From Agromyces italicus DSM 16388 (GTDB lineage Bacteria > Actinomycetota > Actinomycetes > Actinomycetales > Microbacteriaceae): a DNA stretch of 64,000 bases. Below the pieces are notes generated by a model that worked only from the letters and a program-made list of their open reading frames with translations, did no database searches and was not told the origin of the DNA. The position numbers and the translations under genes were made by a program. The stretch lies in the NCBI RefSeq assembly GCF_000421545.1, contig NZ_ATXF01000006.1, positions 434,001-498,000 on the forward strand, read 5' to 3'. This document shows, one piece after another, positions 1 through 64,000 of the stretch (position 1 is the stretch's first letter; each line of letters opens with the position of its first letter).

Positions 1-135
1 TTCGCGCGCCGACCAGTGCCGATGGCTCTGGAGGAGTGAGAGGAGTTCGAGGGTTCTCGAGGTGGTCGCGGCCATGTCTCGATTCTCTCGCCAATGCGGA
101 CGAAAAGTGACCGGATGTCTCGAGAAACTGGCCCC

Positions 136-1125
136 ATGACGAACCAGATGATCACCGCACAGGGCCTCACGAAGACGTTCCGCTCGAAGGGGCAGACCGT
201 CGAGGCCGTCCGTTCACTCGACCTCACCGTCGGCGAAGGCGAACTCGTCGCCTTCCTCGGCCCGAACGGGGCCGGCAAGTCGACGACCCTTCGCATGCTC
301 ACCACTCTGCTTCCCCCGACGAGCGGCGACGCCGTCGTGGCCGGATGCGATGTCCGCCGCGATCCCGCCGGCGTACGCCGCCGCATCGGCTACGTCGGCC
401 AGGGCAGCTCGGGCGGGCACACCCAGCGCGTGCGCGACGAGCTGCATGCCCAGGGCGCGTTCTACGGGATCGGCCGTCGAGAGACGCGCACCCGGGCCGC
501 CGAGCTGATCGAGTCGCTCGAGCTCGGACAGGTCGCGAACCGCACGGTGCAGTCGCTCTCGGGTGGGCAGAAGCGCCGGCTCGACATCGCCCTCGGGCTG
601 ATCCACCGGCCCGAGCTGCTCTTCCTCGACGAGCCGTCGACGGGGCTCGACCCGCACAGCCGGGCGAACCTCTGGCAGCACATCGTCGAGCTGCGCCGGG
701 CCACCGGCACCACCATCTTCCTCACGACGCACTACCTCGACGAGGCCGATCGGCTCGCCGAACGCGTCATGGTGATGGACCACGGCTCGGTCATCGCCGA
801 CGACACCGCGTGGGCCCTCAAAGGGTCGCTCGCGGGCGACCGGGTCACGCTCACCTTCGAGAACGCGACGGATGCCTCGGCCGCCGCCGCACGCCTCGGC
901 GGTGAGATCGGCGGGGCCGAGGGTGCCTCCGCCCACGTGGTGAACATCACGGCGCCCGGCGGCGACCTCGCGCTGCCCCGGTACATCCTCGAGCTCGCCG
1001 AGCTCGGCATCGAGGTCGCCGCGGCCACCCATCGGCAGCCGACCCTCGACGATGTGTTCCTCGCGCTCACCGGGCGCAGCCTCCGCGACGAGGCGGCGCA
1101 CGCCGAGCCCGCCCTCGTCGGTTGA
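136..1125 (+). CDS. ABC exporter ATP-binding protein, DrrA type
   Basis: Cytoplasmic ATPase of an ABC-2 exporter of the daunorubicin-resistance (DrrA) class, powering the permease encoded just downstream. Walker A GPNGAGKST lies at residues 42-50, the signature LSGGQ near 142 and Walker B LLFLDEP near 164, followed by the H-loop TTH. The C-terminal 80 residues form the accessory domain typical of DrrA-like ATPases, ending in QPTLDDVFLALTG. The ATG at 136 is preferred because the reading frame upstream has no family-like sequence; a second ATG at 148 is possible. Exported substrate unknown. An unusual tandem repeat separates it from its permease. Confidence 0.9.
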   Translation: MTNQMITAQGLTKTFRSKGQTVEAVRSLDLTVGEGELVAFLGPNGAGKSTTLRMLTTLLPPTSGDAVVAGCDVRRDPAGVRRRIGYVGQGSSGGHTQRVRDELHAQGAFYGIGRRETRTRAAELIESLELGQVANRTVQSLSGGQKRRLDIALGLIHRPELLFLDEPSTGLDPHSRANLWQHIVELRRATGTTIFLTTHYLDEADRLAERVMVMDHGSVIADDTAWALKGSLAGDRVTLTFENATDASAAAARLGGEIGGAEGASAHVVNITAPGGDLALPRYILELAELGIEVAAATHRQPTLDDVFLALTGRSLRDEAAHAEPALVG

Positions 1126-1232
1126 GGAGCGGCGCTCCGCTCCTCCTCAACCCACCCGGTTTCGAGACGTCGCTCCGCGCCTCCTCAACCCACCCGGTTT
1201 CGAGACGGCGCTCCGCGCCTCCTCAACCCACC
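1120..1232. repeat. Tandem 38-bp repeat between the exporter genes
   Basis: After an inverted repeat overlapping the exporter ATPase stop codon (GGTTGAGGAGCG at 1120-1131 against its complement near 1138-1152), a 38-bp unit beginning CGCTCCGC and ending GTTTCGAGACG occurs at 1133-1170 and 1171-1208, with a 24-bp partial third copy at 1209-1232. Unit sequence belongs to the GGTYGAGGAG...CTCGARACC dispersed family seen elsewhere in the window. Confidence 0.85.
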
Positions 1233-1253
1233 TCCACCGAAAGGACCACCCTC

Positions 1254-2030
1254 ATGACCACCACCACCACCCGCCCGACGGGCTTCGTCCGCGACACCGC
1301 CGCCGTCTTCGTCCGCGAGTCGAAGCCGCTCGTGCGCGACCCGTTCAGTGTGATGTTCTCGCTCGTGCAGCCGCTCGTCTTCCTCGGCCTCTTCGGGCCG
1401 TTGCTCATCGGCGCCGCCGGCGGCGACGTCGCCGGCACCTTGCAGTGGTTCGTCCCCGGCATCCTCGTGATGGTGGCGCTCTTCGGCACCGCCTCGACCG
1501 GGGCGAACCTGCTCTTCGAGATGCAGACCGGGTCGCACGAACGCACGCTCGTCGCCCCGCTCTCCCGCAGCGCGCTGCTCGTCGGCCGCGCCCTCAAGGA
1601 GGTGGTGCCGCTCGTCATCCAGGGCACGATCGTCGTCGTCGTCGCGGTGCCCTTCGGCTTCGCGGTGGATGTCGCGGGGCTCATCCTCGGCCTCGCGATC
1701 CTGGCCGTCTTCGGTATCGGCTTCGGCGCGCTGAGCTATACGCTCGCGCTCTCCTGCCGCAACCGCGACTGGATGTTCTGGATGGTGCACCAGACCCTGC
1801 TGTTCCCCCTGATGATCCTGTCGGGCATGCTGCTGCCGCTCGACGACGGCCCGGACTGGATGAAGGTCGCCGCCGCGGTGAACCCGCTCAGCTACCTGGT
1901 CGGCGCCGAGCGGGCGCTGCTCGCGGGCGACTTCGCCGACCCCGCCGTCATCGGCGGCGCGATCGCCGCGGTCGTGACGTGTGCGATCGGCGTGCTCGTC
2001 GGCGTGCGGGCGATGCGCCGAGCGAGCTGA
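1254..2030 (+). CDS. ABC-2 type exporter permease, DrrB type
   Basis: Integral membrane partner of the upstream DrrA-like ATPase. The 258-residue product shows about six hydrophobic segments and a short basic N-terminal tail, as expected for ABC-2 permeases. The ATG at 1254 is chosen because AAAGGA lies about 10 nt upstream and because the open frame before it is only the 38-bp tandem repeat. Transcription probably reads through from the ATPase gene, 128 bp away; a strong hairpin follows the stop codon. Substrate cannot be inferred from the sequence. Confidence 0.88.
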   Translation: MTTTTTRPTGFVRDTAAVFVRESKPLVRDPFSVMFSLVQPLVFLGLFGPLLIGAAGGDVAGTLQWFVPGILVMVALFGTASTGANLLFEMQTGSHERTLVAPLSRSALLVGRALKEVVPLVIQGTIVVVVAVPFGFAVDVAGLILGLAILAVFGIGFGALSYTLALSCRNRDWMFWMVHQTLLFPLMILSGMLLPLDDGPDWMKVAAAVNPLSYLVGAERALLAGDFADPAVIGGAIAAVVTCAIGVLVGVRAMRRAS

Positions 2031-2080
2031 GCCGGCCTCGGCCGATGCACCGTATCGACCCCGGCCGAGAACACCGCAAG

Positions 2081-2125
2081 GGCACTACGTCACTGATACC
2101 ACAGGCGAATCAGTGACGTAGTGCC
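2081..2125. terminator. Perfect 17-bp hairpin after the exporter operon
   Basis: GGCACTACGTCACTGAT at 2081-2097 is perfectly complementary to 2109-2125 with an 11-nt loop. It lies 50 bp after the permease stop and before the next promoter region, so it is likely a terminator, although no T-tract follows. An operator role is possible. Confidence 0.65.
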
Positions 2126-2183
2126 GCCCGAGCGGCCCGCCGCCTCGCATTGCCACAGCAGGCCGCTGCCGATACCTTGTTTC

Positions 2184-2196
2184 GGATACCGTATCC
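2184..2196. promoter_or_regulatory. Palindrome GGATACCGTATCC, candidate operator
   Basis: A perfect 6+1+6 palindrome lies about 20 bp upstream of the metallo-hydrolase start, preceded at 2171 by a partial GATACC copy. Its position over the expected promoter fits a TetR- or GntR-type operator; no cognate regulator adjoins it. Confidence 0.4.
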
Positions 2197-2215
2197 AGAA
2201 TCAAGGAGAAGACCG

Positions 2216-3319
2216 ATGACGTTCGAATCCGCATCCCACTCGGGGCTCACCCGCCGCAGCATGCTCACCGGCGCGGCCGTGATCGGCGCCGGCGGCGTCG
2301 CCCTCGGGTCGGCTCCGGCTGCGGCGACGCCGCTGACGGCCCGCGGGTACCGCACGCGCGTCGTGCTGGCCGGCACCGCCGGGGGCCCGCCCCCGCAGGA
2401 CGGGCGCCTGGGCATCTGCACCGTCGTGCTGGTCGAGGAGCGCGCCTACCTCGTCGACCTCGGGCCCGGCGCCGTGACGGCGTACGCGAGGGCGGGCCTC
2501 GCGATGGAGCAGATCCAGTCGGTGTTCGTCACCCATCTGCATTCCGATCATCTGGCCGAGGTGTACAACCTGTTCTGGCTGAACTACGGCGCCCCCGGCG
2601 CCCGCGGCAGCGTCACACGACCGGTCGGCATCTACGGCCCCGGCCCGGCAGGGAGCGCACCCCAGGCGCCCGGAGCCCCGGTCCAGCAGCCCGACGCGCC
2701 GACGCCCGGGCTCACCGACTTCCTCCGCGCTTCGGTCGCCGCCACCGCCTACGACCTCAACACCCGAATGGCCGAGAGCCGCAAGCCCGACATCTGGAAC
2801 GTGCTCGACCCGCACGACATCGACCTCCCCGACATCGGCGCGAGTGCGGCGAACCGGGCGCCCGAGATGGAGCCGTTCGAGGTCATGGACGACGGCTTCG
2901 TTCGGGTCACGGCGATCCTCGTCGATCACCCGCCGGTCTTCCCCTCGTTCGCCTACCGCTTCGACACCGCCGACGGTTCGGTCGTCATCAGCGGCGACAC
3001 CGCGCCGTCGGGCAATCTGGTCCGCCTCGCCGAGGGTGCCGATCTCCTCGTGCACGAGGTGTACGACCACCCCTACTTCGCCGCCATCAACCCCCGTCTC
3101 GCCGAGACGTTCTCACGCACGCACACGGCGTCCGATCGCGTCGGCGAGGTGGCGACCGCCGCGGGCGTCCGAACGCTGGCGCTGAGCCACCTCGTGCCCG
3201 CCGGCATCCGCGATGTGCCCGACCACGTGTGGAAGCGGCAGGCGCGGAAGGGCTTCGACGGCACCGTCCTCGTCGGCCGCGACGGCGACGCCATCGGCAT
3301 CGGCCGCCGCGCGAACTGA
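2216..3319 (+). CDS. Tat-exported metallo-beta-lactamase-fold hydrolase
   Basis: Predicted zinc hydrolase of the MBL fold, arylsulfatase/ribonuclease Z-like subgroup. The N-terminus has a twin-arginine signal (TRRSMLTG near residues 11-18, then a hydrophobic Ala/Gly stretch and an Ala-rich cleavage region), so the 367-residue product is probably exported folded. The metal motif HLHSDH is at residues 107-112, with further candidate ligands ISGDTAPS and a late LSHLVPAG. ATG 2216 follows AAGGAG by a suitable spacing. Substrate unknown. A palindromic candidate operator sits just upstream. Confidence 0.85.
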   Translation: MTFESASHSGLTRRSMLTGAAVIGAGGVALGSAPAAATPLTARGYRTRVVLAGTAGGPPPQDGRLGICTVVLVEERAYLVDLGPGAVTAYARAGLAMEQIQSVFVTHLHSDHLAEVYNLFWLNYGAPGARGSVTRPVGIYGPGPAGSAPQAPGAPVQQPDAPTPGLTDFLRASVAATAYDLNTRMAESRKPDIWNVLDPHDIDLPDIGASAANRAPEMEPFEVMDDGFVRVTAILVDHPPVFPSFAYRFDTADGSVVISGDTAPSGNLVRLAEGADLLVHEVYDHPYFAAINPRLAETFSRTHTASDRVGEVATAAGVRTLALSHLVPAGIRDVPDHVWKRQARKGFDGTVLVGRDGDAIGIGRRAN

Positions 3320-3353
3320 GCCGGGGCGGCTCGGCCGTCGGACCGCCACCGCC

Positions 3354-3359
3354 TACGCT
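3354..3359 (+). promoter_or_regulatory. -10 hexamer TACGCT, leaderless promoter
   Basis: Ends 6 nt before the ATG at 3366, which puts the expected transcription start on or beside the start codon; no Shine-Dalgarno is present. Confidence 0.6.
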
Positions 3360-3365
3360 CGACTC

Positions 3366-5018
3366 ATGCCCAGCACCGAGCACGCCGGGGCCCCCGCGCC
3401 CTCCGCCCACGACGTCGTGATCGTCGGCGGCGGCCACAACGGCCTCACCGCGGCCGCCTACCTCGCCCGGGCCGGGCTCGACGTGCTCGTCCTCGAGCGC
3501 GACGACCACCTGGGCGGGGCGGCGATCTCGGCCGAGGCCTTCGCGGGCGTCGAAGCGCGACTCTCGCGCTACTCGTACCTCGTCAGCCTGCTGCCGCAGC
3601 GCATCATCGACGATCTCGGTCTCGACGTCGAGCTCGTGCGCCGGCGATTCTCGTCGTACACGCCCGCCGATCGTACGCGCGGCCTGCTCATCGACAACGA
3701 GGCAGACGCCGCAGCATCCGCCGCCGCCTTCGCCCGAATCGACGCCGAACCCGACGCCGCGGCGTGGCAGGCGTTCTCCGCCGACACGACCCGCATCGCC
3801 GAGCGGCTCTTCCCGACCCTCACCGAACCGCTGCCGACCCGCGCCGAGGCCCGCGCGCTCGTCGGCGACGACGACGTCTGGCGCGCATTCGTCGAACGCC
3901 CGCTCGGCGAGACGATCGACGCGCGCTTCACGAGCGACCTCGTGCGCGGCGTCGTCGCGACCGACGGACTCATCGGCACCTTCACCTCGCTCGACGACCC
4001 CGCGCTCGACGCCAACCGCTGCTTCCTCTACCACGTGATCGGCGGCGGCACCGGCGACTGGGACGTGCCGCTCGGCGGCATGGGCACGGTGAGCGGCGAG
4101 CTCGCCCGCGCGGCGCGCGAGGCCGGGGCCGAGCTCGTCACCGGCGCCGAGGTGCTGGGCATCGACCCCGCCGGCAGGGTGCGCTACCGCCTCGCGGGCG
4201 AGGAACACCATGCGAGCGCGGGCACACTGCTCGCGAACGTCGCACCCGCCGTGCTCGAAGTCCTCCTCGAGGCGGGCGCAGCGGATGTCTCGGCCGAGAC
4301 CCGCACGAGCGCCGTACCGCCCGTCGTCCGCGAGCGCCTGCGGGCACTGCACGCCCCAGAGGGCGCGCAGGTCAAGGTGAACCTGCTGCTCACCCGGCTC
4401 CCCCGCCTGCACGACACCGAGGTCGCCCCCGAGCAGGCCTTCGCGGGCACCCTCCACATCAACGAGCTCGCCACCCAACTCGACGCGGCATACGCGACGG
4501 CGGTGCGCGGCGGCATCCCCTCGCCCCTCCCCTGCGAGGTCTACTGCCACACCCTGAGCGACCCGTCGATCCTGTCGCCCGAGCTCGCCGCCTCGGGCGC
4601 GCACACCCTCACCGTCTTCGGCCTGCACGTGCCGCACCGCCTGCTCGAGCGCCACGGCAACGACGAACTGCGCGCCCTGCTGCAACAGGCGGTCATCGAT
4701 TCACTCGACTCGGTGCTCGCCGAACCCGTCGAATCGGTGATCATGACGGATGCCTCGGGCCGCCCCTGCATCGAGACCAGGACGACGCTCGATCTCGAGG
4801 CCGCGTTGCGGATGCCCGGCGGCAACATCTTCCACGGTCCGCTGTCGTGGCCGTGGGCCGAGCCCGGCGCACCGCTCACGACGCCGGCCGAACGCTGGGG
4901 CGTCGCCACGCTGCATCCGCGCATTCTCCTGTGCGGATCGGGCGCGGTGCGCGGCGGCGGCGTCAGCGGCATCGGCGGGCACAACGCCGCGATGGCCGTG
5001 CTCGAGGGGTTCGCCTAG
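3366..5018 (+). CDS. FAD-dependent oxidoreductase, phytoene desaturase-like
   Basis: A 550-residue flavoprotein of the NAD(P)/FAD oxidoreductase family that includes phytoene desaturases and human PYROXD2. The FAD dinucleotide-binding motif VVIVGGGHNGLTAAAYLARA begins near residue 18 and is followed by the ERDDHLGG segment; a C-terminal FAD-contact motif GGGVSGIGGHNAA lies at the end. No other carotenoid gene is adjacent, so the substrate is unknown and a carotenoid role should not be assumed. The ATG at 3366 is supported by a -10 hexamer 6 nt upstream. Its stop shares CTAG with the convergent gene. Confidence 0.82.
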   Translation: MPSTEHAGAPAPSAHDVVIVGGGHNGLTAAAYLARAGLDVLVLERDDHLGGAAISAEAFAGVEARLSRYSYLVSLLPQRIIDDLGLDVELVRRRFSSYTPADRTRGLLIDNEADAAASAAAFARIDAEPDAAAWQAFSADTTRIAERLFPTLTEPLPTRAEARALVGDDDVWRAFVERPLGETIDARFTSDLVRGVVATDGLIGTFTSLDDPALDANRCFLYHVIGGGTGDWDVPLGGMGTVSGELARAAREAGAELVTGAEVLGIDPAGRVRYRLAGEEHHASAGTLLANVAPAVLEVLLEAGAADVSAETRTSAVPPVVRERLRALHAPEGAQVKVNLLLTRLPRLHDTEVAPEQAFAGTLHINELATQLDAAYATAVRGGIPSPLPCEVYCHTLSDPSILSPELAASGAHTLTVFGLHVPHRLLERHGNDELRALLQQAVIDSLDSVLAEPVESVIMTDASGRPCIETRTTLDLEAALRMPGGNIFHGPLSWPWAEPGAPLTTPAERWGVATLHPRILLCGSGAVRGGGVSGIGGHNAAMAVLEGFA

Positions 5019-5383
5019 AAGACGAAGAGCTGGCCGAGCACCAGGATCGCGATGACGAACAGCGCGATGATCGCACCGGCGACCGCGAGGGACTTCGCCG
5101 AGAGCTTCGCCACCACGTAGCCGACGAGGATCGGCAGGGCGACGAGGAAGAGCGTCACGATCCACCAGAAGGCCTGGTAGGCGCCGTTTCCGACCTCTTC
5201 GAGACGACCGGCGAACAACTGCTGCGAGTGCGGGTGCGTCGCGAACGCGAAGGAGGCCGAGAGCGGCACGGCGATGAGCGCGAGCACGATCAGGCCGACG
5301 AGCCAACCCCACAGGCCGGACTTGCCGTCAGTGACATCCATCGCTTCTTCGTGCGCCACGCGCGCCGTCCCCTTGGAACTCAT
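5015..5383 (-). CDS. Small three-helix membrane protein, unknown function
   Basis: A 122-residue protein with three predicted membrane segments (about residues 25-48, 72-92 and 97-120) and a polar N-terminus. I do not recognise a family. The start at 5383 is supported by TAGAGT on the minus strand ending 6 nt before it, a leaderless arrangement. The gene converges on the flavoprotein gene and the two stop codons overlap in CTAG (5015-5018), which leaves no room for a terminator between them. Confidence 0.75.
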   Translation of the reverse strand: MSSKGTARVAHEEAMDVTDGKSGLWGWLVGLIVLALIAVPLSASFAFATHPHSQQLFAGRLEEVGNGAYQAFWWIVTLFLVALPILVGYVVAKLSAKSLAVAGAIIALFVIAILVLGQLFVF

Positions 5384-5389
5384 GCTCCG

Positions 5390-5395
5390 ACTCTA
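5390..5395 (-). promoter_or_regulatory. -10 hexamer TAGAGT, leaderless promoter
   Basis: Minus-strand TAGAGT lies 6 nt from the start codon at 5383, the same spacing as at other genes of this window. Confidence 0.6.
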
Positions 5396-5459
5396 GTCGT
5401 TCGCGCGCGCGGCTCTAGTGCTCGGCACCCGCCCGGATTAGCCTGAAAGTCACGAGCGA

Positions 5460-5978
5460 GTGGGGGCGATGATGACCGCGAAACCGACCGGACACTACGT
5501 GCTGAAGGCCGACGGCCTGTACTTGCAGTTCGACCGCCTGTTCCACGCGCCGATCGAAGACGTGTGGTTCAGCCTGACGAACCCCAACGCGATGAAGGGG
5601 TGGATCGGCACGTACACGGGCAGTCCGTCGACGGGCGGCGTCCGCTTCCAGATGAGCGAGGAGGGCGCCGAGTGGATGAACGTCTCCATCCTCGAATGCC
5701 GCGCGCCGCACAGCTTCACGGCCGACTCGGGCTCGGGCCCGACGGGGGTGCGCGTGTTCTGCCACCTCGTCGAGGGCGGCGGCATGACGACGCTCACCCT
5801 CGGCCAGCGCGTGAGAGACGCGGCCGACGCGGCGAGCATCGGGCCCGGCTGGGACTTCTACCTCGATCGGCTCGCCGCCGCGCGCTCGGGTGCGGAACTG
5901 CCCGTCTGGGAGGTCTACTACCCCGGTTTCTCGCCCCACTACCGCGAGCTGAAGGTTCCCGATGCGGCGAAGGGCTGA
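5460..5978 (+). CDS. SRPBCC (AHSA1-like) domain protein
   Basis: A 172-residue protein of the START/Bet v1-like SRPBCC fold (activator of Hsp90 ATPase homologue 1-like branch). Typical features are an N-terminal FDRLFHAPIEDVWFSLTNP strand-helix, a central Gly-rich strand and a C-terminal helix GPGWDFYLDRLAAA. Such proteins bind hydrophobic ligands in a cavity; no ligand can be inferred. The start is uncertain among GTG 5460, ATG 5469 and ATG 5472; TAGCCT at 5439-5444 is a likely -10, giving a very short leader. Confidence 0.75.
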   Translation: MGAMMTAKPTGHYVLKADGLYLQFDRLFHAPIEDVWFSLTNPNAMKGWIGTYTGSPSTGGVRFQMSEEGAEWMNVSILECRAPHSFTADSGSGPTGVRVFCHLVEGGGMTTLTLGQRVRDAADAASIGPGWDFYLDRLAAARSGAELPVWEVYYPGFSPHYRELKVPDAAKG

Positions 5979-6045
5979 GCGTCGCCGGTCGAGCATCGCG
6001 GATGCCTCGGCCACGCGGCATCCGCCATGTCGACTCTGCCAGCCC

Positions 6046-6051
6046 TAGACT
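6046..6051 (+). promoter_or_regulatory. -10 hexamer TAGACT, leaderless promoter
   Basis: Ends 6 nt before the GTG at 6058; this spacing decides the start, as no ribosome binding site is present. Confidence 0.65.
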
Positions 6052-6057
6052 GGCGCG

Positions 6058-7167
6058 GTGAACCCGATCCAGCGCCGCGCGCACGAGACCGCCTCCGAGA
6101 CGCCCGGCGTCGGCCGCGCCGCCGACTTCATGGCGAACCGCCCCTTCCAGTGGGCGTTCGTCGCGACGCTCGGCGTCGTCGTGGCGCTCGGCATCGCGGC
6201 GGCGTTCGCGAGCATGTCGAGCGTCGTGTTCTCGGTGCTCGCCGCGGCGTTCATCACGCTCGGGCTCGACCCGCTCGTGCGCTGGTTCGAGCGGCGCGGC
6301 ATGAAGCGCGGCCTCGCGATCCTGACCGTCATCATCCTCTTCGTACTGGTCATCGTCGGCATGCTCTGGCTCGTGCTGCCGCTCGTCATCGGCCAGGCCG
6401 TCGCCTTCGTCAGATCGCTGCCCCAGGCGTACGAGAATCTGCAGCAGCAGCAGTGGTACCAGGACGCGGTGAACGGCTCGGGCGGCGTCGTCGGCTCGAT
6501 CTACGAGTGGATCGTGGAGACGATCAGCGACCCCACGTTCTGGACCACGATCGGCGGCGGCGCGCTCAACTTCGGCTTCGCCCTCCTCGGCGGCCTGTCG
6601 AGCGCGTTCTTCGTCTTCATCCTGACCATCTACTTCACGGCCACGCTCGACCCGTCGAAGGCCGCGATCTACACGCTCATCTCCGCCTCGCACCGCGAGC
6701 GGGTCGTCGGGTATGCCGAGCGGATCATGCAGAACGTCGGCCGCTACCTCAGCGGGATGGTCGTGCTCGCGTTCTTCAACGCCCTGTACAGCCTCATTCT
6801 GCTGACCGTCGCCCAGGTGCCCTTCGCGCTCGTCATCTCGGTCGCGGCGTTCTTCATCACCCTGATCCCGCTCATCGGCACGGTGCTGACGACGGCCGTG
6901 ATGACCGTGCTGTCGCTCTTCGTCTCACCGGTCGCCGCGCTCATCGTGCTCGTCGGCATGCTCGTCTACATGCAGGTGGAGGCGTACATCCTCACCCCGA
7001 AGGTGATGAGTAAGGCCGTGCAGGTTCCCGGCTCGATCGTGCTGATCGCGGCCCTCGCCGGCGGCACCCTCGCCGGCCTGCCCGGAGCGCTCGTCGCGAT
7101 TCCGGTGGCGGCCGGCATCCTGCTCATCATTAAAGAGGTCGTGGTCCCGATGAAGGCGCGGAGCTAG
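6058..7167 (+). CDS. AI-2E family transporter (YdiK/PerM-like)
   Basis: A 369-residue polytopic inner-membrane protein of the AI-2 exporter (AI-2E, formerly UPF0118) family. Around eight hydrophobic segments are arranged as in the family, with a long amphipathic region between the third and fourth (about residues 110-165) and the conserved C-terminal pattern PLIGTVLTTAVM then LTPKVMSKAVQVPG. Family members have been linked to autoinducer-2 export, Na+/H+ antiport or peptide export, so the substrate is open. GTG 6058 is the leaderless start. Confidence 0.88.
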   Translation: MNPIQRRAHETASETPGVGRAADFMANRPFQWAFVATLGVVVALGIAAAFASMSSVVFSVLAAAFITLGLDPLVRWFERRGMKRGLAILTVIILFVLVIVGMLWLVLPLVIGQAVAFVRSLPQAYENLQQQQWYQDAVNGSGGVVGSIYEWIVETISDPTFWTTIGGGALNFGFALLGGLSSAFFVFILTIYFTATLDPSKAAIYTLISASHRERVVGYAERIMQNVGRYLSGMVVLAFFNALYSLILLTVAQVPFALVISVAAFFITLIPLIGTVLTTAVMTVLSLFVSPVAALIVLVGMLVYMQVEAYILTPKVMSKAVQVPGSIVLIAALAGGTLAGLPGALVAIPVAAGILLIIKEVVVPMKARS

Positions 7168-7203
7168 CGCCGCTCCGCACGCGCCGCGCGCTCCGAGAAG
7201 CTT

Positions 7204-7270
7204 CCCGGGGTGCTTTTCCGCAAGCTGGGCAGCTGACTCAGTCGTGGTGTTGCGGGAAAGCACCCCCGGG
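7204..7270. repeat. Intergenic hairpin family, copy 1 (GGGGTGCTTTTCCGCAA)
   Basis: Left arm 7204-7223 and right arm 7250-7270 are complementary over about 20 bp with a single bulged G and a 26-nt centre. Related copies lie at 16303-16377 and 49735-49808. This copy lies between two convergent genes, where it could end transcription from both sides. Confidence 0.8.
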
Positions 7271-7298
7271 ACGGTCGCAGAGCCGGCACTGCACGGGC

Positions 7299-7859
7299 TC
7301 AGTCCCAGATCGACGGCGCCGCCGCGCGCATCGGGGGCAGCGCGACATCCTGCCCCCAGCGTTCGATCCACTCGGGGATGCCGTCGAAACCCTCGACCCC
7401 GAAGGCTTCGACGAGCTCGGTCATCGGCACGGTGCCGCCCGCCTTGCGCAGGAACCGCGCACGGATGTGCCCCGTCGCGTAGATCTCGGGCGCGCCCGTG
7501 GCATCCGGCCGGACGAATCGCTGCTCCATGTAGACCGCCTTGTCGTCGTGGCCGACGATGCGCGACTCGATCGTGAACCGGTTCCAGGGGTTCAACGACT
7601 TGCGGAAGGTGATCGTCTCGCTCGCGACGACCGGGTACCAGCCGCGCTCGCGCATGAGCTGCCAGACGCCGTTGCGCACGAGCATCTCGAACCGCGCGAC
7701 ATCCATGATCGAGAAGTAGACCCCGTTGTTCATGTGGTTGAGGATGTCGAGGTCGGTCGGCAGCGTGATGAAGTTCGTGCGGGCGACGTCGCCGTGGCCG
7801 AGCCGCGAGCGGAAGCGGGCGAGCACCAGATGCAGCATCGTGCGGAAGAACATGTGCAT
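7299..7859 (-). CDS. Acyl-CoA thioesterase-like protein (hotdog fold)
   Basis: A 186-residue protein related to 4-hydroxybenzoyl-CoA-type thioesterases (THEM6-like branch). The central PTDLDILNHMNNGVYFSIMD motif (near residues 34-53) carries the Asp and Asn-His region typical of hotdog thioesterases, followed by strands SETITFRKSL and MEQRFV. Probably hydrolyses acyl-CoA; chain specificity unknown. Minus-strand TACAGT at 7868-7873 ends 8 nt before the start at 7859, suggesting a nearly leaderless mRNA; an ATG two codons further is an alternative. Confidence 0.8.
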   Translation of the reverse strand: MHMFFRTMLHLVLARFRSRLGHGDVARTNFITLPTDLDILNHMNNGVYFSIMDVARFEMLVRNGVWQLMRERGWYPVVASETITFRKSLNPWNRFTIESRIVGHDDKAVYMEQRFVRPDATGAPEIYATGHIRARFLRKAGGTVPMTELVEAFGVEGFDGIPEWIERWGQDVALPPMRAAAPSIWD

Positions 7860-7975
7860 GATCCACGACTGTAGGCCGAGATCGCGGTGCGTCTCGAGAT
7901 TCCGTCGATCCTGACAACGAAGGGCCGGATGCCTCGCGCCCGACTTGTGGCCGACGGGCAGCGAGCGGCCCGCCG

Positions 7976-7981
7976 TAGACT
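7976..7981 (+). promoter_or_regulatory. -10 hexamer TAGACT, leaderless promoter
   Basis: Ends 6 nt before the ATG at 7988 of the peptidase gene. Confidence 0.65.
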
Positions 7982-7987
7982 CCGAGC

Positions 7988-9130
7988 ATGCCGACCGCAG
8001 CCACGACCACCGACCGCCTCCGCCGCCTCGCCGATGCCGCCCGAGACGCGGGCATCGACGTGGTGCTGGTGGCTCCGGGCCCAGATCTCGCCTACCTCGT
8101 CGGGCACTCGGTGCCCTCGCACGAGCGGCTCACGCTGCTCGCGGTGCCCGTGAGCGCCCCGCATGAAGCGGTCATGATCCTGCCCGCCCTCGAACGCGGC
8201 GGCTGGGAGGGCAGCCCGGCCGAGGTCGCCGGGGTGCGTTTCGTGACCTGGCTCGACGGCGAGGATCCGTATGCGGTGCTGCTCAGCGCGCTCGATGCGG
8301 GCGCCACTGCCGCAGGCGCCGCGATCGGCACCGTCGCCGTCGACGACCACCTGCCCTACCTGCACGCCTTCCGGCTGCAGCAGGCCCGGCCCGAGCTGCG
8401 GATGCGGCCGGCCGGCGAACTCATGTCCGAGCTTCGCATGCGCAAGCAGCCCGCCGAGGTCGACGAGCTCGCCTCGGTCGGCGCCGCGATCGACCGCGTG
8501 CACCGGCGCATCGGCGAATGGCTGCGAGCGGGCCGCACCGAGAACGAGGTCGCCGCAGACATCGCCGCCGCTCTCGTCGAAGAGGGGCATCGCACGGCGG
8601 ACTTCGTCATCGTCGCATCCGGCCCGAACGGCGCGTCGCCGCACCACGAAGCCGCCGACCGGGTCATCCGGGCCGGTGATCCCGTCGTCGTCGACATCGG
8701 CGGCCCGAACCCGGCCGGGTACAACTCCGACAGCACCCGCACCTACCTCGTCGCGGGCGGCGAGCCCGACCCCGAGTTCGCGCGGGTGCACGAGCTCGTA
8801 CGCACGGCGCAGCGCGCCGCCGTCGACGCCGTGCGGCCCGGGGCGACGGCCGAGTCGATCGACCGCGCCGCCCGCGAGGTGATCGAGCAGGCCGGCTACG
8901 GCGAGTACTTCATCACGCGCACCGGCCACGGCATCGGGCTCGAGGTGCACGAGCACCCGTACATCGTCGCCGGCAACACCCGCCAGCTCGAACCCGGTAT
9001 GGCGTTCTCGATCGAGCCCGGCATCTACCTGCCGGGCCGGTTCGGGGTGCGCATCGAGGACATCGTCGTGGTCGGCGACGACGGCGCCCGGCTCATGAAC
9101 ACCTCGCCGATCGGGCTCCTCGTCGTGTAG
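7988..9130 (+). CDS. M24 family Xaa-Pro peptidase
   Basis: A 380-residue cytoplasmic metallopeptidase of family M24B (Xaa-Pro dipeptidase/aminopeptidase). The N-terminal creatinase-like domain covers about residues 1-125. The pita-bread catalytic domain shows the dinuclear-metal ligands in order: Asp in VVVDIGG, Asp in YNSDSTRTY, His in GHGIGLEVHEHP, Glu in FSIEPGIY and Glu in VRIEDIV. It should cleave peptides with proline in the second position. ATG 7988 is 6 nt after a -10 hexamer. Confidence 0.9.
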   Translation: MPTAATTTDRLRRLADAARDAGIDVVLVAPGPDLAYLVGHSVPSHERLTLLAVPVSAPHEAVMILPALERGGWEGSPAEVAGVRFVTWLDGEDPYAVLLSALDAGATAAGAAIGTVAVDDHLPYLHAFRLQQARPELRMRPAGELMSELRMRKQPAEVDELASVGAAIDRVHRRIGEWLRAGRTENEVAADIAAALVEEGHRTADFVIVASGPNGASPHHEAADRVIRAGDPVVVDIGGPNPAGYNSDSTRTYLVAGGEPDPEFARVHELVRTAQRAAVDAVRPGATAESIDRAAREVIEQAGYGEYFITRTGHGIGLEVHEHPYIVAGNTRQLEPGMAFSIEPGIYLPGRFGVRIEDIVVVGDDGARLMNTSPIGLLVV

Positions 9131-9166
9131 AAGTCCCTGCGAGGGCGCCTTCACCTCTGCCGCAGG

Positions 9167-9223
9167 TGTGGTCAAGTGGTCATTTGGTCGCCCCACCTGT
9201 GGTCATGTGGTCATGTGGTCGCC
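9167..9223. repeat. Two 26-bp direct repeats built of GTGGTCATG
   Basis: Copies at 9167-9192 and 9198-9223 differ at two positions and each contains three nested TGGTC steps. They lie between the convergent peptidase and DHFR-like genes. No function is apparent. Confidence 0.75.
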
Positions 9224-9263
9224 TCCGCCAGATCGACCCCGTGCCCCGGCGGTCGAGGCGGGA

Positions 9264-9953
9264 TCACCCGAACGTGCCATCCGGAGGACCCTCCGGAGGA
9301 CCATCCACGACTGCGGGCGGGTGCAGCACCCGATAGCGCAGGTGCGTCGCCTTCGCGCCCTGGGCGACGCTGATCGGCACGAGCTCCACGCGGCGAGCGG
9401 CCGAGTCGGGGAAGAGCCGCGACCCGCCGCCGAGCAGCACGGGCACGAGGTGCAGCCGCGCCTCGTCGACGAGGCCCGCGGCGAGCGCCTGGCGCGCGAC
9501 CTCGGCACCGCCCATGACGCACACCGAGGCCGCGCTGGCGACGTCGCTCGCACGTGAGATCGCCTCGGCGACGCCCCCGGTGACGAACTCGAACCGCGAC
9601 CCGCCCCGCTCGAGCGGCTCACGATCGCGACTCGTGACGACGAAGCACGGGCGTCCGCCGAACACCGGTGCGTCGCCCCACTGCGACTCGCCGACGTCGA
9701 ACGTGCGCCGTCCGAGCACGAATGCGCCGGTCGACTCGAACATCCGCTCCGCGGCCTCCCGGTCGACGCGTGCTGGCTCCGTGTCGACGAGGCCGTCGCT
9801 GTCGCCGCGCGGGACGGTTCCGTCGAACACCGAGTTGTGGATCCACTCGTTCACCCGCTCGCCGCCCAGCCCCAGCGGGTGCTCGAGGCTCACGCCCGGA
9901 GCGGCCGTAAAGCCGTCGAGGGTCATCGTCATCTCGAGGAAGACGTGCGACAC
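9264..9953 (-). CDS. Dihydrofolate reductase family protein (RibD C-terminal type)
   Basis: A 229-residue protein of the RibD C-terminal/DHFR-like fold. MSHVFLEMTMTLDGFTA at the N-terminus, the FVLGRRTFDVGE helix and the PVLLGGGSRLF segment near residue 175 are hallmarks of this reductase family, members of which use NADPH; the substrate is not known. GTG 9953 has AAGGAC 7 nt upstream and starts just after the prpC stop, so the gene appears to be the last cistron of the methylcitrate operon. Confidence 0.83.
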   Translation of the reverse strand: MSHVFLEMTMTLDGFTAAPGVSLEHPLGLGGERVNEWIHNSVFDGTVPRGDSDGLVDTEPARVDREAAERMFESTGAFVLGRRTFDVGESQWGDAPVFGGRPCFVVTSRDREPLERGGSRFEFVTGGVAEAISRASDVASAASVCVMGGAEVARQALAAGLVDEARLHLVPVLLGGGSRLFPDSAARRVELVPISVAQGAKATHLRYRVLHPPAVVDGPPEGPPDGTFG

Positions 9954-9956
9954 GGC

Positions 9957-11090
9957 TCAGTCCTTGACCGGCACGTGCCGCTCATCGACGCCGTTGTAGA
10001 CCGACAGCGGGCGGATGAGCGCGTTCGCGGCGGACTGCTCCATGATGTGCGCCGTCCACCCCGTGATGCGCGACGCCACGAACAGCGGCGTGAACGTCAG
10101 GGTGTCGAAGCCCATCAGGTGGTAGGCGGGGCCGGCCGGGTAGTCGAGGTTGGGTTTGATGCCCTTGCGCTCGCCCATCGCCGCTTCGAGCGCGACATAG
10201 AGCTCGAGCAGCTCGGCGCGGTCGTAGTGCTCGACCATGCGCTCCATCGCATCGCGCATCGTCGGCACCCGCGAGTCGCCGTTCTTGTAGACGCGGTGCC
10301 CGAAGCCCATGATCTTGCGCTTCGAGGCGAGCGCCTCGTCGAGCCAGGCGACCGCACGCTCGGCGCCGCCCGGTCCGGCGCCGATCTCGTCGAACGCGTG
10401 CATCACGGCCTCGTTCGCGCCGCCGTGCAGTGCGCCCTTGAGCGCGCCGATCGCGCCGGTCACGGCCGAGTACAGGTCGGAGAGCGTCGAGGTGATCACG
10501 CGCGCCGTGAACGTCGAGGCGTTGAACGAGTGCTCGGCGTACAGGATCATCGACACGTCGAACGCGGTGACGACCTCGAGCTCGGGCGCTTCGCCGAAGG
10601 TCTGCCAGAGGAAGTTGGCCGAGTAGCCGAGGTCGTCGCGTGGTTCGACGAACTCGAGCTCGTGGCGGCGGCGCTGGTCGTAGGCGACGATCGAGGGCAG
10701 CTTCGCGAACAGCCGGATGGCCTTGTCGAGGTTGGCCTCGGGCGAGTCGTCGGGCGTCGCCGGGTCGCTCGCGCCGATGACGCTGACCGCCGTGCGCACG
10801 ACGTCCATCGGGTGGGCCGTGAGCGGCAGCTCGTCGACGATCCGCTTCACGTCGTGGTCGAGCCCTCGCAGCGACCGCTCGCGATCCTCGAAGGCGCCGA
10901 GCTCCTCGTCGTTCGGCAGCTCGCCGTACCAGAGCAGGTAGGCGACCTCCTCGAAGGTGCACGAGGCGGCGAGCTCCTGCACGGGGTATCCGCGGTAGAG
11001 CAGCGAGTTCGTGTCGGGGTTGACCTTCGAGACGGCGGTGTAGTCGACCGGCACACCGGCCAGGCCCTTGTAGATCTCCTGCTCGGCCAA
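9957..11090 (-). CDS. prpC: 2-Methylcitrate synthase / citrate synthase
   Basis: Condenses propionyl-CoA with oxaloacetate (family members often also accept acetyl-CoA) in the methylcitrate cycle. The 377-residue product has the citrate synthase core: EHSFNASTFTARV near residue 190, LHGGANEAV, and the catalytic region IMGFGHRVYKNGDSR. A 2-methylcitrate synthase identity rests on prpB and prpD lying immediately upstream in the same direction. The start is TTG at 11090, with AAGGGAG about 8 nt upstream. Some ability to act as ordinary citrate synthase cannot be excluded. Confidence 0.92.
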   Translation of the reverse strand: MAEQEIYKGLAGVPVDYTAVSKVNPDTNSLLYRGYPVQELAASCTFEEVAYLLWYGELPNDEELGAFEDRERSLRGLDHDVKRIVDELPLTAHPMDVVRTAVSVIGASDPATPDDSPEANLDKAIRLFAKLPSIVAYDQRRRHELEFVEPRDDLGYSANFLWQTFGEAPELEVVTAFDVSMILYAEHSFNASTFTARVITSTLSDLYSAVTGAIGALKGALHGGANEAVMHAFDEIGAGPGGAERAVAWLDEALASKRKIMGFGHRVYKNGDSRVPTMRDAMERMVEHYDRAELLELYVALEAAMGERKGIKPNLDYPAGPAYHLMGFDTLTFTPLFVASRITGWTAHIMEQSAANALIRPLSVYNGVDERHVPVKD

Positions 11091-11113
11091 TTGGTGCTCC
11101 CTTGCGTTCGGCG

Positions 11114-12013
11114 TCAGCGTGCGACGGTGAAGTTGAAGATCGAAGTGTCGAAGTGGTTGTAGCCCTCGTAGTCGATCAGATCGTAGAGCTCCGTGCGGTG
11201 CTGCATCTCGCCGAGGCGGGCGGTCAGCGAACCGGATGCCTCGAGCTCGTCGAGTCCGCGCATCGCGCTGCCCATCGCGAGCCGCAGCAACGACACCGGC
11301 CAGATGACGATGTTCATGCCGACGTCGGCCAGCTGCTGCACGGTGAACAGCTCGCTCTTGCCGAACTCGGTCATGTTCGCGAGGAGGGGCACGTCGACCG
11401 CGGCGCGGATCGCCGCGAACTCCTCGAGCGAGCGCATCGCCTCGGGGAAGATCGCGTCGGCGCCCGCGTCGACGAGGGCCTTCGCCCGGTCGACCGCGGC
11501 CTCGAGCCCGTCGACGGCGGCGATGTCGGTGCGCGCCATGACGAGGAAGTTCGGGTCGCGGCGCGCGTCGACCGCCGCGCGGATACGGCGCAGCGCCGTC
11601 TCGTCGTCGACGACCTGCTTGCCGTCGAGGTGCCCGCAGCGCTTGGGGTTGACCTGGTCCTCGATGTGGAGGCCGGCGAGGCCGGCGTCCTCCATCTCCT
11701 GCACCGTGCGGGCGACGTTCATCGGCTCGCCGAAGCCGGTGTCGGCGTCGATGATGGCGGGCAGCTCGGTCATGCGGGCGATCTGCCTGCCTCGGCCCGC
11801 GACCTCGGTGAGGGTCGTGAGCCCGATGTCGGGCAGCCCCAGGTCGGCGCTCAGCACCGCACCCGAGATGTAGACGCCCTCGAAGCCGCGTTCGCCGATC
11901 AGCTTCGCCGAGAGCGGGTTGAACGCCCCCGGGAACCGCATGATCTGGCCGGTCGCGAGCCGCTCGCGAAACAGGCGCCGCTTCTCGTGCGCGGGAAGAG
12001 ATGAGTAGAGCAT
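11114..12013 (-). CDS. prpB: Methylisocitrate lyase
   Basis: Splits 2-methylisocitrate to pyruvate and succinate, the last step of the methylcitrate cycle. The 299-residue protein belongs to the PEP mutase/isocitrate lyase superfamily: the active-site loop NPKRCGHLDGK near residue 120, Mg-binding DADTGFGEP and the HIEDQ motif are all present. The ATG at 12013 is preferred over an upstream in-frame start because GGAGGAG lies 8 nt before it and the extension would run through a dispersed repeat into prpD. Middle gene of the prpD-prpB-prpC operon. Confidence 0.93.
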   Translation of the reverse strand: MLYSSLPAHEKRRLFRERLATGQIMRFPGAFNPLSAKLIGERGFEGVYISGAVLSADLGLPDIGLTTLTEVAGRGRQIARMTELPAIIDADTGFGEPMNVARTVQEMEDAGLAGLHIEDQVNPKRCGHLDGKQVVDDETALRRIRAAVDARRDPNFLVMARTDIAAVDGLEAAVDRAKALVDAGADAIFPEAMRSLEEFAAIRAAVDVPLLANMTEFGKSELFTVQQLADVGMNIVIWPVSLLRLAMGSAMRGLDELEASGSLTARLGEMQHRTELYDLIDYEGYNHFDTSIFNFTVAR

Positions 12014-12030
12014 CAGCACGCTCCTCCGGG

Positions 12031-12057
12031 GGTCTCGATACGCTTCGCTACTCGACC
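12031..12057. repeat. Dispersed GGTCTCGATACG...TACTCGACC repeat
   Basis: A 27-bp imperfect palindrome between prpD and prpB, just upstream of the prpB ribosome binding site. Its ends match the longer elements found inside hemE, hemG and a gntR gene. Confidence 0.7.
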
Positions 12058-12068
12058 GGGGGGTCGCA

Positions 12069-13604
12069 TCAGAACAGCCCCTCGGGGATCTCGACTCCGG
12101 TGAGCGCACCCGGCGCGACCGTGAAGGTGAGCCCGCCGAGCTCGTCGGGCGAGAGCTCGGGCAGACGCTGCGCGAGGTCGAGGAACCGCTCGATCTCGTC
12201 GGGCGTCACGGCCCACTCGGCCAGGGTGCGGAACTTGTGCACGTACTGCTCGCGGGCGAACGGCCGGGCACCGAGCGGGTGCGCGTCGGCCACCGCGATC
12301 TCGTCGACGATCTCGCCGCCGTCGGCGAGCTTGATGACGACGCGGCCGCCGAAGGCCTTCTCGGCGATGTCGAGCGAGTGGTAGCGGCGCGTCCACTCGG
12401 GGTCCTCCACGGTGGTGACCTTGCGCCACAGTTCGACCGTGTCGGCGCGGTGGGCGCGCTCGGGCGAGTAGGAGGTCTCGTGGTCCCACGCGCCGTCTTG
12501 CAGCGCGACGGTGAAGATGTACGGGATCGAGTGGTCGAGCGTCTCGCGCGAGGCGTCGGGGTCGTACTTCTGCGGGTCGTTCGCGCCCGAGCCGATCACG
12601 TAGTGCGTGTGGTGCGAGGTGTGCAGCGTGATCGACTCGATGTGCTCGGCGTCGAGGATGAGCGGGTACTCGTCGTGGAGCTTGCGGGCGAGGTCGATCC
12701 ACGCCTGCGCCTGGTATTCGGCCGAGTGCTCCTTCGTGTACGAGTCGAGGATCGCCCGCTTCGCCTCGCCCGCATCGGGCAGCGGCACCTCGTACGAGGC
12801 ATCCGGCCCGTCGAGCAGCCACGCGATGACGCCGTCCTCGCCCTCGTAGATGGGCACCGGGCTCGTCTCGCCGCGCATCGCGCGGTCGACGGCCTCGATC
12901 GCCATCTTGCCGGCGAACGCGGGGGCGTGCGCCTTCCACGTCGAGATCTCGCCCTTGCGCGGCTGACGGGTCGCGGTGGTCGTGTGCAGCGCCTGCCCGA
13001 TCGCCTGGAAGATCGTCTCCTGGTCGAGGCCGAGGAGCGTGCCGATGCCCGCGGCGGCCGACGGGCCGAGGTGGGCGACGTGGTCGATCTTGTGCTTGTG
13101 CAGCGAGATCGCCTTCACGAGGTCGATCTGGATCTCGTACCCCGTCGCGAGGCCGCGCACGACGTCGCGCCCGGTGAGTCCACGGCTCTGCGCGAGGTGC
13201 TGGGCCACCGCGACGATCGGGGGGATGTTGTCGCCGGGGTGCGAGTACTCGGCGGCGAGGAAGGTGTCGTGGTAGTCGAGCTCGCGCACGGCGACCCCGT
13301 TCGCCCAGGCGGCCCACTCGGGGCTCGTGCGGCGGGCCGCGTCGGCGCCGAACACCGTCGCGCCGTCGCCGCCGATCGAGACCGGGTGCGAGAGCGCCTG
13401 GCTGCGCGCGGAGACGACGGGCCGGCGGGCGATCGCCGCCGCCGCGACGGCGGCGTTGTCGATCACCCGGTTCACCACCATGTCGACCACGTCGTCGTCG
13501 AGCTCGACCGGGTCGGTCGCGACTCCCGCGAGCTTCCAGGCGAGCTGTCCTTCTCGGGTCAGGTTCTCGTCGCTGCGGTGGGTGCGCACGTGGTGGAGTT
13601 GCAT
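12069..13604 (-). CDS. prpD: 2-Methylcitrate dehydratase, MmgE/PrpD family
   Basis: Dehydrates 2-methylcitrate to 2-methyl-cis-aconitate. The 511-residue protein carries the MmgE/PrpD family landmarks: the N-terminal [19 protein letters not shown] helix, the conserved ELDYHDTFL and [12 protein letters not shown] motifs around residues 110-130, and the [20 protein letters not shown] helix. ATG 13604 has AAAGG about 8 nt upstream; an in-frame ATG nine codons earlier lacks a binding site. First enzyme gene after its presumed regulator, 30 bp away. Confidence 0.93.
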
Positions 13605-13634
13605 GGGGTGGACCTTTCTGAAGTGTTCCATCGG

Positions 13635-14300
13635 TCAGGCTACGCGGTGGCCGTCGGGGTGACGAGCCTCGATCGAGGCGAGCGCATGGCGGAGGCTCAG
13701 GTGCAGGTGCACATGGGTGGCATGGGCCGCGAGGTCGGCATCGCCGGCGATGATCGAATCGACGATGAGCAGGTGCTCGGATGCCGCGGCGCGGAGCCGC
13801 TCGGGATGGTGGCGCGCGAGCCGGCGCACCCGGGCCGAGTGCAGGCGGACGCTGCGGAGCGCCGCGCCGAGCATCGCGTTCGCGGCGGCCGACTCGATCT
13901 CGTCGTCGAGCGCGTCGACGGCGCCGTAGTAGGCGCGGAGGCCCTCGTCGCCCGAGTCGAGCAGCTCGGGGGCGCCGGCGATCCGCTTGCGGAGCGCGGT
14001 GAAGCGCTCGGGCTCGCGCCGGCCCGCGGCGAGGCGGGCCGCCTGGCCTTCGAGCGCCTCGCGCAGTTCGTAGAGCGAGACGATGCTCGCGGCGTCGAGC
14101 GCCGAGACCTGGAGCACTCGCGCGGAGGCGGCGGTCGCGAGCCCGTCGGCCTCGAGCCGGGCGAGCGCCTCGCGCACCGGGGTGCGGGAGACGCCGAGCC
14201 GGTTCGCCTGTTCGACCTCGGCGAGCGCGGCGCCGGGCTCGAGGGCGCCGTCGAGGATCTCCTCGCGCAGTGCGCGGTACGCGCGTTCACTCGCTCGCAT
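13635..14300 (-). CDS. GntR family regulator (FadR/FCD type) of the prp operon
   Basis: A 221-residue transcription factor. The winged helix spans about residues 1-70, with the recognition segment ANRLGVSRTPVREALARLEA characteristic of GntR, and a helical FCD effector domain follows with conserved His residues (LHSARVR, EHLLIVDSI, HVHLHLSLRH) that commonly bind a metal and a carboxylate ligand. It heads the prpD-prpB-prpC operon, so a methylcitrate-cycle intermediate is a reasonable effector. Two TGTATACA operators lie upstream, implying autoregulation. Confidence 0.88.
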   Translation of the reverse strand: MRASERAYRALREEILDGALEPGAALAEVEQANRLGVSRTPVREALARLEADGLATAASARVLQVSALDAASIVSLYELREALEGQAARLAAGRREPERFTALRKRIAGAPELLDSGDEGLRAYYGAVDALDDEIESAAANAMLGAALRSVRLHSARVRRLARHHPERLRAAASEHLLIVDSIIAGDADLAAHATHVHLHLSLRHALASIEARHPDGHRVA

Positions 14301-14317
14301 CGACCCCCCTCACTCTT

Positions 14318-14379
14318 ATGTATACATTCACGCACTCAGGCGCGCGATCCGCCACTTGTATGTGGCTTGGTGTATACAT
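14318..14379. promoter_or_regulatory. Paired TGTATACA operators, gntR-sufS intergenic region
   Basis: ATGTATACAT at 14318-14327 and GTGTATACAT at 14370-14379 have cores exactly 52 bp apart, about five helical turns, on the same face of DNA. Palindromic TNGTATACNA-like sites suit FCD-type GntR proteins, so this is the likely site for the adjacent regulator. The pair lies between divergent gntR-prp and sufS. Confidence 0.7.
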
Positions 14380-14476
14380 CGTACCGTTCTCGACCGTCGG
14401 GCGTCGCGGCATGCCCGCGGCTGGACATCTCCCGTGACCGGCCTCCGGCACCGCTGCGCGTGGGACGATGGAAGTG

Positions 14477-15820
14477 ATGAGCACCAGCGACCTCGACACC
14501 ATCGGGCAGCGCGCGGTCACCGACCTCCGCCGCGACTTCCCCGCCTTCGCCGACGGCGCCGCCTACGGCGCCCGACCCGACGGCGGCGCGCCGGTCGCGT
14601 ACCTCGACTCGGCCGCGACCGCCCAGCGCCCCGCTCGCGTGCTCGACGCCGAACGCGAGTACCTCGAGCAGCACCTCGCCCCCGTGCACCGCGGTGCGAG
14701 CGCCGCCGTCGGCCGCTCGACGACCCTCTTCGAGGACGCCCGCGCCACGGTCGCCCGATTCGTCGGCGCCGGCGAGCGCGAGATCGTCTGGGCCGAGAAC
14801 GCCACCGACGCGCTCAATATCGTCGCGCTCGGCATGGCGGATGCCTCGGCCGGACTCGGCGGGCCCGAGGCATCCCGGTTCGCCCTCGAAGCCGGCGACG
14901 AGATCGTCGTGACCGAGGCCGAGCACCACGCGAACCTCATTCCGTGGCAGCGCCTCGCCGCACGCACCGGCGCGCGCCTCCGGGCCGTGCGCATCGACGA
15001 ACGCGGGCTCTGGTCGGTCGACGCGCTCGCCGCCGAGCTCTCGGAGCGCACGCGCGTCGTCGCGATCGCCGAGGTGTCGAACGTGACCGGGTACCTCGCA
15101 CCCGTCTCCGACGTCGTCGCGCTCGTGCGCGAACGCTCGCCGCGCGCGTTCGTCGTGCTGGACGCCTGCCAGTCGGTGCCGCACCTGCCGAGCGATCTCG
15201 GCGCGCTCGGCGTCGACTTCGCCGCGTTCTCGGGGCACAAGATGCTCGGCCCCAACGGCATCGGCGTGCTCTACGGTCGCGCCGAACTGCTCGACGCACT
15301 TCCTCCCGCACGCACCGGCGGCTCGACGATCACGCGCGTGACGATCGATTCGGCCGAGTTCCTGCCGGCGCCGCACCGCTTCGAGGCCGGCACCCAGCCG
15401 GTGTCGCAGGTCGTCGCCCTCGCCGAGGCGGTACGTTACCTCGAGTCGCTCGGCATGGCCGCGGTCGCGGCGCACGAGCGCTCGCTCGCCGAGCGGGTCG
15501 CCGTGCAGCTCGCCGAGGTGCCGGGCGTGCGACTCATCGGGCCGCCCGCGGGCTCGCCGCGCGCCGGCCTCGTCTCGGTCGCCGTCGACGGGGTACACGC
15601 GCACGACGTGGGGCAGTTCCTCGACGACGCCGGCGTCATCGTGCGCGTCGGCCACCACTGCGCGCAGCCCCTGCACCGTGCACTCGGCATCACCGCCACG
15701 ACCCGCGCGAGTGCGCACGTCTACACGACCGCCGACGAGATGGACCGCTTCGTCGCGACCCTCGGCGAAGTGCGGAGCTTCTTCGGCGTCGCCGACGAGG
15801 TCGCGGCGGTGATCGCATGA
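14477..15820 (+). CDS. sufS: Cysteine desulfurase SufS
   Basis: PLP enzyme that takes sulfur from cysteine for Fe-S cluster assembly. The 447-residue group II desulfurase has the PLP lysine in SGHKMLGPNG (K255), TEAEHHANLIPWQ for cofactor stacking, and the persulfide cysteine in RVGHHCAQPLH (C395), as in SufS. It overlaps sufU by ATGA, the usual sulfur acceptor partner. ATG 14477 is chosen; ATG 14468 is in frame and possible. It shares its upstream region with the gntR-prp operators. Confidence 0.9.
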   Translation: MSTSDLDTIGQRAVTDLRRDFPAFADGAAYGARPDGGAPVAYLDSAATAQRPARVLDAEREYLEQHLAPVHRGASAAVGRSTTLFEDARATVARFVGAGEREIVWAENATDALNIVALGMADASAGLGGPEASRFALEAGDEIVVTEAEHHANLIPWQRLAARTGARLRAVRIDERGLWSVDALAAELSERTRVVAIAEVSNVTGYLAPVSDVVALVRERSPRAFVVLDACQSVPHLPSDLGALGVDFAAFSGHKMLGPNGIGVLYGRAELLDALPPARTGGSTITRVTIDSAEFLPAPHRFEAGTQPVSQVVALAEAVRYLESLGMAAVAAHERSLAERVAVQLAEVPGVRLIGPPAGSPRAGLVSVAVDGVHAHDVGQFLDDAGVIVRVGHHCAQPLHRALGITATTRASAHVYTTADEMDRFVATLGEVRSFFGVADEVAAVIA

Positions 15821-16278
15821 GCGGGCTCGAGGGGCTGTACCAGCAGATCATCCTCGACCAGGCGAAGCGTCGCAATGGCGACGGGCCGCTCGACGGGGCC
15901 GACGCCGAGCACCACGAGTTCAATCCGACGTGCGGCGACGAGATCACCGTTCGGGTGAAGCTCGACGACGATGGCGTGCGCCTCGCCGAACTCGCGTGGC
16001 AGGGCGACGGCTGCAGCATCTCGATGGCCTCGGCGTCGACGCTCGCCGAGCTCGCGGTGGGACGCCCGGTCGACGAGGTCGGCGGGCTCATCGAGGGGTT
16101 CCGCGCTATGCTGCGTTCGCAGGGGACAGGTGAACCCGACGAAGAGCTGCTCGGCGACGCGATCGCGTTCCACGGCGTCTCGAAGTACGTCATGCGCGTC
16201 AAGTGCGCGATGCTCGCGTGGGTCGCGCTCGAGGCGGCGCTCGCGAAGGCGGCGCCTGCCGCACCGGTGGTCGAGTAG
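15817..16278 (+). CDS. sufU: Fe-S assembly sulfur-transfer protein SufU
   Basis: Zinc-containing partner that accepts sulfur from SufS by ligand exchange. The 153-residue product has the three conserved cysteines in NPTCGDEI, GDGCSISMAS and MRVKCAML, plus the Asp of PTCGD, giving the SufU zinc site, and the inserted region between the second and third cysteine that separates SufU from IscU. Translationally coupled to sufS through a 4-bp overlap. The remaining suf genes are not in this window, so this pair is detached from any sufBCD locus. Confidence 0.9.
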   Translation: MSGLEGLYQQIILDQAKRRNGDGPLDGADAEHHEFNPTCGDEITVRVKLDDDGVRLAELAWQGDGCSISMASASTLAELAVGRPVDEVGGLIEGFRAMLRSQGTGEPDEELLGDAIAFHGVSKYVMRVKCAMLAWVALEAALAKAAPAAPVVE

Positions 16279-16302
16279 CGACGCCCTGCGTGTGAACCAC
16301 AC

Positions 16303-16377
16303 CGTTTCGGGGGTGCTTACCCGCAAGATGGTGCCGCGATTCCGTGCCGAGGTCTGCGGGAAAGCACCCCCGAAACG
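16303..16377. repeat. Intergenic hairpin family, copy 2
   Basis: Arms 16303-16325 and 16355-16377 pair at 22 of 23 positions around a 29-nt centre; the shared core is GGGGGTGCTT...CCGCA. It sits between convergent sufU and the hydrolase gene, the same setting as copy 1. Confidence 0.85.
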
Positions 16378-16397
16378 AGCAACGGCCAGCTCAGCGC

Positions 16398-17477
16398 CTA
16401 CGGCCGCTGAATGCGATCGGACTCATTCATCTCGTCGAAGACGGGGCCGAAGCGCGCCTCGTCGAGCACGCTCGCCGCGAGGCGGGGGGGCACCTCGCCG
16501 AGCTCGGGCGGGTCCCACCGGGGCGAGCGGTCCTTGTCGATCACCTGCGCCCGGATGCCCTCGCGCAGGTCGTGCTGCTCGATGAACCAGGTCACCGCCC
16601 GGAACTCCTGTTCGAGCGCGGCCTCGAGGTTCGGCAGGGTTCGCGCCCGCCGCACCGACTCGAGGGTCACCGTGAGGGCCGTCGGCGAGAGCGCCTCGAG
16701 CTCGTCGGCGGCCTCGGCGGCCCCTGGGTGCGCGTGGGCGCGCAGTCGCGAGATGATCTCGGTCACCGTGTGCGCCGAGTAGCAGGCGTCGACCCAGTCG
16801 CGCGAGAGCGCGAGCGCGGACGGGCCCGGCGTCTCGTCGAAGAGCATGACGATCTCGGCGGGGCTGCCGGGGTCGGCGCGCTCGGCGAGCGCCTGCAGCA
16901 CGTGCGGGATGCGCTCGGAGGGCACGAAGGCGTCGGCGAAGCCGGCGTGCAGGGCATCGGCCGCGTCCATGGTGCGCGAATTGAGGGCGAGGTGCACGCC
17001 GAGTTCGCCCGGCGCCTTCGCGAGCAACCACGATCCGCCCACGTCGGGTGTGAAGCCGATGCGGGTCTCGGGCATCGCGATGCGCGAGCGCTCGGTGACG
17101 ATGCGTACCGAGGCGTGCCCGGCGAGGCCGATGCCGCCGCCCATGGTGATGCCGTCCATGATGGCCACGACCGGCTTCGGGTAGCGGGCGATCGCCGCAT
17201 CCAGCCGGTACTCGGCACGGAAGAACTCGCGGGCCTCCGCGTGGTCGTCATTCACGGCGTAGCGGTGGAGCTCGCGTATGTCGCCGCCGGCGCAGAAGCC
17301 GCGTTCGCCGGCGCCGTCGAGCACGACGAGCGCGACCTCCGAGTCGTGCCGCCAGGCCTCGAACACCTCGGCGAGGGCGCGGATCATGTCGTACGAGAGC
17401 GCGTTGAGCGCCTGGGGTCGGTCGAGCGTGACGTGGCCGACGCCGTCGGCCACGCTCGCGGAGATGTGGTCGCTCAC
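16398..17477 (-). CDS. Enoyl-CoA hydratase/3-hydroxyisobutyryl-CoA hydrolase family protein
   Basis: A 359-residue crotonase-fold enzyme. The length, the oxyanion-hole region GAGERGFCAGGDIR, the MDGITMGGGIGLAGHASVR segment and the MPETRIGFTPDVGGSWLL motif match 3-hydroxyisobutyryl-CoA hydrolases, which act in valine breakdown, rather than the shorter enoyl-CoA hydratases. No other valine-catabolic gene adjoins it. GTG 17477 is chosen because minus-strand TACGGT ends 7 nt upstream; GTG 17486 would lie on the hexamer itself. Confidence 0.85.
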   Translation of the reverse strand: MSDHISASVADGVGHVTLDRPQALNALSYDMIRALAEVFEAWRHDSEVALVVLDGAGERGFCAGGDIRELHRYAVNDDHAEAREFFRAEYRLDAAIARYPKPVVAIMDGITMGGGIGLAGHASVRIVTERSRIAMPETRIGFTPDVGGSWLLAKAPGELGVHLALNSRTMDAADALHAGFADAFVPSERIPHVLQALAERADPGSPAEIVMLFDETPGPSALALSRDWVDACYSAHTVTEIISRLRAHAHPGAAEAADELEALSPTALTVTLESVRRARTLPNLEAALEQEFRAVTWFIEQHDLREGIRAQVIDKDRSPRWDPPELGEVPPRLAASVLDEARFGPVFDEMNESDRIQRP

Positions 17478-17512
17478 GCCTGCCACCGTATCGCCCCGGC
17501 GGAGAACGCGAA

Positions 17513-17518
17513 TAGGAT
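17513..17518 (+). promoter_or_regulatory. -10 hexamer TAGGAT, leaderless promoter
   Basis: Ends 6 nt before the ATG at 17525 of the LysE-like gene. Confidence 0.6.
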
Positions 17519-17524
17519 TCCGAG

Positions 17525-18162
17525 ATGGTCCCCGTCGAGAACCTCTGGGCGTTCGTGCTCGCCTCCGTCGTGCTCATCGTCATCCCCGGCCCGAGCGTGC
17601 TCTTCGTCATCGGCCGCTCGCTCGCCCTCGGGCGCCTCGGGGGTTGCTCAGCGTCGTCGGCAACGCGCTCGGCATGGTGCCCCTCGTCATCGCGGTCGCC
17701 CTCGGTGTCGGCGCGATCGTCGCGCAGTCGGTCGTGCTGTTCACGATCATCAAGTTCGCCGGTGCCGCCTACCTCGTCTACCTCGGCGTCCAGGCGATCC
17801 GGCACCGCAAGGAGGCCGCCCGCGCCGCCGAAGGCGAAGTCGCCCCACGCTCGCACTGGCGGCAGCTCGGCGAGGGCTTCGTCGTCGGGGTCACGAACCC
17901 GAAGACGATCGCCTTCTTCGTCGCGGTGCTGCCGCAGTTCGTGTCGTTCGAAGCCGGGGTAATTCCCATGCAGCTCTTCGAACTCGGCATGGTCTTCATC
18001 GTGCTCGCCCTCGCCTGCGATTCGATCTGGGCCCTCGCCGCGAGCGCGGCCCGCAACTGGTTCGCCCGATCGCCGAGGCGCATCGAGCACCTCTCGGCCA
18101 CCGGCGGCGTCATGATGATCGGCCTCGGCGGCGTGCTCGCGCTCAGCGGCAACAAGCACTGA
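17525..18162 (+). pseudogene. LysE family exporter, broken by a frameshift
   Basis: The sequence encodes a LysE/RhtB-type amino-acid exporter in two frames. Frame one gives the N-terminus (VLIVIPGPSVLFVIGRSLAL, the family's PGP motif in helix 1); after about residue 39 it turns into nonsense. A second frame continues at once with LLSVVGNALGMVPLVI, VGVTNPKTIAFFVAVLPQFV and a C-terminal helix to 18162. Insertion of one base in the G run at 17639-17643 restores a normal protein of about 212 residues. Either a recent inactivating deletion or a homopolymer sequencing error; the rest of the gene shows no decay. Confidence 0.85.
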
Positions 18163-18247
18163 CGCGCGCCGCTCCTCCCCAGACGGACGGGTGGCCCCAG
18201 TGCGCACGACGCGTGCCGAGACCCGTCGGCGTGGTGAATCGCACACG

Positions 18248-18253
18248 TAGCCT
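18248..18253 (+). promoter_or_regulatory. -10 hexamer TAGCCT, leaderless promoter
   Basis: Ends 6 nt before the ATG at 18260 of the ArsR-type regulator. Confidence 0.6.
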
Positions 18254-18259
18254 GCGGCC

Positions 18260-18709
18260 ATGATGCATCCGTTCGAGATCCTCGCCGAACCGGTCCGGCG
18301 ACGCATCGTCGAAGTACTCGCCGTCGGGTCGCACCCCGTCGGCATGATCACCGACGTCATCACGATGGAATTCCAGGTGTCTCGCTCGGCCGTGTCGCAC
18401 CACCTCAAGATCCTGCGCGAGCAGCAGGTCGTCAGGGTCATCCCCGCCTGCACGGAGCGGCTCTACCTGCTCGAGGAGGAATTCATGCTCAGCCTCGACC
18501 AGGCGGTCGATGAGCTGTTCAACCTCTGGGATCACCGCTACGGCTTCGGTAACGACCGCGCACCCCTCCCACCGGAACACCCATCGCGCGCGCCGAGGAT
18601 GCCTCACCCGCCGCGCACCCGGAACGCACCGCACCCGCACCGAGCGGGGCGCAAGGGCCGTCGCGGATTCGAACCCGGCAAGTGGCTCGATGACGCCGAG
18701 GGCGAGTGA
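18260..18709 (+). CDS. ArsR family winged-helix regulator
   Basis: A 149-residue DNA-binding protein. Residues 1-75 form an ArsR-type winged helix: FEILAEPVRRRIVEVLA, recognition helix SRSAVSHHLKILREQQVV, then a wing strand. The typical metal-binding cysteines in helix 3 are not evident, so it is probably not a metal sensor of the classic type. The C-terminal 55 residues are rich in Pro, Arg and His and look disordered. Targets unknown; it is followed by a 520-bp region of repeats with no gene. Confidence 0.8.
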   Translation: MMHPFEILAEPVRRRIVEVLAVGSHPVGMITDVITMEFQVSRSAVSHHLKILREQQVVRVIPACTERLYLLEEEFMLSLDQAVDELFNLWDHRYGFGNDRAPLPPEHPSRAPRMPHPPRTRNAPHPHRAGRKGRRGFEPGKWLDDAEGE

Positions 18710-18740
18710 CCCGTCCCGGCCGGCCTGCGGCGAGCGTTTC

Positions 18741-18769
18741 CGTTTCGAGCTATGCCAGTTCCCCCTCAT
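18741..18769 (+). repeat. TGCCAGTTCC repeat family, copy A
   Basis: Forward copy ending TGCCAGTTCCCCCTCAT. Twenty of 21 bases match the arms of the hairpin at 28617-28669. Confidence 0.75.
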
Positions 18770-18904
18770 TCGGGAAGATCGCAGCCCGCGGGTGCTCATC
18801 CCAGTCAAGCCCGCGCAGGGCATCGCCGCACACCCCCTGATCACTGCCCCCTGCCCACCCGCTGCCCCTGCCCATTGCCCCCTGCCCTCTGCCCAACGGC
18901 CCCG

Positions 18905-18936
18905 CCGCCCCACCGCCCCACCGCCCCACCGCCCCA
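18905..18936. repeat. Four tandem CCGCCCCA units
   Basis: Perfect 8-bp repeat, four units, inside a C-rich tract; likely a slippage-prone simple repeat. Confidence 0.8.
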
Positions 18937-18974
18937 CCGCCGACTTCCCCCTGCGACGTTTCGATTTCGTGCTG

Positions 18975-18991
18975 TGCCAGTTCCCCCTCAT
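18975..18991 (+). repeat. TGCCAGTTCC repeat family, copy B
   Basis: Exact TGCCAGTTCCCCCTCAT, preceded by CGTTTCGA as in copy A. Confidence 0.7.
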
Positions 18992-19070
18992 CCGAGGGCG
19001 AGCGCAGCCATCCCTTCCCGGCTTCTCCTCTGAACGGGCCCATGTCCGGCGGCTCCGGCCGCTCTCCCCG

Positions 19071-19156
19071 ATGAGGGGGAACTGGCACCACTCAAAACGA
19101 AGAACCTCACGCCCCCACTCCCCGATGAGGGGGAACCGGCACCACTCAAAACGAAG
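19071..19156 (-). repeat. TGCCAGTTCC repeat family, copies C and D (54-bp tandem)
   Basis: Reverse-oriented cores at 19071-19087 and 19125-19141, each followed by CCACTCAAAACGAAGAAC. The two copies are spaced exactly 54 bp and the intervening sequence is also similar, so this is a 54-bp tandem duplication. Together with forward copies A and B it makes a long inverted arrangement. Confidence 0.75.
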
Positions 19157-19229
19157 AACGTCACGCGCCCAGAGTTCCCCGCGGAAGAACGGCGGCGAAC
19201 CGAGCTCCCAGGGGCGACCGGATGCGCGG

Positions 19230-19775
19230 CTACGCGTCGGCCGGATTCACCGCTGTGCCGACGAGCACCGCACGGCCGATGCCGCGGAAGAAGCACTGGA
19301 TCGCGAGGTTCGCCGGCGTCGCCTCCGGGTCGATCGTCAGCCGCGGCACGTCGAGCGCGTGCACGGCGAACATGTAGCGGTGCACGCCGGTGCCCGGCGG
19401 CGGCGCCGAGCCCGCGTAGCGCCGCTCCCCGTCCTCGTTGGGCAGCACGAGCGCGCCCGCGGGCAGCTTGAGTGCGCCCGGTTCACCCGCATCGGCGTCG
19501 AGGCTCGTGACCGAGGCCGGCAGGTTCGCGACGGCCCAGTGCCACCATCCCGAACCGGTCGGCGCATCGGGGTCGAAGCACGTCAGAGCGAAGCTCCGCG
19601 TCTCGGGCGGGAACCCCGACCACGACAGCTGCGGCGAACGATCGCCCGCGCCGGGCCCCGCGGCGCGCAACGGCAGCGGCATTTCGGCGCCGTCGACGAG
19701 GTCAGCGCTCTCGAGCGAGAACTCGGCCATCGGCTTCAGCGCCTGCAACGCGGCGTACGGGTCGTGATCGAACAT
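19230..19775 (-). CDS. YbhB/YbcL family Raf-kinase-inhibitor-like (PEBP) protein
   Basis: A 181-residue phosphatidylethanolamine-binding-protein-fold product. Family motifs are present: SPQLSWSGFPPETRSFALTCFDPDAPTGSGWWHWAVANLP near residues 45-85, with DPDAP and the WWHW segment forming the ligand pocket, and GVHRYMFAVHALD. Bacterial members are of unclear function. ATG 19775 has GAGAGGAA about 6 nt upstream; the frame before it carries no family sequence. Confidence 0.88.
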   Translation of the reverse strand: MFDHDPYAALQALKPMAEFSLESADLVDGAEMPLPLRAAGPGAGDRSPQLSWSGFPPETRSFALTCFDPDAPTGSGWWHWAVANLPASVTSLDADAGEPGALKLPAGALVLPNEDGERRYAGSAPPPGTGVHRYMFAVHALDVPRLTIDPEATPANLAIQCFFRGIGRAVLVGTAVNPADA

Positions 19776-19845
19776 CGGCGTTCCTCTCGACGGATGCCTC
19801 CAGCCTATGCCGGAGCGCACACGGCGAGCGCGGAGCATCCGCTCG

Positions 19846-19851
19846 TAGACT
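19846..19851 (+). promoter_or_regulatory. -10 hexamer TAGACT, leaderless promoter
   Basis: Ends 6 nt before GTG 19858. This spacing favours the second of two adjacent GTG codons as the trhO start. Confidence 0.6.
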
Positions 19852-19857
19852 CTCGTG

Positions 19858-20760
19858 GTGCCGATCGCCAAGATCCTCCTCTACTACGCCTTCACGCCGC
19901 TCGCCGACCCCGACGCGGTGCGGCTCTGGCAGCGCGATCTCGCCGCCTCGCTGGGACTGCGCGGGCGGATCCTCATCTCGAAGGACGGCCTGAACGGCAC
20001 CCTGGGCGGCGAGCTGCGCGCCCTCAAGCGCTACGTGCGCTCGACTCGCGACTACCCCGCGTTCAAGCACATCGACTTCAAGTGGAGCGAGGGCACCGGC
20101 CTCGACGAGTCGGGTGCGAGCCTCGACTTCCCGAAGCTCAGCGTCAAGGTGCGGGACGAGATCGTGAGCTTCGGCGCACCCGGCGAACTCGCGGTCGACG
20201 CCGCGGGCGTCGTCGGCGGCGGTACGAGGCTCACCCCCGAAGCGCTGCACGAACTCGTCGCCGAGCGGGGTGACGAGGTCGCCTTCTTCGACGGCCGCAA
20301 TGCCCTCGAGGCCGCGATCGGCCGTTTCCAGGGCGCCGTCGTGCCCGACGTCGAGACGACGCGCGACTTCGTGCGGTTGCTCGACTCGGGCGAGTTCGAC
20401 GAGCTCAAGGGGCGCCCGGTCGTCACCTACTGCACCGGAGGCATCCGGTGCGAGGTGCTCTCGAGCCTCATGGTGAGTCGCGGGTTCGGGGAGGTCTACC
20501 AGCTCGACGGCGGGATCGTCCGTTACGGCGAGCGCTTCGGCGACGACGGGCTCTGGCAGGGCTCGCTCTATGTCTTCGACGGCCGCGGCTCGATCGACTT
20601 CAGCGACCACGCCGCTCTCGTCGGCGAATGCGCGCGCTGCGGCGACGCGACGAATCGCACCGTCAACTGCACGGATGCCTCGTGCGACGTCGAGTTCGTC
20701 CTGTGTGCGTCGTGCGACTCGACCACCTGCCCAACGCACGAGGCCGAGCCCGCGGGCTGA
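19858..20760 (+). CDS. trhO: Rhodanese-domain tRNA uridine hydroxylase, TrhO/YceA type
   Basis: Family members hydroxylate U34 of certain tRNAs (ho5U synthesis). The 300-residue protein has the N-terminal acylphosphatase-like domain ([23 protein letters not shown]), a rhodanese domain with active-site Cys in [16 protein letters not shown], and a C-terminal Cys-rich segment ([11 protein letters not shown]...[12 protein letters not shown]) that probably binds zinc. Length is a little shorter than the E. coli protein. It is read from a leaderless start and ends 6 bp before the convergent TetR gene stop. Confidence 0.87.
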
Positions 20761-20766
20761 CGCTCG

Positions 20767-21333
20767 CTACTCGCCCGCGATGGCCGAGATCGCGCGGGCG
20801 AGCTCGTCGCCGCTCGGCAGCCGTTCGGGGTCGACGAGCCAGAGGATGCCGAGGCTCTGCACGAGCGCGAAGTCGAGCTTCGCGATCGCATCGACGTCGG
20901 CGGCCGACAGCTCGGGCCGGTTCTCGCGCAACTGCTCGGCGATGCCGAGGTAGCCCTCCCCCACCGCGGCCGCAAGGCCGCTCGTCGCCTCGGGGTCGCG
21001 CAGCACCCGGACGGTGTTCTCGAGACTCGCGATCAGTGCTTCGCGATTCTCGGCGAACACCTCGGGCATGCGGTTCCAGAGTGCGGCGAAGCCGTCGACG
21101 AGCGGCATCCCGGCCGTCTCGCCGACGACCGCCTCCATGCCGTCGCCGATGCCGTCGCTGAGCGATTCGGCGAGCGCCGCGGTGATCAGCGCCTCCTTCG
21201 AACCGAAGTGATAGCCGATCGCGGCGAGACTCACCCCCGCCTCCGCGGCGATGTCGCGCGCGGTCGCCTTCGCGACGCCGCGTTCGACGATCACCCGGCG
21301 GGCGCCGGCCAGCAGGTCTTCACGATTGCCCAT
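20767..21333 (-). CDS. TetR family regulator
   Basis: A 188-residue repressor-type protein. The helix-turn-helix occupies about residues 20-45 (TARDIAAEAGVSLAAIGYHF), followed by GSKEALI, the usual TetR linker. The C-terminal domain is a helical ligand pocket without a known signature. It is divergent from the flavin monooxygenase gene across a 105-bp region that contains a duplicated AGACA operator, so it almost certainly controls that gene and itself. Minus-strand TACCAT ends 6 nt before its ATG at 21333. Confidence 0.88.
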   Translation of the reverse strand: MGNREDLLAGARRVIVERGVAKATARDIAAEAGVSLAAIGYHFGSKEALITAALAESLSDGIGDGMEAVVGETAGMPLVDGFAALWNRMPEVFAENREALIASLENTVRVLRDPEATSGLAAAVGEGYLGIAEQLRENRPELSAADVDAIAKLDFALVQSLGILWLVDPERLPSGDELARAISAIAGE

Positions 21334-21339
21334 GGCACC

Positions 21340-21345
21340 ATGGTA
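21340..21345 (-). promoter_or_regulatory. -10 hexamer TACCAT, leaderless promoter
   Basis: Lies 6 nt upstream of the tetR-type gene start on the minus strand. Confidence 0.55.
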
Positions 21346-21355
21346 GCCGCCCTCT

Positions 21356-21417
21356 TAGACATTCGTGCTAGACAAACGTCTCACTCACCTGTTAGACATC
21401 TGTATTAGACATTTGTT
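21356..21417. promoter_or_regulatory. Duplicated TetR operator, four TAGACA boxes
   Basis: TAGACA-like boxes begin at 21356, 21369, 21393 and 21406, arranged as two pairs with 13-bp spacing inside each pair and 37 bp between pairs. Each box is followed by NNNGT. They cover the divergent promoter region of the TetR gene and the monooxygenase, so they are the likely regulator sites. Confidence 0.7.
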
Positions 21418-21438
21418 TCATTCGGAAGGGACACCACG

Positions 21439-22701
21439 ATGACCACCACCTCCTCACCGCACGTCCTGGTCTCCGGCGCCGGCATCGCCGGCCTCGCCCT
21501 TGCACTGCAGCTCACGCGCAGCGGCATCCGCTCGACGATCGTCGAGCGCGCCGACGCTCCCCGGCCCGGCGGCCAGGCCGTCGACCTGCGCGGCGCGAGC
21601 CGCGAGGTCGCCGAACGCATGGGGCTCATGGCCGGCATCGAGCCGCGCCGGGTGCACGAGCTCGGCATGGCCTACGTCGACGGCCGGGGCCGCGCATTCG
21701 GCCGCATGTCGATGGAGGACTTCGACGGCGAGGGCGCCGTCGCCGAGATCGAGATCGCCCGCGGCGACCTCGCCGAGGTGCTTCGCGAAGCGCTCGATGA
21801 GGCGGCGGCGGCCTCCCCCGGCCTCGTCGAACTGCGCTACGGAGACCGCATCACCGCGCTCGAGCAGCACACCGGGCGGGTCGACGTCGAATTCGAGCAC
21901 GCCGGATCCGCCTCGTTCGACCTCGTCGTGGGCGCGGACGGCGTGCACTCGGCGACCCGCCGCCTCGCCGTCGGGCCCGAGGAGCTGTACGCGACCCCGC
22001 TCGGCGGGTACGCCGCGTTCTTCACCCTGCCGACTCCGACCGACCTCGAGCCCGGCTGGTTCGCGATGCGCTTCGTGCCTGGCGCGACCTTCGGTCTCCG
22101 ACCCGACCTCGACCCCGCGACCTCCAAGGCGATCGTCACGCTGCGGGTCGATCGCGACCCCCGCCTCCGAGGCGACCGCGCCGCGCAGGAGGCGCTCATC
22201 CATCGGGCGCTCGAGGGTGCCGGCTGGCACGCCGAGACCATCCTGCGCGCGATGCCCGGGGCATCCGATTTCTACTTCGACGAACTCGTGCGCATCGACC
22301 TCGACGAACCGGTGAAGGGGCGGGTCGCCCTCCTCGGCGACGCGGCGTCGTGCGGGTCGCCCATGACGGGCATGGGCACGGCGACGGCGATCATCGGCGC
22401 CTACCTGCTCGCCGAGCGGATCACCGAGGACCCTGAGGCACTGCCCGACGCCCTCGCCCACTACGCGGCCGACATCGCCCCGTTCGCCGAGCTGGGCAAG
22501 CGGATCCCCGGCGGCGGCATCGAGCGCATGGTCCCCGCGAGCCGGTTCGGGGCGGCGATCTCGCGGGCGATGACCGGGGTGATGCTGTCGAGGCCGTTCC
22601 GGCCGATCGTGCGGCGCATGTTCGCGGCCGGGAGCGGCGAACCCGCGCTGCCGATCGGGCGGGCTGCCGAACGGCACGCCGGCGCCCACGCCGGAGCATG
22701 A
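21439..22701 (+). CDS. FAD-dependent monooxygenase (PHBH/TetX-like)
   Basis: A 420-residue class A flavoprotein hydroxylase. The N-terminal dinucleotide motif VLVSGAGIAGLALALQL is followed by a short ERADAPRPGG segment; the conserved DG motif is VVGADGVHSATR near residue 175, and the third FAD motif GDAASCGSPMTGMGTATAI near residue 300. Such enzymes hydroxylate aromatic or polyketide substrates, including antibiotics. The divergent TetR regulator suggests induction by a small molecule. GGAAGGGA precedes ATG 21439. Substrate unknown. Confidence 0.88.
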   Translation: MTTTSSPHVLVSGAGIAGLALALQLTRSGIRSTIVERADAPRPGGQAVDLRGASREVAERMGLMAGIEPRRVHELGMAYVDGRGRAFGRMSMEDFDGEGAVAEIEIARGDLAEVLREALDEAAAASPGLVELRYGDRITALEQHTGRVDVEFEHAGSASFDLVVGADGVHSATRRLAVGPEELYATPLGGYAAFFTLPTPTDLEPGWFAMRFVPGATFGLRPDLDPATSKAIVTLRVDRDPRLRGDRAAQEALIHRALEGAGWHAETILRAMPGASDFYFDELVRIDLDEPVKGRVALLGDAASCGSPMTGMGTATAIIGAYLLAERITEDPEALPDALAHYAADIAPFAELGKRIPGGGIERMVPASRFGAAISRAMTGVMLSRPFRPIVRRMFAAGSGEPALPIGRAAERHAGAHAGA

Positions 22702-22859
22702 TGCGACGGGCAGCGGTCACTCCAGCGGGGGGCGGGCATGGGCGCGCGTTGCGGCTCGAGCGCGAGCAGCAGCAGGCCGACGGCCCGCTCGAAGGTGCCG
22801 TCGGCCCGCGGATGACTCGGCCGACGTGTCCCCCATGCCGGAATGCTCCTGGGCGGGCA

Positions 22860-22895
22860 GGTTTCGAGCCGTCGCTGCGCTCCTCCTCCTCGACC
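22860..22895. repeat. Dispersed GGTTTCGAGCC...CTCGACC repeat
   Basis: Has the same end sequences (GGTTTCGAG and CTCCTCGACC) as the elements at 1133, 53980, 56393 and 57948. Confidence 0.65.
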
Positions 22896-22936
22896 CGCCG
22901 GGAGCGAGGAACACTCAGTTGGTCATTCGCGGCCAC

Positions 22937-22957
22937 TTAAGGTTAGCCTTACCTTGC
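22937..22957. promoter_or_regulatory. DtxR/IdeR-type iron box
   Basis: TAAGGTTAGCCTTACCTTG at 22938-22956 closely matches the 19-bp DtxR/IdeR consensus (TTAGGTTAGSCTAACCTAA). Located about 65-85 bp upstream of the siderophore-binding lipoprotein gene, it predicts Fe-dependent repression of the uptake operon. Confidence 0.88.
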
Positions 22958-22972
22958 TTAGGATTCCCTAAG
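22957..22972. promoter_or_regulatory. Palindrome CTTAGGATTCCCTAAG beside the iron box
   Basis: Perfect 6-bp arms with a 4-nt centre, directly abutting the iron box. The TTAGG/CCTAA halves resemble DtxR half-sites, so it may be a second, weaker binding site. Confidence 0.5.
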
Positions 22973-23022
22973 CCGCCGCACGGCCGCGGCCCTCCTCCCT
23001 CCCTGGAAAGCGAGTGTTCACC

Positions 23023-24015
23023 ATGCCCAGACGCCGTTCGGCGCTGACCGCCACCGCCGGTCTCCTCACGATCGCCGCCCTCGGACTCGCCGGCTGCGCG
23101 AGCTCCGCCGAGGCCGAACCCGAGGCCGCCGCCGCGAGCGGCACGGTCACGATCGTCGACAACCACGGCGAGATCGAGGTGCCGGTGAACCCCGAGCGGG
23201 TGGTCGCGCTCGACAACCACGTCTTCGAGACGCTCTCGGCCTGGGACGTCCCGCTCGCGGCCGCGCCGAAGCAGATCATGGGCACCGACATCTGGCCCGA
23301 GTACACGGGCGACGAGGCCGTGCTCGACGTGGGCGCCCACTTCGAGCCGAACCTCGAGTCGATCGTCGCCGCGCAGCCCGAGCTCGTCATCGGCGGTTAC
23401 CGCTTCGCCGAGTCGTACGACCAGATCGTGCAGCGGAACCCCGACGCCGCCGTCATCGAGATCGCCCCGCGCGAGGGCGAGGACCCGAACGCCGAGCTCA
23501 CCCGTGAGATCGAGATCCTCGGCCAGATCTTCGACCGGGAGGACGAGGCCGCCGAGCTGATCGCCGCCTTCGACGACGCGACCGCCGCAGCCGCAGACGC
23601 CTACGACGGCACCTCGACCGTCGCGACCCTGCTCACCTCGGGTGGCGAGATCTCGTACATCGCCCCCGTGACCGGCCGCAGCCTCGGCGTGCTCTACCCG
23701 ACCGCGGGCCTCACCCCGGCGATCGAGCAGGCGGCAGACGACACCTCGCACGGCGACGACATCAGCGTCGAGGCGATCGCCGCGGCGAACCCCGACTGGA
23801 TCGTCGTGATGGACCGCGAGGGCGCGATGACCGACGCCGAGGGCTACGTGGCAGCGGAAGAGCTCATCGAGGGCTCGGAGGCGCTCGCGAACGTCACCGC
23901 CGTGAAGGAGGGCCAGGTGCTCTACGTCGACCCCGCCTTCTACCTCACCGAGGACATCCAGTCGTACACGGCCCTCTACGAGCAGCTCGCGAAGGCCTTC
24001 TCCGACGCGGCGTAG
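23023..24015 (+). CDS. Siderophore-binding lipoprotein of an ABC importer
   Basis: Extracytoplasmic substrate-binding protein that delivers ferric siderophore to the permease pair encoded downstream. The 330-residue product has a lipoprotein signal with lipobox LAGC (C25), then the TroA/FhuD-like fold: VDNHGEIEVPVNPERVVALD, the long backbone helix and a C-terminal lobe. Similarity in type is to FatB/YclQ proteins (catecholate or petrobactin class); the exact ligand is not certain. ATG 23023 is preferred over GTG 23014, which lies too close to GGAAAG. First gene behind the iron box. Confidence 0.88.
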   Translation: MPRRRSALTATAGLLTIAALGLAGCASSAEAEPEAAAASGTVTIVDNHGEIEVPVNPERVVALDNHVFETLSAWDVPLAAAPKQIMGTDIWPEYTGDEAVLDVGAHFEPNLESIVAAQPELVIGGYRFAESYDQIVQRNPDAAVIEIAPREGEDPNAELTREIEILGQIFDREDEAAELIAAFDDATAAAADAYDGTSTVATLLTSGGEISYIAPVTGRSLGVLYPTAGLTPAIEQAADDTSHGDDISVEAIAAANPDWIVVMDREGAMTDAEGYVAAEELIEGSEALANVTAVKEGQVLYVDPAFYLTEDIQSYTALYEQLAKAFSDAA

Positions 24016-24022
24016 TCCTCGC

Positions 24023-25033
24023 GTGTCGCAGCAGTCCGTGGCATCCGCCGAGAGGCCCGAGGCGCGCACCCGACCGGGTGCGCGCCTCGGGCGCGCGCGC
24101 CGCGCCGCACTCCCCCTGGCGATCCTCGCCACCCTCGGCCTCCTCACGCTCTCCCTCTTCGTCGGCGTCTACGACGTCGTCGGCGCCGACGGCGGTGCCG
24201 AGATGTTCGCCATCACCCGCGTGCCGCGCACGATCGCCCTGATGCTCGCGGGCTGCGCGATCGCGGTCAGCGGCCTGGTCATGCAGATGCTCACGCAGAA
24301 CCGCTTCGTCGACGCGACGACCGCGGGCACGACCGAGTGGGCTGCGCTCGGCCTCCTCCTCACGGTGCTGCTCTTCCCCGGCGCCGGCCTCGAGACCCAG
24401 ATGGTCGCCGCGAGCCTCGCCGCCTTCGTCGGCACGCTCGCCTTCCTCGCGATCCTCCGCCGCGTCGCGATCCGCACGACCCTCGTGGTGCCGCTCATCG
24501 GCATCATGCTCGGTGCCGTGGTGAGCGCGTTCACCACCTACCTCGCGGCATCAACGAACTCGCTGCAGATGCTCGGCACCTGGTTCATGGGCAGCTTCAC
24601 GAGCGTGGTGCGCGGCCGCTACGAGGTGCTCTGGGTGGTCGCGATCGTGACCTTCCTGATCTTCCTCGTCGCCGATCGTCTCACCGTCGCGGGCCTCGGC
24701 AGGGACGTCGCCACGACCGTCGGCGTGCGCTATGAGGCCGTGCTCGTCGTCGGCACCTCGCTCGTCGCGATCGCCACGGGCGTCACGACCGTCGTCGTCG
24801 GGTTCCTGCCCTTCCTCGGGCTCGTCGTGCCGAACGTCGTCTCGATGATCCGCGGCGACGACCTCCGCGGCAACCTGCCGTGGGTGTGCGTGGGCGGCGT
24901 CGCCCTCGTCACCGTGTGCGACCTCATCGGCCGCACGATCCGCATGCCGTTCGAGATCCCGGTGTCGATGGTGCTCGGTGTCGTCGGCAGCGCCGTGTTC
25001 ATCGCCCTCCTCCTGCGGAGGCCGCGTGGTTGA
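24023..25033 (+). CDS. Iron-siderophore ABC permease 1 (FecCD family)
   Basis: Polytopic inner-membrane subunit of the siderophore importer, 336 residues with about nine hydrophobic segments. The FecCD landmarks are RVPRTIALMLAGCAIAVSGLVMQ near residue 70, and GFLPFLGLVVPNVVSMIRGDD near residue 260, which contacts the ATPase. It starts at GTG 24023, 7 bp after the lipoprotein stop, with only a weak binding site, suggesting coupling. Overlaps the next permease. Confidence 0.9.
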   Translation: MSQQSVASAERPEARTRPGARLGRARRAALPLAILATLGLLTLSLFVGVYDVVGADGGAEMFAITRVPRTIALMLAGCAIAVSGLVMQMLTQNRFVDATTAGTTEWAALGLLLTVLLFPGAGLETQMVAASLAAFVGTLAFLAILRRVAIRTTLVVPLIGIMLGAVVSAFTTYLAASTNSLQMLGTWFMGSFTSVVRGRYEVLWVVAIVTFLIFLVADRLTVAGLGRDVATTVGVRYEAVLVVGTSLVAIATGVTTVVVGFLPFLGLVVPNVVSMIRGDDLRGNLPWVCVGGVALVTVCDLIGRTIRMPFEIPVSMVLGVVGSAVFIALLLRRPRG

Positions 25034-26036
25034 GATCATGAGCCGAGCGGGCCGGATGCCCCGTGCGGCGACCCGCACGCGGCGCCATCTCGGGGCGATC
25101 ATCGCGGGCGCCGCGGCGCTCGCCTTCATCGCCGGCATCCTCCTCGTCGACAACCCCGTGCCGTTCGGGCTGCCGGGCTTCTGGATCATCGTCGAGTCGC
25201 GGGCGGTCGCCGTCGCGACGATCGCGCTCGTCGCGATCTGCCAGGCGATGGCGACCGTGCTGTTCCACACGGCGACGGGCAATCGCATCCTGACCCCGTC
25301 GATCCTCGGCTTCGACGCGCTCTACGCGCTCATGCAGACCGCGCTCGTGTTCGTGTTCGGCATGGCTGCGACGCAGGTCGAGGGCCCGGGCAAGATCGTC
25401 GTGCAGAGCGTCGCGATGATGCTCTTCGCCACCCTGCTGTACGGCTGGCTGTTCTCGGGCCGGCGGCAGAACCTGCACGTACTGCTGCTCGTCGGCGTGG
25501 TGCTCGGGGTGGGCTTCGGCTCGGTGTCGACCTTCATGCAGCGCCTGCTCACGCCGAGCGAGTTCGACGTGCTCGCCTCGCGGCTGCACGGCTCGATCGG
25601 CAACGCGAACCCCGAGGTGCTGCCGTGGGCGGCGCTCCTCGTCGCGCTGATCGCGGTCGTCGTGTGGCGCCGGCGCAGGGTGCTCGACGTGCTCGCGCTC
25701 GGGCGCGACACCGCGGTGAACCTCGGCGTCGCATACCGTCGCGAGGTCGTCGGCCTCCTCGTCGTCGTCGCCGCGCTCATCGCGATCTCGACGACGATGA
25801 TCGGGCCGATGACCTTCTTCGGGTTCCTCGTGGCGACGCTGACGTACCAGTTCGTGCGCGCCGACCACCACGGCGCGGTGCTGCCGCTCGCCGTGCTCAT
25901 CGGGCTCGCCTCGCTCACGGGCGCGTACTTCGTGCTGCAGCACGTGTTCTACGCGGCCGGCCTCGTCACGGTCGTCATCGAGTTCGTCGGCGGCCTCGCC
26001 TTCCTCATCGTCATCCTGCGAAAGGGGCTCAGATGA
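25026..26036 (+). CDS. Iron-siderophore ABC permease 2 (FecCD family)
   Basis: Second membrane subunit, forming a heterodimer with the preceding permease. The 336-residue product repeats the family plan; ILTPSILGFDALYALMQ and the late TMIGPMTFFGFLVATLTYQF segment correspond to the conserved FecCD regions. GTG 25026 overlaps the end of the first permease and has GGAGG upstream; ATG 25038 is an alternative. Its stop overlaps the ATPase start by ATGA. Confidence 0.88.
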   Translation: MVEIMSRAGRMPRAATRTRRHLGAIIAGAAALAFIAGILLVDNPVPFGLPGFWIIVESRAVAVATIALVAICQAMATVLFHTATGNRILTPSILGFDALYALMQTALVFVFGMAATQVEGPGKIVVQSVAMMLFATLLYGWLFSGRRQNLHVLLLVGVVLGVGFGSVSTFMQRLLTPSEFDVLASRLHGSIGNANPEVLPWAALLVALIAVVVWRRRRVLDVLALGRDTAVNLGVAYRREVVGLLVVVAALIAISTTMIGPMTFFGFLVATLTYQFVRADHHGAVLPLAVLIGLASLTGAYFVLQHVFYAAGLVTVVIEFVGGLAFLIVILRKGLR

Positions 26037-26893
26037 GCACCACTCCCCCCGCGCCCATGATCACCCTCGACGCCGTGGCCAAGGGCTACGGCTCGACCCG
26101 CGCCCTCGGGCCGGTCGACCTCGAGATCGCCCACGGCGGCATCACCGCGCTCGTCGGTCCGAACGGCGCCGGCAAGTCGACGATGCTCACGATCATCGGG
26201 CGGCTGCTCGGCGCCGACGCGGGCGCCGTGCGGGTCGGCGGGCTCGATGTCGCGACGGCGAAGCCGCGCGAGCTCGCGAAGGTCGTGTCGATCCTCAAGC
26301 AGGAGAACCACTTCGTCGCCCGCCTCACCGTGCGCCAGCTCGTCGCGTTCGGGCGGTTCCCCCACTCGCAGGGCCGGCTCGCGGCATCCGATCACGAGGC
26401 GATCGACGAGGCCGTCGCATTCCTCGATCTCGCGCACCTCGAGCACCGCTTCCTCGACGAGCTCTCGGGCGGGCAGCGCCAGCGCGCCTTCGTCGCGATG
26501 GTGCTCGCGCAGGACACCGAGGTGCTGCTGCTCGACGAGCCCCTGTCGAACCTCGACATGCGGCACGCCGCACGCATGATGCAGCAGTTGCGCGACGCGG
26601 CCGACGTGCTCGGCAAGACGATCGTGCTCGTCGTGCACGACGTGAACTTCGCCTCGGTGTACGCCGACCGCATCATCGCCCTCGCCGACGGCGAGATCGT
26701 CGCCTCGGGCACGCCGGACGAGATCATGCGGCCCGAGGTGCTCTCGCGCGTGTTCGACACCCCCGTCGACGTCGTCGAGCACGCCGGCCAGCGCCTCGCG
26801 GTGTACTACCGGCCCGTACCCGTACCGACCGGATCCGACCCGTCCAGATCCGAACCGACCGCATCCGAACCGACCAGAATCGAGACCCGATGA
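26033..26893 (+). CDS. Iron-siderophore ABC importer ATPase
   Basis: Cytoplasmic ATPase of the importer, 286 residues, FepC/FhuC class. Walker A is GPNGAGKST near residues 42-50, signature LSGGQRQRAFVAM near 144 and Walker B VLLLDEPLSNLD near 164; the D-loop and H-loop (VHDVNFAS) are intact. The C-terminal 20 residues are an unusual four-unit pentapeptide tail (PTGSD PSRSE PTASE PTRIE) encoded by a 15-bp tandem repeat. Overlaps both neighbours by 4 bp. Confidence 0.92.
   Translation: MSTTPPAPMITLDAVAKGYGSTRALGPVDLEIAHGGITALVGPNGAGKSTMLTIIGRLLGADAGAVRVGGLDVATAKPRELAKVVSILKQENHFVARLTVRQLVAFGRFPHSQGRLAASDHEAIDEAVAFLDLAHLEHRFLDELSGGQRQRAFVAMVLAQDTEVLLLDEPLSNLDMRHAARMMQQLRDAADVLGKTIVLVVHDVNFASVYADRIIALADGEIVASGTPDEIMRPEVLSRVFDTPVDVVEHAGQRLAVYYRPVPVPTGSDPSRSEPTASEPTRIETR
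26825..26884 (+). repeat. 15-bp tandem repeat, four units, in the ATPase 3' end
   Basis: Units at 26825, 26840, 26855 and 26870 share CCGACCNGATCCGAA with few changes. They add a charged Ser/Thr/Pro tail to the ATPase, so repeat number changes would preserve the frame. Confidence 0.8.
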
Positions 26894-27663
26894 CCGCCTT
26901 CTCTCTCGCCCGCCGCCCGAAAGAGCTCGTCTTCCGGGCCGCCCGGCTCGCCGAGCGGCGCTTCCTCGCCGCCGACTACGTGCGCGTCCGGCTCGAGGGC
27001 GAGGCGCTCCGCGGCTTCGACTCGCCGGGCGCAGACGACCACATCCGGGTGTTCTTCCCGGGCGCCGACGCCGCGGCACTCTCCGTCGACGAGCTGCGCG
27101 CCGCACCGAGCCGCGAGTACACGCCGCTCGCGTGGGACGCCGCGGCCGGCACGCTCGACCTCGAGTTCCTCGTGCACGGTGACGAGGGCATCGCGGGGCG
27201 CTGGGCCGTCGACGCCGCGATCGGCGACTCGGTCGGCGTCGGCGGTCCGCGCGGCTCGCTCGTCATCGAGGGCGAGCCCGAGGGGTGGCTTCTGGCGGGT
27301 GACGAGACTGCGCTGCCCGCGATCCGTCGCCACATCGGCGGGATGCCGCGTGGTGCGCGCGGGCTCGTCGTCATCGAGGCGAGCGGGGCGGGCACCGAGT
27401 ACGAACTCGAGACGCCCGAAGGCGTGCGCATCGAGTGGCTCCGGCGCGACGCAACGGCGCCCGCCGCGGCACTCGCCGCCCGGCTCGGCGCCCTGACCGG
27501 CGACGAGCGCCCCGCGGGCGACGTCTTCGCGTTCGTCGCCGCCGAGCAGGCGATCGTGAAGCCGGGACGCGAGCTGCTCGCCCGCTGGGGTCTCGACGCC
27601 GAGCGCGCCGTGATCAAGGGCTACTGGCGTCGCGGTGATGCCGGGTACCACGCCCCGCACTGA
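26890..27663 (+). CDS. Siderophore-interacting protein (ViuB/FscN family reductase)
   Basis: Cytoplasmic flavin-dependent ferric-siderophore reductase that releases iron after import. The 257-residue protein has the FAD-binding beta-barrel with REYTPLAW (the usual R-x-Y-T-x-R region), HGDEGIAGRWAVDA, GGPRGSLV, then the NAD(P)H-binding half with LLAGDETALPAIRR and the C-terminal KGYWRRG motif typical of SIP proteins. Last gene of the operon, overlapping the ATPase stop by ATGA. Its presence shows the imported siderophore is probably reduced rather than hydrolysed. Confidence 0.92.
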   Translation: MTAFSLARRPKELVFRAARLAERRFLAADYVRVRLEGEALRGFDSPGADDHIRVFFPGADAAALSVDELRAAPSREYTPLAWDAAAGTLDLEFLVHGDEGIAGRWAVDAAIGDSVGVGGPRGSLVIEGEPEGWLLAGDETALPAIRRHIGGMPRGARGLVVIEASGAGTEYELETPEGVRIEWLRRDATAPAAALAARLGALTGDERPAGDVFAFVAAEQAIVKPGRELLARWGLDAERAVIKGYWRRGDAGYHAPH

Positions 27664-27718
27664 GCACCGCAGTGGCCCGTTCATCCGCGTTACGCTCCGA
27701 ATCGGAAGCGATCTCCCA

Positions 27719-27724
27719 TAGTGT
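27719..27724 (+). promoter_or_regulatory. -10 hexamer TAGTGT, leaderless promoter
   Basis: Ends 7 nt before the ATG at 27732. Confidence 0.45.
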
Positions 27725-27731
27725 GGAAACT

Positions 27732-28505
27732 ATGACCCTCGTCGAAACCGCTGCCGAACTCCGCCGCCTGCACACCGCCCCCGAACTCCTCCAGGTGGTG
27801 AACGTGTGGGACGTCGTGAGCGCGCGCGCCGTCGCCGCCCTGCCCGAGACTCGGGCGATCGCCACCGCCAGCCACTCGATCGCCGCGACCTTCGGCTACG
27901 ACGACGGCGAGCAGATCCCCGTCGAGCTCATGCTCGACATGGCGGGCCGGATCGCGCGCGCCGTCGACGTTCCCGTCTCGGCCGACCTCGAGGCCGGCTA
28001 CGGCGACCCGGGCTAGACGATCCGCCGCGCGATCGGCGAGGGCATCGCGGGCGCGAACCTCGAAGACCAGCTGAAGCCGCTCGCCGAGTCGGTGGCCGCG
28101 GTCGAGGCGGCCGTCGCCGCGGCCGAGGCCGAAGGGGTGCCGTTCGCCCTCAACGCCCGCACCGATGCGTGGCTGCGCGGCCACGACCGCCCCCGAGGGG
28201 AGTGGATCGCCGACGCCATCGAGCGCGGCCGCGCCTACCTCGCCTCGGGGGCGACGAGCGTGTTCGTTCCCGGCGCCTTCGGCGAGACCGAGGTCGCCGA
28301 GCTCGTCGACGGCATCGGCCGGCAGCGGGTGAACCTCATCGGCCTGCCCGGCGTGCCCGCGCCCGGCCGGCTCGAAGACCTCGGGGTCGCACGCGTCTCG
28401 TACGGTCCGACGACTCAGCGCATCGCGCTCGGCGCCCTGCAGGACCTCGCCGCCGAGCTCTACGCCGGCGGAGTGCTCCCCGACGGCATCCGCCCGCTCA
28501 ACTGA
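27732..28505 (+). pseudogene. Isocitrate lyase/PEP mutase family gene with in-frame stop
   Basis: A continuous frame of 257 codons encodes a complete PEP mutase/isocitrate lyase-superfamily protein, but codon 95 (28014-28016) is TAG. Before it come VVNVWDVVSARAVAAL, TASHSIAATFGYDDG and DLEAGYGDPG; after it TIRRAIGEGIAGANLEDQL, FALNARTDAWLRG and LGVARVSYGP. Family members normally have Glu at this point (GYGDPGET), so one G-to-T change of GAG explains the stop. The rest is undamaged. Recent nonsense mutation, sequencing error or readthrough cannot be told apart here. Confidence 0.87.
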
Positions 28506-28912
28506 ATCCGATCTCGACGCACATCGACTCGCCTCACCTCGTCTCGGCGACCCCGCGCGAGACGCTCGAGAAGCAGGCGGCCGGTCGGCGACGATGGCAT
28601 GACGGCTTCCCTTCGGGCTATGCCAGTTCCGCCTCATCTCGAGAACGGATGAGGCGGAACTGGCATAGCCCCGAGAGAAATACTGTCCGGGAGAACCGGG
28701 TCGCCGACCGGGATGGCCATGCAGGCGAATCGCCTCGCGGGGCGATGGGCTCGATGCGAGACTTCTGCGCTGATCTGCGAATCCCCCGCGTGATGGATGC
28801 CACGGGCCCGCCCCGCTCGCTAGGGTGAGCGTGAGGCGGCCCGGCCGCCTCGGGTCGTGCGGGGGCGCGGCCCGACTGCGGCTCACGACGGCCCCCGATG
28901 TGAGGAGCGCGC
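28506..28912. other. Gene-free region with a long hairpin
   Basis: No supported gene. It contains the perfect hairpin at 28617-28669 and, nearer the next gene, a likely -10 TAGGGT at 28821-28826 for the downstream ABC exporter. Confidence 0.7.
28617..28669. repeat. Perfect 21-bp inverted repeat, TGCCAGTTCC family
   Basis: Arms 28617-28637 and 28649-28669 are perfectly complementary (TGCCAGTTCCGCCTCAT plus GCTA), extendable by two pairs, with an 11-nt loop. Two head-to-head copies of the repeat at 18741 give a REP/BIME-like unit. It may also terminate transcription from the gene upstream. Confidence 0.85.
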
Positions 28913-29869
28913 ATGGCCGACGGCATCCCCATCGAGATCACGGGGCTCAGCAAGCACTTCGGCGCGGTCACGGCCGTCGACGATCTCAGCTTCACGGTCG
29001 AACCCGGAAGGGTCACCGGGTTCCTCGGGCCGAACGGCGCAGGCAAGACGACGACCCTGCGCGTGCTGCTCGGGCTCGTGCACGCGTCGAGCGGCACCGC
29101 GACCTTCGGCGGCACGCCGTACCGCGCGCTGCCGCGCCCGCTCGAGACCGTCGGCGCGGCGCTCGACGCGAACTTCCACCCCGGGCGCACCGCGCGCAAC
29201 CACCTGCGGGTGTACGCCACCGCCGCCGGCCTCCCGTCGGCGCGCGTCCCGGTGGTGCTCGAGCAGGTCGGCCTCGCCGAGTTCGCCGACCGCCGCGTGG
29301 GCGGGTATTCGCTCGGCATGCGCCAGCGCCTCGCCCTCGCCTACACGCTGCTCGGCGATCCCGGCGTCTTCGTCCTCGACGAACCGATCAACGGCCTCGA
29401 CCCCGAGGGCATCCGCTGGATCCGCGTGTTCCTGCAGACCCTCGCCCGCGAGGGCCGCACGGTGCTGGTCTCCTCCCACCTGCTCAGCGAGGTCCAGCAA
29501 TCGGTCGACGAGGTCGTCATCATCTCGCGCGGGCGTCTCGTGAAGCGCGGCACGCTCGCGAGCCTCGAGCTCGACTCGGCGCCGCGCACGATCGTCGACT
29601 CGCCCGACCGGGCGGCACTCGCGACCGCTCTCGACGACGCCGGCCTCGAGTACGACGCGGGCCGCAGCGGTTTCATCGTCGATGAGCCCGACCCGGCGCG
29701 GGTCGGCCACGCGGCGTTCGTCGGCGGGGTCGAGCTGAGCGCCCTGCACCGCCTGAAGTCGGGCCTCGAGGAGTCGTTCCTCTCGCTCGTGGGCGAAGAA
29801 CCCGGCGATGAACCCGGCGAAGCCCCGCCCGTCGACGAAGCACCATCCGACGAGGAGGGCGCGCGATGA
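28913..29869 (+). CDS. ABC exporter ATP-binding protein (ABC-2, bacitracin/lantibiotic-immunity type)
   Basis: A 318-residue ATPase. Walker A is GPNGAGKTT near residues 43-51, signature YSLGMRQRLALA near 141 and Walker B VFVLDEPINGLDPEG near 161. The signature is the YSLGM variant typical of CcmA/BcrA-like exporters. After residue 215 there is an accessory domain ending in an acidic Pro/Glu/Asp-rich tail that is probably disordered. ATG 28913 has GAGGAG upstream. It overlaps the permease gene by 4 bp (ATGA). Substrate unknown. Confidence 0.9.
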   Translation: MADGIPIEITGLSKHFGAVTAVDDLSFTVEPGRVTGFLGPNGAGKTTTLRVLLGLVHASSGTATFGGTPYRALPRPLETVGAALDANFHPGRTARNHLRVYATAAGLPSARVPVVLEQVGLAEFADRRVGGYSLGMRQRLALAYTLLGDPGVFVLDEPINGLDPEGIRWIRVFLQTLAREGRTVLVSSHLLSEVQQSVDEVVIISRGRLVKRGTLASLELDSAPRTIVDSPDRAALATALDDAGLEYDAGRSGFIVDEPDPARVGHAAFVGGVELSALHRLKSGLEESFLSLVGEEPGDEPGEAPPVDEAPSDEEGAR

Positions 29870-30693
29870 CCTTCTTCCGCGCACTCGGCGCCGAATTCCA
29901 GAAGCTCCTGACCACCCGCATGTGGTGGCTGCTCGCGATCCTGCTCGCCGCCTACGTCGCGTTCATGGCGGGCGGCCTCGGTGCGCTGTTCAGCTGGCTC
30001 GCCGCGAACCCCGACGCCGCGGCGCCATCGGGCGGCACGCCGCTGCCGGCCGACGTCGAGCTCGCACCGCTGCTCTACAGCTTCGCCTCGAGCATCGGCT
30101 ACGTGTTCCCGCTGCTCCTCGGGGCGCTCGCGGTCACGAGCGAGTTCCGGCACAAGACCCTCACGCCCACGTTCCTCGCCGACCCGCACCGCACCGTCGT
30201 GCTGTCGGCCAAGCTCGTCTCGCAGTTCATCGCGGGTGCCGTGCTCGGCGTGATCGGCTACGCGGTGTCGGTCGGCTCGGCAGCGGCCGCCCTCTCGGGC
30301 TTCGGCCTCGAGACCGGACTCGACTCGAGCGACACCTGGGCGCTCATCGGCCGCGGCATCCTCGCGATGGCGCTCTGGGGCGGCATCGGCGTCGGACTCG
30401 GCGTGCTCGTGACGAACCAGGTCGCCGCGGTCGTGATCGTGATCGCGTTCACCCAGTTCCTCGAACCGATCCTGCGGTTCGCCGCGTCGCTCAACGACGT
30501 CACCGCCGCGGTGGGCCGGTACCTGCCGGGCGCGGCCAGCGACGCCCTCGTCGGGGCGTCGTTCTACACGGTCGCCTCCTTCGGCGGCACCGAGGCGCTC
30601 GACTGGTGGCAGGGCGGGCTCGTGCTGCTCGCGATCGCCCTCGCGACCACCGCGATCGGCGGGGCGACGACCTGGCGAAGGGACGTCTCGTAG
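29866..30693 (+). CDS. ABC-2 type permease
   Basis: A 275-residue membrane protein with six hydrophobic segments and a long extracytoplasmic loop after the first (about residues 42-70). ALAVTSEFRHKTLTPTFLADP is the conserved cytoplasmic motif of ABC-2 permeases in this group (ITSEYRHGT-like). Coupled to the upstream ATPase by ATGA overlap, and followed without any gap by the winged-helix gene, so the three are one transcription unit. Confidence 0.87.
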   Translation: MTFFRALGAEFQKLLTTRMWWLLAILLAAYVAFMAGGLGALFSWLAANPDAAAPSGGTPLPADVELAPLLYSFASSIGYVFPLLLGALAVTSEFRHKTLTPTFLADPHRTVVLSAKLVSQFIAGAVLGVIGYAVSVGSAAAALSGFGLETGLDSSDTWALIGRGILAMALWGGIGVGLGVLVTNQVAAVVIVIAFTQFLEPILRFAASLNDVTAAVGRYLPGAASDALVGASFYTVASFGGTEALDWWQGGLVLLAIALATTAIGGATTWRRDVS

Positions 30694-31869
30694 GTGGACG
30701 CCGCCGAGCTGCGCTCGCGCCGGCTGTTCGCGCAGGGCCTGCGCGGCACGGTTCAGGGCGGCTCGGATGCCACGTGGTCGGCGCTGCCCGAGACGCCCGA
30801 CGCCGTCGTGGCGAGGGCGCTCGCCGTGCAGTCGCAGGAGTACCTCCCCGCCCAGTGGGGACTCGCCCAGCGCCTACCGGCGCGACCCGACGCGGCCGCT
30901 GTTGCCGCCCGCATCGACGACGGCGCGATCCTCCGCACGCACGTGCTGCGACCCACCTGGCACTTCGTGACGCCGGCCGACGCCCGATGGCTGCTCGAGC
31001 TGTCGGCGCCGCGGGTGCGGCAGCAGATGGCGGGGACCATCCGCAGGGCCGGTTGGGATGGTGAGGCCGGCCGCAGGGCCGTCGACGTCGTCGCCCGCGA
31101 ACTCGCGGGCGGCCACCGCACCCGGGGCCGGCTCGGCGAGGCGCTCGTGGATGCGGGTCTCCCGAGGGATGGGCTGATGTTCGTGCTGCTCCTCGCGGAG
31201 CTCGAACTCGTCGCGATCTCCGGTGCGAGCGCCGGCCGGCAACGCAGCTACGCGGCCTTCGACGAGCGGGTGCCCGCGGCCCCGCCGCGCGCCAGGGAGG
31301 AGGCGCTCGCCGAGCTCGCCGAACGCGCACTGCTCAGCCGCGGGCCGGCGACGACGCGCGACCTGGCGACCTGGTCCGGATTCACGCTCGGCGACCTCCG
31401 TGCGGCGCTCGTCGAGGCATCCGCTCGCACGGCCGGTCGCATCGAGCAGCTCGACGACCCCGACGAATCCGAACTCTGGCACGACGCCGCCGTCACGGCC
31501 GCCTGGACGTCGCGCAGCGGCGAGCGCGCGGTGGTCGACGACGACCCCGCACGCGTCGACCTGCTCCAGGGCTACGACGAGTACGTGATGGGGTACGCGA
31601 TGCCGCGCGCCTACCTTCAGCCGCCGGGCGTGGCCACCCCGGTCATTCCCGAGTTCCCGCTGCATGCGATGCTCGTCGGGGGCACCATGGTGGGCCGGTG
31701 GGCCCCCGTCGTGCAGGGCGCGTGCGTCACCCTCAGGGTGGTGCCGTGGCGCGAGTTCTCGCGCGCCGAACGCCGCTCGCTCGACGAACGACTCGCCGAG
31801 GTCACCGAGTTCCTCGGGCTTCCCTCGCAGATCGACGTCGAGCCGGTGGGGGCCGTCGAACCGGCGTGA
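30694..31869 (+). CDS. Winged-helix DNA-binding protein, AlkZ/YcaQ (HTH_42) family
   Basis: A 391-residue protein of the HTH_42 superfamily that includes DNA glycosylases AlkZ and AlkX, which unhook interstrand crosslinks or alkylated bases. Family signs are AVQSQEYLPAQWGLAQR near residue 50, including the QxQ motif used in catalysis, LRPTWHFVTPADARWLL near residue 85, and a C-terminal YDEYVMGY. GTG 30694 begins directly after the permease TAG. Linkage to an exporter is notable because AlkZ-type genes can protect producers of DNA-damaging metabolites; here no biosynthetic genes adjoin. Confidence 0.82.
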   Translation: MDAAELRSRRLFAQGLRGTVQGGSDATWSALPETPDAVVARALAVQSQEYLPAQWGLAQRLPARPDAAAVAARIDDGAILRTHVLRPTWHFVTPADARWLLELSAPRVRQQMAGTIRRAGWDGEAGRRAVDVVARELAGGHRTRGRLGEALVDAGLPRDGLMFVLLLAELELVAISGASAGRQRSYAAFDERVPAAPPRAREEALAELAERALLSRGPATTRDLATWSGFTLGDLRAALVEASARTAGRIEQLDDPDESELWHDAAVTAAWTSRSGERAVVDDDPARVDLLQGYDEYVMGYAMPRAYLQPPGVATPVIPEFPLHAMLVGGTMVGRWAPVVQGACVTLRVVPWREFSRAERRSLDERLAEVTEFLGLPSQIDVEPVGAVEPA

Positions 31870-31884
31870 GCCGCGCGGGGCTCG

Positions 31885-32463
31885 TCAGCCGAACAGCTCG
31901 CCGAGCGCCGTCACCACGAGGGCGACGAGCCCGCCGACGCTGATGAGGCACGCGCCCGCGAACACGCCGATCGACACGATCGCCGTGCGGCGCGAGCGGC
32001 GCGCGACCGAGGGCAGCGCCTCCGTCGTGTCGCGGGTCGGCGGCGGCCCGGCCGCGAATCGAGGGGGCGACGGCAGCGGGGATGCCTCGGGCGCCCGCGC
32101 CTCGTAGCGGTCGAGCACTCCGGGGCCGGCACCGGGTTCTGCGGTGCGCAGCACCTCCTCGGAGACGGGTGCGGGTGCCGGCCGGCGACGATCGCGACGG
32201 GTCGGTGCGCGCATGACGGACGCACCCTGATGCGTGAGGCGGGGTTTCGACGCGTCGGCCCGATCGACGACGACCGTGGCCTCGTCTGGTCCGGACGACC
32301 GCGGCACGACCACGGTCGCATCGGCGGCGGCGTCGGCGCGCACGACGGTGCGGTCGACGACCACGGTCTCGTCGTCCGTCCGCGAGACGACCACGGTGGC
32401 TTCGTCATGGAGGTCGGCGTACTCGAGGTCGTCGAGCATCGCACGGGCGGGATCGTCGTTCAC
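31885..32463 (-). CDS. Small membrane protein with four TVVV motifs
   Basis: A 192-residue protein of unrecognised family. The N-terminal half carries four copies of a (D/E/A)xTVVV motif within about 50 residues (DEATVVVSR, DDETVVVDR, ADATVVVPR, DEATVVVDR). A Pro/Arg-rich middle follows, and a single membrane helix lies near residues 163-188. The FHA protein of the same operon has a DRTVVVQRR copy. I infer that the Thr residues are kinase sites read by the FHA domain. GTG 32463 overlaps the phosphatase stop by GTGA. Last gene of the kinase operon. Confidence 0.75.
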   Translation of the reverse strand: MNDDPARAMLDDLEYADLHDEATVVVSRTDDETVVVDRTVVRADAAADATVVVPRSSGPDEATVVVDRADASKPRLTHQGASVMRAPTRRDRRRPAPAPVSEEVLRTAEPGAGPGVLDRYEARAPEASPLPSPPRFAAGPPPTRDTTEALPSVARRSRRTAIVSIGVFAGACLISVGGLVALVVTALGELFG

Positions 32464-33302
32464 GAACGCCTCCGCACGGGGATCGTCGTCTCATCGTCGG
32501 CCTCGGGCGAGCCGCCCTCGTCGGGCGCCCTCCGGGGAGCGCCGGTCGTGGCATCCGCATGCTCGTCGAGACCGCCGGCGAGGACGTCGACGACCACGAC
32601 CGTGATGTTGTCGCGCCCGCCCGCCTGGCGCGCCCGCTGCACGAGCGCCGCAGCGGCCGACTCGGGGCGGCCGCTCATCGTGAGCGTCGCTCTGATGCCC
32701 TCGTCGCTCACCTCGGAGGTGAGGCCGTCGCTGCAGATCAGCAGCCGCTCGCCGTTCACGACGGGCAGCAGCCAGCTGTCGGCGGTGCTGTCGGGAGCGC
32801 CGATCGCCCGCGTGATGACGTTGCGGCGTTCGAAGGTCGCGAGATCCTCGGCGCGCATCGAGCCGCCGTCGACGAGCTCCTGACCGAGTGAATGGTCGAC
32901 CGTGAGCTGCTCGAGCTCGGTGCCGTGGTGCCGGTAGACCCGCGAGTCGCCCACGTTGAAGATGAGCCAGGCGGGCTCGCCCTCGTCCTCGACCAGCGCG
33001 ACCCCGGCGACCGTGCTGCCGGCCCCCCGATCGGTTCCGGCCGCGACCTCGGCGACGCGCCCACTCGCGCCGGCGAGGGCCTCGCGCACGCCGACGAGCG
33101 TCGCGACCGGGCGGCCGACGACGTGCTCGCGGAACGCCTCGACGACCGCAGCACTGGCTCGGTCGCCCGCCTCGTACCCGCCCATGCCGTCGGCGACGAG
33201 GTAGACCGGCCACTCCGCGAGGGCGGCGTCCTCGTTGGTGCGCCGGACGAGCCCGACGTCGCTCGCGGCGGCCGCGGCGAGCTTCACGCGGTGTTCCGGC
33301 AT
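32460..33302 (-). CDS. PP2C-type Ser/Thr protein phosphatase
   Basis: A 280-residue metal-dependent phosphatase that should reverse phosphorylation by the kinase of this operon. PP2C motifs are in order: RTNEDA (E24, D25), VADGMGGYEAGDRAS (D38), GSTVAGVAL, FNVGDSRVYR, LLICSDGLTSEVSDE and GGRDNITVVVV. No membrane segment, unlike mycobacterial PstP. The tail contains DDETTIPVRRR, similar to FHA-binding phosphosites. ATG 33302 overlaps the FHA gene stop (TGATG), showing coupling. Confidence 0.92.
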   Translation of the reverse strand: MPEHRVKLAAAAASDVGLVRRTNEDAALAEWPVYLVADGMGGYEAGDRASAAVVEAFREHVVGRPVATLVGVREALAGASGRVAEVAAGTDRGAGSTVAGVALVEDEGEPAWLIFNVGDSRVYRHHGTELEQLTVDHSLGQELVDGGSMRAEDLATFERRNVITRAIGAPDSTADSWLLPVVNGERLLICSDGLTSEVSDEGIRATLTMSGRPESAAAALVQRARQAGGRDNITVVVVDVLAGGLDEHADATTGAPRRAPDEGGSPEADDETTIPVRRRS

Positions 33303-34675
33303 CAGCGTGGAGCCCCCTGCTGACCGTCGCGCTCGAGCGCGACGGCGAGGGTGCCGAGCACCAGCCGATCTGCGACCGGCGTGGGCACGCCCGGGTCGAT
33401 CAGGCGGTCGACACCGCCCGCGTCGGGCACCATGACCCCGTTCGTCGAATCGAGGTCGGTGACGCTCCACTGCTCGCCGTCGAGGCGCAGCACCGCGTGC
33501 GTCTTCGAGAGGGTACGACTCAGGTCGGGCACGACGAGTCGCTGCTCGCCCGTGAGGGCGGCACGCGGATTGCGGCCGAGCACGACGACGGGCGCATCGA
33601 GCTCGAGGACGCTGCCGTCGTCGAGCACGAGCCGCCAGCGCACGAGCGGACGCCGTTGGACGACGACGGTGCGGTCGAACGCGTCGTCATCGCCTTCGCC
33701 GGTGACGATGGTCGGGGCGTCCGCCGGTTCGAATGCGTCGAGCCCGGGGTTCGGCACCGCGGCCGTGGCCGGCGGTGTTTCACGGGGGGCGGCGAGTGCG
33801 GCGTAGGCGGCCGCCGCGCCGCCGGCCTGCGGCACGGGCGCGGCGGGCGCGGGAGGGAGCGGCGGGAGCGGTTCGATCCGCCCGGGGACTCGCGGTGCCG
33901 CGACCTCGTGGCCGGCGGTCGGTGCCACCGGCGGCTGGGCGCTCGGCGGGGCGAAGAGCGATGAGACCGAATCGGCCGGCCCTGCAGGAGGCGCCGCCGG
34001 CACGGCGGGCGCGGGGGGCACGGGCGCGTCGGGCGCGTCGTTCAGCGGAGACGCCCAGGCCTGCGCGGCCGCCGACATGTGCACCGGCGGGGTCGCGGGC
34101 GCTGCAGACGGCGTCGCGGCCGGCGGGGTCGCGACCGGCGGCGCAACCGGTGCGGCGGTGACGAACGGCGCGATGAGCGGCGCGGGCTGCGGCGCGGCGG
34201 CGACCGGCGGCGCGGCCAACGGCCCGCCCGGGAATCCGGGCGCGACCGGCGGGATCTCGCCGGTGCCTGATGCCCGCATCGGCATGCGACCGAGCTCGGG
34301 GTCGGGCGAGGGGCCCGTCGCGAGCACCGTCGCCCAGACCGGCGGCAGCAGCACGCCGAGCACCGTGGTGCCGACGCCCCGCCAGCTCTGCGTGCTGATG
34401 CGGTGCAGTGCGAACACCTTGAACACGAGGCCGACGATCTGCACGAGCGGCAGGTACATCAGCAATGCGAGCCAGGGCTGCTGCCGGCCGATCTTGAAGA
34501 GCTGCATCTCGTTGTACACCGGCACCCAGGCCGACCACGCGGGCTGGCCGAAGCGCGCGAAGACCTTCGCGAGCATCGCCGCGTACCAGACGTACAGCCC
34601 GATGCCGATGAGGAGCGAGAAACCGACCGTCATGAACGTGGCGGCGATGAGCTGCTGGGAGTCGACTGGGGTCAT
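33302..34675 (-). CDS. Membrane FHA-domain protein (DUF5684 + FHA)
   Basis: A 457-residue adaptor. The N-terminal 130 residues hold four hydrophobic segments with the DUF5684 pattern (FGQPAWSAWVPVYNEMQLF). A long Pro/Ala-rich linker follows, about residues 130-330. The FHA domain at about 350-445 has LGRNP, SRTLSKTHAVL and STNGVMV, the residues that grip phosphothreonine. Just before it is DRTVVVQRR (T336), a candidate phosphosite for self- or cross-binding, by analogy with GarA/OdhI. Overlaps both neighbours. Confidence 0.88.
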   Translation of the reverse strand: MTPVDSQQLIAATFMTVGFSLLIGIGLYVWYAAMLAKVFARFGQPAWSAWVPVYNEMQLFKIGRQQPWLALLMYLPLVQIVGLVFKVFALHRISTQSWRGVGTTVLGVLLPPVWATVLATGPSPDPELGRMPMRASGTGEIPPVAPGFPGGPLAAPPVAAAPQPAPLIAPFVTAAPVAPPVATPPAATPSAAPATPPVHMSAAAQAWASPLNDAPDAPVPPAPAVPAAPPAGPADSVSSLFAPPSAQPPVAPTAGHEVAAPRVPGRIEPLPPLPPAPAAPVPQAGGAAAAYAALAAPRETPPATAAVPNPGLDAFEPADAPTIVTGEGDDDAFDRTVVVQRRPLVRWRLVLDDGSVLELDAPVVVLGRNPRAALTGEQRLVVPDLSRTLSKTHAVLRLDGEQWSVTDLDSTNGVMVPDAGGVDRLIDPGVPTPVADRLVLGTLAVALERDGQQGAPR

Positions 34676-37200
34676 CGTGCGGGCTCCTCGAATGGTGCGC
34701 GAGCTGGGCGGAGGGGGCGGGTCAGGGAGGCGAGGGAGAGCATCGCCGCGAACCGGCGGCGGGCTCGGGACCGGGCACGCAGTTCGGCGCGTTCGGCGTC
34801 GACGATCGCCCAGGCCGCGTCGGCGTCGGCGGCGCCGGGCGGGTCACCGGCGAACACTGCGCCGTCGACCCTCGCGGCGAGTTCGACGGCCGCCCGGCGG
34901 CCGGAGGCCCGTGCGATCGCCGCGCGATCCGCGCTCGACCCGAAAGGCACGTCGTGGTCGGCGTACAGGTCGATGAGTTCGTCCCATGCTCCGACGATAC
35001 GCAGTTCGGGCACCGGGTCGTGCCGACGGCGGCGCGAGCGCGCGCCCTTCGCCACGATCAGCGCGATGAACGGCAGCAGCAGCAACAGCAGTGCTGCGGC
35101 GCCGAGTCCGATCCACTTGAGAATCGTGAACAGCGAGACGAGGCCGAGGTCCGCCTCGTCCGGCGACGTCGCCGCGGTGTCGCTCGACTCGCTCTGCGCC
35201 GCGGGCGGGTCGACGGTCGCTGTGTCGGCGCGGTCGGGCGTCGTCGGGTGCTCGGGAAGCTGCTCGCCCTCCTTGATCAGGCTCGGCGCGACTTCGTGCT
35301 GGGGCGTCACCTCGATCGGCGTCCATGCGCCGTGCTCGCCCGCCACCTCGGTCCACACCGTCAACGCGCCGCCCGTGCAGACCTCGGTGCACGCGACGGC
35401 GCCCGACACCTCCTCAGCGCCCGCGAGCCGGAAGCCGAGCACCACGCGCGACTCGTAGCCGAGCGCACGCGCGAGCAGCGCGACAGCGGTCGCGAACTGC
35501 TCGTCGTCACCGACGGCGGCGACGAGCGCGGCGTCGGATGCCTCGGGCCCGGCCAGTCGCTGCTGGTCGACGAGCTGGGTGAAGAGGGCTTCGATTCGTG
35601 CCGCCGAGTGCCCCGAATAGCTCGGAAGGAAGGTGTACCCGGCGCCGAGGCGGGTGATCCACTCGGCGGCATCCGGCCCGTCGACGGCGGAATGGCTGAG
35701 ATACCCGCGGCTTCGCAGGCGTTCGACGAGTTCGGTGAAGCCGGCCGCGGTGCCGGGCTGCTCCTGCATCTCGAGCCACTCCGCGAGTGCCGGGTACTCG
35801 TCGAGGTCGAGTCGGGCGGCCGAGCCCGGCTCGCCGAGCGCGGCCGGCGCATCGGGTGCCGAGACGAGCGAATACGCATCGCCCGGCAGCAGACCCCGCT
35901 CGGCGGCCGACGCCGACGCCGAGGCATCCGGCACCGCGGCGATGTCGATGGAGGTCGCGCCGTCCGCGGCGCGGTGGAAGCCGTCGGCGAGCGCCGCTCG
36001 ACGAGGGCCGTCGAATTCGGGGGCCGCACGGAGCCCGAGCGGGGCGGGCACCCAGACGCCGGCGTAGCCGTCGTCGACGGTGAGCCCGAAGACGACGTCG
36101 CCCGGCATCCGCACGGCGGCGCGCGGAAGCCGGCTGAATCGGCCCGACGTCGCGTCGCCCCGCGAGGCCGCGACGTGGAAGGTCTCGCCGTCGTAGGTGT
36201 CGAGGGTCGCCAGACGGAGGCGGTCGACGCCACCGGAGTCGCCATCGAGCACCAGCCAGGGCTCGTCGATCCGGTCGGCCTCGAACGCCGCCCGGAAGCT
36301 CGCGAGCGGAGTGGGCGTCTGTCTGAGGACGACGGCGGGCTCGATGCGGTCGCGCAACGCCCCGCGGTCCGCGAACTGGGCGGCCGCCGGGGTGACGACC
36401 GCACCCACGACGAGCGCGATCGCGACGAGCACCGCCGCGAGCCCGCGTCGGCGCAGCGCGGGCCAGCCCGACAGGCCGGCGCGCTGCACGGTGCCCGCGG
36501 TCGCGCGTCGCAGCGCGAGCGCGCGGGCGGACCGCGAGCGCAGCAGCAGCCAGACGAGCGCGGCCGCGAGCCCGCCGATGCCGACGGCGAGTTCGCGCGG
36601 AGCGGGCACGACGAGGGGGCCGACGACGAGCGATGCGCTCAGCGAACTCGAACCGAAGGCGAGACCGAACCCCGACATCGCGAAGCCGACGACGACCGCG
36701 AGCGGAGAGCTGCGCCGGTCGGGCACCACGAGGAGCGCGGCGGTGAGCGTGCCGACCAGCATCACGAGGAAGAACGGCACGAGGACGGCCTGGTACTCGC
36801 CCAGCGGGAGCGAGAGGGTCAGCAGCTGCTTCCAGCCGACGATCACGCCGACGAAGCCGTCGCGGATGCCGCGCATCCACGTCGGGGCGTCGCCGACCGA
36901 ACCCGGAACGGCGACGGGCACCACGAGCAGGGCGTACACGACGGCGGTCGCACCGACGACGAACAACGCCGCGAGCGCCCCCCGCAGACGCAGCAGCCGC
37001 GTGACGAGCGCGAGGCCGACGCCGGCGACGAGCCCGACGGCGGCGACCAGGATCATGCGGGGGGCGGCGTGGACGGGCCAGGCGGCCACGGTCGCGAGCG
37101 CCGCCGCGACCACGACGTAGCCGATGCCCAGCGTGGTACGCAGCGGATCGATCTCGGTGACGGGGACATCGCTGCGCCCGCGGGTGACGGGCGCGCTCAC
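34672..37200 (-). CDS. Transglutaminase-like membrane protein, catalytic triad apparently lost
   Basis: An 842-residue TgpA-like protein: about six N-terminal membrane helices (residues 20-230), an extracytoplasmic region with a transglutaminase-fold core, a membrane helix near 700 and a cytoplasmic tail. The core aligns with TgpA as GDDEQFATAVALLARALGY (normally GxCxxFA), TVWTEV (normally HAWVEV) and PIEVTP (normally DPTP). Thus Cys, His and Asp are replaced by Asp, Thr and Glu. It is therefore probably not an active transglutaminase; a binding or scaffolding role is inferred. GTG 37200 overlaps the DUF58 stop. Confidence 0.85.
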   Translation of the reverse strand: MSAPVTRGRSDVPVTEIDPLRTTLGIGYVVVAAALATVAAWPVHAAPRMILVAAVGLVAGVGLALVTRLLRLRGALAALFVVGATAVVYALLVVPVAVPGSVGDAPTWMRGIRDGFVGVIVGWKQLLTLSLPLGEYQAVLVPFFLVMLVGTLTAALLVVPDRRSSPLAVVVGFAMSGFGLAFGSSSLSASLVVGPLVVPAPRELAVGIGGLAAALVWLLLRSRSARALALRRATAGTVQRAGLSGWPALRRRGLAAVLVAIALVVGAVVTPAAAQFADRGALRDRIEPAVVLRQTPTPLASFRAAFEADRIDEPWLVLDGDSGGVDRLRLATLDTYDGETFHVAASRGDATSGRFSRLPRAAVRMPGDVVFGLTVDDGYAGVWVPAPLGLRAAPEFDGPRRAALADGFHRAADGATSIDIAAVPDASASASAAERGLLPGDAYSLVSAPDAPAALGEPGSAARLDLDEYPALAEWLEMQEQPGTAAGFTELVERLRSRGYLSHSAVDGPDAAEWITRLGAGYTFLPSYSGHSAARIEALFTQLVDQQRLAGPEASDAALVAAVGDDEQFATAVALLARALGYESRVVLGFRLAGAEEVSGAVACTEVCTGGALTVWTEVAGEHGAWTPIEVTPQHEVAPSLIKEGEQLPEHPTTPDRADTATVDPPAAQSESSDTAATSPDEADLGLVSLFTILKWIGLGAAALLLLLLPFIALIVAKGARSRRRRHDPVPELRIVGAWDELIDLYADHDVPFGSSADRAAIARASGRRAAVELAARVDGAVFAGDPPGAADADAAWAIVDAERAELRARSRARRRFAAMLSLASLTRPLRPARAPFEEPAR

Positions 37201-38585
37201 CGGAGGGCCCCCCTCGCGAGGAGCTGCCCGAGGTCGCCGAGTTCGCCGAGCGTGAGCACGGTGAGCTCCTTCGAGCGACGGGCCGCGGGCTCCGCACCGG
37301 GATCGCACCGCACGGCGACGACCGCGATGCCCGGCGGCAGCGTGACGGCCGCGCGACGGAGTCGCTGCAGGGGCACGAGCGATCCGGTGACGAGGTAGGC
37401 GATCGAGAGGTCGCCGAACGACTGGGCGACGAGGGCCGCGACCGACTCGAGTCGGATCACCCCGGCGCCCGCGCCGGCGGCGGACGCGCCCTCGAGGCCC
37501 GAGATCCCGTCGAGGAGCACCCGCGACGTCACGGTCGGCAGCGCCCGCATCGACTGCACCGCCCCGCGGTCGGCTGCGTCGAGTTCTGCGCTCACGCCGA
37601 CGAGCACGTCGCGCCCCTCGCGAACGCCCTGCACGCCGAGCGAGGCGGCGGCGCTGACCGCCTGCTCGAACTCGTCGTCGCCCGAATAGCCGTCGAGGTC
37701 GAGGTCGAGGAGCACCGCGATGCGCGCGTGGCGCGACTCCTCGTACTGGCGGACCATGAGCCGGCCGGTGCGCGCGGTCGACTTCCAGTGGATGTGCCGC
37801 TGCGAATCGCCCGCGACGTACTCGCGCACCGCGTGGAACGAGAGATCGGCGTCGACGAGCTGATTCGACGGCGCCCCCTCGAGGTCGCGGATGAGCCCGG
37901 CGCTCGACGGCGGCAACGCCACGGTGACGGGATGCACGTGCACCCGCTGCACCTCGGGCCAGCGCATCTCGCGACGCAGCACCCTGAGGGGGTCGCCTCG
38001 CGAGACCGTCATCGGGCCGACGTCGATGATGCCGCGGCGCTGCGCGGCGATGAGGAGCTCCTCGCGGTGGTGCCCGCCGCCGCGGAGGAGCGGGACGTGG
38101 GCCTCGACGAGCCCGTCGCCCACGGGGATGTCGACGACGCCGGGCAGCGCCGGGCGGGCTCCGCCGTTGACGAGATCGAGCGTGCCCCGGATCTCCGACC
38201 CGGCGACGACCCGGTCGCGGTCGAGCTCGAGCTTCACCCGGTAGTCGTGCGCGCCGAGGAGGAACGGCACGCACACGAGGAGCAGCGCGCCCGCCATCGC
38301 GGCGACCACCCATCCCTCGAACCAGCCGAATGCCGCGCCGGCGGCGGCGCCTGAGATCATGAGGCCGACGAGGAGCATCCCCGCCGGTGAGACCGTCTCC
38401 CGCACCCAGCCCACCGCGCGCGCGAACGCGCCGCCCACCGAGCGCGTGGCGCGACGAAGGCGGGCCGCGCCCTCGGCCACCGGGCCGCGGCGCGTGCGAG
38501 CGAGCCGCGTGACCGTGGCGCCACGGGTCGAGGTGACCGTGTCGGTGGTCGCGGGCTTCGTGAGGAGATCGGTCGGTCCGGTCAC
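37197..38585 (-). CDS. DUF58 domain protein
   Basis: A 462-residue membrane-anchored protein, two hydrophobic segments near residues 60-105, then the DUF58 region with DLSFHAVREYVAGDSQRHIHWKSTARTGRLMVRQYE, the family signature, followed by a VWA-like fold (VLLDLDLDGY). DUF58 proteins pair with MoxR ATPases and TgpA-like proteins in many bacteria; their biochemical task is not settled. GTG 38585 overlaps the moxR stop by GTGA. Confidence 0.9.
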   Translation of the reverse strand: MTGPTDLLTKPATTDTVTSTRGATVTRLARTRRGPVAEGAARLRRATRSVGGAFARAVGWVRETVSPAGMLLVGLMISGAAAGAAFGWFEGWVVAAMAGALLLVCVPFLLGAHDYRVKLELDRDRVVAGSEIRGTLDLVNGGARPALPGVVDIPVGDGLVEAHVPLLRGGGHHREELLIAAQRRGIIDVGPMTVSRGDPLRVLRREMRWPEVQRVHVHPVTVALPPSSAGLIRDLEGAPSNQLVDADLSFHAVREYVAGDSQRHIHWKSTARTGRLMVRQYEESRHARIAVLLDLDLDGYSGDDEFEQAVSAAASLGVQGVREGRDVLVGVSAELDAADRGAVQSMRALPTVTSRVLLDGISGLEGASAAGAGAGVIRLESVAALVAQSFGDLSIAYLVTGSLVPLQRLRRAAVTLPPGIAVVAVRCDPGAEPAARRSKELTVLTLGELGDLGQLLARGALR

Positions 38586-39547
38586 GCCACCCCGTTCTCC
38601 CGGGGAGCGGGCACGTCGAGGAGGATCTGGTTGACGATCGCGACCGCCGTGACTCCGTCGAACTCCGCCTCGGGCTCGAGCACGAGCCGGTGCGCGAGGG
38701 CCGCGACGGCCAGCTCGCGGACGTCGTCGGGGGTCGCGTACGTGCGCCCCGCCGCCGCGGCCCACGTCATCGCGAGTCGCGAGAGGGCGATCGCCCCGCG
38801 CACGCTCACGCCGAGGCGCACCTCCGTCGCACGGCGCGTCGCATCGACGAGGCGCATGACATAGTCGGAGACGAGCGGATTCACGTACACGCCGCGAGAC
38901 AGTTCGGCCATCGCGACGATGGTGTCGGTGCCGACGATGCCCTCGAGCTGCGGCTTCGGGGCACCGACCGCCTGCAGGATCCGCATCGTCGAGGCCTCGT
39001 CGGGGTACCCGATCGAGGTCTTCACGGTGAAGCGGTCGAGCTGCGCCTCGGGCAGGCGGTACGTGCCGCCCTGCTCGATGGGGTTCTGCGTCGCGATCAC
39101 GAGGAAGGGGTTGCCGACCGGGCGCGTGACGCCGTCGGTCGTGACGTTGCCCTCCTCCATGACCTCGAGCAGCGCCGACTGCGTCTTGGGGCTGGCGCGG
39201 TTGATCTCGTCGGCGAGCACGATGTTGGCGAAGACGGGCCCGGCGTGGAACTCGAACCGTCCGGCCTTCTGGTCGAAGACCGTGATGCCGGTGACGTCGC
39301 CGGGCAGTAGGTCGGGCGTGAACTGGATGCGCGAGCTCGTGCCGTGGATCGTCTGCGCGATGGCCCGCGCGAGTGCGGTCTTTCCCGTGCCGGGGGCGTC
39401 CTCCAGCAGCAGGTGGCCGCCGCTGACGGCGGTCGCGAGCACGAGCTCGACCACGTGCCGCTTGCCGAGCACGGCCTGCTCGACGTTGTCGGCGATGAGC
39501 GAGAACGTCTCGGCGAACCAGGCGGATTGCTCCGGGGCGATCGTCAC
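38582..39547 (-). CDS. MoxR family AAA+ ATPase
   Basis: A 321-residue MoxR-type AAA+ ATPase, thought to act as a chaperone for assembly of partner proteins with VWA-like domains. Walker A DAPGTGKT is at residues 50-57, Walker B IVLADEIN near 113, sensor 1 IATQNP near 153, and the C-terminal helical lid contains sensor 2 (SVRGAIAL). GTG 39547 has GAGAGGA about 11 nt upstream and begins 58 bp after the giant surface protein gene, the only real gap in the operon. Confidence 0.93.
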   Translation of the reverse strand: MTIAPEQSAWFAETFSLIADNVEQAVLGKRHVVELVLATAVSGGHLLLEDAPGTGKTALARAIAQTIHGTSSRIQFTPDLLPGDVTGITVFDQKAGRFEFHAGPVFANIVLADEINRASPKTQSALLEVMEEGNVTTDGVTRPVGNPFLVIATQNPIEQGGTYRLPEAQLDRFTVKTSIGYPDEASTMRILQAVGAPKPQLEGIVGTDTIVAMAELSRGVYVNPLVSDYVMRLVDATRRATEVRLGVSVRGAIALSRLAMTWAAAAGRTYATPDDVRELAVAALAHRLVLEPEAEFDGVTAVAIVNQILLDVPAPRENGVA

Positions 39548-39605
39548 GGTCGGTGGTCCTCTCGAATGGGGCTGGTTGTCTGGGGCCGGATGTCTCGGGC
39601 CCGGG

Positions 39606-42600
39606 TCATGGGGTGGGCGGTTCGCCGGCGGTGCACGGCACGCCCGTGCGGGTGATCGGGGTGAGCTTCGCATACGCACCGGTGAAGGAGACGGTGAACG
39701 AGACGTTTCCTGCGGTGTCGGGTGCGGTCACGTCGGAGAGCACCGCCGAGCCGGCCGCGGCCGGTGAGACCACGACGCCCCGTTCGTCGTCGGGCTTCTT
39801 CGGCACGACGACGCAGCTGTCGGCGAAGTCGACGTCGACGATGGTGGGCGCCCCGGCCGGGGTGATCGGGATGCCCGACGAGCAGCGCCAGGCGTCTTCG
39901 TCGTGGCACTGCCGCGCCACGATCGACGGCGCGTACGACGTGCTGAAGCCCGAGGCGAACGCATCGGCTGCGACGGGCGTGCCGTCGAACAGGTACTCGA
40001 GGTGGAAGTTCGGCGAGGGGGTCAGCGACGGCGTCGCGGTCAGGCGGTACGTGAAGGAGTTGCCGCCGCCGCCCACCGCCGGGCCGACGGTGTACGTCGT
40101 CGAGCTCGCCTGCGGCTCGTCGATCCAGCTCGATACGAACACCCGCGCCTCGCCCGACACCGCGACGCCGTAGCCGTTCGAGGTGCAGGCCATGACTCGG
40201 TAGTTGCGCTGCTCGAGGCCGCCGATGCTGGGGCTGCTGCCGACGGTCGCGCTGCCGGCGTCGTAGCCGAGCGCGCCCGACGCATCGGCCCAGCACTGCG
40301 GCGCGCCCTGGTTCTGGCGCCAGGCGAAGTAGACGGTCTCGGCGGCTCGCGGACTGTGGTTCGCACTCGGGGTGACCCCGGTCACGATCAGCGAACTGTT
40401 CGACGTCGCGGTCGCCCCGATGCTGTTCGGATCGAAGAACGGCCCGCCGGCCACCGTCACCGGCGTCGAGACCGAGCCGCCTTCGCTGCCGCCGCGCCCC
40501 GTGGGCGGTTCGAAGACGCTGATCGGCACGAGGGTGACCGTCTGCGGTCCGGGTGCGAGCACGAGATCGGCCCGGGTCTCCTGACCTCGACGGTCGATCG
40601 TCTGGCCGGTCTCCACCACCCGGAACGCTCGCGCGTCGGCCTTCGCGGTCACCACGAGTTCGACGACCCCCGCCGACGGCGAGGTCGTGCCCTCGCGGTA
40701 GACCGGGGTGAGCGAGACGCCCCCGACGCTCGGCGCGCTGTACGACCACGTCGTCACGGCATTCGTCGGCGACGAGGTGCCGACGCTGTTCACCGCACGC
40801 GCGGAGTAGTCGTGCCGCTCGCCGGGCGTGAGCCCGCCGACGGTGCACCACCAGACGCCCGGGGCGCCCGCGGAGCAGTCGGCGGGCACCGTGCGGCCGC
40901 CCTCGAGGATCTCGAGGCCGGTGATCGCGGGGTGGGCGCGCAACGCCTCGCCGAGCGAGACCTCGAGGGTCACGCTCGTCGCGGTGAAGTCCGCGGTCGA
41001 GATGGATGCGGGCGGCTGCGGGAGCCCGAGGAGGTCGACCGTCAGACGCCCCTCGCCCGGGCGGCCCTGCGCGTCGGCCACGATGTACGGCACGACGCAC
41101 TCGCCGCCGAAGGCGTTCTGGCCGCTCGGCCAGGTGACGGTGATCGAGCGGTCGTCGACGGCGCGCACGGTCGCGACCTGGCAGCTGTTGGCACCGGCGC
41201 CGAGGCCCTCGAGCTTCAGCCCTGCACCGGTCTTGCCCGCGAAGGGGTCGTACTCGCCCGCCACGCCGATCACGGTGACCGTGCAGGAGGCGCCGTCGCC
41301 CACCGAGCACTGCTGGGTGAACACGGCTCCGCGAGGCGCGTCGGCCGGGGCCTGGCCGACGACGAGCGTGATGGCCGAGGAGATCCCGCCGAAGGCGCTG
41401 ATGCCGACCGTCGCGGTCTCACGGGTGCCGGGGCGGGCGTCGGCGCGAGCCTCGAAGCTGACGCGGTCGCCCGACTGCACGACGGTGAACGCGCTGCCCG
41501 AGTACTCGACCGAGTAGTCGAGCTTCGATCGGTCGCCCTCGCGCCCGCCCTCCCACGTCGTCATCTCGTCGTAGAGCTTCACCGATTCGGTCGCGCCGGG
41601 CGCCACCGTCCGGCTCACCGGGGAGAGGATCGCCTGCGGGTCCTTCGGGATGATCGCGATGGGAACGCCGACCCACGACCAGGTCTTCTGCCCGTCGAGA
41701 CGCACGGGGATGAGGCAGCTGTCGCTCCACGGGGCATCCGCGCCCGCCGAGTAGCTCGCGCGACCGCCGGAGGCGGGCGAACAGCTCGCCGCCGCCCGCT
41801 GCACCGTGTACCCCTCGGTACCGATCTCGACCCGATCGCCCTTCGGCAGGTCGAGGAGCTCGCGCACCTCGAACTCGAGCTGCGCCTCCTCTTTCACCTC
41901 GAGCTGTTCGACGTCGGCGCGCAGCTGCACCCGGAGATCGTCGGCGGCCGGCACGACGAGGAACCCGAACGCCTCGGCCTCACGGCCGGCCCGATCCTCG
42001 CCGTGCAGGCGGAACGGCACGAGCGCGCCGTCATCGGGCAGCGGGCCGATGATGCGGTGCCCGTCGACCCGGTAGTCGCCCGTCTTCTCCCCCCAGAGTT
42101 CCAGCTCCAGGTCGCCGAGTTCGCCCGACGCCCACACGACGTGGCCGGCGACGACGTCGAGCCCCTCGGTGCTGAGGTCGGCCCGCGACCGCGCGGTGAC
42201 GACGGTGTCGGTCACGATCGGCGCATCCGGCGATTCGCCCTCGATCACGTTCACGACGACGAGCCCCTCGGCGGTGCTCGAACTGCGCAACGACTTCACC
42301 GTGTAGCGGTACGAATTGGCGCCGACCACGTCGCCCGGGCGCAGCACGGCACGGCCGTCCTCGAGCGAGGTCGTCTCGTCGACGAGCGCCTCGAGTCGCC
42401 GGTATTCGGCGCTGCCCTCGGGCGCGTTCGGCACGAGCCTCACGAGCTCGAGCTCACCCTGCGCGGGGTCGAGGTCGTTGCCGGCCGGTTCGACCGTCAC
42501 GGGCGCGGCAGCCGACTGCTGCACCCGCACGTAGTCGCTGAAGGTGACCGGCGCCGTGTCGGTGACGGCGGCCGCGAGCACGCCGACGCGCACGCGGGCC

Positions 42601-45587
42601 GTGCCCTCGGCACCTGAGGCGTCGCGCACGGTGTACTCGAACGCGGGCTGCACCTCGCCCGCGGCGTTCTCGGGCGCCGTGTACACGATCGCATCGCCCT
42701 CCGCCGAGATCGTCGCGGTACCGAGCCCGGCCTTCGGCTGCGTCACCGAGGCGAGCACCGTGCGGTCGCCGTCGGGGTCCATGCCGGTCGCGGCGACGGG
42801 GATGCGCACGCTCTGGCCGCTGAGCACCCGGGCGACCAGCGGGTGCGGCTCGGGCGCGCGGTTCGCACCCTCGGGCAGCACCGTGACCGTGACGGTCGAG
42901 TGGTCGAGCCGCTCGGGCGCCTGCTCGAGCCCGACGGCGTAGCCGAGCTCGTAGGTGCCCGGCGCGGTCGGGGCGAGGTAGCGCACCTCGTCACCGGAGG
43001 CGAAGGCCAGCTCGCCCTCGGCGCCCGACGAGGTCACCTCGGGGTGCACGACGAGCCGCTCGGCCCGGGGGCTCACGTCGTTGGCCGTCACCGGGATGGA
43101 GATGAGCTCGCCCGCGCGCATCGTGACGGTGTCGGGCATCGCGATGGGGCTGAGACCGGCCGAGGGAGCCACGAGGAAGACGTTGAGGTCGCCGACCGCG
43201 GTCGCACCGGCCCCGTCTGCGACGGTCACCTTCGCACGGCCGACCAGCCCGGGCCGGCCGTCGCGCGTCACGCCCGTCGCCCTCACCTGCGACTGCGCGA
43301 CCACGCCGACGCCGAGCTCGGGCGTCATCGCGACGGCGTCGGTCACCACGAGCACGCGCCCGCTCGTGTTCTGCGCTGCACCGAGCACGTCGACCATGGC
43401 GTCCTCGCCGACGCGCACGAACGCCGTCATCGGGGCGAGGGCGAGCGGTGCACCCGGAGCGGCGACCGTCACCCGGATCGTCGCCGTCTGCTCGGCGCGC
43501 GTCACCACGTCCTGCACGGTGAAGGTCGCGAGGTAGGCGCCTGGCTCGGCGGCCGAGAGCTCGACCTCGCCCGCAGCCGCGTTCGGCGCGACGACGAGCC
43601 CGCCGCTCGCCGCCGCCGCCGTCGGAACCGCGTCGAGCAGCCGCACCGACCCCGATCCGCCGCTCACATGCTCGACGATCTCGACGATGGCGGTCTCACC
43701 GGCGCCCGTGGTGACGGCGACCGGGGTGACGGCGAGCGATGCGCTCGAGATCACCCTGAGGTCGAGGGTCGCCTCGGCCTCGGCGCCGTGCACGTCGGCG
43801 ACCGTGACGCGCACCTGCACCTTCTCCGCGGCGGCGTTCGGGTCTGTGTGCCTGACGGCGACACGGCCGTCCGACATCGGCACGATCGAGACCGGCGCGC
43901 TCGGGTCGATCGGCTGCGCATCGGCGAGCACGAAGGCGTCGCCCTCGGGGTCGACCCAGCCGGGCAGCACGGGCACGAGCGCCGTCCCTCCGGGCATGAG
44001 CTGCGGCTCGGGCCAGCGCTGGGCGCAATCGGCGACGCCGCACCAGACGGGCGCGCTGTTGACCTCGTCGGGAACGACGGTGAGCGTCACGGTGGCCGGC
44101 GCGGACGTCGCAGCGCCGTCGGTCACCGCGTAGCTGAACGTCGTCGAACCCGAGGTCGCCCGCACGCGGACCACGGGCGTCTGGTCGTTCGAGGTGAGTG
44201 AGAGTTCGCCGAAGCCACCGTCGGCGAGTCCTTCCGAGATCGACGCCGGGTCGACCGTGAGCACGTCCTTGGCGTTCGGATCGTGGTCGTTCAGCAGCAC
44301 GGGCAATTCGACCTGCTGCCCGGCGCGCACGCCGAAGCCGTCGGCGACCGCCACGGGCGGCTCCTGCCGGGCGAGGTCCTCGACCTCGCGAGTGCCGACG
44401 CGATCCTCGACCTCGTCGTCGAGCGCCCACTCCTCGATCGGCACCATCCGACCGTCGGGCACCGTCCAGACGAGCCCCGAGGAGGTCTCGTTGAGCACGG
44501 CGCGGTCGCCGTTGCCGCGCAGCACCGGCGTGATCGCCTGCGGCCCCTCGGCATCGCGCTCTCCTTCGGGCGCCTCGAGCGGCACGGTCGCCCCGGTCGC
44601 GCTCGTCCAGATCGTGCCGCCGTCGACGCCGAGCCAGGCCGCTGCGAGTTCGCCGCCGACGACGATCGGAGCGGCCGGGGTGCCGCTCGCATCGACGACG
44701 CGCTCGCCGCCACCACCGTCGAGCGCCAGCTCCACGAGCCCCGCCGAGTCGGCGATGTGCACGGACTCCCCGGATTCGGAGCCCTGCTGCAAGCGCGCGT
44801 CGGCCGCCACGTCGACCGGCACGACGTCGTCGCGACCCGAGACCCACGCCCGCGAATCGGCGGCGTCGAGCATGACCCAGCGCTCACCGACGACGGTGAG
44901 TTCGAGTCGCGCGTCCGCAGCGGGCGGTTCGGCGATCGCCGACGCGCGCCCGACGAACTCGCCGGTCGCGACGTCGAAGACCCGCACCGCCTCCTCGCGC
45001 GCCGAGTACATGGCCATCAGTCCGTCGGGCGAGATCCCGACGGCGGCGGCGGCGTACGTCTTCTCCTCGTCGTCCTTCGCGCGCTCCTCGGCGTACGGGT
45101 CGACGGGGAACGCGTCGTCGGCGTCGAGGCGACCCGCGTGCACCGTCCCGGTGTCGGTGCGGTAGGCGATCCAGTCTCCGGCGGCGACGACGTCGCGCGT
45201 GCCGACGGGCGTCGGCATCGATCCGCCGCCGTCCTCGGCGACGAGGTCGACCGGGCCGGCGGGATCGATGCGCCACCGCTGGCGGAAGCCCTGGCTGAAG
45301 AGTGAGGTCTCGGAGCCCGCCTGGACGACGCCGCTCGGGTCATCGACGTCGCGCACGAGGTCGATCTCGGCGAGGTCGGTGTTGACGCGGGCGTACTGAC
45401 CGCTGTCGCGCGTCACCCACACCGAGGTCTCGAGCCGGGGAATCTCCTGCGCTTCATACCCGTTCGCCGTGACCGCGAGGGTGACGACGGTCGCGACCGC
45501 GGCGAGGCCCGCGACCGAGGCGATGACGGCTCCGCGCCGACCGCGCCGGCGACCGCCGCGTGCGCGTTCGACGCCCACGCCCGCCAT
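39606..45587 (-). CDS. Giant Ig-like/FN3 surface protein
   Basis: A 1993-residue type II membrane protein. An Arg-rich cytoplasmic N-terminus is followed by one membrane helix (about 20-42); the rest should be outside. Residues 55-400 resemble a beta-propeller-like region (SPDGLMAMYSARE, VRVFDVATGEFVGRA). From about 410 to 1130 come repeated Ig/cadherin-like domains with the VLLNDHDPN and PVTANDVS type linkers, then further beta domains and a fibronectin type III module around 1520-1620. Cysteines are few and mostly towards the C-terminal half. No LPXTG or C-terminal anchor is present. ATG 45587 overlaps the kinase stop (TGATG). Confidence 0.87.
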   Translation of the reverse strand: MAGVGVERARGGRRRGRRGAVIASVAGLAAVATVVTLAVTANGYEAQEIPRLETSVWVTRDSGQYARVNTDLAEIDLVRDVDDPSGVVQAGSETSLFSQGFRQRWRIDPAGPVDLVAEDGGGSMPTPVGTRDVVAAGDWIAYRTDTGTVHAGRLDADDAFPVDPYAEERAKDDEEKTYAAAAVGISPDGLMAMYSAREEAVRVFDVATGEFVGRASAIAEPPAADARLELTVVGERWVMLDAADSRAWVSGRDDVVPVDVAADARLQQGSESGESVHIADSAGLVELALDGGGGERVVDASGTPAAPIVVGGELAAAWLGVDGGTIWTSATGATVPLEAPEGERDAEGPQAITPVLRGNGDRAVLNETSSGLVWTVPDGRMVPIEEWALDDEVEDRVGTREVEDLARQEPPVAVADGFGVRAGQQVELPVLLNDHDPNAKDVLTVDPASISEGLADGGFGELSLTSNDQTPVVRVRATSGSTTFSYAVTDGAATSAPATVTLTVVPDEVNSAPVWCGVADCAQRWPEPQLMPGGTALVPVLPGWVDPEGDAFVLADAQPIDPSAPVSIVPMSDGRVAVRHTDPNAAAEKVQVRVTVADVHGAEAEATLDLRVISSASLAVTPVAVTTGAGETAIVEIVEHVSGGSGSVRLLDAVPTAAAASGGLVVAPNAAAGEVELSAAEPGAYLATFTVQDVVTRAEQTATIRVTVAAPGAPLALAPMTAFVRVGEDAMVDVLGAAQNTSGRVLVVTDAVAMTPELGVGVVAQSQVRATGVTRDGRPGLVGRAKVTVADGAGATAVGDLNVFLVAPSAGLSPIAMPDTVTMRAGELISIPVTANDVSPRAERLVVHPEVTSSGAEGELAFASGDEVRYLAPTAPGTYELGYAVGLEQAPERLDHSTVTVTVLPEGANRAPEPHPLVARVLSGQSVRIPVAATGMDPDGDRTVLASVTQPKAGLGTATISAEGDAIVYTAPENAAGEVQPAFEYTVRDASGAEGTARVRVGVLAAAVTDTAPVTFSDYVRVQQSAAAPVTVEPAGNDLDPAQGELELVRLVPNAPEGSAEYRRLEALVDETTSLEDGRAVLRPGDVVGANSYRYTVKSLRSSSTAEGLVVVNVIEGESPDAPIVTDTVVTARSRADLSTEGLDVVAGHVVWASGELGDLELELWGEKTGDYRVDGHRIIGPLPDDGALVPFRLHGEDRAGREAEAFGFLVVPAADDLRVQLRADVEQLEVKEEAQLEFEVRELLDLPKGDRVEIGTEGYTVQRAAASCSPASGGRASYSAGADAPWSDSCLIPVRLDGQKTWSWVGVPIAIIPKDPQAILSPVSRTVAPGATESVKLYDEMTTWEGGREGDRSKLDYSVEYSGSAFTVVQSGDRVSFEARADARPGTRETATVGISAFGGISSAITLVVGQAPADAPRGAVFTQQCSVGDGASCTVTVIGVAGEYDPFAGKTGAGLKLEGLGAGANSCQVATVRAVDDRSITVTWPSGQNAFGGECVVPYIVADAQGRPGEGRLTVDLLGLPQPPASISTADFTATSVTLEVSLGEALRAHPAITGLEILEGGRTVPADCSAGAPGVWWCTVGGLTPGERHDYSARAVNSVGTSSPTNAVTTWSYSAPSVGGVSLTPVYREGTTSPSAGVVELVVTAKADARAFRVVETGQTIDRRGQETRADLVLAPGPQTVTLVPISVFEPPTGRGGSEGGSVSTPVTVAGGPFFDPNSIGATATSNSSLIVTGVTPSANHSPRAAETVYFAWRQNQGAPQCWADASGALGYDAGSATVGSSPSIGGLEQRNYRVMACTSNGYGVAVSGEARVFVSSWIDEPQASSTTYTVGPAVGGGGNSFTYRLTATPSLTPSPNFHLEYLFDGTPVAADAFASGFSTSYAPSIVARQCHDEDAWRCSSGIPITPAGAPTIVDVDFADSCVVVPKKPDDERGVVVSPAAAGSAVLSDVTAPDTAGNVSFTVSFTGAYAKLTPITRTGVPCTAGEPPTP

Positions 45588-46726
45588 CAGATCACCCCCG
45601 CGACCGTGAGCCCGACCGCACCGGCGACGAGCACCGCGACGGCCGATCCTGCGCCGATCAGCACGGGCTTCAGCCACCCGGTGCGTGCCCGGGCCGGGGC
45701 GAGCCCGCCGTCGTCGACCACGGGGCCGGTCGGGCGTGCCGCGGCGACCGCCGCGGCTCGGCCCGCTCGACGGGAGTCGGAGTTCACGGTGGTCACGACC
45801 GGGCCTCGCTCCGCGCCATCCGCGAGGCCGAGCGGCGCAGCCGCCGCCCATTCGGGCGAGGCGACCTCGAGACTCGTGGGGGCGACGCCGAGCTCGTACT
45901 GCGCCCAGCGCAGCGCCCCGCCGAACTCGGTCATCGACGGGTAGCGGCGGGCGGGGTCGCGCTGCATCGCCGTGGACAGCACGGTGTCGATGCGCGCCGG
46001 CACCCCTCGCGGCGCGAGCGGGGTGTACTTCGCGCCGAGCACCCGACGTGAGAGCTGGTCGACGCTGTTGCGGCTGCGCTCGGCGAGCTCGAACGGACTG
46101 TGGCCGGCGAGCAGCGTGTAGAGGGTCGCGCCGAGCCCCCACACCTCGGTGGCGACCGTGCCGGTCGTGCGTTCGCCGAGCACCTCGGGTGCGCTCCACG
46201 GGATCGACATCGCGAAGATGTCGCCGGCGCCCCCGTCGCCGATCGTTCCCGCGATGCCGAAGTCGGCGAGGACGGGCGCGCCGAGCGAGTTGACGAGCAG
46301 GTTCGAGGGCTTGATGTCGCGGTGCAGCAGGCCGGAGCGGTGCGCGGTCTCGAGTGCGCCGGCCATGCGCACTCCGATGTCGAGCACCTCTCCCACCGGA
46401 ACCGGTCCGCGCTTGGCGCGGGCGCCGAGCGACTCGGGGCAGTACTCCATGACGAGGTAGGGGCGCCCGTCGGCGGAGATCGACGCCTGGTGGATGGTCA
46501 CGATCGACGGGTGGCCGCTCAGCCGCGCCATCGCGTCGGCCTCTGCCGTAAACGCGCGACGCGCCTCGGCGTCGACGACGTCGACGAGCAGCACCTTCAC
46601 TGCGGTCACGCGGCGCGGCAGGTCCTGCTCGTAGAGGAACACGTCGGCGAAGCCGCCGGTGCCGAGGGGGCGGACGTAGCTGTAGCCCGAGAGCACGGGC
46701 GGTGGGGAGGGCAGACGCTTCGCCAC
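45587..46726 (-). CDS. Membrane-bound Ser/Thr protein kinase
   Basis: A 379-residue Hanks-type kinase: Gly-rich loop LGTGGFADVF (21-30), Lys44, Glu62, catalytic HRDIKPSN (Asp137), DFG at 155-157 and an APE motif. The juxtamembrane region is Ala/Arg-rich and a membrane helix occupies about 353-377 with almost nothing beyond it, so the kinase has no sensor domain of its own. The neighbouring giant protein may supply the external part. The usual Asp of the DxWxLG motif is Glu. GTG 46726 has AGGAGG 10 nt upstream; minus-strand TAGGAT at 46865-46870 is a likely promoter. Confidence 0.92.
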   Translation of the reverse strand: MAKRLPSPPPVLSGYSYVRPLGTGGFADVFLYEQDLPRRVTAVKVLLVDVVDAEARRAFTAEADAMARLSGHPSIVTIHQASISADGRPYLVMEYCPESLGARAKRGPVPVGEVLDIGVRMAGALETAHRSGLLHRDIKPSNLLVNSLGAPVLADFGIAGTIGDGGAGDIFAMSIPWSAPEVLGERTTGTVATEVWGLGATLYTLLAGHSPFELAERSRNSVDQLSRRVLGAKYTPLAPRGVPARIDTVLSTAMQRDPARRYPSMTEFGGALRWAQYELGVAPTSLEVASPEWAAAAPLGLADGAERGPVVTTVNSDSRRAGRAAAVAAARPTGPVVDDGGLAPARARTGWLKPVLIGAGSAVAVLVAGAVGLTVAGVI

Positions 46727-46920
46727 GAGCGGGGGGCCTCCTGCCGGCTTGTCGGGTCACCGGCGCGCCGGGAGCTGTTCGGGTCTCGGATGCCTCGCCG
46801 ACACCGGCGGGGATCGCGAAGGCCCCCCGGCGGCGGCGCGGTCGAGCCGCGGCATCCGGGGGACATCCTAAACGAGGCGGATGCCGCCGCCGAATCGGCT
46901 GTGGAACGTGACGCGGCGCG

Positions 46921-47301
46921 TTATTCGCCCGCGGGGTCGGCCGGCTCGCCGAGCGGTGTCAGCCGCAGCCGGTCGATCAGCTCTGCGGCGTGGTTGGTGC
47001 TCAGGATGATGCGGGCGAATTCGCCGTCGGCGAGTTCGAGCACCACCGCCTGCCGCTTGCCCTTGACGATGACGAAGTCGCTGCCGCCGTGGTACTTCCA
47101 GACGCCGACGGCCACGACGAGCGGCACCTCGGTGCCGCGACGGCGGATGCCGCGGATCCAGATCCACGGGTCGTCGGTGATCGTCGCCGATCGGATGTCG
47201 TCGCGCCGCACCACGAGGTCGTCGGCGCGGAGCGCGAGCGACTTCTCGGCCGCGGTGAGGTGGACCTCGACCCGGTCGCTGTGCACTCGGAGCTTCGCCA
47301 T
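46921..47301 (-). CDS. Small PH-like domain protein, unknown function
   Basis: A 126-residue, soluble, beta-rich protein. Alternating strands (KLRVHSDRVEVHLTAAEK, IRSATITDDPWIWI, VPLVVAVGVWKYHGGSDFVIVKG) and a final amphipathic helix suggest a PH-like or photosystem-type barrel, but I do not recognise the family with certainty. The start at 47301 follows a weak CAGTAT hexamer by 7 nt; ATG 47310 is an alternative. It precedes the kinase by about 195 bp, which includes a separate promoter, so membership of the kinase operon is uncertain. Confidence 0.65.
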   Translation of the reverse strand: MAKLRVHSDRVEVHLTAAEKSLALRADDLVVRRDDIRSATITDDPWIWIRGIRRRGTEVPLVVAVGVWKYHGGSDFVIVKGKRQAVVLELADGEFARIILSTNHAAELIDRLRLTPLGEPADPAGE

Positions 47302-47380
47302 GCCCTCCATACTGCCGCATCCGTGCCCGCGCCTCACCCGCCCTGCCGCCCCTACCCCGAACCAGGAGGAACGAGCAGGG

Positions 47381-48712
47381 TCAGGGGCGGGGGCGGGTTG
47401 CGGCGGCGGCCGCGCGCGCAGCCGCCGGAAGCGCGGCGACGATGCGCGCGACCGCCCCGTCGTCGTGCGCGGCGGTGACGAACCAGGCCTCGAAGACCGA
47501 CGGGGGCAGTGAGACGCCCTGGTCGAGCATCGCGTGGAAGAACGGGGCGTAGCGCCACGACTCCTGCCGAAGCACGGTCGCGTAGTCGCGCACCTCGGCG
47601 CCCGCGAGTTCCTCGCCGAAGACGAAGCTGAAGAGGTTGCCGGCGCGCTGCACCCGGTGGGCGACGCCCTCGGCGGCGAGCGCGGCCGAGGTCGCCTCGC
47701 TGATCGTCACGGCTGCCGCATCGAGCGAGGCGTACACCGAGGCATCCGCCGCCCGAAGCGTCGCGACGCCGGCCGCCACCGCGACCGGGTTCCCCGAGAG
47801 CGTGCCGGCCTGGTACACGGGGCCGAGCGGCGCGAGCCGCTGCATGATGTCGGCACGGCCGCCCAGCGCGGCGACGGGCATGCCGCCGCCGATGACCTTG
47901 CCGAAGGTCATGAGGTCGGGGGTGTACGCGGATGCCTCGTGGCGGGCCTCGAGCCCCCACCATCCCGCCTCCGACACACGGAACCCGGTGAGCACCTCGT
48001 CGCTGATGACGAGCGCGCCGTGCGCATGGGCGAGCTCGACGAGCGCGCGGTTGAACCCGGGCGCGGGCGGCACGACGCCCATGTTCGCGGCGGCCGCCTC
48101 GACGATGACCGCGGCGATGCGGTCGCCGTGCTCGGCGAACACCGCGGCGAGCGCGTCGAGGTCGTTGTAGGGCACGACGAGCGTGAGCGCGGCGATCTCG
48201 GCGGGAACCCCCGCCGATCCCGGCAGGGCGAAGGTCGCGAGGCCCGATCCGGCCTCGGCGAGCAGCCCGTCGGAGTGGCCGTGGTAGTGCCCGGCGAACT
48301 TCACGAGCAGGTCGCGGCCGGTGAATCCACGGGCGAGGCGGATGGCGCTCATGGTCGCCTCGGTGCCGGTCGACACGAGCCGCAGCTGCTCGACCGGGGC
48401 GACGCGCGCCTCGACGAGTTCGGCCAGCTCGGTCTCGGCGGGCGTCGACGAGCCGAACGAGAGGCCGCGGCCCGCGGCATCCTCCACCGCCTCGACGACG
48501 CGCGCGTCGGCGTGACCCAGAATCGCGGGCCCCCACCCCGCGACGAGGTCGACGTACTCGCGCCCCTCGACGTCGGTCACGTAGGCGCCCCGCGCGCTCA
48601 CCAGGAACCGCGGCGTGCCGCCGACCGAGCGGAACGCGCGCACCGGCGAGTTCACCCCACCCGGGATCGCGGCCTGCGCGCGGGCGAAGAGCTCGGCGTT
48701 CGTGGCGTTCAT
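47381..48712 (-). CDS. hemL: Glutamate-1-semialdehyde 2,1-aminomutase
   Basis: PLP enzyme making 5-aminolevulinate from glutamate-1-semialdehyde, second step of the C5 pathway. The 443-residue protein has [11 protein letters not shown] near the N-terminus, the [13 protein letters not shown]-like [28 protein letters not shown] and the PLP lysine in [16 protein letters not shown] 48712 overlaps the hemB stop by ATGA and follows AAGGGGG; an upstream in-frame ATG lies inside hemB. Last gene of the leftward hem cluster. Confidence 0.95.
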
Positions 48713-49707
48713 GCTGCGTCCCCCTTGCGGATCCATTCGGCCAGTTCGACGGCCCAGTACGTGAGCACGACGTCGGCGCCGGCGCGCCGGATCGCGCGCA
48801 CCGACTCGATGACGGCGCGCGTGCGGTCGATCCAGCCGTGCGCGGCGGCGGCCTCGATCATCGCGTACTCGCCCGAGACCTGGTACGCCCAGACGGGCAC
48901 CTCGCTCGCGGCGGCGACGTCGGCGAGCACGTCGAGGTAGCTGCCGGCGGGCTTCACCATCACGATGTCGGCGCCCTCGTCGATGTCGATCATCGCCTCG
49001 CGGAGACCCTCGCGGCGGTTGCCGGGGTCGAGCTGGTAGCTGCGCCGGTCGCCCTCGAGGGTCGACTCGACCGCGTCGCGGAACGGCCCGTAGAACGCGC
49101 TCGCGTACTTGGCCGAGTAGGCGAGGAGAGCGACGTCGCGGTGGCCGGCGTCGTCGAGCGCGTCGCGCACGGCGGCGACCTGCCCGTCCATCATGCCGCT
49201 GAGGCCGAGCAGCTCCGAGCCGGCCCTGGCCTGGGCGAGCGCCATCGCGGTGTACCGCTCGAGCGTCGCGTCGTTGTCGACGCGCCCGCGCTCGTCGAGC
49301 ACTCCGCAGTGGCCGTGGTCGGTGAACTCGTCGAGGCAGAGGTCGGTCTGCACCACGAGACGGCCCGCGGATGCCCCGGCTGCGACCCGGGTCGCGAGGT
49401 TCAGGATGCCGTCGGGGTCGGTCGCGCCCGAACCGCGGGCGTCGCGCACCTCGGGCACTCCGAACAACATCACGCCGCCGATGCCGGCCGCCGCGGCCTC
49501 CTCGATCGCCTGCGGAAGGCTCTCGAGCGTGTGCTGCACGACCCCCGGCATCGAGGCGATCGGCAGTGGCGCCACAGCGCCCTCGCGCACGAAGATCGGC
49601 AGCACGAGTTCGGCGGGGTCGAGGCGGGTCTCGGAGACGAGGCGGCGGAGCGCCGGGGTCTCACGGAGTCGGCGCGGACGGATGCGGGGCGCGGGCGTGG
49701 AACTCAC
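48709..49707 (-). CDS. hemB: Delta-aminolevulinic acid dehydratase (porphobilinogen synthase)
   Basis: Condenses two aminolevulinate molecules into porphobilinogen. The 332-residue protein has both Schiff-base lysines, in [13 protein letters not shown] and [10 protein letters not shown], and the metal-loop [16 protein letters not shown] with two cysteines in place of the full three-cysteine zinc site, pointing to a Mg-using or mixed-metal type. GTG 49707 lies 6 nt after minus-strand TAGGCT, so hemB-hemL may have their own leaderless promoter. A hairpin-family repeat lies just upstream. Confidence 0.95.
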
Positions 49708-49713
49708 CGAACC

Positions 49714-49719
49714 AGCCTA
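49714..49719 (-). promoter_or_regulatory. -10 hexamer TAGGCT, leaderless hemB promoter
   Basis: Minus-strand hexamer ends 6 nt before GTG 49707, giving hemB-hemL an internal promoter in the hem cluster. Confidence 0.6.
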
Positions 49720-49734
49720 CGCGCACCCGCGCGG

Positions 49735-49808
49735 CGTTGTGGGGGTGCATTTCCGCAACGAACCGCTCCGAATCGCGTCCGGAGTTGCGGAAAAGCACCC
49801 CCGCAACG
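49735..49808. repeat. Intergenic hairpin family, copy 3
   Basis: Arms 49735-49759 and 49784-49808 pair at 23 of 25 positions around a 24-nt centre, with the GGGGGTGC...TTCCGCAA core of copies 1 and 2. It lies after hemD and before the hemB promoter, so it could separate two transcription units. Confidence 0.85.
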
Positions 49809-49820
49809 GAAAGGTCGCGG

Positions 49821-50639
49821 TCAGGCCAGCGCGGTCGCGGCGAGGACGACCGCGTCGATGAGGGACTCGGCCGTGCGCTCGCGGGCCACGACGTCGACAC
49901 GGAGGCCGACGGCCCCTGCATCTTTCTTGGTCTGCGGGCCGATCGCCGCGACGAGCGTCGACTCGGGCAGGGGGCCGAGCTGATCCTGCACCTGTTCGGC
50001 GACGCTGCCCGAGGTGACGAGCACCGCGTTCACGAGGCCGGCCCGCACATCGGCGGCGACCTTCGCGGTGACGGGCACGCCCACCGTACGGTAGGCGACG
50101 ACCGCCTCCACGTGGTGGCCCATGCGCTCGAGGCCGATCGAGAGCACCTGCTTCGCGATGGCCGAGCGCAGAGCGAGCACGCGCAGGCCGTCGGCGCCCT
50201 CCGTGGCCGCCTCCCACTCCTCGAGCATGCCGCGCGCCGAGTTGTCCTCGGCCGGCACGATGTCGGCGTGGTACCCCGCGGCGACGAGCGCGGCAGCGGT
50301 GGTCTCGCCGACCGCTGCGACCTTCGTCGTCTCGGGGATCACGGCGCCGTACGAGGAGAGCACGTCGACCGTCGTCGCACTGGTGATGGTGAGCCAGTCG
50401 AACCCGCCCGCGGCGAGCTTCGCGAGGGCGGCCTCGAGCGCCGGCTGGTCGTCGGCGGGTGCGAAGTTGATGAGCGGCGCGATGATCGGAGATGCTCCGC
50501 GCGAGCGCAGTGCCGCGGCGACGCCGTCGCCCCAGGGCCCGCCACGGGGCACGAGCACGCGCCAGCCGGCGAGCGGCTTGGCGATGCCGGCCGACGCGGG
50601 CAGCCTGATGGCGCCCGTCATCGGTTCGAATTCAGTCAC
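49821..50639 (-). CDS. hemD: Uroporphyrinogen-III synthase
   Basis: Closes and inverts ring D of hydroxymethylbilane to give uroporphyrinogen III. The 272-residue protein shows the weakly conserved HemD pattern: GWRVLVPRGGPWGDGVAAAL, FDWLTITSATTVDVLSSY, VAAVGETTAAALVAAGY and the second-domain VLVTSGSVAEQV and VAAIGPQT. Identity is secured by position between hemC and hemB. GTG 50639 overlaps the hemC stop by GTGA. Confidence 0.9.
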   Translation of the reverse strand: MTEFEPMTGAIRLPASAGIAKPLAGWRVLVPRGGPWGDGVAAALRSRGASPIIAPLINFAPADDQPALEAALAKLAAGGFDWLTITSATTVDVLSSYGAVIPETTKVAAVGETTAAALVAAGYHADIVPAEDNSARGMLEEWEAATEGADGLRVLALRSAIAKQVLSIGLERMGHHVEAVVAYRTVGVPVTAKVAADVRAGLVNAVLVTSGSVAEQVQDQLGPLPESTLVAAIGPQTKKDAGAVGLRVDVVARERTAESLIDAVVLAATALA

Positions 50640-51613
50640 GGCTGCTCCTCAGGGGGAACGAGGTCTGCGGCGCCGTTGCCGAGGAGTTCGTCGACGACGC
50701 GGTCCGCGACGTCGCGTGCCGCATCCGCCAGATCGGCGGCCGAGCGGCTTTCGGGTGTGGCCGCGTGCGAACTGGTGAGTCGCCGCGTCCCGTCGGCACT
50801 GTACACGCTCGCCGTCAGGAACAGAAGTTCGTCCTCGAGGAACGCGGTCGCCCCGACCGGGGCCGCGCAACCCGCCTCGAGTCCGGCGAGCACCAGGCGC
50901 TCGGCGAGCACGGTCGCCCTCGTGGCGGCGTGGTCGATCGCCTCGAGCGCCCGTTCGAGGTCGGGTCCGCCGCGCTCGCGACGCACCTCGATCGCGAGTG
51001 CGCCCTGGCCCGGTGCGGTCGGCCAGTCGTCGAGCGAGAGGTGGTCGGTCGCGGCATCCAGGCGCCCGATGCGGCCGAGCCCGGCCGCGGCGAGCACGAC
51101 GGCGTCGAGCCGCTGCCCTGAGCCCGTCGAAGGGTCGCCTCCGAAGACTCGGCCGAGCCGGGTGTCGATGTTGCCGCGGAGGTCGACCGCGACGACGTCG
51201 GGCCGTGCGGCGCCGAGCTGCGCGATGCGTCGCGGCGAGCCGGTGCCGACGCGCGCGCCCTCGGGCAGCGTCGCGAGGGTGAGCCCGTCGCGGGCGCACA
51301 GCACGTCGCGGGCGTCGACCCGCTTCGGCACGGCGCCGAGGCGAAGGCCTTCGTGCTCCGCCGTCGGCAGGTCCTTCAGGGAGTGCACGACGAGGTCGCA
51401 CTCCCCGGCGAGCAGCGCCTCGCGGAGTGCAGCGGCGAAGACGCCGGTGCCGCCGATCGAGGCGAGGGAGGCGCGCGAGGTGTCGCCCTGGGTCGTGATC
51501 GGAACAAGCTCGATCTCGGCCCCTGCGGCCTTCGCGATCCGCTCGGAGATCTGACGCGTCTGCGCCATCGCGAGTGCACTGCCGCGGGTTCCGACCCGGA
51601 TGACGGCGGTCAT
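50636..51613 (-). CDS. hemC: Hydroxymethylbilane synthase (porphobilinogen deaminase)
   Basis: Polymerises four porphobilinogens. The 325-residue protein has RVGTRGSALAMAQT, the KDLP catalytic loop in VVHSLKDLPT, GTGSPRRIAQL and the dipyrromethane-cofactor cysteine in LEAGCAAPVGA. Between LRGNIDTRLGRV and LDAVVLAAAGL, where homologues need only a short link, it carries an extra GDPSTGSGQR segment encoded by a common dispersed repeat (51113-51136). ATG 51613 overlaps the hemH stop. Confidence 0.94.
   Translation of the reverse strand: MTAVIRVGTRGSALAMAQTRQISERIAKAAGAEIELVPITTQGDTSRASLASIGGTGVFAAALREALLAGECDLVVHSLKDLPTAEHEGLRLGAVPKRVDARDVLCARDGLTLATLPEGARVGTGSPRRIAQLGAARPDVVAVDLRGNIDTRLGRVFGGDPSTGSGQRLDAVVLAAAGLGRIGRLDAATDHLSLDDWPTAPGQGALAIEVRRERGGPDLERALEAIDHAATRATVLAERLVLAGLEAGCAAPVGATAFLEDELLFLTASVYSADGTRRLTSSHAATPESRSAADLADAARDVADRVVDELLGNGAADLVPPEEQP
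51113..51136. repeat. CCCTGAGCCCGTCGAAGGG dispersed repeat inside hemC
   Basis: A 24-bp copy of a short repeat family that is widespread in high-GC genomes, inserted in frame and read as part of the STGSGQR segment on the minus strand. Confidence 0.75.
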
Positions 51614-52713
51614 CGCGACGCCGCCTCCAGCGACTCGGCCGCCTGATCGACGACCGCGCCGCCCGCGATGCGCGCGTGGTCGGGCCAGGGGCCGAGCGCG
51701 GTGAGGTGGGGCCGCTCGGCGTCGGGCACGTCGTTCACGCGTTCGAGCACGAGGTCGACGAGGCCGGCGACGTACGCCGGATGCACCCCGGGCGTCGGCA
51801 CGCGCCGCGCCTTCAGGCCGTGCTCGCCGGCCGTCTCGAGCGCCTCGTTGTCGAGGTCCCACATGACCTCCATGTGGTCGGAGACGAAGCCGAACGGCAC
51901 GATGACGACGGCGTCGGTCTGGCCGCGCTCGGCGAGCTCCTCGATCGCGTCGTTGATGTCGGGCTCGAGCCAGGGGGTGCGCGGATCGCCCGAGCGCGAC
52001 TGGTACACGAGCGACCACGGCGACGAGGGCGCCGCCTGCTCGCTGATGACGGCGGCGACGGCGAGATGCTGGGCGACGTACGCGCCGCCCTCGCCAAGGC
52101 CCACCCGGTCTTCGAATCCTGCGCCCGAGGCCTTCGCCGCGGTGTTCGGGATCGAATGGGTGACATACATGATGTGGGTGCGCTCGGGCGCGATGCCCTC
52201 CGCCGCGAGCTCCGCCGTGGCATCCGCGACGCCCTCGACGAAGGGCTGCACGAAGCCGGGGTGATCGAAGTACTCGCGCACCCGGTCGATCGCGACGTCG
52301 GTGCCGGCCGTCGCCTTCTCGAAGTCCTCGCGGTACTGGCCGACGCCCGAATAACTCGTGTAGGCGCTCGTGACGAGCCCGAGCAGGCGGGTGTGCCCGG
52401 CCGCCGACGCCCGGGCGACGACGTCGCCGAAGTACGGTGCCCAGTTGCGGTTGCCCCAATAGACGGGCAGCTCGATGCCGCGTGCGGCGAGCTCGGCCTC
52501 GAGCGCGGCCTTCAGCTGCCGGTTCTGCTCGTTGATGGGGCTCACGCCGCCGAAGTGACGATAGTGGTGGGCGACCTCTTCGAGGCGCTCATCGGGGATG
52601 CCGCGGCCGGCGGTGACGTTGCGGAGGAACGGGATCACGTCGTCCTGGCCCTCTGGGCCGCCGAACGACGACAGCAGGATCGCGTCGTACCGGGCCGATT
52701 GCTGCTGGGCCAT
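51610..52713 (-). CDS. hemH: Coproporphyrin III ferrochelatase
   Basis: Inserts Fe2+ into coproporphyrin III in the coproporphyrin-dependent pathway (CpfC). The 367-residue soluble protein has FGGPEGQDDVIPFLRNV, YWGNRNWAPY, the invariant catalytic-region His in VTHSIPN and Glu in HMEVMWDLDNEA. Actinobacterial position next to hemQ supports coproporphyrin rather than protoporphyrin as substrate. ATG 52713 overlaps the hemQ stop (TAATG), so the pair is translationally coupled. Confidence 0.94.
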   Translation of the reverse strand: MAQQQSARYDAILLSSFGGPEGQDDVIPFLRNVTAGRGIPDERLEEVAHHYRHFGGVSPINEQNRQLKAALEAELAARGIELPVYWGNRNWAPYFGDVVARASAAGHTRLLGLVTSAYTSYSGVGQYREDFEKATAGTDVAIDRVREYFDHPGFVQPFVEGVADATAELAAEGIAPERTHIMYVTHSIPNTAAKASGAGFEDRVGLGEGGAYVAQHLAVAAVISEQAAPSSPWSLVYQSRSGDPRTPWLEPDINDAIEELAERGQTDAVVIVPFGFVSDHMEVMWDLDNEALETAGEHGLKARRVPTPGVHPAYVAGLVDLVLERVNDVPDAERPHLTALGPWPDHARIAGGAVVDQAAESLEAASR

Positions 52714-53462
52714 TACTGCAGGACCTCCACGAGCTCGGCGGTCGAGATGCGTCGACCGGTGTAGAACGGCACCTCTTCGCGCACGTGCCTGCGCGCGTCG
52801 GTGGCGCGCAGTTCGCGCATGAGGTCGACGAGTTCCGTGAGCTCGTCGGATTCGATCGGCAGCAACCATTCGTAGTCGCCGAGCGCGAAGGCGCTGACGG
52901 TGTTGGCGATCGCACCGCGGAACGCGGCGCCCTTGCGGCCGTGATCCGCGAGCATCCGGCTGCGCTCGGCCGGGTCGAGCAGGTACCACTCGTAGCTGCG
53001 CACGAACGGGTAGACCGTGAGCCAGCTCTTGGGCTCGATGCCGCGCAGGAACCCGGGCACGTGCGCCTTGTTGAACTCGGCATCGCGGTGCACGCCCATG
53101 GCGTTCCACGTCGGCAGCAGCGCCTTCAGGAGTCGGGCGCGGCGCAGCTCGCGGAGCGCCCATTGCAGGCCCTCGGCGGTCGGGCCGTGCAGCCACAGCA
53201 TGACGTCGGCGTCGGCGCGGAGGCCGGAGACGTCGTAGATGCCGCGGAGGGTCACGCCCTCGTTCTCGACGAGCGAGATCACGCCGTCGAGCTCTTCGAC
53301 GACGCGGCGCACGTCGTGCCCGTCGAAGTCGTCGGGGCGGGCGGGGTCGCGACGGAGCACCGCGAAGACCGTGTAGCCCTCTGGAGGCTGGCCGTCGGCC
53401 CCTGCAGCATCGGAATGGTTCTGGAACGCGTCGGCTGCCGCTTCGGCAGCGGGGGAAGACAT
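52713..53462 (-). CDS. hemQ: Coproheme decarboxylase
   Basis: HemQ/ChdC turns coproheme into haem b by two oxidative decarboxylations. The 249-residue protein belongs to the chlorite dismutase-like family: YTVFAVLRRD, VMLWLHGPTAEGLQWALREL, KSWLTVYPFVRSYEWYLLDP (with the reactive Tyr of the Y-P-F-x-R-S-Y-E-W-Y region) and HGRKGAAFRGAIANTVSAFALGDYEW are all present. ATG 53462 has an AAGGGGGAG tract upstream. It marks the pathway as the coproporphyrin route. Confidence 0.94.
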   Translation of the reverse strand: MSSPAAEAAADAFQNHSDAAGADGQPPEGYTVFAVLRRDPARPDDFDGHDVRRVVEELDGVISLVENEGVTLRGIYDVSGLRADADVMLWLHGPTAEGLQWALRELRRARLLKALLPTWNAMGVHRDAEFNKAHVPGFLRGIEPKSWLTVYPFVRSYEWYLLDPAERSRMLADHGRKGAAFRGAIANTVSAFALGDYEWLLPIESDELTELVDLMRELRATDARRHVREEVPFYTGRRISTAELVEVLQ

Positions 53463-53594
53463 GACTCCAGTCTCCCCCTTTCGGAGCGAACGGCCAAAAG
53501 CATCATGGATGCCGCATGCCCGCGCCGCTCGTTCGCCGCGCCGCCGGCGCCCCCCGGCTCCCACCGCAGGCCCGACCCCCGCCATGCATTCGGC

Positions 53595-53648
53595 GATCGC
53601 CACGATCTCGGATCAACCGGCAGGCATCGCCCCGAGATTGCGGCGATC
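53595..53648. terminator. Hairpin between gntR and hemQ
   Basis: GATCGCCACGATCTCGG at 53595-53611 pairs at 15 of 17 positions with 53632-53648. It lies after the GntR gene in its direction of reading and before hemQ, so a terminator is most likely; an operator role is possible. Confidence 0.5.
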
Positions 53649-53699
53649 TCCGAAACCGTGGCGGGTCCGAGCCCCCTCGACACGGGAGTGCGCGCGCCC

Positions 53700-54383
53700 T
53701 CAGCTCTCGAGAAGCTGCTCGGTCGAGTGGGCGATGTGCTCCCGCATGGGCTCGGCCCCTCGCGACTGCACGGCCTCGAGCAGTTCGCGGTGCTCGGCGA
53801 TGAGCCCCCTGAGGGTGTGATGGGGCCGGATGTGCAGCAGGAACAGCAGCAGCTCGCTGCCGATCGCGTCGTGCTCCTCGATGATGCGAGGGCTCGCCGA
53901 GACGGCCACGACCGCACGGTGGAAGTCGGCGTGCAGTCGCTCCACCTCGAGCCAGTCGACTCCGTCGCCGCCCTCGGGTGGATCCGCAGCGCCGGACGAA
54001 GGAGGACGCGTATCGAGACCCTCGAGCTGCTCGAGCACCGCGAGCGCCGGCGCGAGCACCAGCTCGGGCCACACCGCACCATGGAGTTCGCCCGCGATCC
54101 GCACCGCCTCGCCCTCGAGCGCCGCCCGCAGTTGCTGGAGGGCGACGAACTCGTCGCGGTCGAAGCTCACGACCCGCACCCCGCGGAACGCCTCGGCCAC
54201 CGCCAGCCGCTCGGCGACGAGCCGTTGGAACGCCGCCCGTACCGTGTGCCGCGACGCCCCGAACCGTTCGGCCGCGGCCTCCTCGCGGAGCGGTGAGCCG
54301 AGCCCGACCGCTCCGCTCAGGATCTCGGCGCGCAGCGCCTCAGCCACCCGTTCGACGGCGGTGTCTGCGGAGGACGGCGACAC
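53700..54383 (-). CDS. GntR family regulator with a repeat insertion
   Basis: A 227-residue regulator with a GntR winged helix (residues 8-72; AAERFGASRHTVRAAFQRLV recognition segment) and an FCD effector domain (FHRAVVAVSASPRIIEEHD, EHRELLEAV). Between the first FCD helix (LEQLEG) and WLEVERLHADFH it carries about 20 extra residues, LDTRPPSSGAADPPEGGDG, encoded by a 41-bp dispersed element. The gene sits inside the hem cluster, so control of hem genes or of the adjoining envelope genes is plausible but unproved. GTG 54383 follows GAGAGGATG. Confidence 0.83.
   Translation of the reverse strand: MSPSSADTAVERVAEALRAEILSGAVGLGSPLREEAAAERFGASRHTVRAAFQRLVAERLAVAEAFRGVRVVSFDRDEFVALQQLRAALEGEAVRIAGELHGAVWPELVLAPALAVLEQLEGLDTRPPSSGAADPPEGGDGVDWLEVERLHADFHRAVVAVSASPRIIEEHDAIGSELLLFLLHIRPHHTLRGLIAEHRELLEAVQSRGAEPMREHIAHSTEQLLES
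53980..54020. repeat. 41-bp dispersed element inside the gntR gene
   Basis: About 34 of 41 bases match the element inside hemG (shared GACGAAGGAGGACGCGT core and ATCGAGACC end). It is read on the minus strand in the same frame as in hemG (TRPPSSGA). Confidence 0.8.
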
Positions 54384-54406
54384 CGGGGCATCCTCTCTCG
54401 TACGGC

Positions 54407-54715
54407 TCAGTCGCCGAGCTTCGATCGGACGATGAGCCAGACGAGGCCGCCGACCGCTGCGGCGACGCCGACGGCGGCCGCGATCGCGACGCCCGGCTGC
54501 TCGTCGTAGAACGCCTTGAGCGACACCTTGGCCCGGTCGACCCTGATGCCGACCTGCTTGGGCACGTTGAGCTTGTCTTCGAGCGCGTCGAGCGTGCGGG
54601 CGAACTCGTCGCGAGCCCGGCGCGAGGCGACGCGCGCCTGCACCCTCGTGAGGTTGCGCTCGCGCTGCGCGGTCTCGCGCTTCGAGGGCCGGGGCGCGTC
54701 AGTAGCGGCGGTCAT
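54407..54715 (-). CDS. DUF3618 family membrane protein
   Basis: A 102-residue protein. A basic, helical N-terminal half with the DUF3618 pattern RARDEFARTLDALEDKLNVP is followed by one membrane helix (about 73-96) ending KLGD. Function unknown; in actinobacteria it commonly sits beside a holin-like gene and a YtxH-like gene, as here. ATG 54715 is chosen, with GGGGACGG upstream; GTG 54721 is possible. Its 5' end overlaps the holin-like gene by 17 bp. Confidence 0.83.
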   Translation of the reverse strand: MTAATDAPRPSKRETAQRERNLTRVQARVASRRARDEFARTLDALEDKLNVPKQVGIRVDRAKVSLKAFYDEQPGVAIAAAVGVAAAVGGLVWLIVRSKLGD

Positions 54716-55106
54716 AGTCACCCGTCCCCTTCAGTGCGTCGAGGTCGGCCTTCAGGCTCTCGACCGATTCGAGCGGTTCGGAGCCCCGCTTGAAGTTCAC
54801 GATGCCGATCCACACGAGCACGGCGATGATCAGCAGCAGCACCCCCGAGACCACGAGCGCCGCCGCCCACGCCGGCATGACGAGTGCGAGCGAGAAGATC
54901 GCGGCGGCGAGCAGGGTGAAGATCAGGAAGGGCAGCACGACCAGGGCGACGACGAAGAAGCCCGAGCCGATGCCGAAGTGCTTCACCTTGTACGTGACTT
55001 CGGCCTTGATCTGGTCGATCTCGGCGCGCACGAGGCTGGAGATCGTGTCGGGCAGTTCGCCGATCAGTGTGAAGAGCGAGCGTTCGTCGTTCGTCGGTGC
55101 GGCCAT
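54699..55106 (-). CDS. Phage-holin-like superfamily III membrane protein
   Basis: A 135-residue protein of the actinobacterial holin-X/DUF1469 family: N-terminal amphipathic helix (LPDTISSLVRAEIDQIKAEV), two membrane helices (about 46-70 and 77-103) and a charged C-terminal helix. Despite the family name, chromosomal copies are not lytic phage holins so far as known; the setting suggests an envelope-stress role. ATG 55106. Part of a three-gene module with DUF3618 and the YtxH-like gene. Confidence 0.83.
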   Translation of the reverse strand: MAAPTNDERSLFTLIGELPDTISSLVRAEIDQIKAEVTYKVKHFGIGSGFFVVALVVLPFLIFTLLAAAIFSLALVMPAWAAALVVSGVLLLIIAVLVWIGIVNFKRGSEPLESVESLKADLDALKGTGDYDRRY

Positions 55107-55145
55107 CGCGCGGTCACCTCGGTTCTCTGAGTCGGATGCCGCGGG

Positions 55146-55649
55146 CTAGGCGCCGCGCGACGTGCTGCCACGCTTCGGGGCTGCGGTGGTCGGCTTCGCG
55201 GCGGACTTCGCCGGCTTCGCGGCGGACTTCGCCGGCTTCGCGGCGGACTTCGCCGGCTTCGCGGCCTTCTCGGCCGCGTCGGCGGCGGAGTCGATCGCCT
55301 CGCTCAACGTGTCGGCCACGTTGTCGACCGCCGACTTCGTCGCACGCGCGCCGCTCGAGACCCCCTCTTTGGCCTTCGCGGCGGCGTCGGAGACGTCGCG
55401 CTTCGTGGCGCCCGAGCCGCGGGTCGCGTTGCCGATGAACGACTTCACGCCGTCGAGCACGGTGTCGGAGAGATCGCCGACCTTGTCGGCGGCGAACCCC
55501 TTGACCGTGTCGACGCCCTGCTGCACGGCCGGGGTGTTCCAGACGCCCTCGGCGGCGCGCTTGATCTGCTCGTAGCGTTCGCGGCCCGCCCGGGTGCCGA
55601 GGACGTACCCGACTCCGAGTCCGACGACGAAGAGGACCTTGCCCTTCAT
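55146..55649 (-). CDS. YtxH-like protein with Lys/Ala repeat tail
   Basis: A 167-residue protein. The N-terminus (MKGKVLFVVGLGVGYVLGTR) is one membrane helix ending in the GTRAGRERYEQI pattern of YtxH-like proteins. An amphipathic, possibly coiled region follows, then a histone-like tail rich in AAKPAKS encoded by three perfect 21-bp repeats. Such tails may bind nucleic acid or acidic polymers; function unknown. ATG 55649 with GGGGGTG upstream. It lies 103 bp after hemG in the same direction. Confidence 0.8.
   Translation of the reverse strand: MKGKVLFVVGLGVGYVLGTRAGRERYEQIKRAAEGVWNTPAVQQGVDTVKGFAADKVGDLSDTVLDGVKSFIGNATRGSGATKRDVSDAAAKAKEGVSSGARATKSAVDNVADTLSEAIDSAADAAEKAAKPAKSAAKPAKSAAKPAKSAAKPTTAAPKRGSTSRGA
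55191..55264. repeat. 21-bp tandem repeat in the YtxH-like gene
   Basis: CGGCTTCGCGGCGGACTTCGC-type units start at 55191, 55212 and 55233, with an 11-bp partial unit at 55254. The copies are identical at DNA level, which points to recent expansion by slippage. Confidence 0.9.
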
Positions 55650-55752
55650 GTGCACCCCCGACTTCCCGCGCTGCGGCGCATGCAGCGACCTCTCCAGCGT
55701 AGACCCCGCGCGGGGCCGCGCAAGGGGGTTGCGTCGAAATATTCCGTTTCGG

Positions 55753-57264
55753 CTATGCAGTGCCGTCGGGCGCGACCCGCCGGTGCCGGACATGCGCCGC
55801 AGCGCCCTTCGCATGCGGCACGACCGACGCGAGCCCCGTGCCCGACACCCACGACCCGGTCACCTCGATGCCCGGTTCGGCGGCGATCGTCTCTTCGAGC
55901 GAGCGCACCCGCTCGTGCTGGCCGAGGGCGGCGTGCGAGACGGCGTCGCGCCAGACCGTGCGGCCTGCGGCACGGAGCATCCCCGTCTCGAGCGGCACGC
56001 CCAGCAGTGTGCCCGCGTCGGCGAGCGCGAGCGCCGTGACCTCCTCGTCGCTGCGCCCGTCGAGCGGGTTCGGCTGCCCCGCGCGGCCGTAGGAGAGTCG
56101 CACGACGTGGCGCCCGCCCGCGGCCTCGGCGAGCCACGACCACTTCGCGGTCGAGTGGGTGAGCGCCTTCGCGGCGACCCCGGGCGTGTCGGCGGCGACG
56201 AGCACGCCGGTTCCGCGGGGTGCCGCATCGAGGGCCGGCGCGTCGAGCACGAGGGTCACGAGTTCGATGGAGGCCCCGTGCGGCCAGTCCGCCGTCGACT
56301 CCCAGCCCTCGACGGCCGCCTCGAGCAGGCCGAGCGAGGTGTGCGCTGCGGCGGCGAGCACGAGGTCGGGCGCGCTGAGCTCGACCTCCGTCGGTCGAGG
56401 AGCGCCCGACGAAGGAGGACGCGTCTCGAGACCCTCTTCGCCGTGGGCGGCGGCGCGGACGAGCCACCCGTCGCCGTCGCGTTCGAGCCCGGTCGCCTCG
56501 ACCCCGGTCAGCACGGTCACCCCGAAGCGCTCGAGTTCACGCGCGAGCGCGTCGACGAGCGTGTGCATGCCGCCGCGGAGGCCGCGGACGGCGCCGCCCG
56601 CCTTGCGCTGCTCCACCAGCTGGCCGACGCCGCCCGAGAGCGAGCCGGTGCGGGTCATCGCCTCGTTGAGCCCGGGGGCGACCAGGTCGAGGTCGAGCAG
56701 CTCGGGGTCGGCCGAGTAGACGCCGGAGGAGATCGGCGCCACGAGCCGGTCGAGCACCGCCCGGCCCATGCGCGAGCGCACGAGCTCGCCGAGGCTGTGC
56801 GCCCGGCCGATGCGGAGGATCGGCTTGAGCCGGTCGAGGTAGGCGCGGGTCGCGCCGCTCCAACCGATGATGCGGCGCACGTCGTCGCCGAGCGGGTTCG
56901 CGGGGATGCCGAGCACGCCCGTCTTCGGCAGCGGTGCGGCGTCGAGGCCGCTGCCGCCGCCCCAGACCAGCCAGGCGCCGGCGCGGTTCGGGTCGACGAC
57001 GTCGTCGGCGAGGCCGAGGGAGGCGAGCAGCCCGGCGACCCCGTCGCCGCGGGTCGCGAACGACTCGGCGCCCGAGTCGAGGGTGAGCCCGTCGAGCACG
57101 ATCCGGCCGACGCATCCGCCGAGCTCGTCGCGCCGCTCGACGATCGTGACGGCGAGGCCGATCTTCGCGCACTCGAGGGCGGCGACCATGCCGGCCACGC
57201 CGCCGCCGATCACGACGACGTCGGCCGAGCGCCGCTCGACCCCCGCCGGCGCCGGGTCGCTCAC
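55753..57264 (-). CDS. hemG: Coproporphyrinogen III oxidase (HemG/HemY type, CgoX)
   Basis: FAD enzyme that oxidises coproporphyrinogen III to coproporphyrin III in actinobacteria; often annotated protoporphyrinogen oxidase. The 503-residue protein has the FAD motif VVVIGGGVAGMVAALECAK, ERRDELGGCVG, LDSGAESFATR, ISSGVYSADPELLDL and the C-terminal GSWVSGTGLASVVPHAKGAA. Near residue 285 it carries about 14 extra residues (GLETRPPSSGAPRPT) coded by a 41-bp dispersed element. GTG 57264 overlaps the hemE stop by GTGA. Confidence 0.92.
   Translation of the reverse strand: MSDPAPAGVERRSADVVVIGGGVAGMVAALECAKIGLAVTIVERRDELGGCVGRIVLDGLTLDSGAESFATRGDGVAGLLASLGLADDVVDPNRAGAWLVWGGGSGLDAAPLPKTGVLGIPANPLGDDVRRIIGWSGATRAYLDRLKPILRIGRAHSLGELVRSRMGRAVLDRLVAPISSGVYSADPELLDLDLVAPGLNEAMTRTGSLSGGVGQLVEQRKAGGAVRGLRGGMHTLVDALARELERFGVTVLTGVEATGLERDGDGWLVRAAAHGEEGLETRPPSSGAPRPTEVELSAPDLVLAAAAHTSLGLLEAAVEGWESTADWPHGASIELVTLVLDAPALDAAPRGTGVLVAADTPGVAAKALTHSTAKWSWLAEAAGGRHVVRLSYGRAGQPNPLDGRSDEEVTALALADAGTLLGVPLETGMLRAAGRTVWRDAVSHAALGQHERVRSLEETIAAEPGIEVTGSWVSGTGLASVVPHAKGAAAHVRHRRVAPDGTA
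56393..56433. repeat. 41-bp dispersed element inside hemG
   Basis: Begins GGTCGAGGAGCGCCCG and ends CGTCTCGAGACC on the plus strand. It matches the hemE element at 38 of 41 positions but is translated in another frame. Confidence 0.88.
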
Positions 57265-58457
57265 GCCGCACCCGCCTCGTGCACGAGCTCGACGACGCGC
57301 GTGAGCACCGTCGGGTCGGTGTCGGGCGGCACGCCGTGGCCGAGGTTGAAGACGTGGGCCGGCGCGGCTTCGGCCTGGCGCAGCACCTCGCGCACCGCGG
57401 CCTCGAGCACGGGCCACGGCGCCGCCAGCAGCGCGGGGTCGAGGTTGCCCTGCAACGGCACGTCCGCGCCGACCCGTTCGGCCGCGATCGAGAGCGGCAC
57501 TCGGTAGTCGACGCCGACGACGTCGACCCCGACCTCCTTCATCGCGCCGAGCAGCTCGCCGGTGCCGACGCCGAAGTGCACGACCGGCACCGGGCGGGCG
57601 GCCTGCGCCTGCCCCGCGGCATCCGTCGTCCGGTACTCGAGGTCGTGCACGTGGCTGAGCGCCTTCGCCGAGGCGGGCGCGACGTGCGTCTCGTAGTCGG
57701 CGAGCGAGAGCGCGCCGGCCCACGAGTCGAAGAGCTGGGCGGCCGAGGCGCCTGCGAGCACCTGGGTGCGCAGGAAGCGCCCGGTGAGTTCGGCCGTCCA
57801 CTCCATGAGCGCGCGCCACGCGCCGGGGTCGGCGTGCATGAGGGTCCGGGCGGCGAGGTGGTCCTTCGAGGGGCCGCCCTCGGTGAGGTACGCCGCGAGC
57901 GTGAAGGGCGCACCGGCGAAGCCGATGAGCGGGGTCGTACCACTGCTGGTCGAGGAGCGCCCGCCGAAGTCGGACGCGTCTCGAGACCCGGCCACCGCAG
58001 TCGTGTTGAGCTCGGCGATCGTGCGCTGCACCGCCTCGGTGATCGGGCCGGATGCCTCGTCGAGGCGTGCGGGGTCGATCGCCGTCAGCTCGGCGACCGC
58101 AGAGGCATCCCCGTAGCCCTTGCCGAAGACGGGCCCGCGGCCCGGCTGAATCTCGACGTCGACGCCGACGAGCTTCAGCGGCACGACGATGTCGCTGAAG
58201 AAGATGCCCGCGTCGACCCGGTGGCGCCGCACGGGCTGCAGGGTGATCTCGCTCGCCATCGCCGGGTCGAGGCAGGCGTCGAGCATGCGCGTGCCGACTC
58301 GCAGATCGCGGTACTCGGGCAGCGAGCGGCCGGCCTGCCGCATGAACCAGACGGGAGTGGTGTCGGCACGTTCTCCGCGGTAGGCCCGCACGAGTCGCGA
58401 GTCGGAGGTGAGGCCTGCGGAGAGCGGGTGCTGCGGGGAGAGGATCACGCCCGACAT
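57261..58457 (-). CDS. hemE: Uroporphyrinogen decarboxylase
   Basis: Removes four acetate carboxyls from uroporphyrinogen III to give coproporphyrinogen III. The 398-residue protein has PVWFMRQAGRSLPEYR, FSDIVVPLKLVGVDVEI (catalytic Asp), PLIGFAGAPFTLAAYL and VFNLGHGVPPDTDP. Just before PLIGF it has about 17 extra residues (GSRDASDFGGRSSTSSG) coded by a 41-bp dispersed element, which makes it longer than usual homologues of about 350 residues. ATG 58457. First gene of the leftward hem cluster. Confidence 0.94.
   Translation of the reverse strand: MSGVILSPQHPLSAGLTSDSRLVRAYRGERADTTPVWFMRQAGRSLPEYRDLRVGTRMLDACLDPAMASEITLQPVRRHRVDAGIFFSDIVVPLKLVGVDVEIQPGRGPVFGKGYGDASAVAELTAIDPARLDEASGPITEAVQRTIAELNTTAVAGSRDASDFGGRSSTSSGTTPLIGFAGAPFTLAAYLTEGGPSKDHLAARTLMHADPGAWRALMEWTAELTGRFLRTQVLAGASAAQLFDSWAGALSLADYETHVAPASAKALSHVHDLEYRTTDAAGQAQAARPVPVVHFGVGTGELLGAMKEVGVDVVGVDYRVPLSIAAERVGADVPLQGNLDPALLAAPWPVLEAAVREVLRQAEAAPAHVFNLGHGVPPDTDPTVLTRVVELVHEAGAA
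57948..57988. repeat. 41-bp dispersed element inside hemE
   Basis: Same element, orientation and length as in hemG, 38 of 41 bases alike, but read in a different frame (SRDASDFGGRSSTS). Confidence 0.88.
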
Positions 58458-58680
58458 TGTCTCGCATCGGGCTGGGAGGGCGGCCACCGACCGACAAGAG
58501 GAAGGAAAGCTCACAGATGCTTCCCCCGGCGGCGCTCGGCGCGCTAAGGTCGGAGTCGTTGTGCGCCACCCACGCACGGCGACGCACCCGCCGCGGTGCG
58601 CCTCCGCCCCCCACGGAGATCCGCATGTCCCGAACGATGTCGTCCGCCCTGCCCGTCGCGCCCGCCCCGAGAGGCGCCCG

Positions 58681-59403
58681 ATGAACGCCGCCGCCCCCCA
58701 TCGCGCTGCGCTCACCGTCATCATCACGCTCTGCGCGGCGCTCGTCGTCGGCGGGCTCGTGTTCGGCGCCGGCCGCGTCGAACACCTCGTGCCGCTGCTG
58801 CCCGCGATTCCGACGGGAGGCGCCGCCGCCACCGTGGCCGCAGGGGTCGCCGTCGGCGCGGCGATCTGGCTGTTCGTGCGGCTCGCGCAGAGCGCACGCT
58901 GCCGGGCCCGCAGGCGAGCGCTCGAGGCGAGCGTCCGGGGGCACGTGAGCTGCGGCATCCGCACCCGTCTGCTGGTCGCGGAGCTCAACGAGCTGCGCAC
59001 CGCCGAACCGCGCGAGATCCGTCTCGCCGCACGGTACTCGATCGTCGTCGACGAACTCGGCGTCTCGTTCTGGAACGGCGGGCGCCGGCCTCGCCGCGCG
59101 GCGCTGTTCCCCTGGCGCGAGGTGCGCAACATCCGCAGCGACTCGATCGTCGTCGGCGGTTCGGTCGTGCCGGCGCTCGTGCTCCGCGTGCGCCGCGGCG
59201 GCACCAGCGCCGAGTTGCCGATCATCTTGAGCGCACCGCGCCCGGGTGCGTACGCGCTGACGGATGCCCCGTTCTACGCGCTCGTGCGCAGCTGGAAGGC
59301 GCTGCACCGAGAGGCGCTGCGCGCCGAGGGCATCGAGCCGCCGCCCGTGACCGGGGCCATCCCGGTGATCCGACCCGGGCAGGCCTACGCCGAAGCCCGA
59401 TAA
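58681..59403 (+). CDS. Two-helix membrane protein with PH-like C-terminal domain, unknown
   Basis: A 240-residue protein with two membrane helices (about 10-30 and 44-66), then a basic stretch and a soluble beta-rich domain (ARYSIVVDELGVSFWNGG, FPWREVRNIRSDSIVVGG, VPALVLRVRRGG) that resembles bacterial PH-like domains. I do not recognise the exact family. ATG 58681 has GAGAGG about 6 nt upstream. It lies between divergent hemE and co-directional hemA; a role in haem synthesis is not implied. Confidence 0.7.
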   Translation: MNAAAPHRAALTVIITLCAALVVGGLVFGAGRVEHLVPLLPAIPTGGAAATVAAGVAVGAAIWLFVRLAQSARCRARRRALEASVRGHVSCGIRTRLLVAELNELRTAEPREIRLAARYSIVVDELGVSFWNGGRRPRRAALFPWREVRNIRSDSIVVGGSVVPALVLRVRRGGTSAELPIILSAPRPGAYALTDAPFYALVRSWKALHREALRAEGIEPPPVTGAIPVIRPGQAYAEAR

Positions 59404-59432
59404 CCGAAGCCCGAGAACCGAAGTCCGAGCGG
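59391..59432. repeat. Three 14-bp tandem units across a stop codon
   Basis: CGAAGCCCGATAAC, CGAAGCCCGAGAAC and CGAAGTCCGAGCGG follow one another. The first contains the TAA stop of the upstream gene, so the repeat grew from the gene end. Confidence 0.75.
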
Positions 59433-59483
59433 GGCGTTCGACGCAGCGTTGCCCCCCGAGTCATCCTCGCCTTCGACGGCGGG

Positions 59484-59489
59484 TAGAAT
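59484..59489 (+). promoter_or_regulatory. -10 hexamer TAGAAT, leaderless hemA promoter
   Basis: Ends 6 nt before GTG 59496 and fixes the hemA start in the absence of a ribosome binding site. Confidence 0.68.
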
Positions 59490-59495
59490 CTTCGC

Positions 59496-60848
59496 GTGCT
59501 CATCTGCCTGACCGCGAGCCACAAGAACGCCGGGTTCGCCACACTCGAGCGTCTTTCGGCGCACGCGGACTCCGCCGCGCCGCGCATCCTCGACCGTCAT
59601 GACACGCTCCAGGGCGCGGTCGTCGTTGCGACCTGCAACCGCTTCGAGGCCTACCTCGACCTCGACGCCCCCGAGGGGCACTCCCCCGTGCCCGCGGTGC
59701 ACGAGGCCATCCGCGCCGTGAGCGACGTCGCCGGCCTCGAGCCCGACGAACTGCGCGCGACCTTCGGGTTCGTGCACGGCAACGCCGTCGCGGGCCACCT
59801 CTTCTCCGTGGCATCCGGTCTCGAATCGGTCGTCGTCGGCGAGGGCGAGATCGCCGGCCAGGTTCGCCGTTCGCTCGAGCGCGCCCGCGCCGAAGGCACC
59901 ACGACCCCCGAGCTCGAGCGGCTCTTCCAGCGCGCCTCGCAGACCTCGCGTCGGGTGAAGAACCAGACCGGCGTCGGCGGCGCAGGCCGCTCGCTCGTGC
60001 GCCTCGCCCTCGAGCTCGCGTCGAGCCGCGTCAGCGACTGGTCGGCGGCGCGCGTGCTGCTCGTCGGCACCGGCCAGTACGCGGGGGCGACGCTCGCCGC
60101 GCTCCGCGACCGCGGCGCGAACGACGTCCGCGTCTACTCGCCCTCGGGGCGGGCCGCGAAGTTCACCCGAAGCCACGAGATCACCGCCGTCTCGCACGCC
60201 GGCTACGCGGTCGCGGCGGCCGCCGCCGACGTCATCATCACGTGCACGACCGCCGACCACCACGTCGTCGACGGGGTGCTGCTCGAGGGCGGGCGCGCGA
60301 CGCTCGCCGCCTCGCACAGAGCAGCGGATGCCTCGTCGTCGGCCGTGCTCGCCGAGTTCCGCGCCTGGTGCCCGGTGCCCGAGGCCGCGCACGACGCGCG
60401 CCAGCTCGTCATCGACCTCGGCATGCCGCGCAACGTCGCGACCGATGTCGCGGGCGTCGACGGCGTCGAACTCCTCGATCTCGAGACGATCCGCCGCCAC
60501 GCCCCGCTCGAAGAGCTCGGCGCGACCGACGACGCCCGCGTCATCGTCGACCGCGCGGCCCGCAACTTCGGCGCGGTCGGCGAAGAGCTCGACCTCGCCC
60601 CCTCGGTCGTCGCACTGCGCTCGCACGTGCAGGAGGTGCTCGACGCCGAGATCGCCCGGGCGCGCTCGCGGAGCACCGGCGACGCCGCGGCCGATGATCG
60701 CGTCGAGGCGGCGCTGCGGCACATGGCGGGCGTGCTTCTGCACACCCCCATGGTGCGCTCGCGCGAGTACGCCCGCTCGGGCGAGCAGCGCGCCTGGATC
60801 GACGGCCTCGAGGCCGTCTTCGGCGTGCGCGCCGACGAGCTGCACTGA
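59496..60848 (+). CDS. hemA: Glutamyl-tRNA reductase
   Basis: Reduces glutamyl-tRNA(Glu) to glutamate-1-semialdehyde with NADPH, the committed step of C5 haem synthesis. The 450-residue protein has the catalytic Cys47 in VATCNRFEAY, the GLESVVVGEGEIAGQVRRSL helix, the NADPH-binding VLLVGTGQYAG and the dimerisation domain near the C-terminus. Leaderless GTG start at 59496. It is read away from the hemE-to-hemL cluster, so the pathway's entry step has its own promoter. Confidence 0.95.
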   Translation: MLICLTASHKNAGFATLERLSAHADSAAPRILDRHDTLQGAVVVATCNRFEAYLDLDAPEGHSPVPAVHEAIRAVSDVAGLEPDELRATFGFVHGNAVAGHLFSVASGLESVVVGEGEIAGQVRRSLERARAEGTTTPELERLFQRASQTSRRVKNQTGVGGAGRSLVRLALELASSRVSDWSAARVLLVGTGQYAGATLAALRDRGANDVRVYSPSGRAAKFTRSHEITAVSHAGYAVAAAAADVIITCTTADHHVVDGVLLEGGRATLAASHRAADASSSAVLAEFRAWCPVPEAAHDARQLVIDLGMPRNVATDVAGVDGVELLDLETIRRHAPLEELGATDDARVIVDRAARNFGAVGEELDLAPSVVALRSHVQEVLDAEIARARSRSTGDAAADDRVEAALRHMAGVLLHTPMVRSREYARSGEQRAWIDGLEAVFGVRADELH

Positions 60849-60881
60849 CCCCGCGACCTCGAGCTTCGCGATGGCGGCCGT

Positions 60882-61289
60882 TCAGACCCGGCGCCTGACC
60901 TCCTGCGCGACCCAGCGGTTCGACCGCGCCGGGTCGACCACGGCGCGCCCGTCCAGTGGTCGCGCCCGAGGTGGAGTGAGGTGCTCGACCGGGAGCCCGG
61001 ACCCGTCGATCTCGATGATCCGGCGCTCGATCTCGTCGGCGTGCGCCCTCGGGTCTTCAGCCGGGCTCGTGACGAGCAGCGCGAGCACGGCTCCGGCCGA
61101 CGCCGCGGCGTCCGCGAGCTCCCCCTGCGTGCGGCGGCCGGACGGCCACCACAGCTCGACCCCGTCGTACCCCTCGGCCAGCGCGGCCGCCGGCAGCGCC
61201 GCCGGCTCGAGGTCGCTCCCCCAGTCCGACATGAGCACGAGCGGCGGCGGAGCCGCTGCGCCTCCCGGATACGCGGCCGGCGCGCTCAC
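60882..61289 (-). CDS. Truncated sugar-phosphate isomerase/epimerase-like protein
   Basis: A 135-residue product. Residues 17-90 (LVLMSDWGSDLEPA, EGYDGVELWWP, AGAVLALLVTSPAEDP) match the start of the xylose-isomerase-like TIM barrel, a fold that normally needs about 280 residues. The rest of the barrel is absent and the last 40 residues do not fit the family. It is probably a remnant or a domain-size relic. GTG 61289 overlaps the dioxygenase stop by GTGA, showing former operon membership. Confidence 0.65.
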   Translation of the reverse strand: MSAPAAYPGGAAAPPPLVLMSDWGSDLEPAALPAAALAEGYDGVELWWPSGRRTQGELADAAASAGAVLALLVTSPAEDPRAHADEIERRIIEIDGSGLPVEHLTPPRARPLDGRAVVDPARSNRWVAQEVRRRV

Positions 61290-62137
61290 AACCCGTCGTC
61301 CAGGTGCCAGTGCTCCTGCCAGCGCCAGTCGATCGGCTCCGACCTGCGCTGGTAGCGGATGTCGGTCGACAGGCGCATGCGGCCCCCCGCGTCGACGTTG
61401 TCGAGGCCGGCGTGCACCATGTGCGCCGAGTGCACCATGACGTCGCCGGCGGCGTAGTCGGTGACGAGCCAGCGCGCGTCGTACTCGTCGGCGAGACCCG
61501 GCAGGTCGGCGGTGATCGACGCGGCGGGGTGTCGGAGCTCGCCGGCGGCCTCCTGCGCCATGACCCGCCGATGGCTGCCCTCGAGGTAGGCGAGCCCGCC
61601 GCGTTCGAGCGGGATGTCACCGAGCGGGATCCACATCGACAGCACCCGGTCGCTGCCCTCGCGGAGGTACACGAGGTCGTAGTGGGCCTGGGTGGCGGTG
61701 CCGATGCCGCGCTCGCCCGGCTTGGTGTGACGGATGATCTTGCGCCGGTGCAGGTGCACGTCGTCGCCGAGGAGCCAGGCGAACCACTCGGCGATGCGCG
61801 GCGACCGGCAGAGCGCCTCGTACCGGGCACCCGGCACGATCTGGTCGAACAGGATGCGCCGGTACGAGGCCCGGTCGACGTCGTCGCTCGCGGCGATGCC
61901 CTCGACAGGGTCGGAGCCCTCGGCGATGAGCCCGGCGCCCGAGAGCGCCTCGAAGTAGTAGCGGCGGAACTCGACGACCTCCTCGGGCGCGAGGTGCCCC
62001 GTGAGATAGAGGTAGCCGTCGCGACGCAGTCTCGTCCAGAGGGCGTCTCGATCTCCGCGCTCCGCGGTCGGCACCGGCTCGAGCTCACCCAGACGTGATG
62101 GAGTTTCTTCGAGCACATACCCGTTCGACGTCAGCAT
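61286..62137 (-). CDS. Phytanoyl-CoA dioxygenase family protein
   Basis: A 283-residue Fe(II)/2-oxoglutarate oxygenase of the PhyH family. The iron-binding facial triad appears as HYD in TQAHYDLVYLRE and a distal His in MVHSAHMVHAGLDN; a 2-oxoglutarate-anchoring Arg is likely in GRMRLSTDIRYQ. Substrate unknown; related cluster genes act on sugars or small acids. ATG 62137 has a weak CAAGAT hexamer 6 nt upstream. It is divergent from an AraC regulator, which probably controls it with the truncated isomerase. Confidence 0.85.
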   Translation of the reverse strand: MLTSNGYVLEETPSRLGELEPVPTAERGDRDALWTRLRRDGYLYLTGHLAPEEVVEFRRYYFEALSGAGLIAEGSDPVEGIAASDDVDRASYRRILFDQIVPGARYEALCRSPRIAEWFAWLLGDDVHLHRRKIIRHTKPGERGIGTATQAHYDLVYLREGSDRVLSMWIPLGDIPLERGGLAYLEGSHRRVMAQEAAGELRHPAASITADLPGLADEYDARWLVTDYAAGDVMVHSAHMVHAGLDNVDAGGRMRLSTDIRYQRRSEPIDWRWQEHWHLDDGL

Positions 62138-62203
62138 GAATCCATCTTGAACTCGGCGCACGCCGGGCGGAATAGACTTCCAGAACCACAGAATTGGATT
62201 TTC

Positions 62204-63013
62204 ATGACCGACTGGGCGATCTACTCGCAGTCGCATCGGCTGCTCACCGAACATGGCCTGGCGTGCCTCGGCGCCGGGCAGCACTCCGGTCCTTCGTCGG
62301 GGTTCGGAGGCCGACGCCGCCTCGGTGACTACGCGATCGTCTTCATCTCCAGCGGCACGGGCGTGTACCGCGATCCGTTCGTCGGTCGCCTCGACGTGAA
62401 CGCGCCCGCGACGATTCAGGTCTTCCCGCAGCGCCCCCACGACTACGCCTCGCCGCACGGCTGGACCGAGCACTGGGTGCTCTACTCGGGCGCGACCGTC
62501 GCCGCATTCGAAGGCATGGGCGTGCTCGACCGGCGCCGGCCGGTCCAGCACGGTGCGCGACTCCCGTCCGACTTGGCCGGTCGATTCGAGCGGCTGCACG
62601 ATGCCCTCGGCCGCCCCGGCTGGCGGGCCGCCGTCGAGGCGTCGACGCTCACTCAGCAGCTCCTCGCCGACTCGGTCGCCGACCGTGCCGCATCGACGGC
62701 GAGCGAGGCGACGGTCGCAGCTGTGCAGGCCGACGCGGCCCTGCACCGCTCAGTCGCAGCCAGGGCCGCGCTGGCGGGCGTCAGCGTGAGCGCGCTCCGC
62801 GACCAGGTCCGAGAGGTCACCGGCGGCACCCCCAACGAACTCGTCATCGGCACGCGGATCGACCGCGCCTGCGGGTTGCTCGCATCCACGCAGCTCTCGG
62901 TGCAGGCGGTCGCGGCGAGCGTGGGGTACGACGACGCCGCGTACTTCTCTCGACTGTTCGCGCAGCGCGTCGGCATGGGACCTGCGCAGTTCCGCAAGCG
63001 GCACCGCCGGTAG
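62204..63013 (+). CDS. AraC family transcriptional regulator
   Basis: A 269-residue regulator. The N-terminal cupin-like effector domain (GDYAIVFISSGTGVYRD, VFPQRPHDY, TEHWVLYSG) resembles sugar-sensing AraC proteins. The C-terminal double helix-turn-helix contains ALAGVSVSALRDQVREVTG and the conserved end VAASVGYDDAAYFSRLFAQRVGMGPAQFRKRH. ATG 62204 lies about 25 nt after TAGACT (62173-62178). Likely regulator of the divergent dioxygenase-isomerase pair, perhaps in response to a sugar. Confidence 0.9.
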   Translation: MTDWAIYSQSHRLLTEHGLACLGAGQHSGPSSGFGGRRRLGDYAIVFISSGTGVYRDPFVGRLDVNAPATIQVFPQRPHDYASPHGWTEHWVLYSGATVAAFEGMGVLDRRRPVQHGARLPSDLAGRFERLHDALGRPGWRAAVEASTLTQQLLADSVADRAASTASEATVAAVQADAALHRSVAARAALAGVSVSALRDQVREVTGGTPNELVIGTRIDRACGLLASTQLSVQAVAASVGYDDAAYFSRLFAQRVGMGPAQFRKRHRR

Positions 63014-63052
63014 TCGCACACCCGGTCGGCGCACCGCCGCTCGCCGCGCCGC

Positions 63053-63093
63053 GCGCGAACGCCCCCGCGGTGAGGATCGCGGGGCGTTCGCGC
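63053..63093. terminator. Bidirectional terminator hairpin
   Basis: GCGCGAACGCCCC at 63053-63065 is perfectly complementary to 63081-63093 with a 15-nt loop. It lies between two convergent genes. Confidence 0.75.
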
Positions 63094-63142
63094 CGGATGG
63101 TGCCGAGCGGGCGACGAGTCGGCCCCGCCCGGCACCGGTCGT

Positions 63143-64000
63143 TCACTCGGTGCCGAAGAACTCCAACTCGGCGAGCGCGGCCCACGGCTGCCCGTTGTGC
63201 GAACTCGTGCCGACGACCTTGACGAAGCCCGCCGTGACCGGTGCGTCGAAGGTGACCTGCTGCGGCGCGTTGCCGGCGCCGAGCTCACCGCGTGCGACGG
63301 GCGAGCCCCAGTCGGTGCCGTCGGCGCTCACGAACACCTCGTACCCCTTGATGCGGCCGTTGGGCTCCGAGCCCTGACGCTGCTGGATCGAGATGCCGCG
63401 GAGCTCGTGCGAGCCGCCGAGGTCGACCGACACGTGGTGCGGGTAGTCGGGCGACCCGCCGAGCCACTCGGAGGACCAGATGGTCCCGGCGTCACCGTCG
63501 AGCACGTTCGCCGCGGCCCCGTTCTCACCCTCGGTCTCCTCGGAGGAGACGTCGGCGATCGACATCGCATCCCGCGGCAGCGGGGTCGGCGCTGCCTCGC
63601 GGGTGCCCCAGACGTTGAGCTCGTTCGCTCCCGCGAACGCCGCCCCGTTGATCGCGCTGAGTCCCACGAACTTGACGTACCGCGCGTCGGTCGCGTCGAA
63701 CGACAGGTGCTGCACGCCCGTGGTGCTCGCGAATGCGCCGGTCTTCACCGGGGTTCCCCAGTTCGTGCCGTCGGCGCTGAGGTAGAGCTCGTAGTTCTTG
63801 ATCGAGCCGTTGCCCACGCGCACCTGGTAGTCGAACCCCTCGACGGCGTACGTGTCGCCGAGGTCGAGCGCGATCCAGTGCGGGTACGGGGCATCGGGGT
63901 GCACCCGCGACCAGGCCGAGTGCCACATCGTCGCCGCGTTGCCGTCGATCGCCGCCTGTGCGCTGCCGTCGCCGGTTCCGGGCTCGGCGTCGCTGACTCC
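63143..64000 (-). CDS. F5/8 type C (discoidin) repeat protein, C-terminal part
   Basis: The frame stays open to the window edge, so at least 285 residues of C-terminus are shown and the start lies outside. Two consecutive discoidin-like modules are visible. The first has AAIDGNAATMWHSAW, PHWIALDLGDTYAVEGFDYQ and YVKFVGLSAING; the second has VLDGDAGTIWSSEW, PHHVSVDLGGSHELRGISIQ and FVKVVGTSSHNGQPWAALAE. Such carbohydrate-binding modules are common at the end of secreted glycosidases; the catalytic domain is not in the window. Confidence 0.88.
   Translation of the reverse strand, partial: GVSDAEPGTGDGSAQAAIDGNAATMWHSAWSRVHPDAPYPHWIALDLGDTYAVEGFDYQVRVGNGSIKNYELYLSADGTNWGTPVKTGAFASTTGVQHLSFDATDARYVKFVGLSAINGAAFAGANELNVWGTREAAPTPLPRDAMSIADVSSEETEGENGAAANVLDGDAGTIWSSEWLGGSPDYPHHVSVDLGGSHELRGISIQQRQGSEPNGRIKGYEVFVSADGTDWGSPVARGELGAGNAPQQVTFDAPVTAGFVKVVGTSSHNGQPWAALAELEFFGTE

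Follow-up and report, generated by a model that had tools for sequence, protein, structure and literature searches.

In-frame palindromes in hemE, hemG and gntR

How did closely similar 41-bp palindromes come to lie in frame in three genes of Agromyces italicus DSM 16388, a soil bacterium? We analyzed a 64,000-nucleotide stretch of its genome (the window), in which the elements occupy 57948..57988 in hemE, 56393..56433 in a hemG-like gene, and 53980..54020 in a gntR/FCD gene, all on the minus strand. The host genes, also on the minus strand, are hemE (57261..58457; uroporphyrinogen decarboxylase, Pfam URO-D in two stretches), the hemG-like gene (55753..57264; protoporphyrinogen oxidase-like, Pfam Amino_oxidase, with the name hemG resting on an earlier sequence-only reading and on gene order), and the GntR/FCD regulator gene (53700..54383; Pfam GntR and FCD). 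The sequence-only reading had placed the three elements exactly, and its count of 38/41 identical bases between the hemE and hemG copies was correct. The hemE copy is read as GSRDASDFGGRSST (family model E 2.2e-09) and the hemG copy as GLETRPPSSGAPRP (E 1.7e-09); both readings are real, and the near-identical DNA yields SRDASDFGGRSSTS in hemE and TRPPSSGAPRPT in hemG. The gntR copy, read as GLDTRPPSSGAADP, is translated in the frame of the hemG copy. GGTCGAGGAGCG had been taken as common to all three copies, which was wrong for gntR, where this end reads GGATCCGCAGCG. The gntR copy has 7 mismatches with the hemG copy, the family model detects 53994-54020 only at E 0.36, and the element looks like a decayed copy.

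A 24-nt insert read as PSTGSGQR lies in frame in hemC (Pfam Porphobil_deam, porphobilinogen deaminase) at 51110..51133 on the minus strand. Its palindrome, CCTTCGACGGGCTCAGG, is of a different and shorter kind than the 41-bp elements.

The related copies noticed between genes also exist, and their exact limits could be given. A symmetrical relative with both ends of the 3'-arm kind (1120..1152, no strand assigned) is the first of a tandem of three, followed by 33-bp copies at 1158..1190 and 1196..1228 (plus strand; E 8.9e-09 and 5.7e-09), all outside called genes. A 27-bp copy of the GATACG/CTACTC arm type (12031..12057, plus strand; E 2.3e-07) and a partly decayed 36-bp copy (22860..22895, plus strand; E 0.002) were not called genic. 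These non-genic relatives measure 27-36 nt, shorter than 41 bp, and their cores differ. An Rfam search of window positions 53000-58600 gave two matches, both far below the gathering score.

A dispersed repeat family with fixed arms

The 41-bp element forms one length class of a larger, mostly non-genic family. Its members are imperfect palindromes with a fixed 5' arm (GGTYTCGAKACG), a variable core, and a fixed 3' arm (CTMCTCRACC), and the host genome holds at least about 115 copies. The genome-wide count proposed in the sequence-only reading gave 177 occurrences of GGTYTCGAKACG (94 + 83) in the 3.73-Mb genome against one (0 + 1) in a read-backwards control, and a two-arm scan of contig C5 (778 kb) found 85 elements against none in the reversed sequence. 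The abundance of the family is far above chance. Among 60 Agromyces genomes, 13 had no family match and 14 reached or approached counts of at least 116-120, values that are lower bounds from a search with stricter filters. Many dispersed copies of a 20-40 nt imperfect palindrome, as in REP repeats, were thus found. The family claim rests on the specific arms; when the criterion was loosened to stems of any sequence in which GA follows a TC bulge, the coding background swamped the signal, TC/GA ranking 24th of 256 combinations.

In a sample of 230 copies from five sequences, 204 were non-genic by a GC-by-codon-position rule, whose genic calls include the false or doubtful ones listed below. Flanking genes were convergent in 25 cases, divergent in 9, in the same direction in 51, and unclear in 36; the 25 to 9 ratio departs from the background of 518:517 (binomial p 0.009). 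The family is mainly extragenic with few copies between divergent genes, as REPs are. The 41-bp class showed a modest enrichment within genes (5/13 versus 5/78 in C5 of this genome plus the window, p 0.005; 7/27 versus 19/203 in all five sequences, p 0.019). A tendency of single genic copies toward lengths of 2 modulo 3 became less marked as genomes were added (6/11 genic singles, 20/66 non-genic singles), and we do not propose it as a rule. Among these, G017:363188 belongs to ordinary conserved sequence, with 91% identity in C5; G019:253500 and 253538 match, in antisense, a window region without a called gene; and C5:73314 is doubtful, having an empty core and no match in a homologue search.

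Covariation in the arms and pairing of copies

Covariation yielded 14 two-sided cells where shuffles gave 5.7, and 0/500 shuffles were as high, in statistics that ignore the relatedness of the elements. Among 153 distinct elements, arm pair 4-40 was CG in 80 and TA in 48, versus TG in 16 and CA in 5; arm pair 9-36 was GC in 84 and TA in 54, versus TC in 7 and GA in 2. Most invariant arm positions are a product of the element-picking pattern, and only these two covarying pairs were free. Two other measures, pairs with two-sided change and further pair types, did not exceed the shuffles. Covariation at the two arm pairs supports a hairpin under selection. A GTAG/GGAG motif lies inside one arm (GGTCGAGTAGCG), away from the terminus, and its second base covaries with its partner. 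Self-complementarity of the core beyond shuffles was weak (83 cores, mean z -0.23) and is not claimed.

Close pairs were head-to-head in 54 of 87 cases. Their arms were matched in subtype and their spacing was preferred, with a count of 10/21 for 18-bp pairs, and the spacers look unrelated. The same core never occurred twice in a head-to-head doublet (0/54; P 0.10 only). Copies without a neighbour within 60 bp made up 77/230.

The hemE linker among Agromyces species

As the sequence-only reading had supposed, the insertion site in hemE is a short linker in the alignment of relatives. In 9 of 29 tree rows the linker holds a palindrome of one of four kinds, different palindromes occurring in different species. 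The 41-bp unit is identical (41/41) in A. humatus, A. cavernae, and A. bauzanensis, the last being placed apart from the other two on the hemE tree. A. cerinus has GGTCTCGACCGGCTCGACC, of another length with the same outer arms; ISL-38 has GGTTTCGACAAGCTCAACC plus a second copy, with outer arms as in the 41-bp kind; and Root81 has CCTTCGACGGGCTCAGG, with different outer bases. Most inserted alleles have a TAxxG-like left flank, versus the DNGSGTAT linker of many empty species. For the long family, target duplication and the exact junction are unreadable because the linkers diverge between species.

On the hemE tree the 41-bp kind is scattered and does not form one clade (p-AU 2.6e-48, in a clade-constraint test that additionally leaves out L068), and it adjoins sister species with a short linker. 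Trees that kept the four 41-bp carriers together, or the full set of nine carriers, were rejected. The starred sister pairs, our strain with A. lapidis and A. bauzanensis with H66, differ in the presence of the 41-bp kind. This scatter could also stem from gene conversion or from hemE alleles exchanged between species. Four sequences (L052, L065, L069, and L070) failed the anchor of the linker table and are absent from the trees, L065 and L069 having a minimal site-1 linker; L012, L015, L027, and L029 are in the table and were left out of the trees.

The insert peptide was absent from all 13 other-genus rows of the hemE alignment (27/31 sequences, leaving out L061, L064, L104, and L110); its presence in distant genera had been named as the sign of ordinary protein conservation. 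In the HemE model, the insert (residues 157-173) is the only segment below pLDDT 50 and lies between a helix (138-154) and a strand (178-183). It is thus predicted to be a disordered loop, in line with the proposal to model its place in the protein.

Copies in other genes

Further genic copies lie in the genes for a prolyl oligopeptidase and an HrpA-like helicase in the same genome, and in gntR (G026) and ligD in other Agromyces. Homologues of the prolyl oligopeptidase, the GntR of G026, and LigD lack the inserted segment. In the gntR linker, Agromyces sp. S2-1-8 (L051) has a related decayed 41-mer at the position occupied in our strain, whereas the copy is an intact 41-mer in G026 and an oppositely oriented 35-mer in G019. 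Two reading frames had been reported at first; the frames do differ, and at least three are used for the same 41-bp DNA within one genome, so no conserved peptide results. In-frame insertion into unrelated protein genes, a trait of Rickettsia palindromic elements, was observed here as well.

Search for a mobilising enzyme

A Y1/RAYT transposase (PF01797) was found in 0/60 Agromyces genomes, including that of our strain, by a search that was positive in 5/14 control genomes. The 37 intervals between neighbouring elements contained neither recurring or homologous genes nor a parent transposon with the same ends, as a MITE would have. No candidate mobilising enzyme emerged from the PF01797 search or from the genes in these intervals.

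Origin of the elements

We consider it probable that all three elements belong to an Agromyces family of dispersed, REP/BIME-like, hairpin-forming repeats that is spreading in the genome. The short linker in relatives, the differing palindromes at one site, the reading in at least three frames, and the predicted disorder of the HemE loop bear out insertion rather than protein conservation. Of the small mobile repeat first proposed, the inserted repeat stands, and its movement is what we infer. Copies would have been inserted with little regard to genes, and those that shifted frames or did damage would have been purged by selection. The survivors in genes would sit in loops of tolerant HemE, HemG, and GntR proteins, where an extra 12-15 residues may do little harm. 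An enzyme other than Y1/RAYT may act in trans and recognise the element as a folded single strand.

That the segments are ordinary conserved protein insertions, alike in DNA through codon bias, would fit the hemG and gntR peptides, which are similar in one frame (GLxTRPPSSGA); but the same DNA also occurs at non-genic positions and in other frames and strands, and the segment is missing from the other-genus rows. This explanation, already contradicted by the frames, is extremely improbable. Head-to-head pairs with matched arms and preferred spacing, the bias away from divergent genes, and the arm covariation would suit immobile functional sites, binding a nucleoid protein or forming RNA hairpins for mRNA stability, whose number selection and gene conversion had raised. 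Copies in coding sequences whose homologues lack the segment, and the 13 genomes without a match, make this quite unlikely.

For hemE, a single ancestral insertion in the genus may have been lost, shrunk, rebuilt by template switching in the hairpin, or passed on with hemE alleles, today's palindromes being altered versions. The palindromes of several species, A. cerinus and ISL-38 among them, differ in length yet keep the same outer arms at this place, which speaks for it, as does the shared left flank of most inserted alleles; the 41/41 identity that extends to the tree-distant A. bauzanensis, the rejected groupings, and the different outer bases in Root81 speak against it, and we regard it as unlikely, though less so than functional sites.

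A more specific form of the spreading-repeat explanation is offered tentatively and is less likely than not: RAYT-less actinobacterial hairpin repeats would come as head-to-head pairs with matched arms and different cores, separated by unrelated DNA of a preferred length, 18 bp (or 7-10 bp), and would repeatedly write new loops into the same essential enzymes. Such a pair rule would point to an unknown system that mobilises single-strand hairpins and acts on two partners simultaneously. If the elements move, a REP-like population exists in a lineage where the REP-linked enzyme was not found, so its driver is open to direct search. Since the repeat that fills the hemE or gntR linker differs between species, these linkers would offer a natural record of loop gain in essential enzymes. 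In annotation, unusual inserts rich in S/R/G/P in Agromyces proteins can be recognised as DNA repeats.

Comparison with known repeat systems

Short TTCGACRRGCTCA-type palindromes are common in many bacteria. They resemble the Agromyces family in occupying the same place in hemE, in a like outer architecture (TTCGA...TCA), in forming many close pairs of opposite orientation among the matches listed, and in lying in frame in hemC; they differ in length (about 17-19 nt) and in their outer bases (GG/CC, CC/GG, or GC/GC). Of the open-literature papers that matched the arm and core strings themselves, none appears to concern bacterial repeats.

The initial likening to Rickettsia palindromic elements holds for in-frame palindromes in unrelated genes that proteins tolerate (PMC10969869, PMC3733652). 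As summarised in a review, the Rickettsia elements are about 150 bp long with a conserved peptide (PMC10969869), whereas the Agromyces units measure about 41 bp and are read in several frames and on both strands. REP/BIME repeats inside genes are the closer analogue. In the published REP account, these are GTAG- and CGTC-tagged palindromes that also occur inside DNA repair genes, RNA helicases, and a DNA ligase, and two Xanthomonas species have them at nearly the same site in recB (PMC3733652); the string "actinobacter" is absent from its main text. Like the Agromyces family, REPs are 20-45 nt imperfect palindromes of high copy number that occur as singles and dimers, for the most part in intergenic regions and chiefly where the flanking genes converge or run in the same direction (PMC3733652). 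The REP tag is at one end (PMC3733652) whereas GTAG/GGAG is inside the Agromyces arm, the apical core is highly variable in Agromyces, and the genus yielded Y1/RAYT in none of its 60 genomes. REPINs, as described in PMC3116915, share inverted doublets, preferred spacing, and the choice between folding as a single long hairpin and folding as a clover; the Agromyces doublets differ in unrelated-looking spacers, unrepeated cores, many solitary copies, and no RAYT found. On this comparison, the Agromyces family fits best among the REP-like repeats, as a RAYT-less variant.

Results

Palindromic elements in hemE, hemG and gntR

The coordinates proposed in the sequence-only reading for three 41-bp elements, 53980–54020 in gntR, 56393–56433 in hemG and 57948–57988 in hemE, were confirmed on the window sequence. 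The hemE and hemG copies were identical at 38 of 41 bases, as had been claimed, and the gntR copy differed from the hemG copy by seven mismatches over the 41-bp unit. A left end had been described as common to all three; it was present in the hemG and hemE copies, but the gntR copy is without it. Domain assignment placed the hemE host gene in the URO-D family and the gntR host among GntR/FCD regulators. The third host, a flavin amine-oxidase family gene, was taken to be hemG. Judged from the nearest named relatives, the source genome belongs to Agromyces (Microbacteriaceae).

Structure and copy number of the long family

The 41-bp unit is one length class of a longer-palindrome family (long family). 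Its members have two arms in common, GGTYTCGAKACG on the 5′ side (12 nt) and CTMCTCRACC on the 3′ side (10 nt), and the core between them ranged from 0 to 22 nt among the scanned copies. Beyond the 3′ arm, the third base was C in 95% and the fifth was G in 68% of 59 copies, so that the true unit probably extends a few bases further on this side.

The left-arm pattern occurred 177 times in the A. italicus genome and once in the read-backwards control. A two-arm scan of the same genome detected 85 elements in the 778 kb of contig C5 and 6 in the window; in 400 kb each of three other Agromyces (G019, G017 and G026), it detected 59, 53 and 27, and every reversed control gave 0. A covariance model matched 47 of 60 Agromyces genomes, with 1 to at least 116–120 matches per genome, and found none in the other 13. 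Left-arm counts were near background in most of 296 genomes sampled across the phylum. One of these, G270, from another family of the same class, contained 293 left arms, and among the matches listed many were spaced by about 165 bp and formed arrays at roughly two dozen places. At about 1440–2040 of its locus L119, the same arms enclose longer cores in array units about 165 bp apart.

In the fold of the long family, one side bulges at a TC and the opposite side at single C residues. Two paired arm positions vary: among 153 distinct elements of four genomes, pair 4-40 was CG in 80, TA in 48, TG in 16, CA in 5 and others in 4, and pair 9-36 was GC in 84, TA in 54, TC in 7, GA in 2 and others in 6. 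Most other arm positions were preset by the search pattern and therefore give no evidence of pairing. A set of 24 chosen elements had 97.9% of cells paired, versus 92.0% in shuffles, and two-sided cells numbered 14 versus 5.7; 0 of 500 shuffles reached the observed values on both measures. The shuffle and Fisher values take no account of relatedness. Pairs with two-sided change and further pair types were not above shuffles in these 24 elements.

Genome position and head-to-head pairs

Of 230 elements, 26 were classed as genic from their GC content by codon position, and some of these calls are wrong. Genes flanking nongenic clusters were convergent in 25 cases, divergent in 9, in the same direction in 51 and unclear in 36, against a background convergent:divergent ratio of 518:517. 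Among 87 neighbour pairs less than 60 bp apart, 54 were head to head. Arm subtype agreed in 42 of these 54 (26 expected; 0 of 5000 shuffles), and the core was identical in none (2.1 expected, P 0.10). The gap was 18 bp in 10 of 21 GGTTTCGAG-type pairs and 7–10 bp in 12 of 15 GGTCTCGAT-type pairs, and the spacers look unrelated in sequence (C5, G019, G017 and G026).

The hemE insert

Homologues from other genera have one or two residues at the hemE site in 8 of 13 rows and a somewhat longer linker in five. Distant homologues with the same peptide on unrelated DNA would have pointed to ordinary protein conservation; the peptide was found in 0 of the 13 rows. The linker measured 36 to 93 nt in the 33 genomes tabulated and was minimal in two further Agromyces (L065 and L069). 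In the AlphaFold model of the window HemE (mean pLDDT 89.1), the insert (residues 157–173) is the sole segment below 50; it lies between helix 138–154 and strand 178–183, in the gap between two stretches matched to the B. subtilis-type UROD chain 2inf_A.

In a hemE tree of 29 rows, the 41-bp kind occurred in 4, the GGTTTCGACRGGCTCAACC kind in 3, and GGTCTCGACCGGCTCGACC and CCTTCGACGGGCTCAGG in 1 each. The window strain carries the 41-bp kind whereas its sister A. lapidis has a short DNGSGTATP linker (starred branch), and A. bauzanensis and strain H66 show the same contrast. A single clade of the four 41-bp carriers was rejected (p-AU 2.6e-48), as was one of all nine palindrome carriers, both groups having been named after the first tree was seen. 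A second hemE linker is also occupied: A. cavernae has two elements there, and Agromyces sp. Marseille-P2726 has one full element plus two partial copies. Five covariance-model matches lie within or beside hemE–hemG of A. cavernae.

Other host genes and reading frames

In Agrococcus, another genus, related palindromes occupy a hemG loop in two loci (L084 and L094) and a like position in L098. The gntR 41-mer is decayed in the window strain and strain S2-1-8 and intact in G026; G019 has a 35-mer in the opposite orientation. The gntR linker of A. humatus (L039) contains two other palindromes, GCCCGA...TCGGGC and GGTGGGCA...TGCCCACC at 12926–12949 and 12962–12990. LigD of G019 contains three or more elements, and its homologue in G026 contains two. 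Elsewhere in the A. italicus genome, a prolyl oligopeptidase gene contains two 41-mers on the opposite strand, with a short linker there in G019, G026 and G017, and a helicase gene with HA2 domains, HrpA-like by our reading, contains one element. The 41-bp DNA has three readings within a single genome: GLETRPPSSGAPRP, SRDASDFGGRSST and, from the opposite strand, RVEERPTEEDASRN.

Short palindromes

A palindrome of a different, shorter kind forms a 24-nt in-frame insert at 51110–51133 in hemC (Porphobil_deam). The flanking codons are adjacent at the DNA level in G026 and four other-genus rows; a similar insert is present in hemC of G019, and several Agrococcus rows show their own short linkers at this position. 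Short TTCGACRRGCTCA sites numbered 266, 189 and 62 in the whole genomes of three other Agromyces (G003, G025 and G030; 3, 4 and 6 in the controls), which gave no match to the long-element covariance model, as if one family replaced the other. G359 had 375 short and 36 long sites. Tandem and inverted arrays of GCTTCGACRAGCTCAGCG, a GC/GC version of the short palindrome, were observed in A. mediolanus (L059, 613–784; L060, 670–867).

Discussion

Movement of the long family is favoured by the presence of copies both within and outside genes, by copy numbers that differ from species to species and by the scatter of carriers on the hemE tree; no movement event was observed. Exchange of hemE alleles between species would also give the scattered carrier pattern and is a live alternative. 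No target duplication could be read, the Y1/RAYT family was found in 0 of 60 Agromyces genomes, and genes between close elements included no common mobiliser candidate. We regard the long family as a probable REP-like mobile family; use of a new kind of mobiliser is a tentative and rather unlikely proposal. The most likely account is REP-like spread in trans with selection on genic copies: a putative enzyme would act in trans, and selection would leave only harmless in-frame copies inside genes.

Motif strings of the long family returned no apparent treatment of such repeats in the open literature searched. REPs inside genes are already described in PMC3733652, among them DNA repair genes, RNA helicases and a ligase, and genic insertion is therefore not new as such. 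As far as our searches show, what is new is the lineage and the missing RAYT, together with the combination of a variable core and matched arms and the fact that the same loops are used repeatedly.
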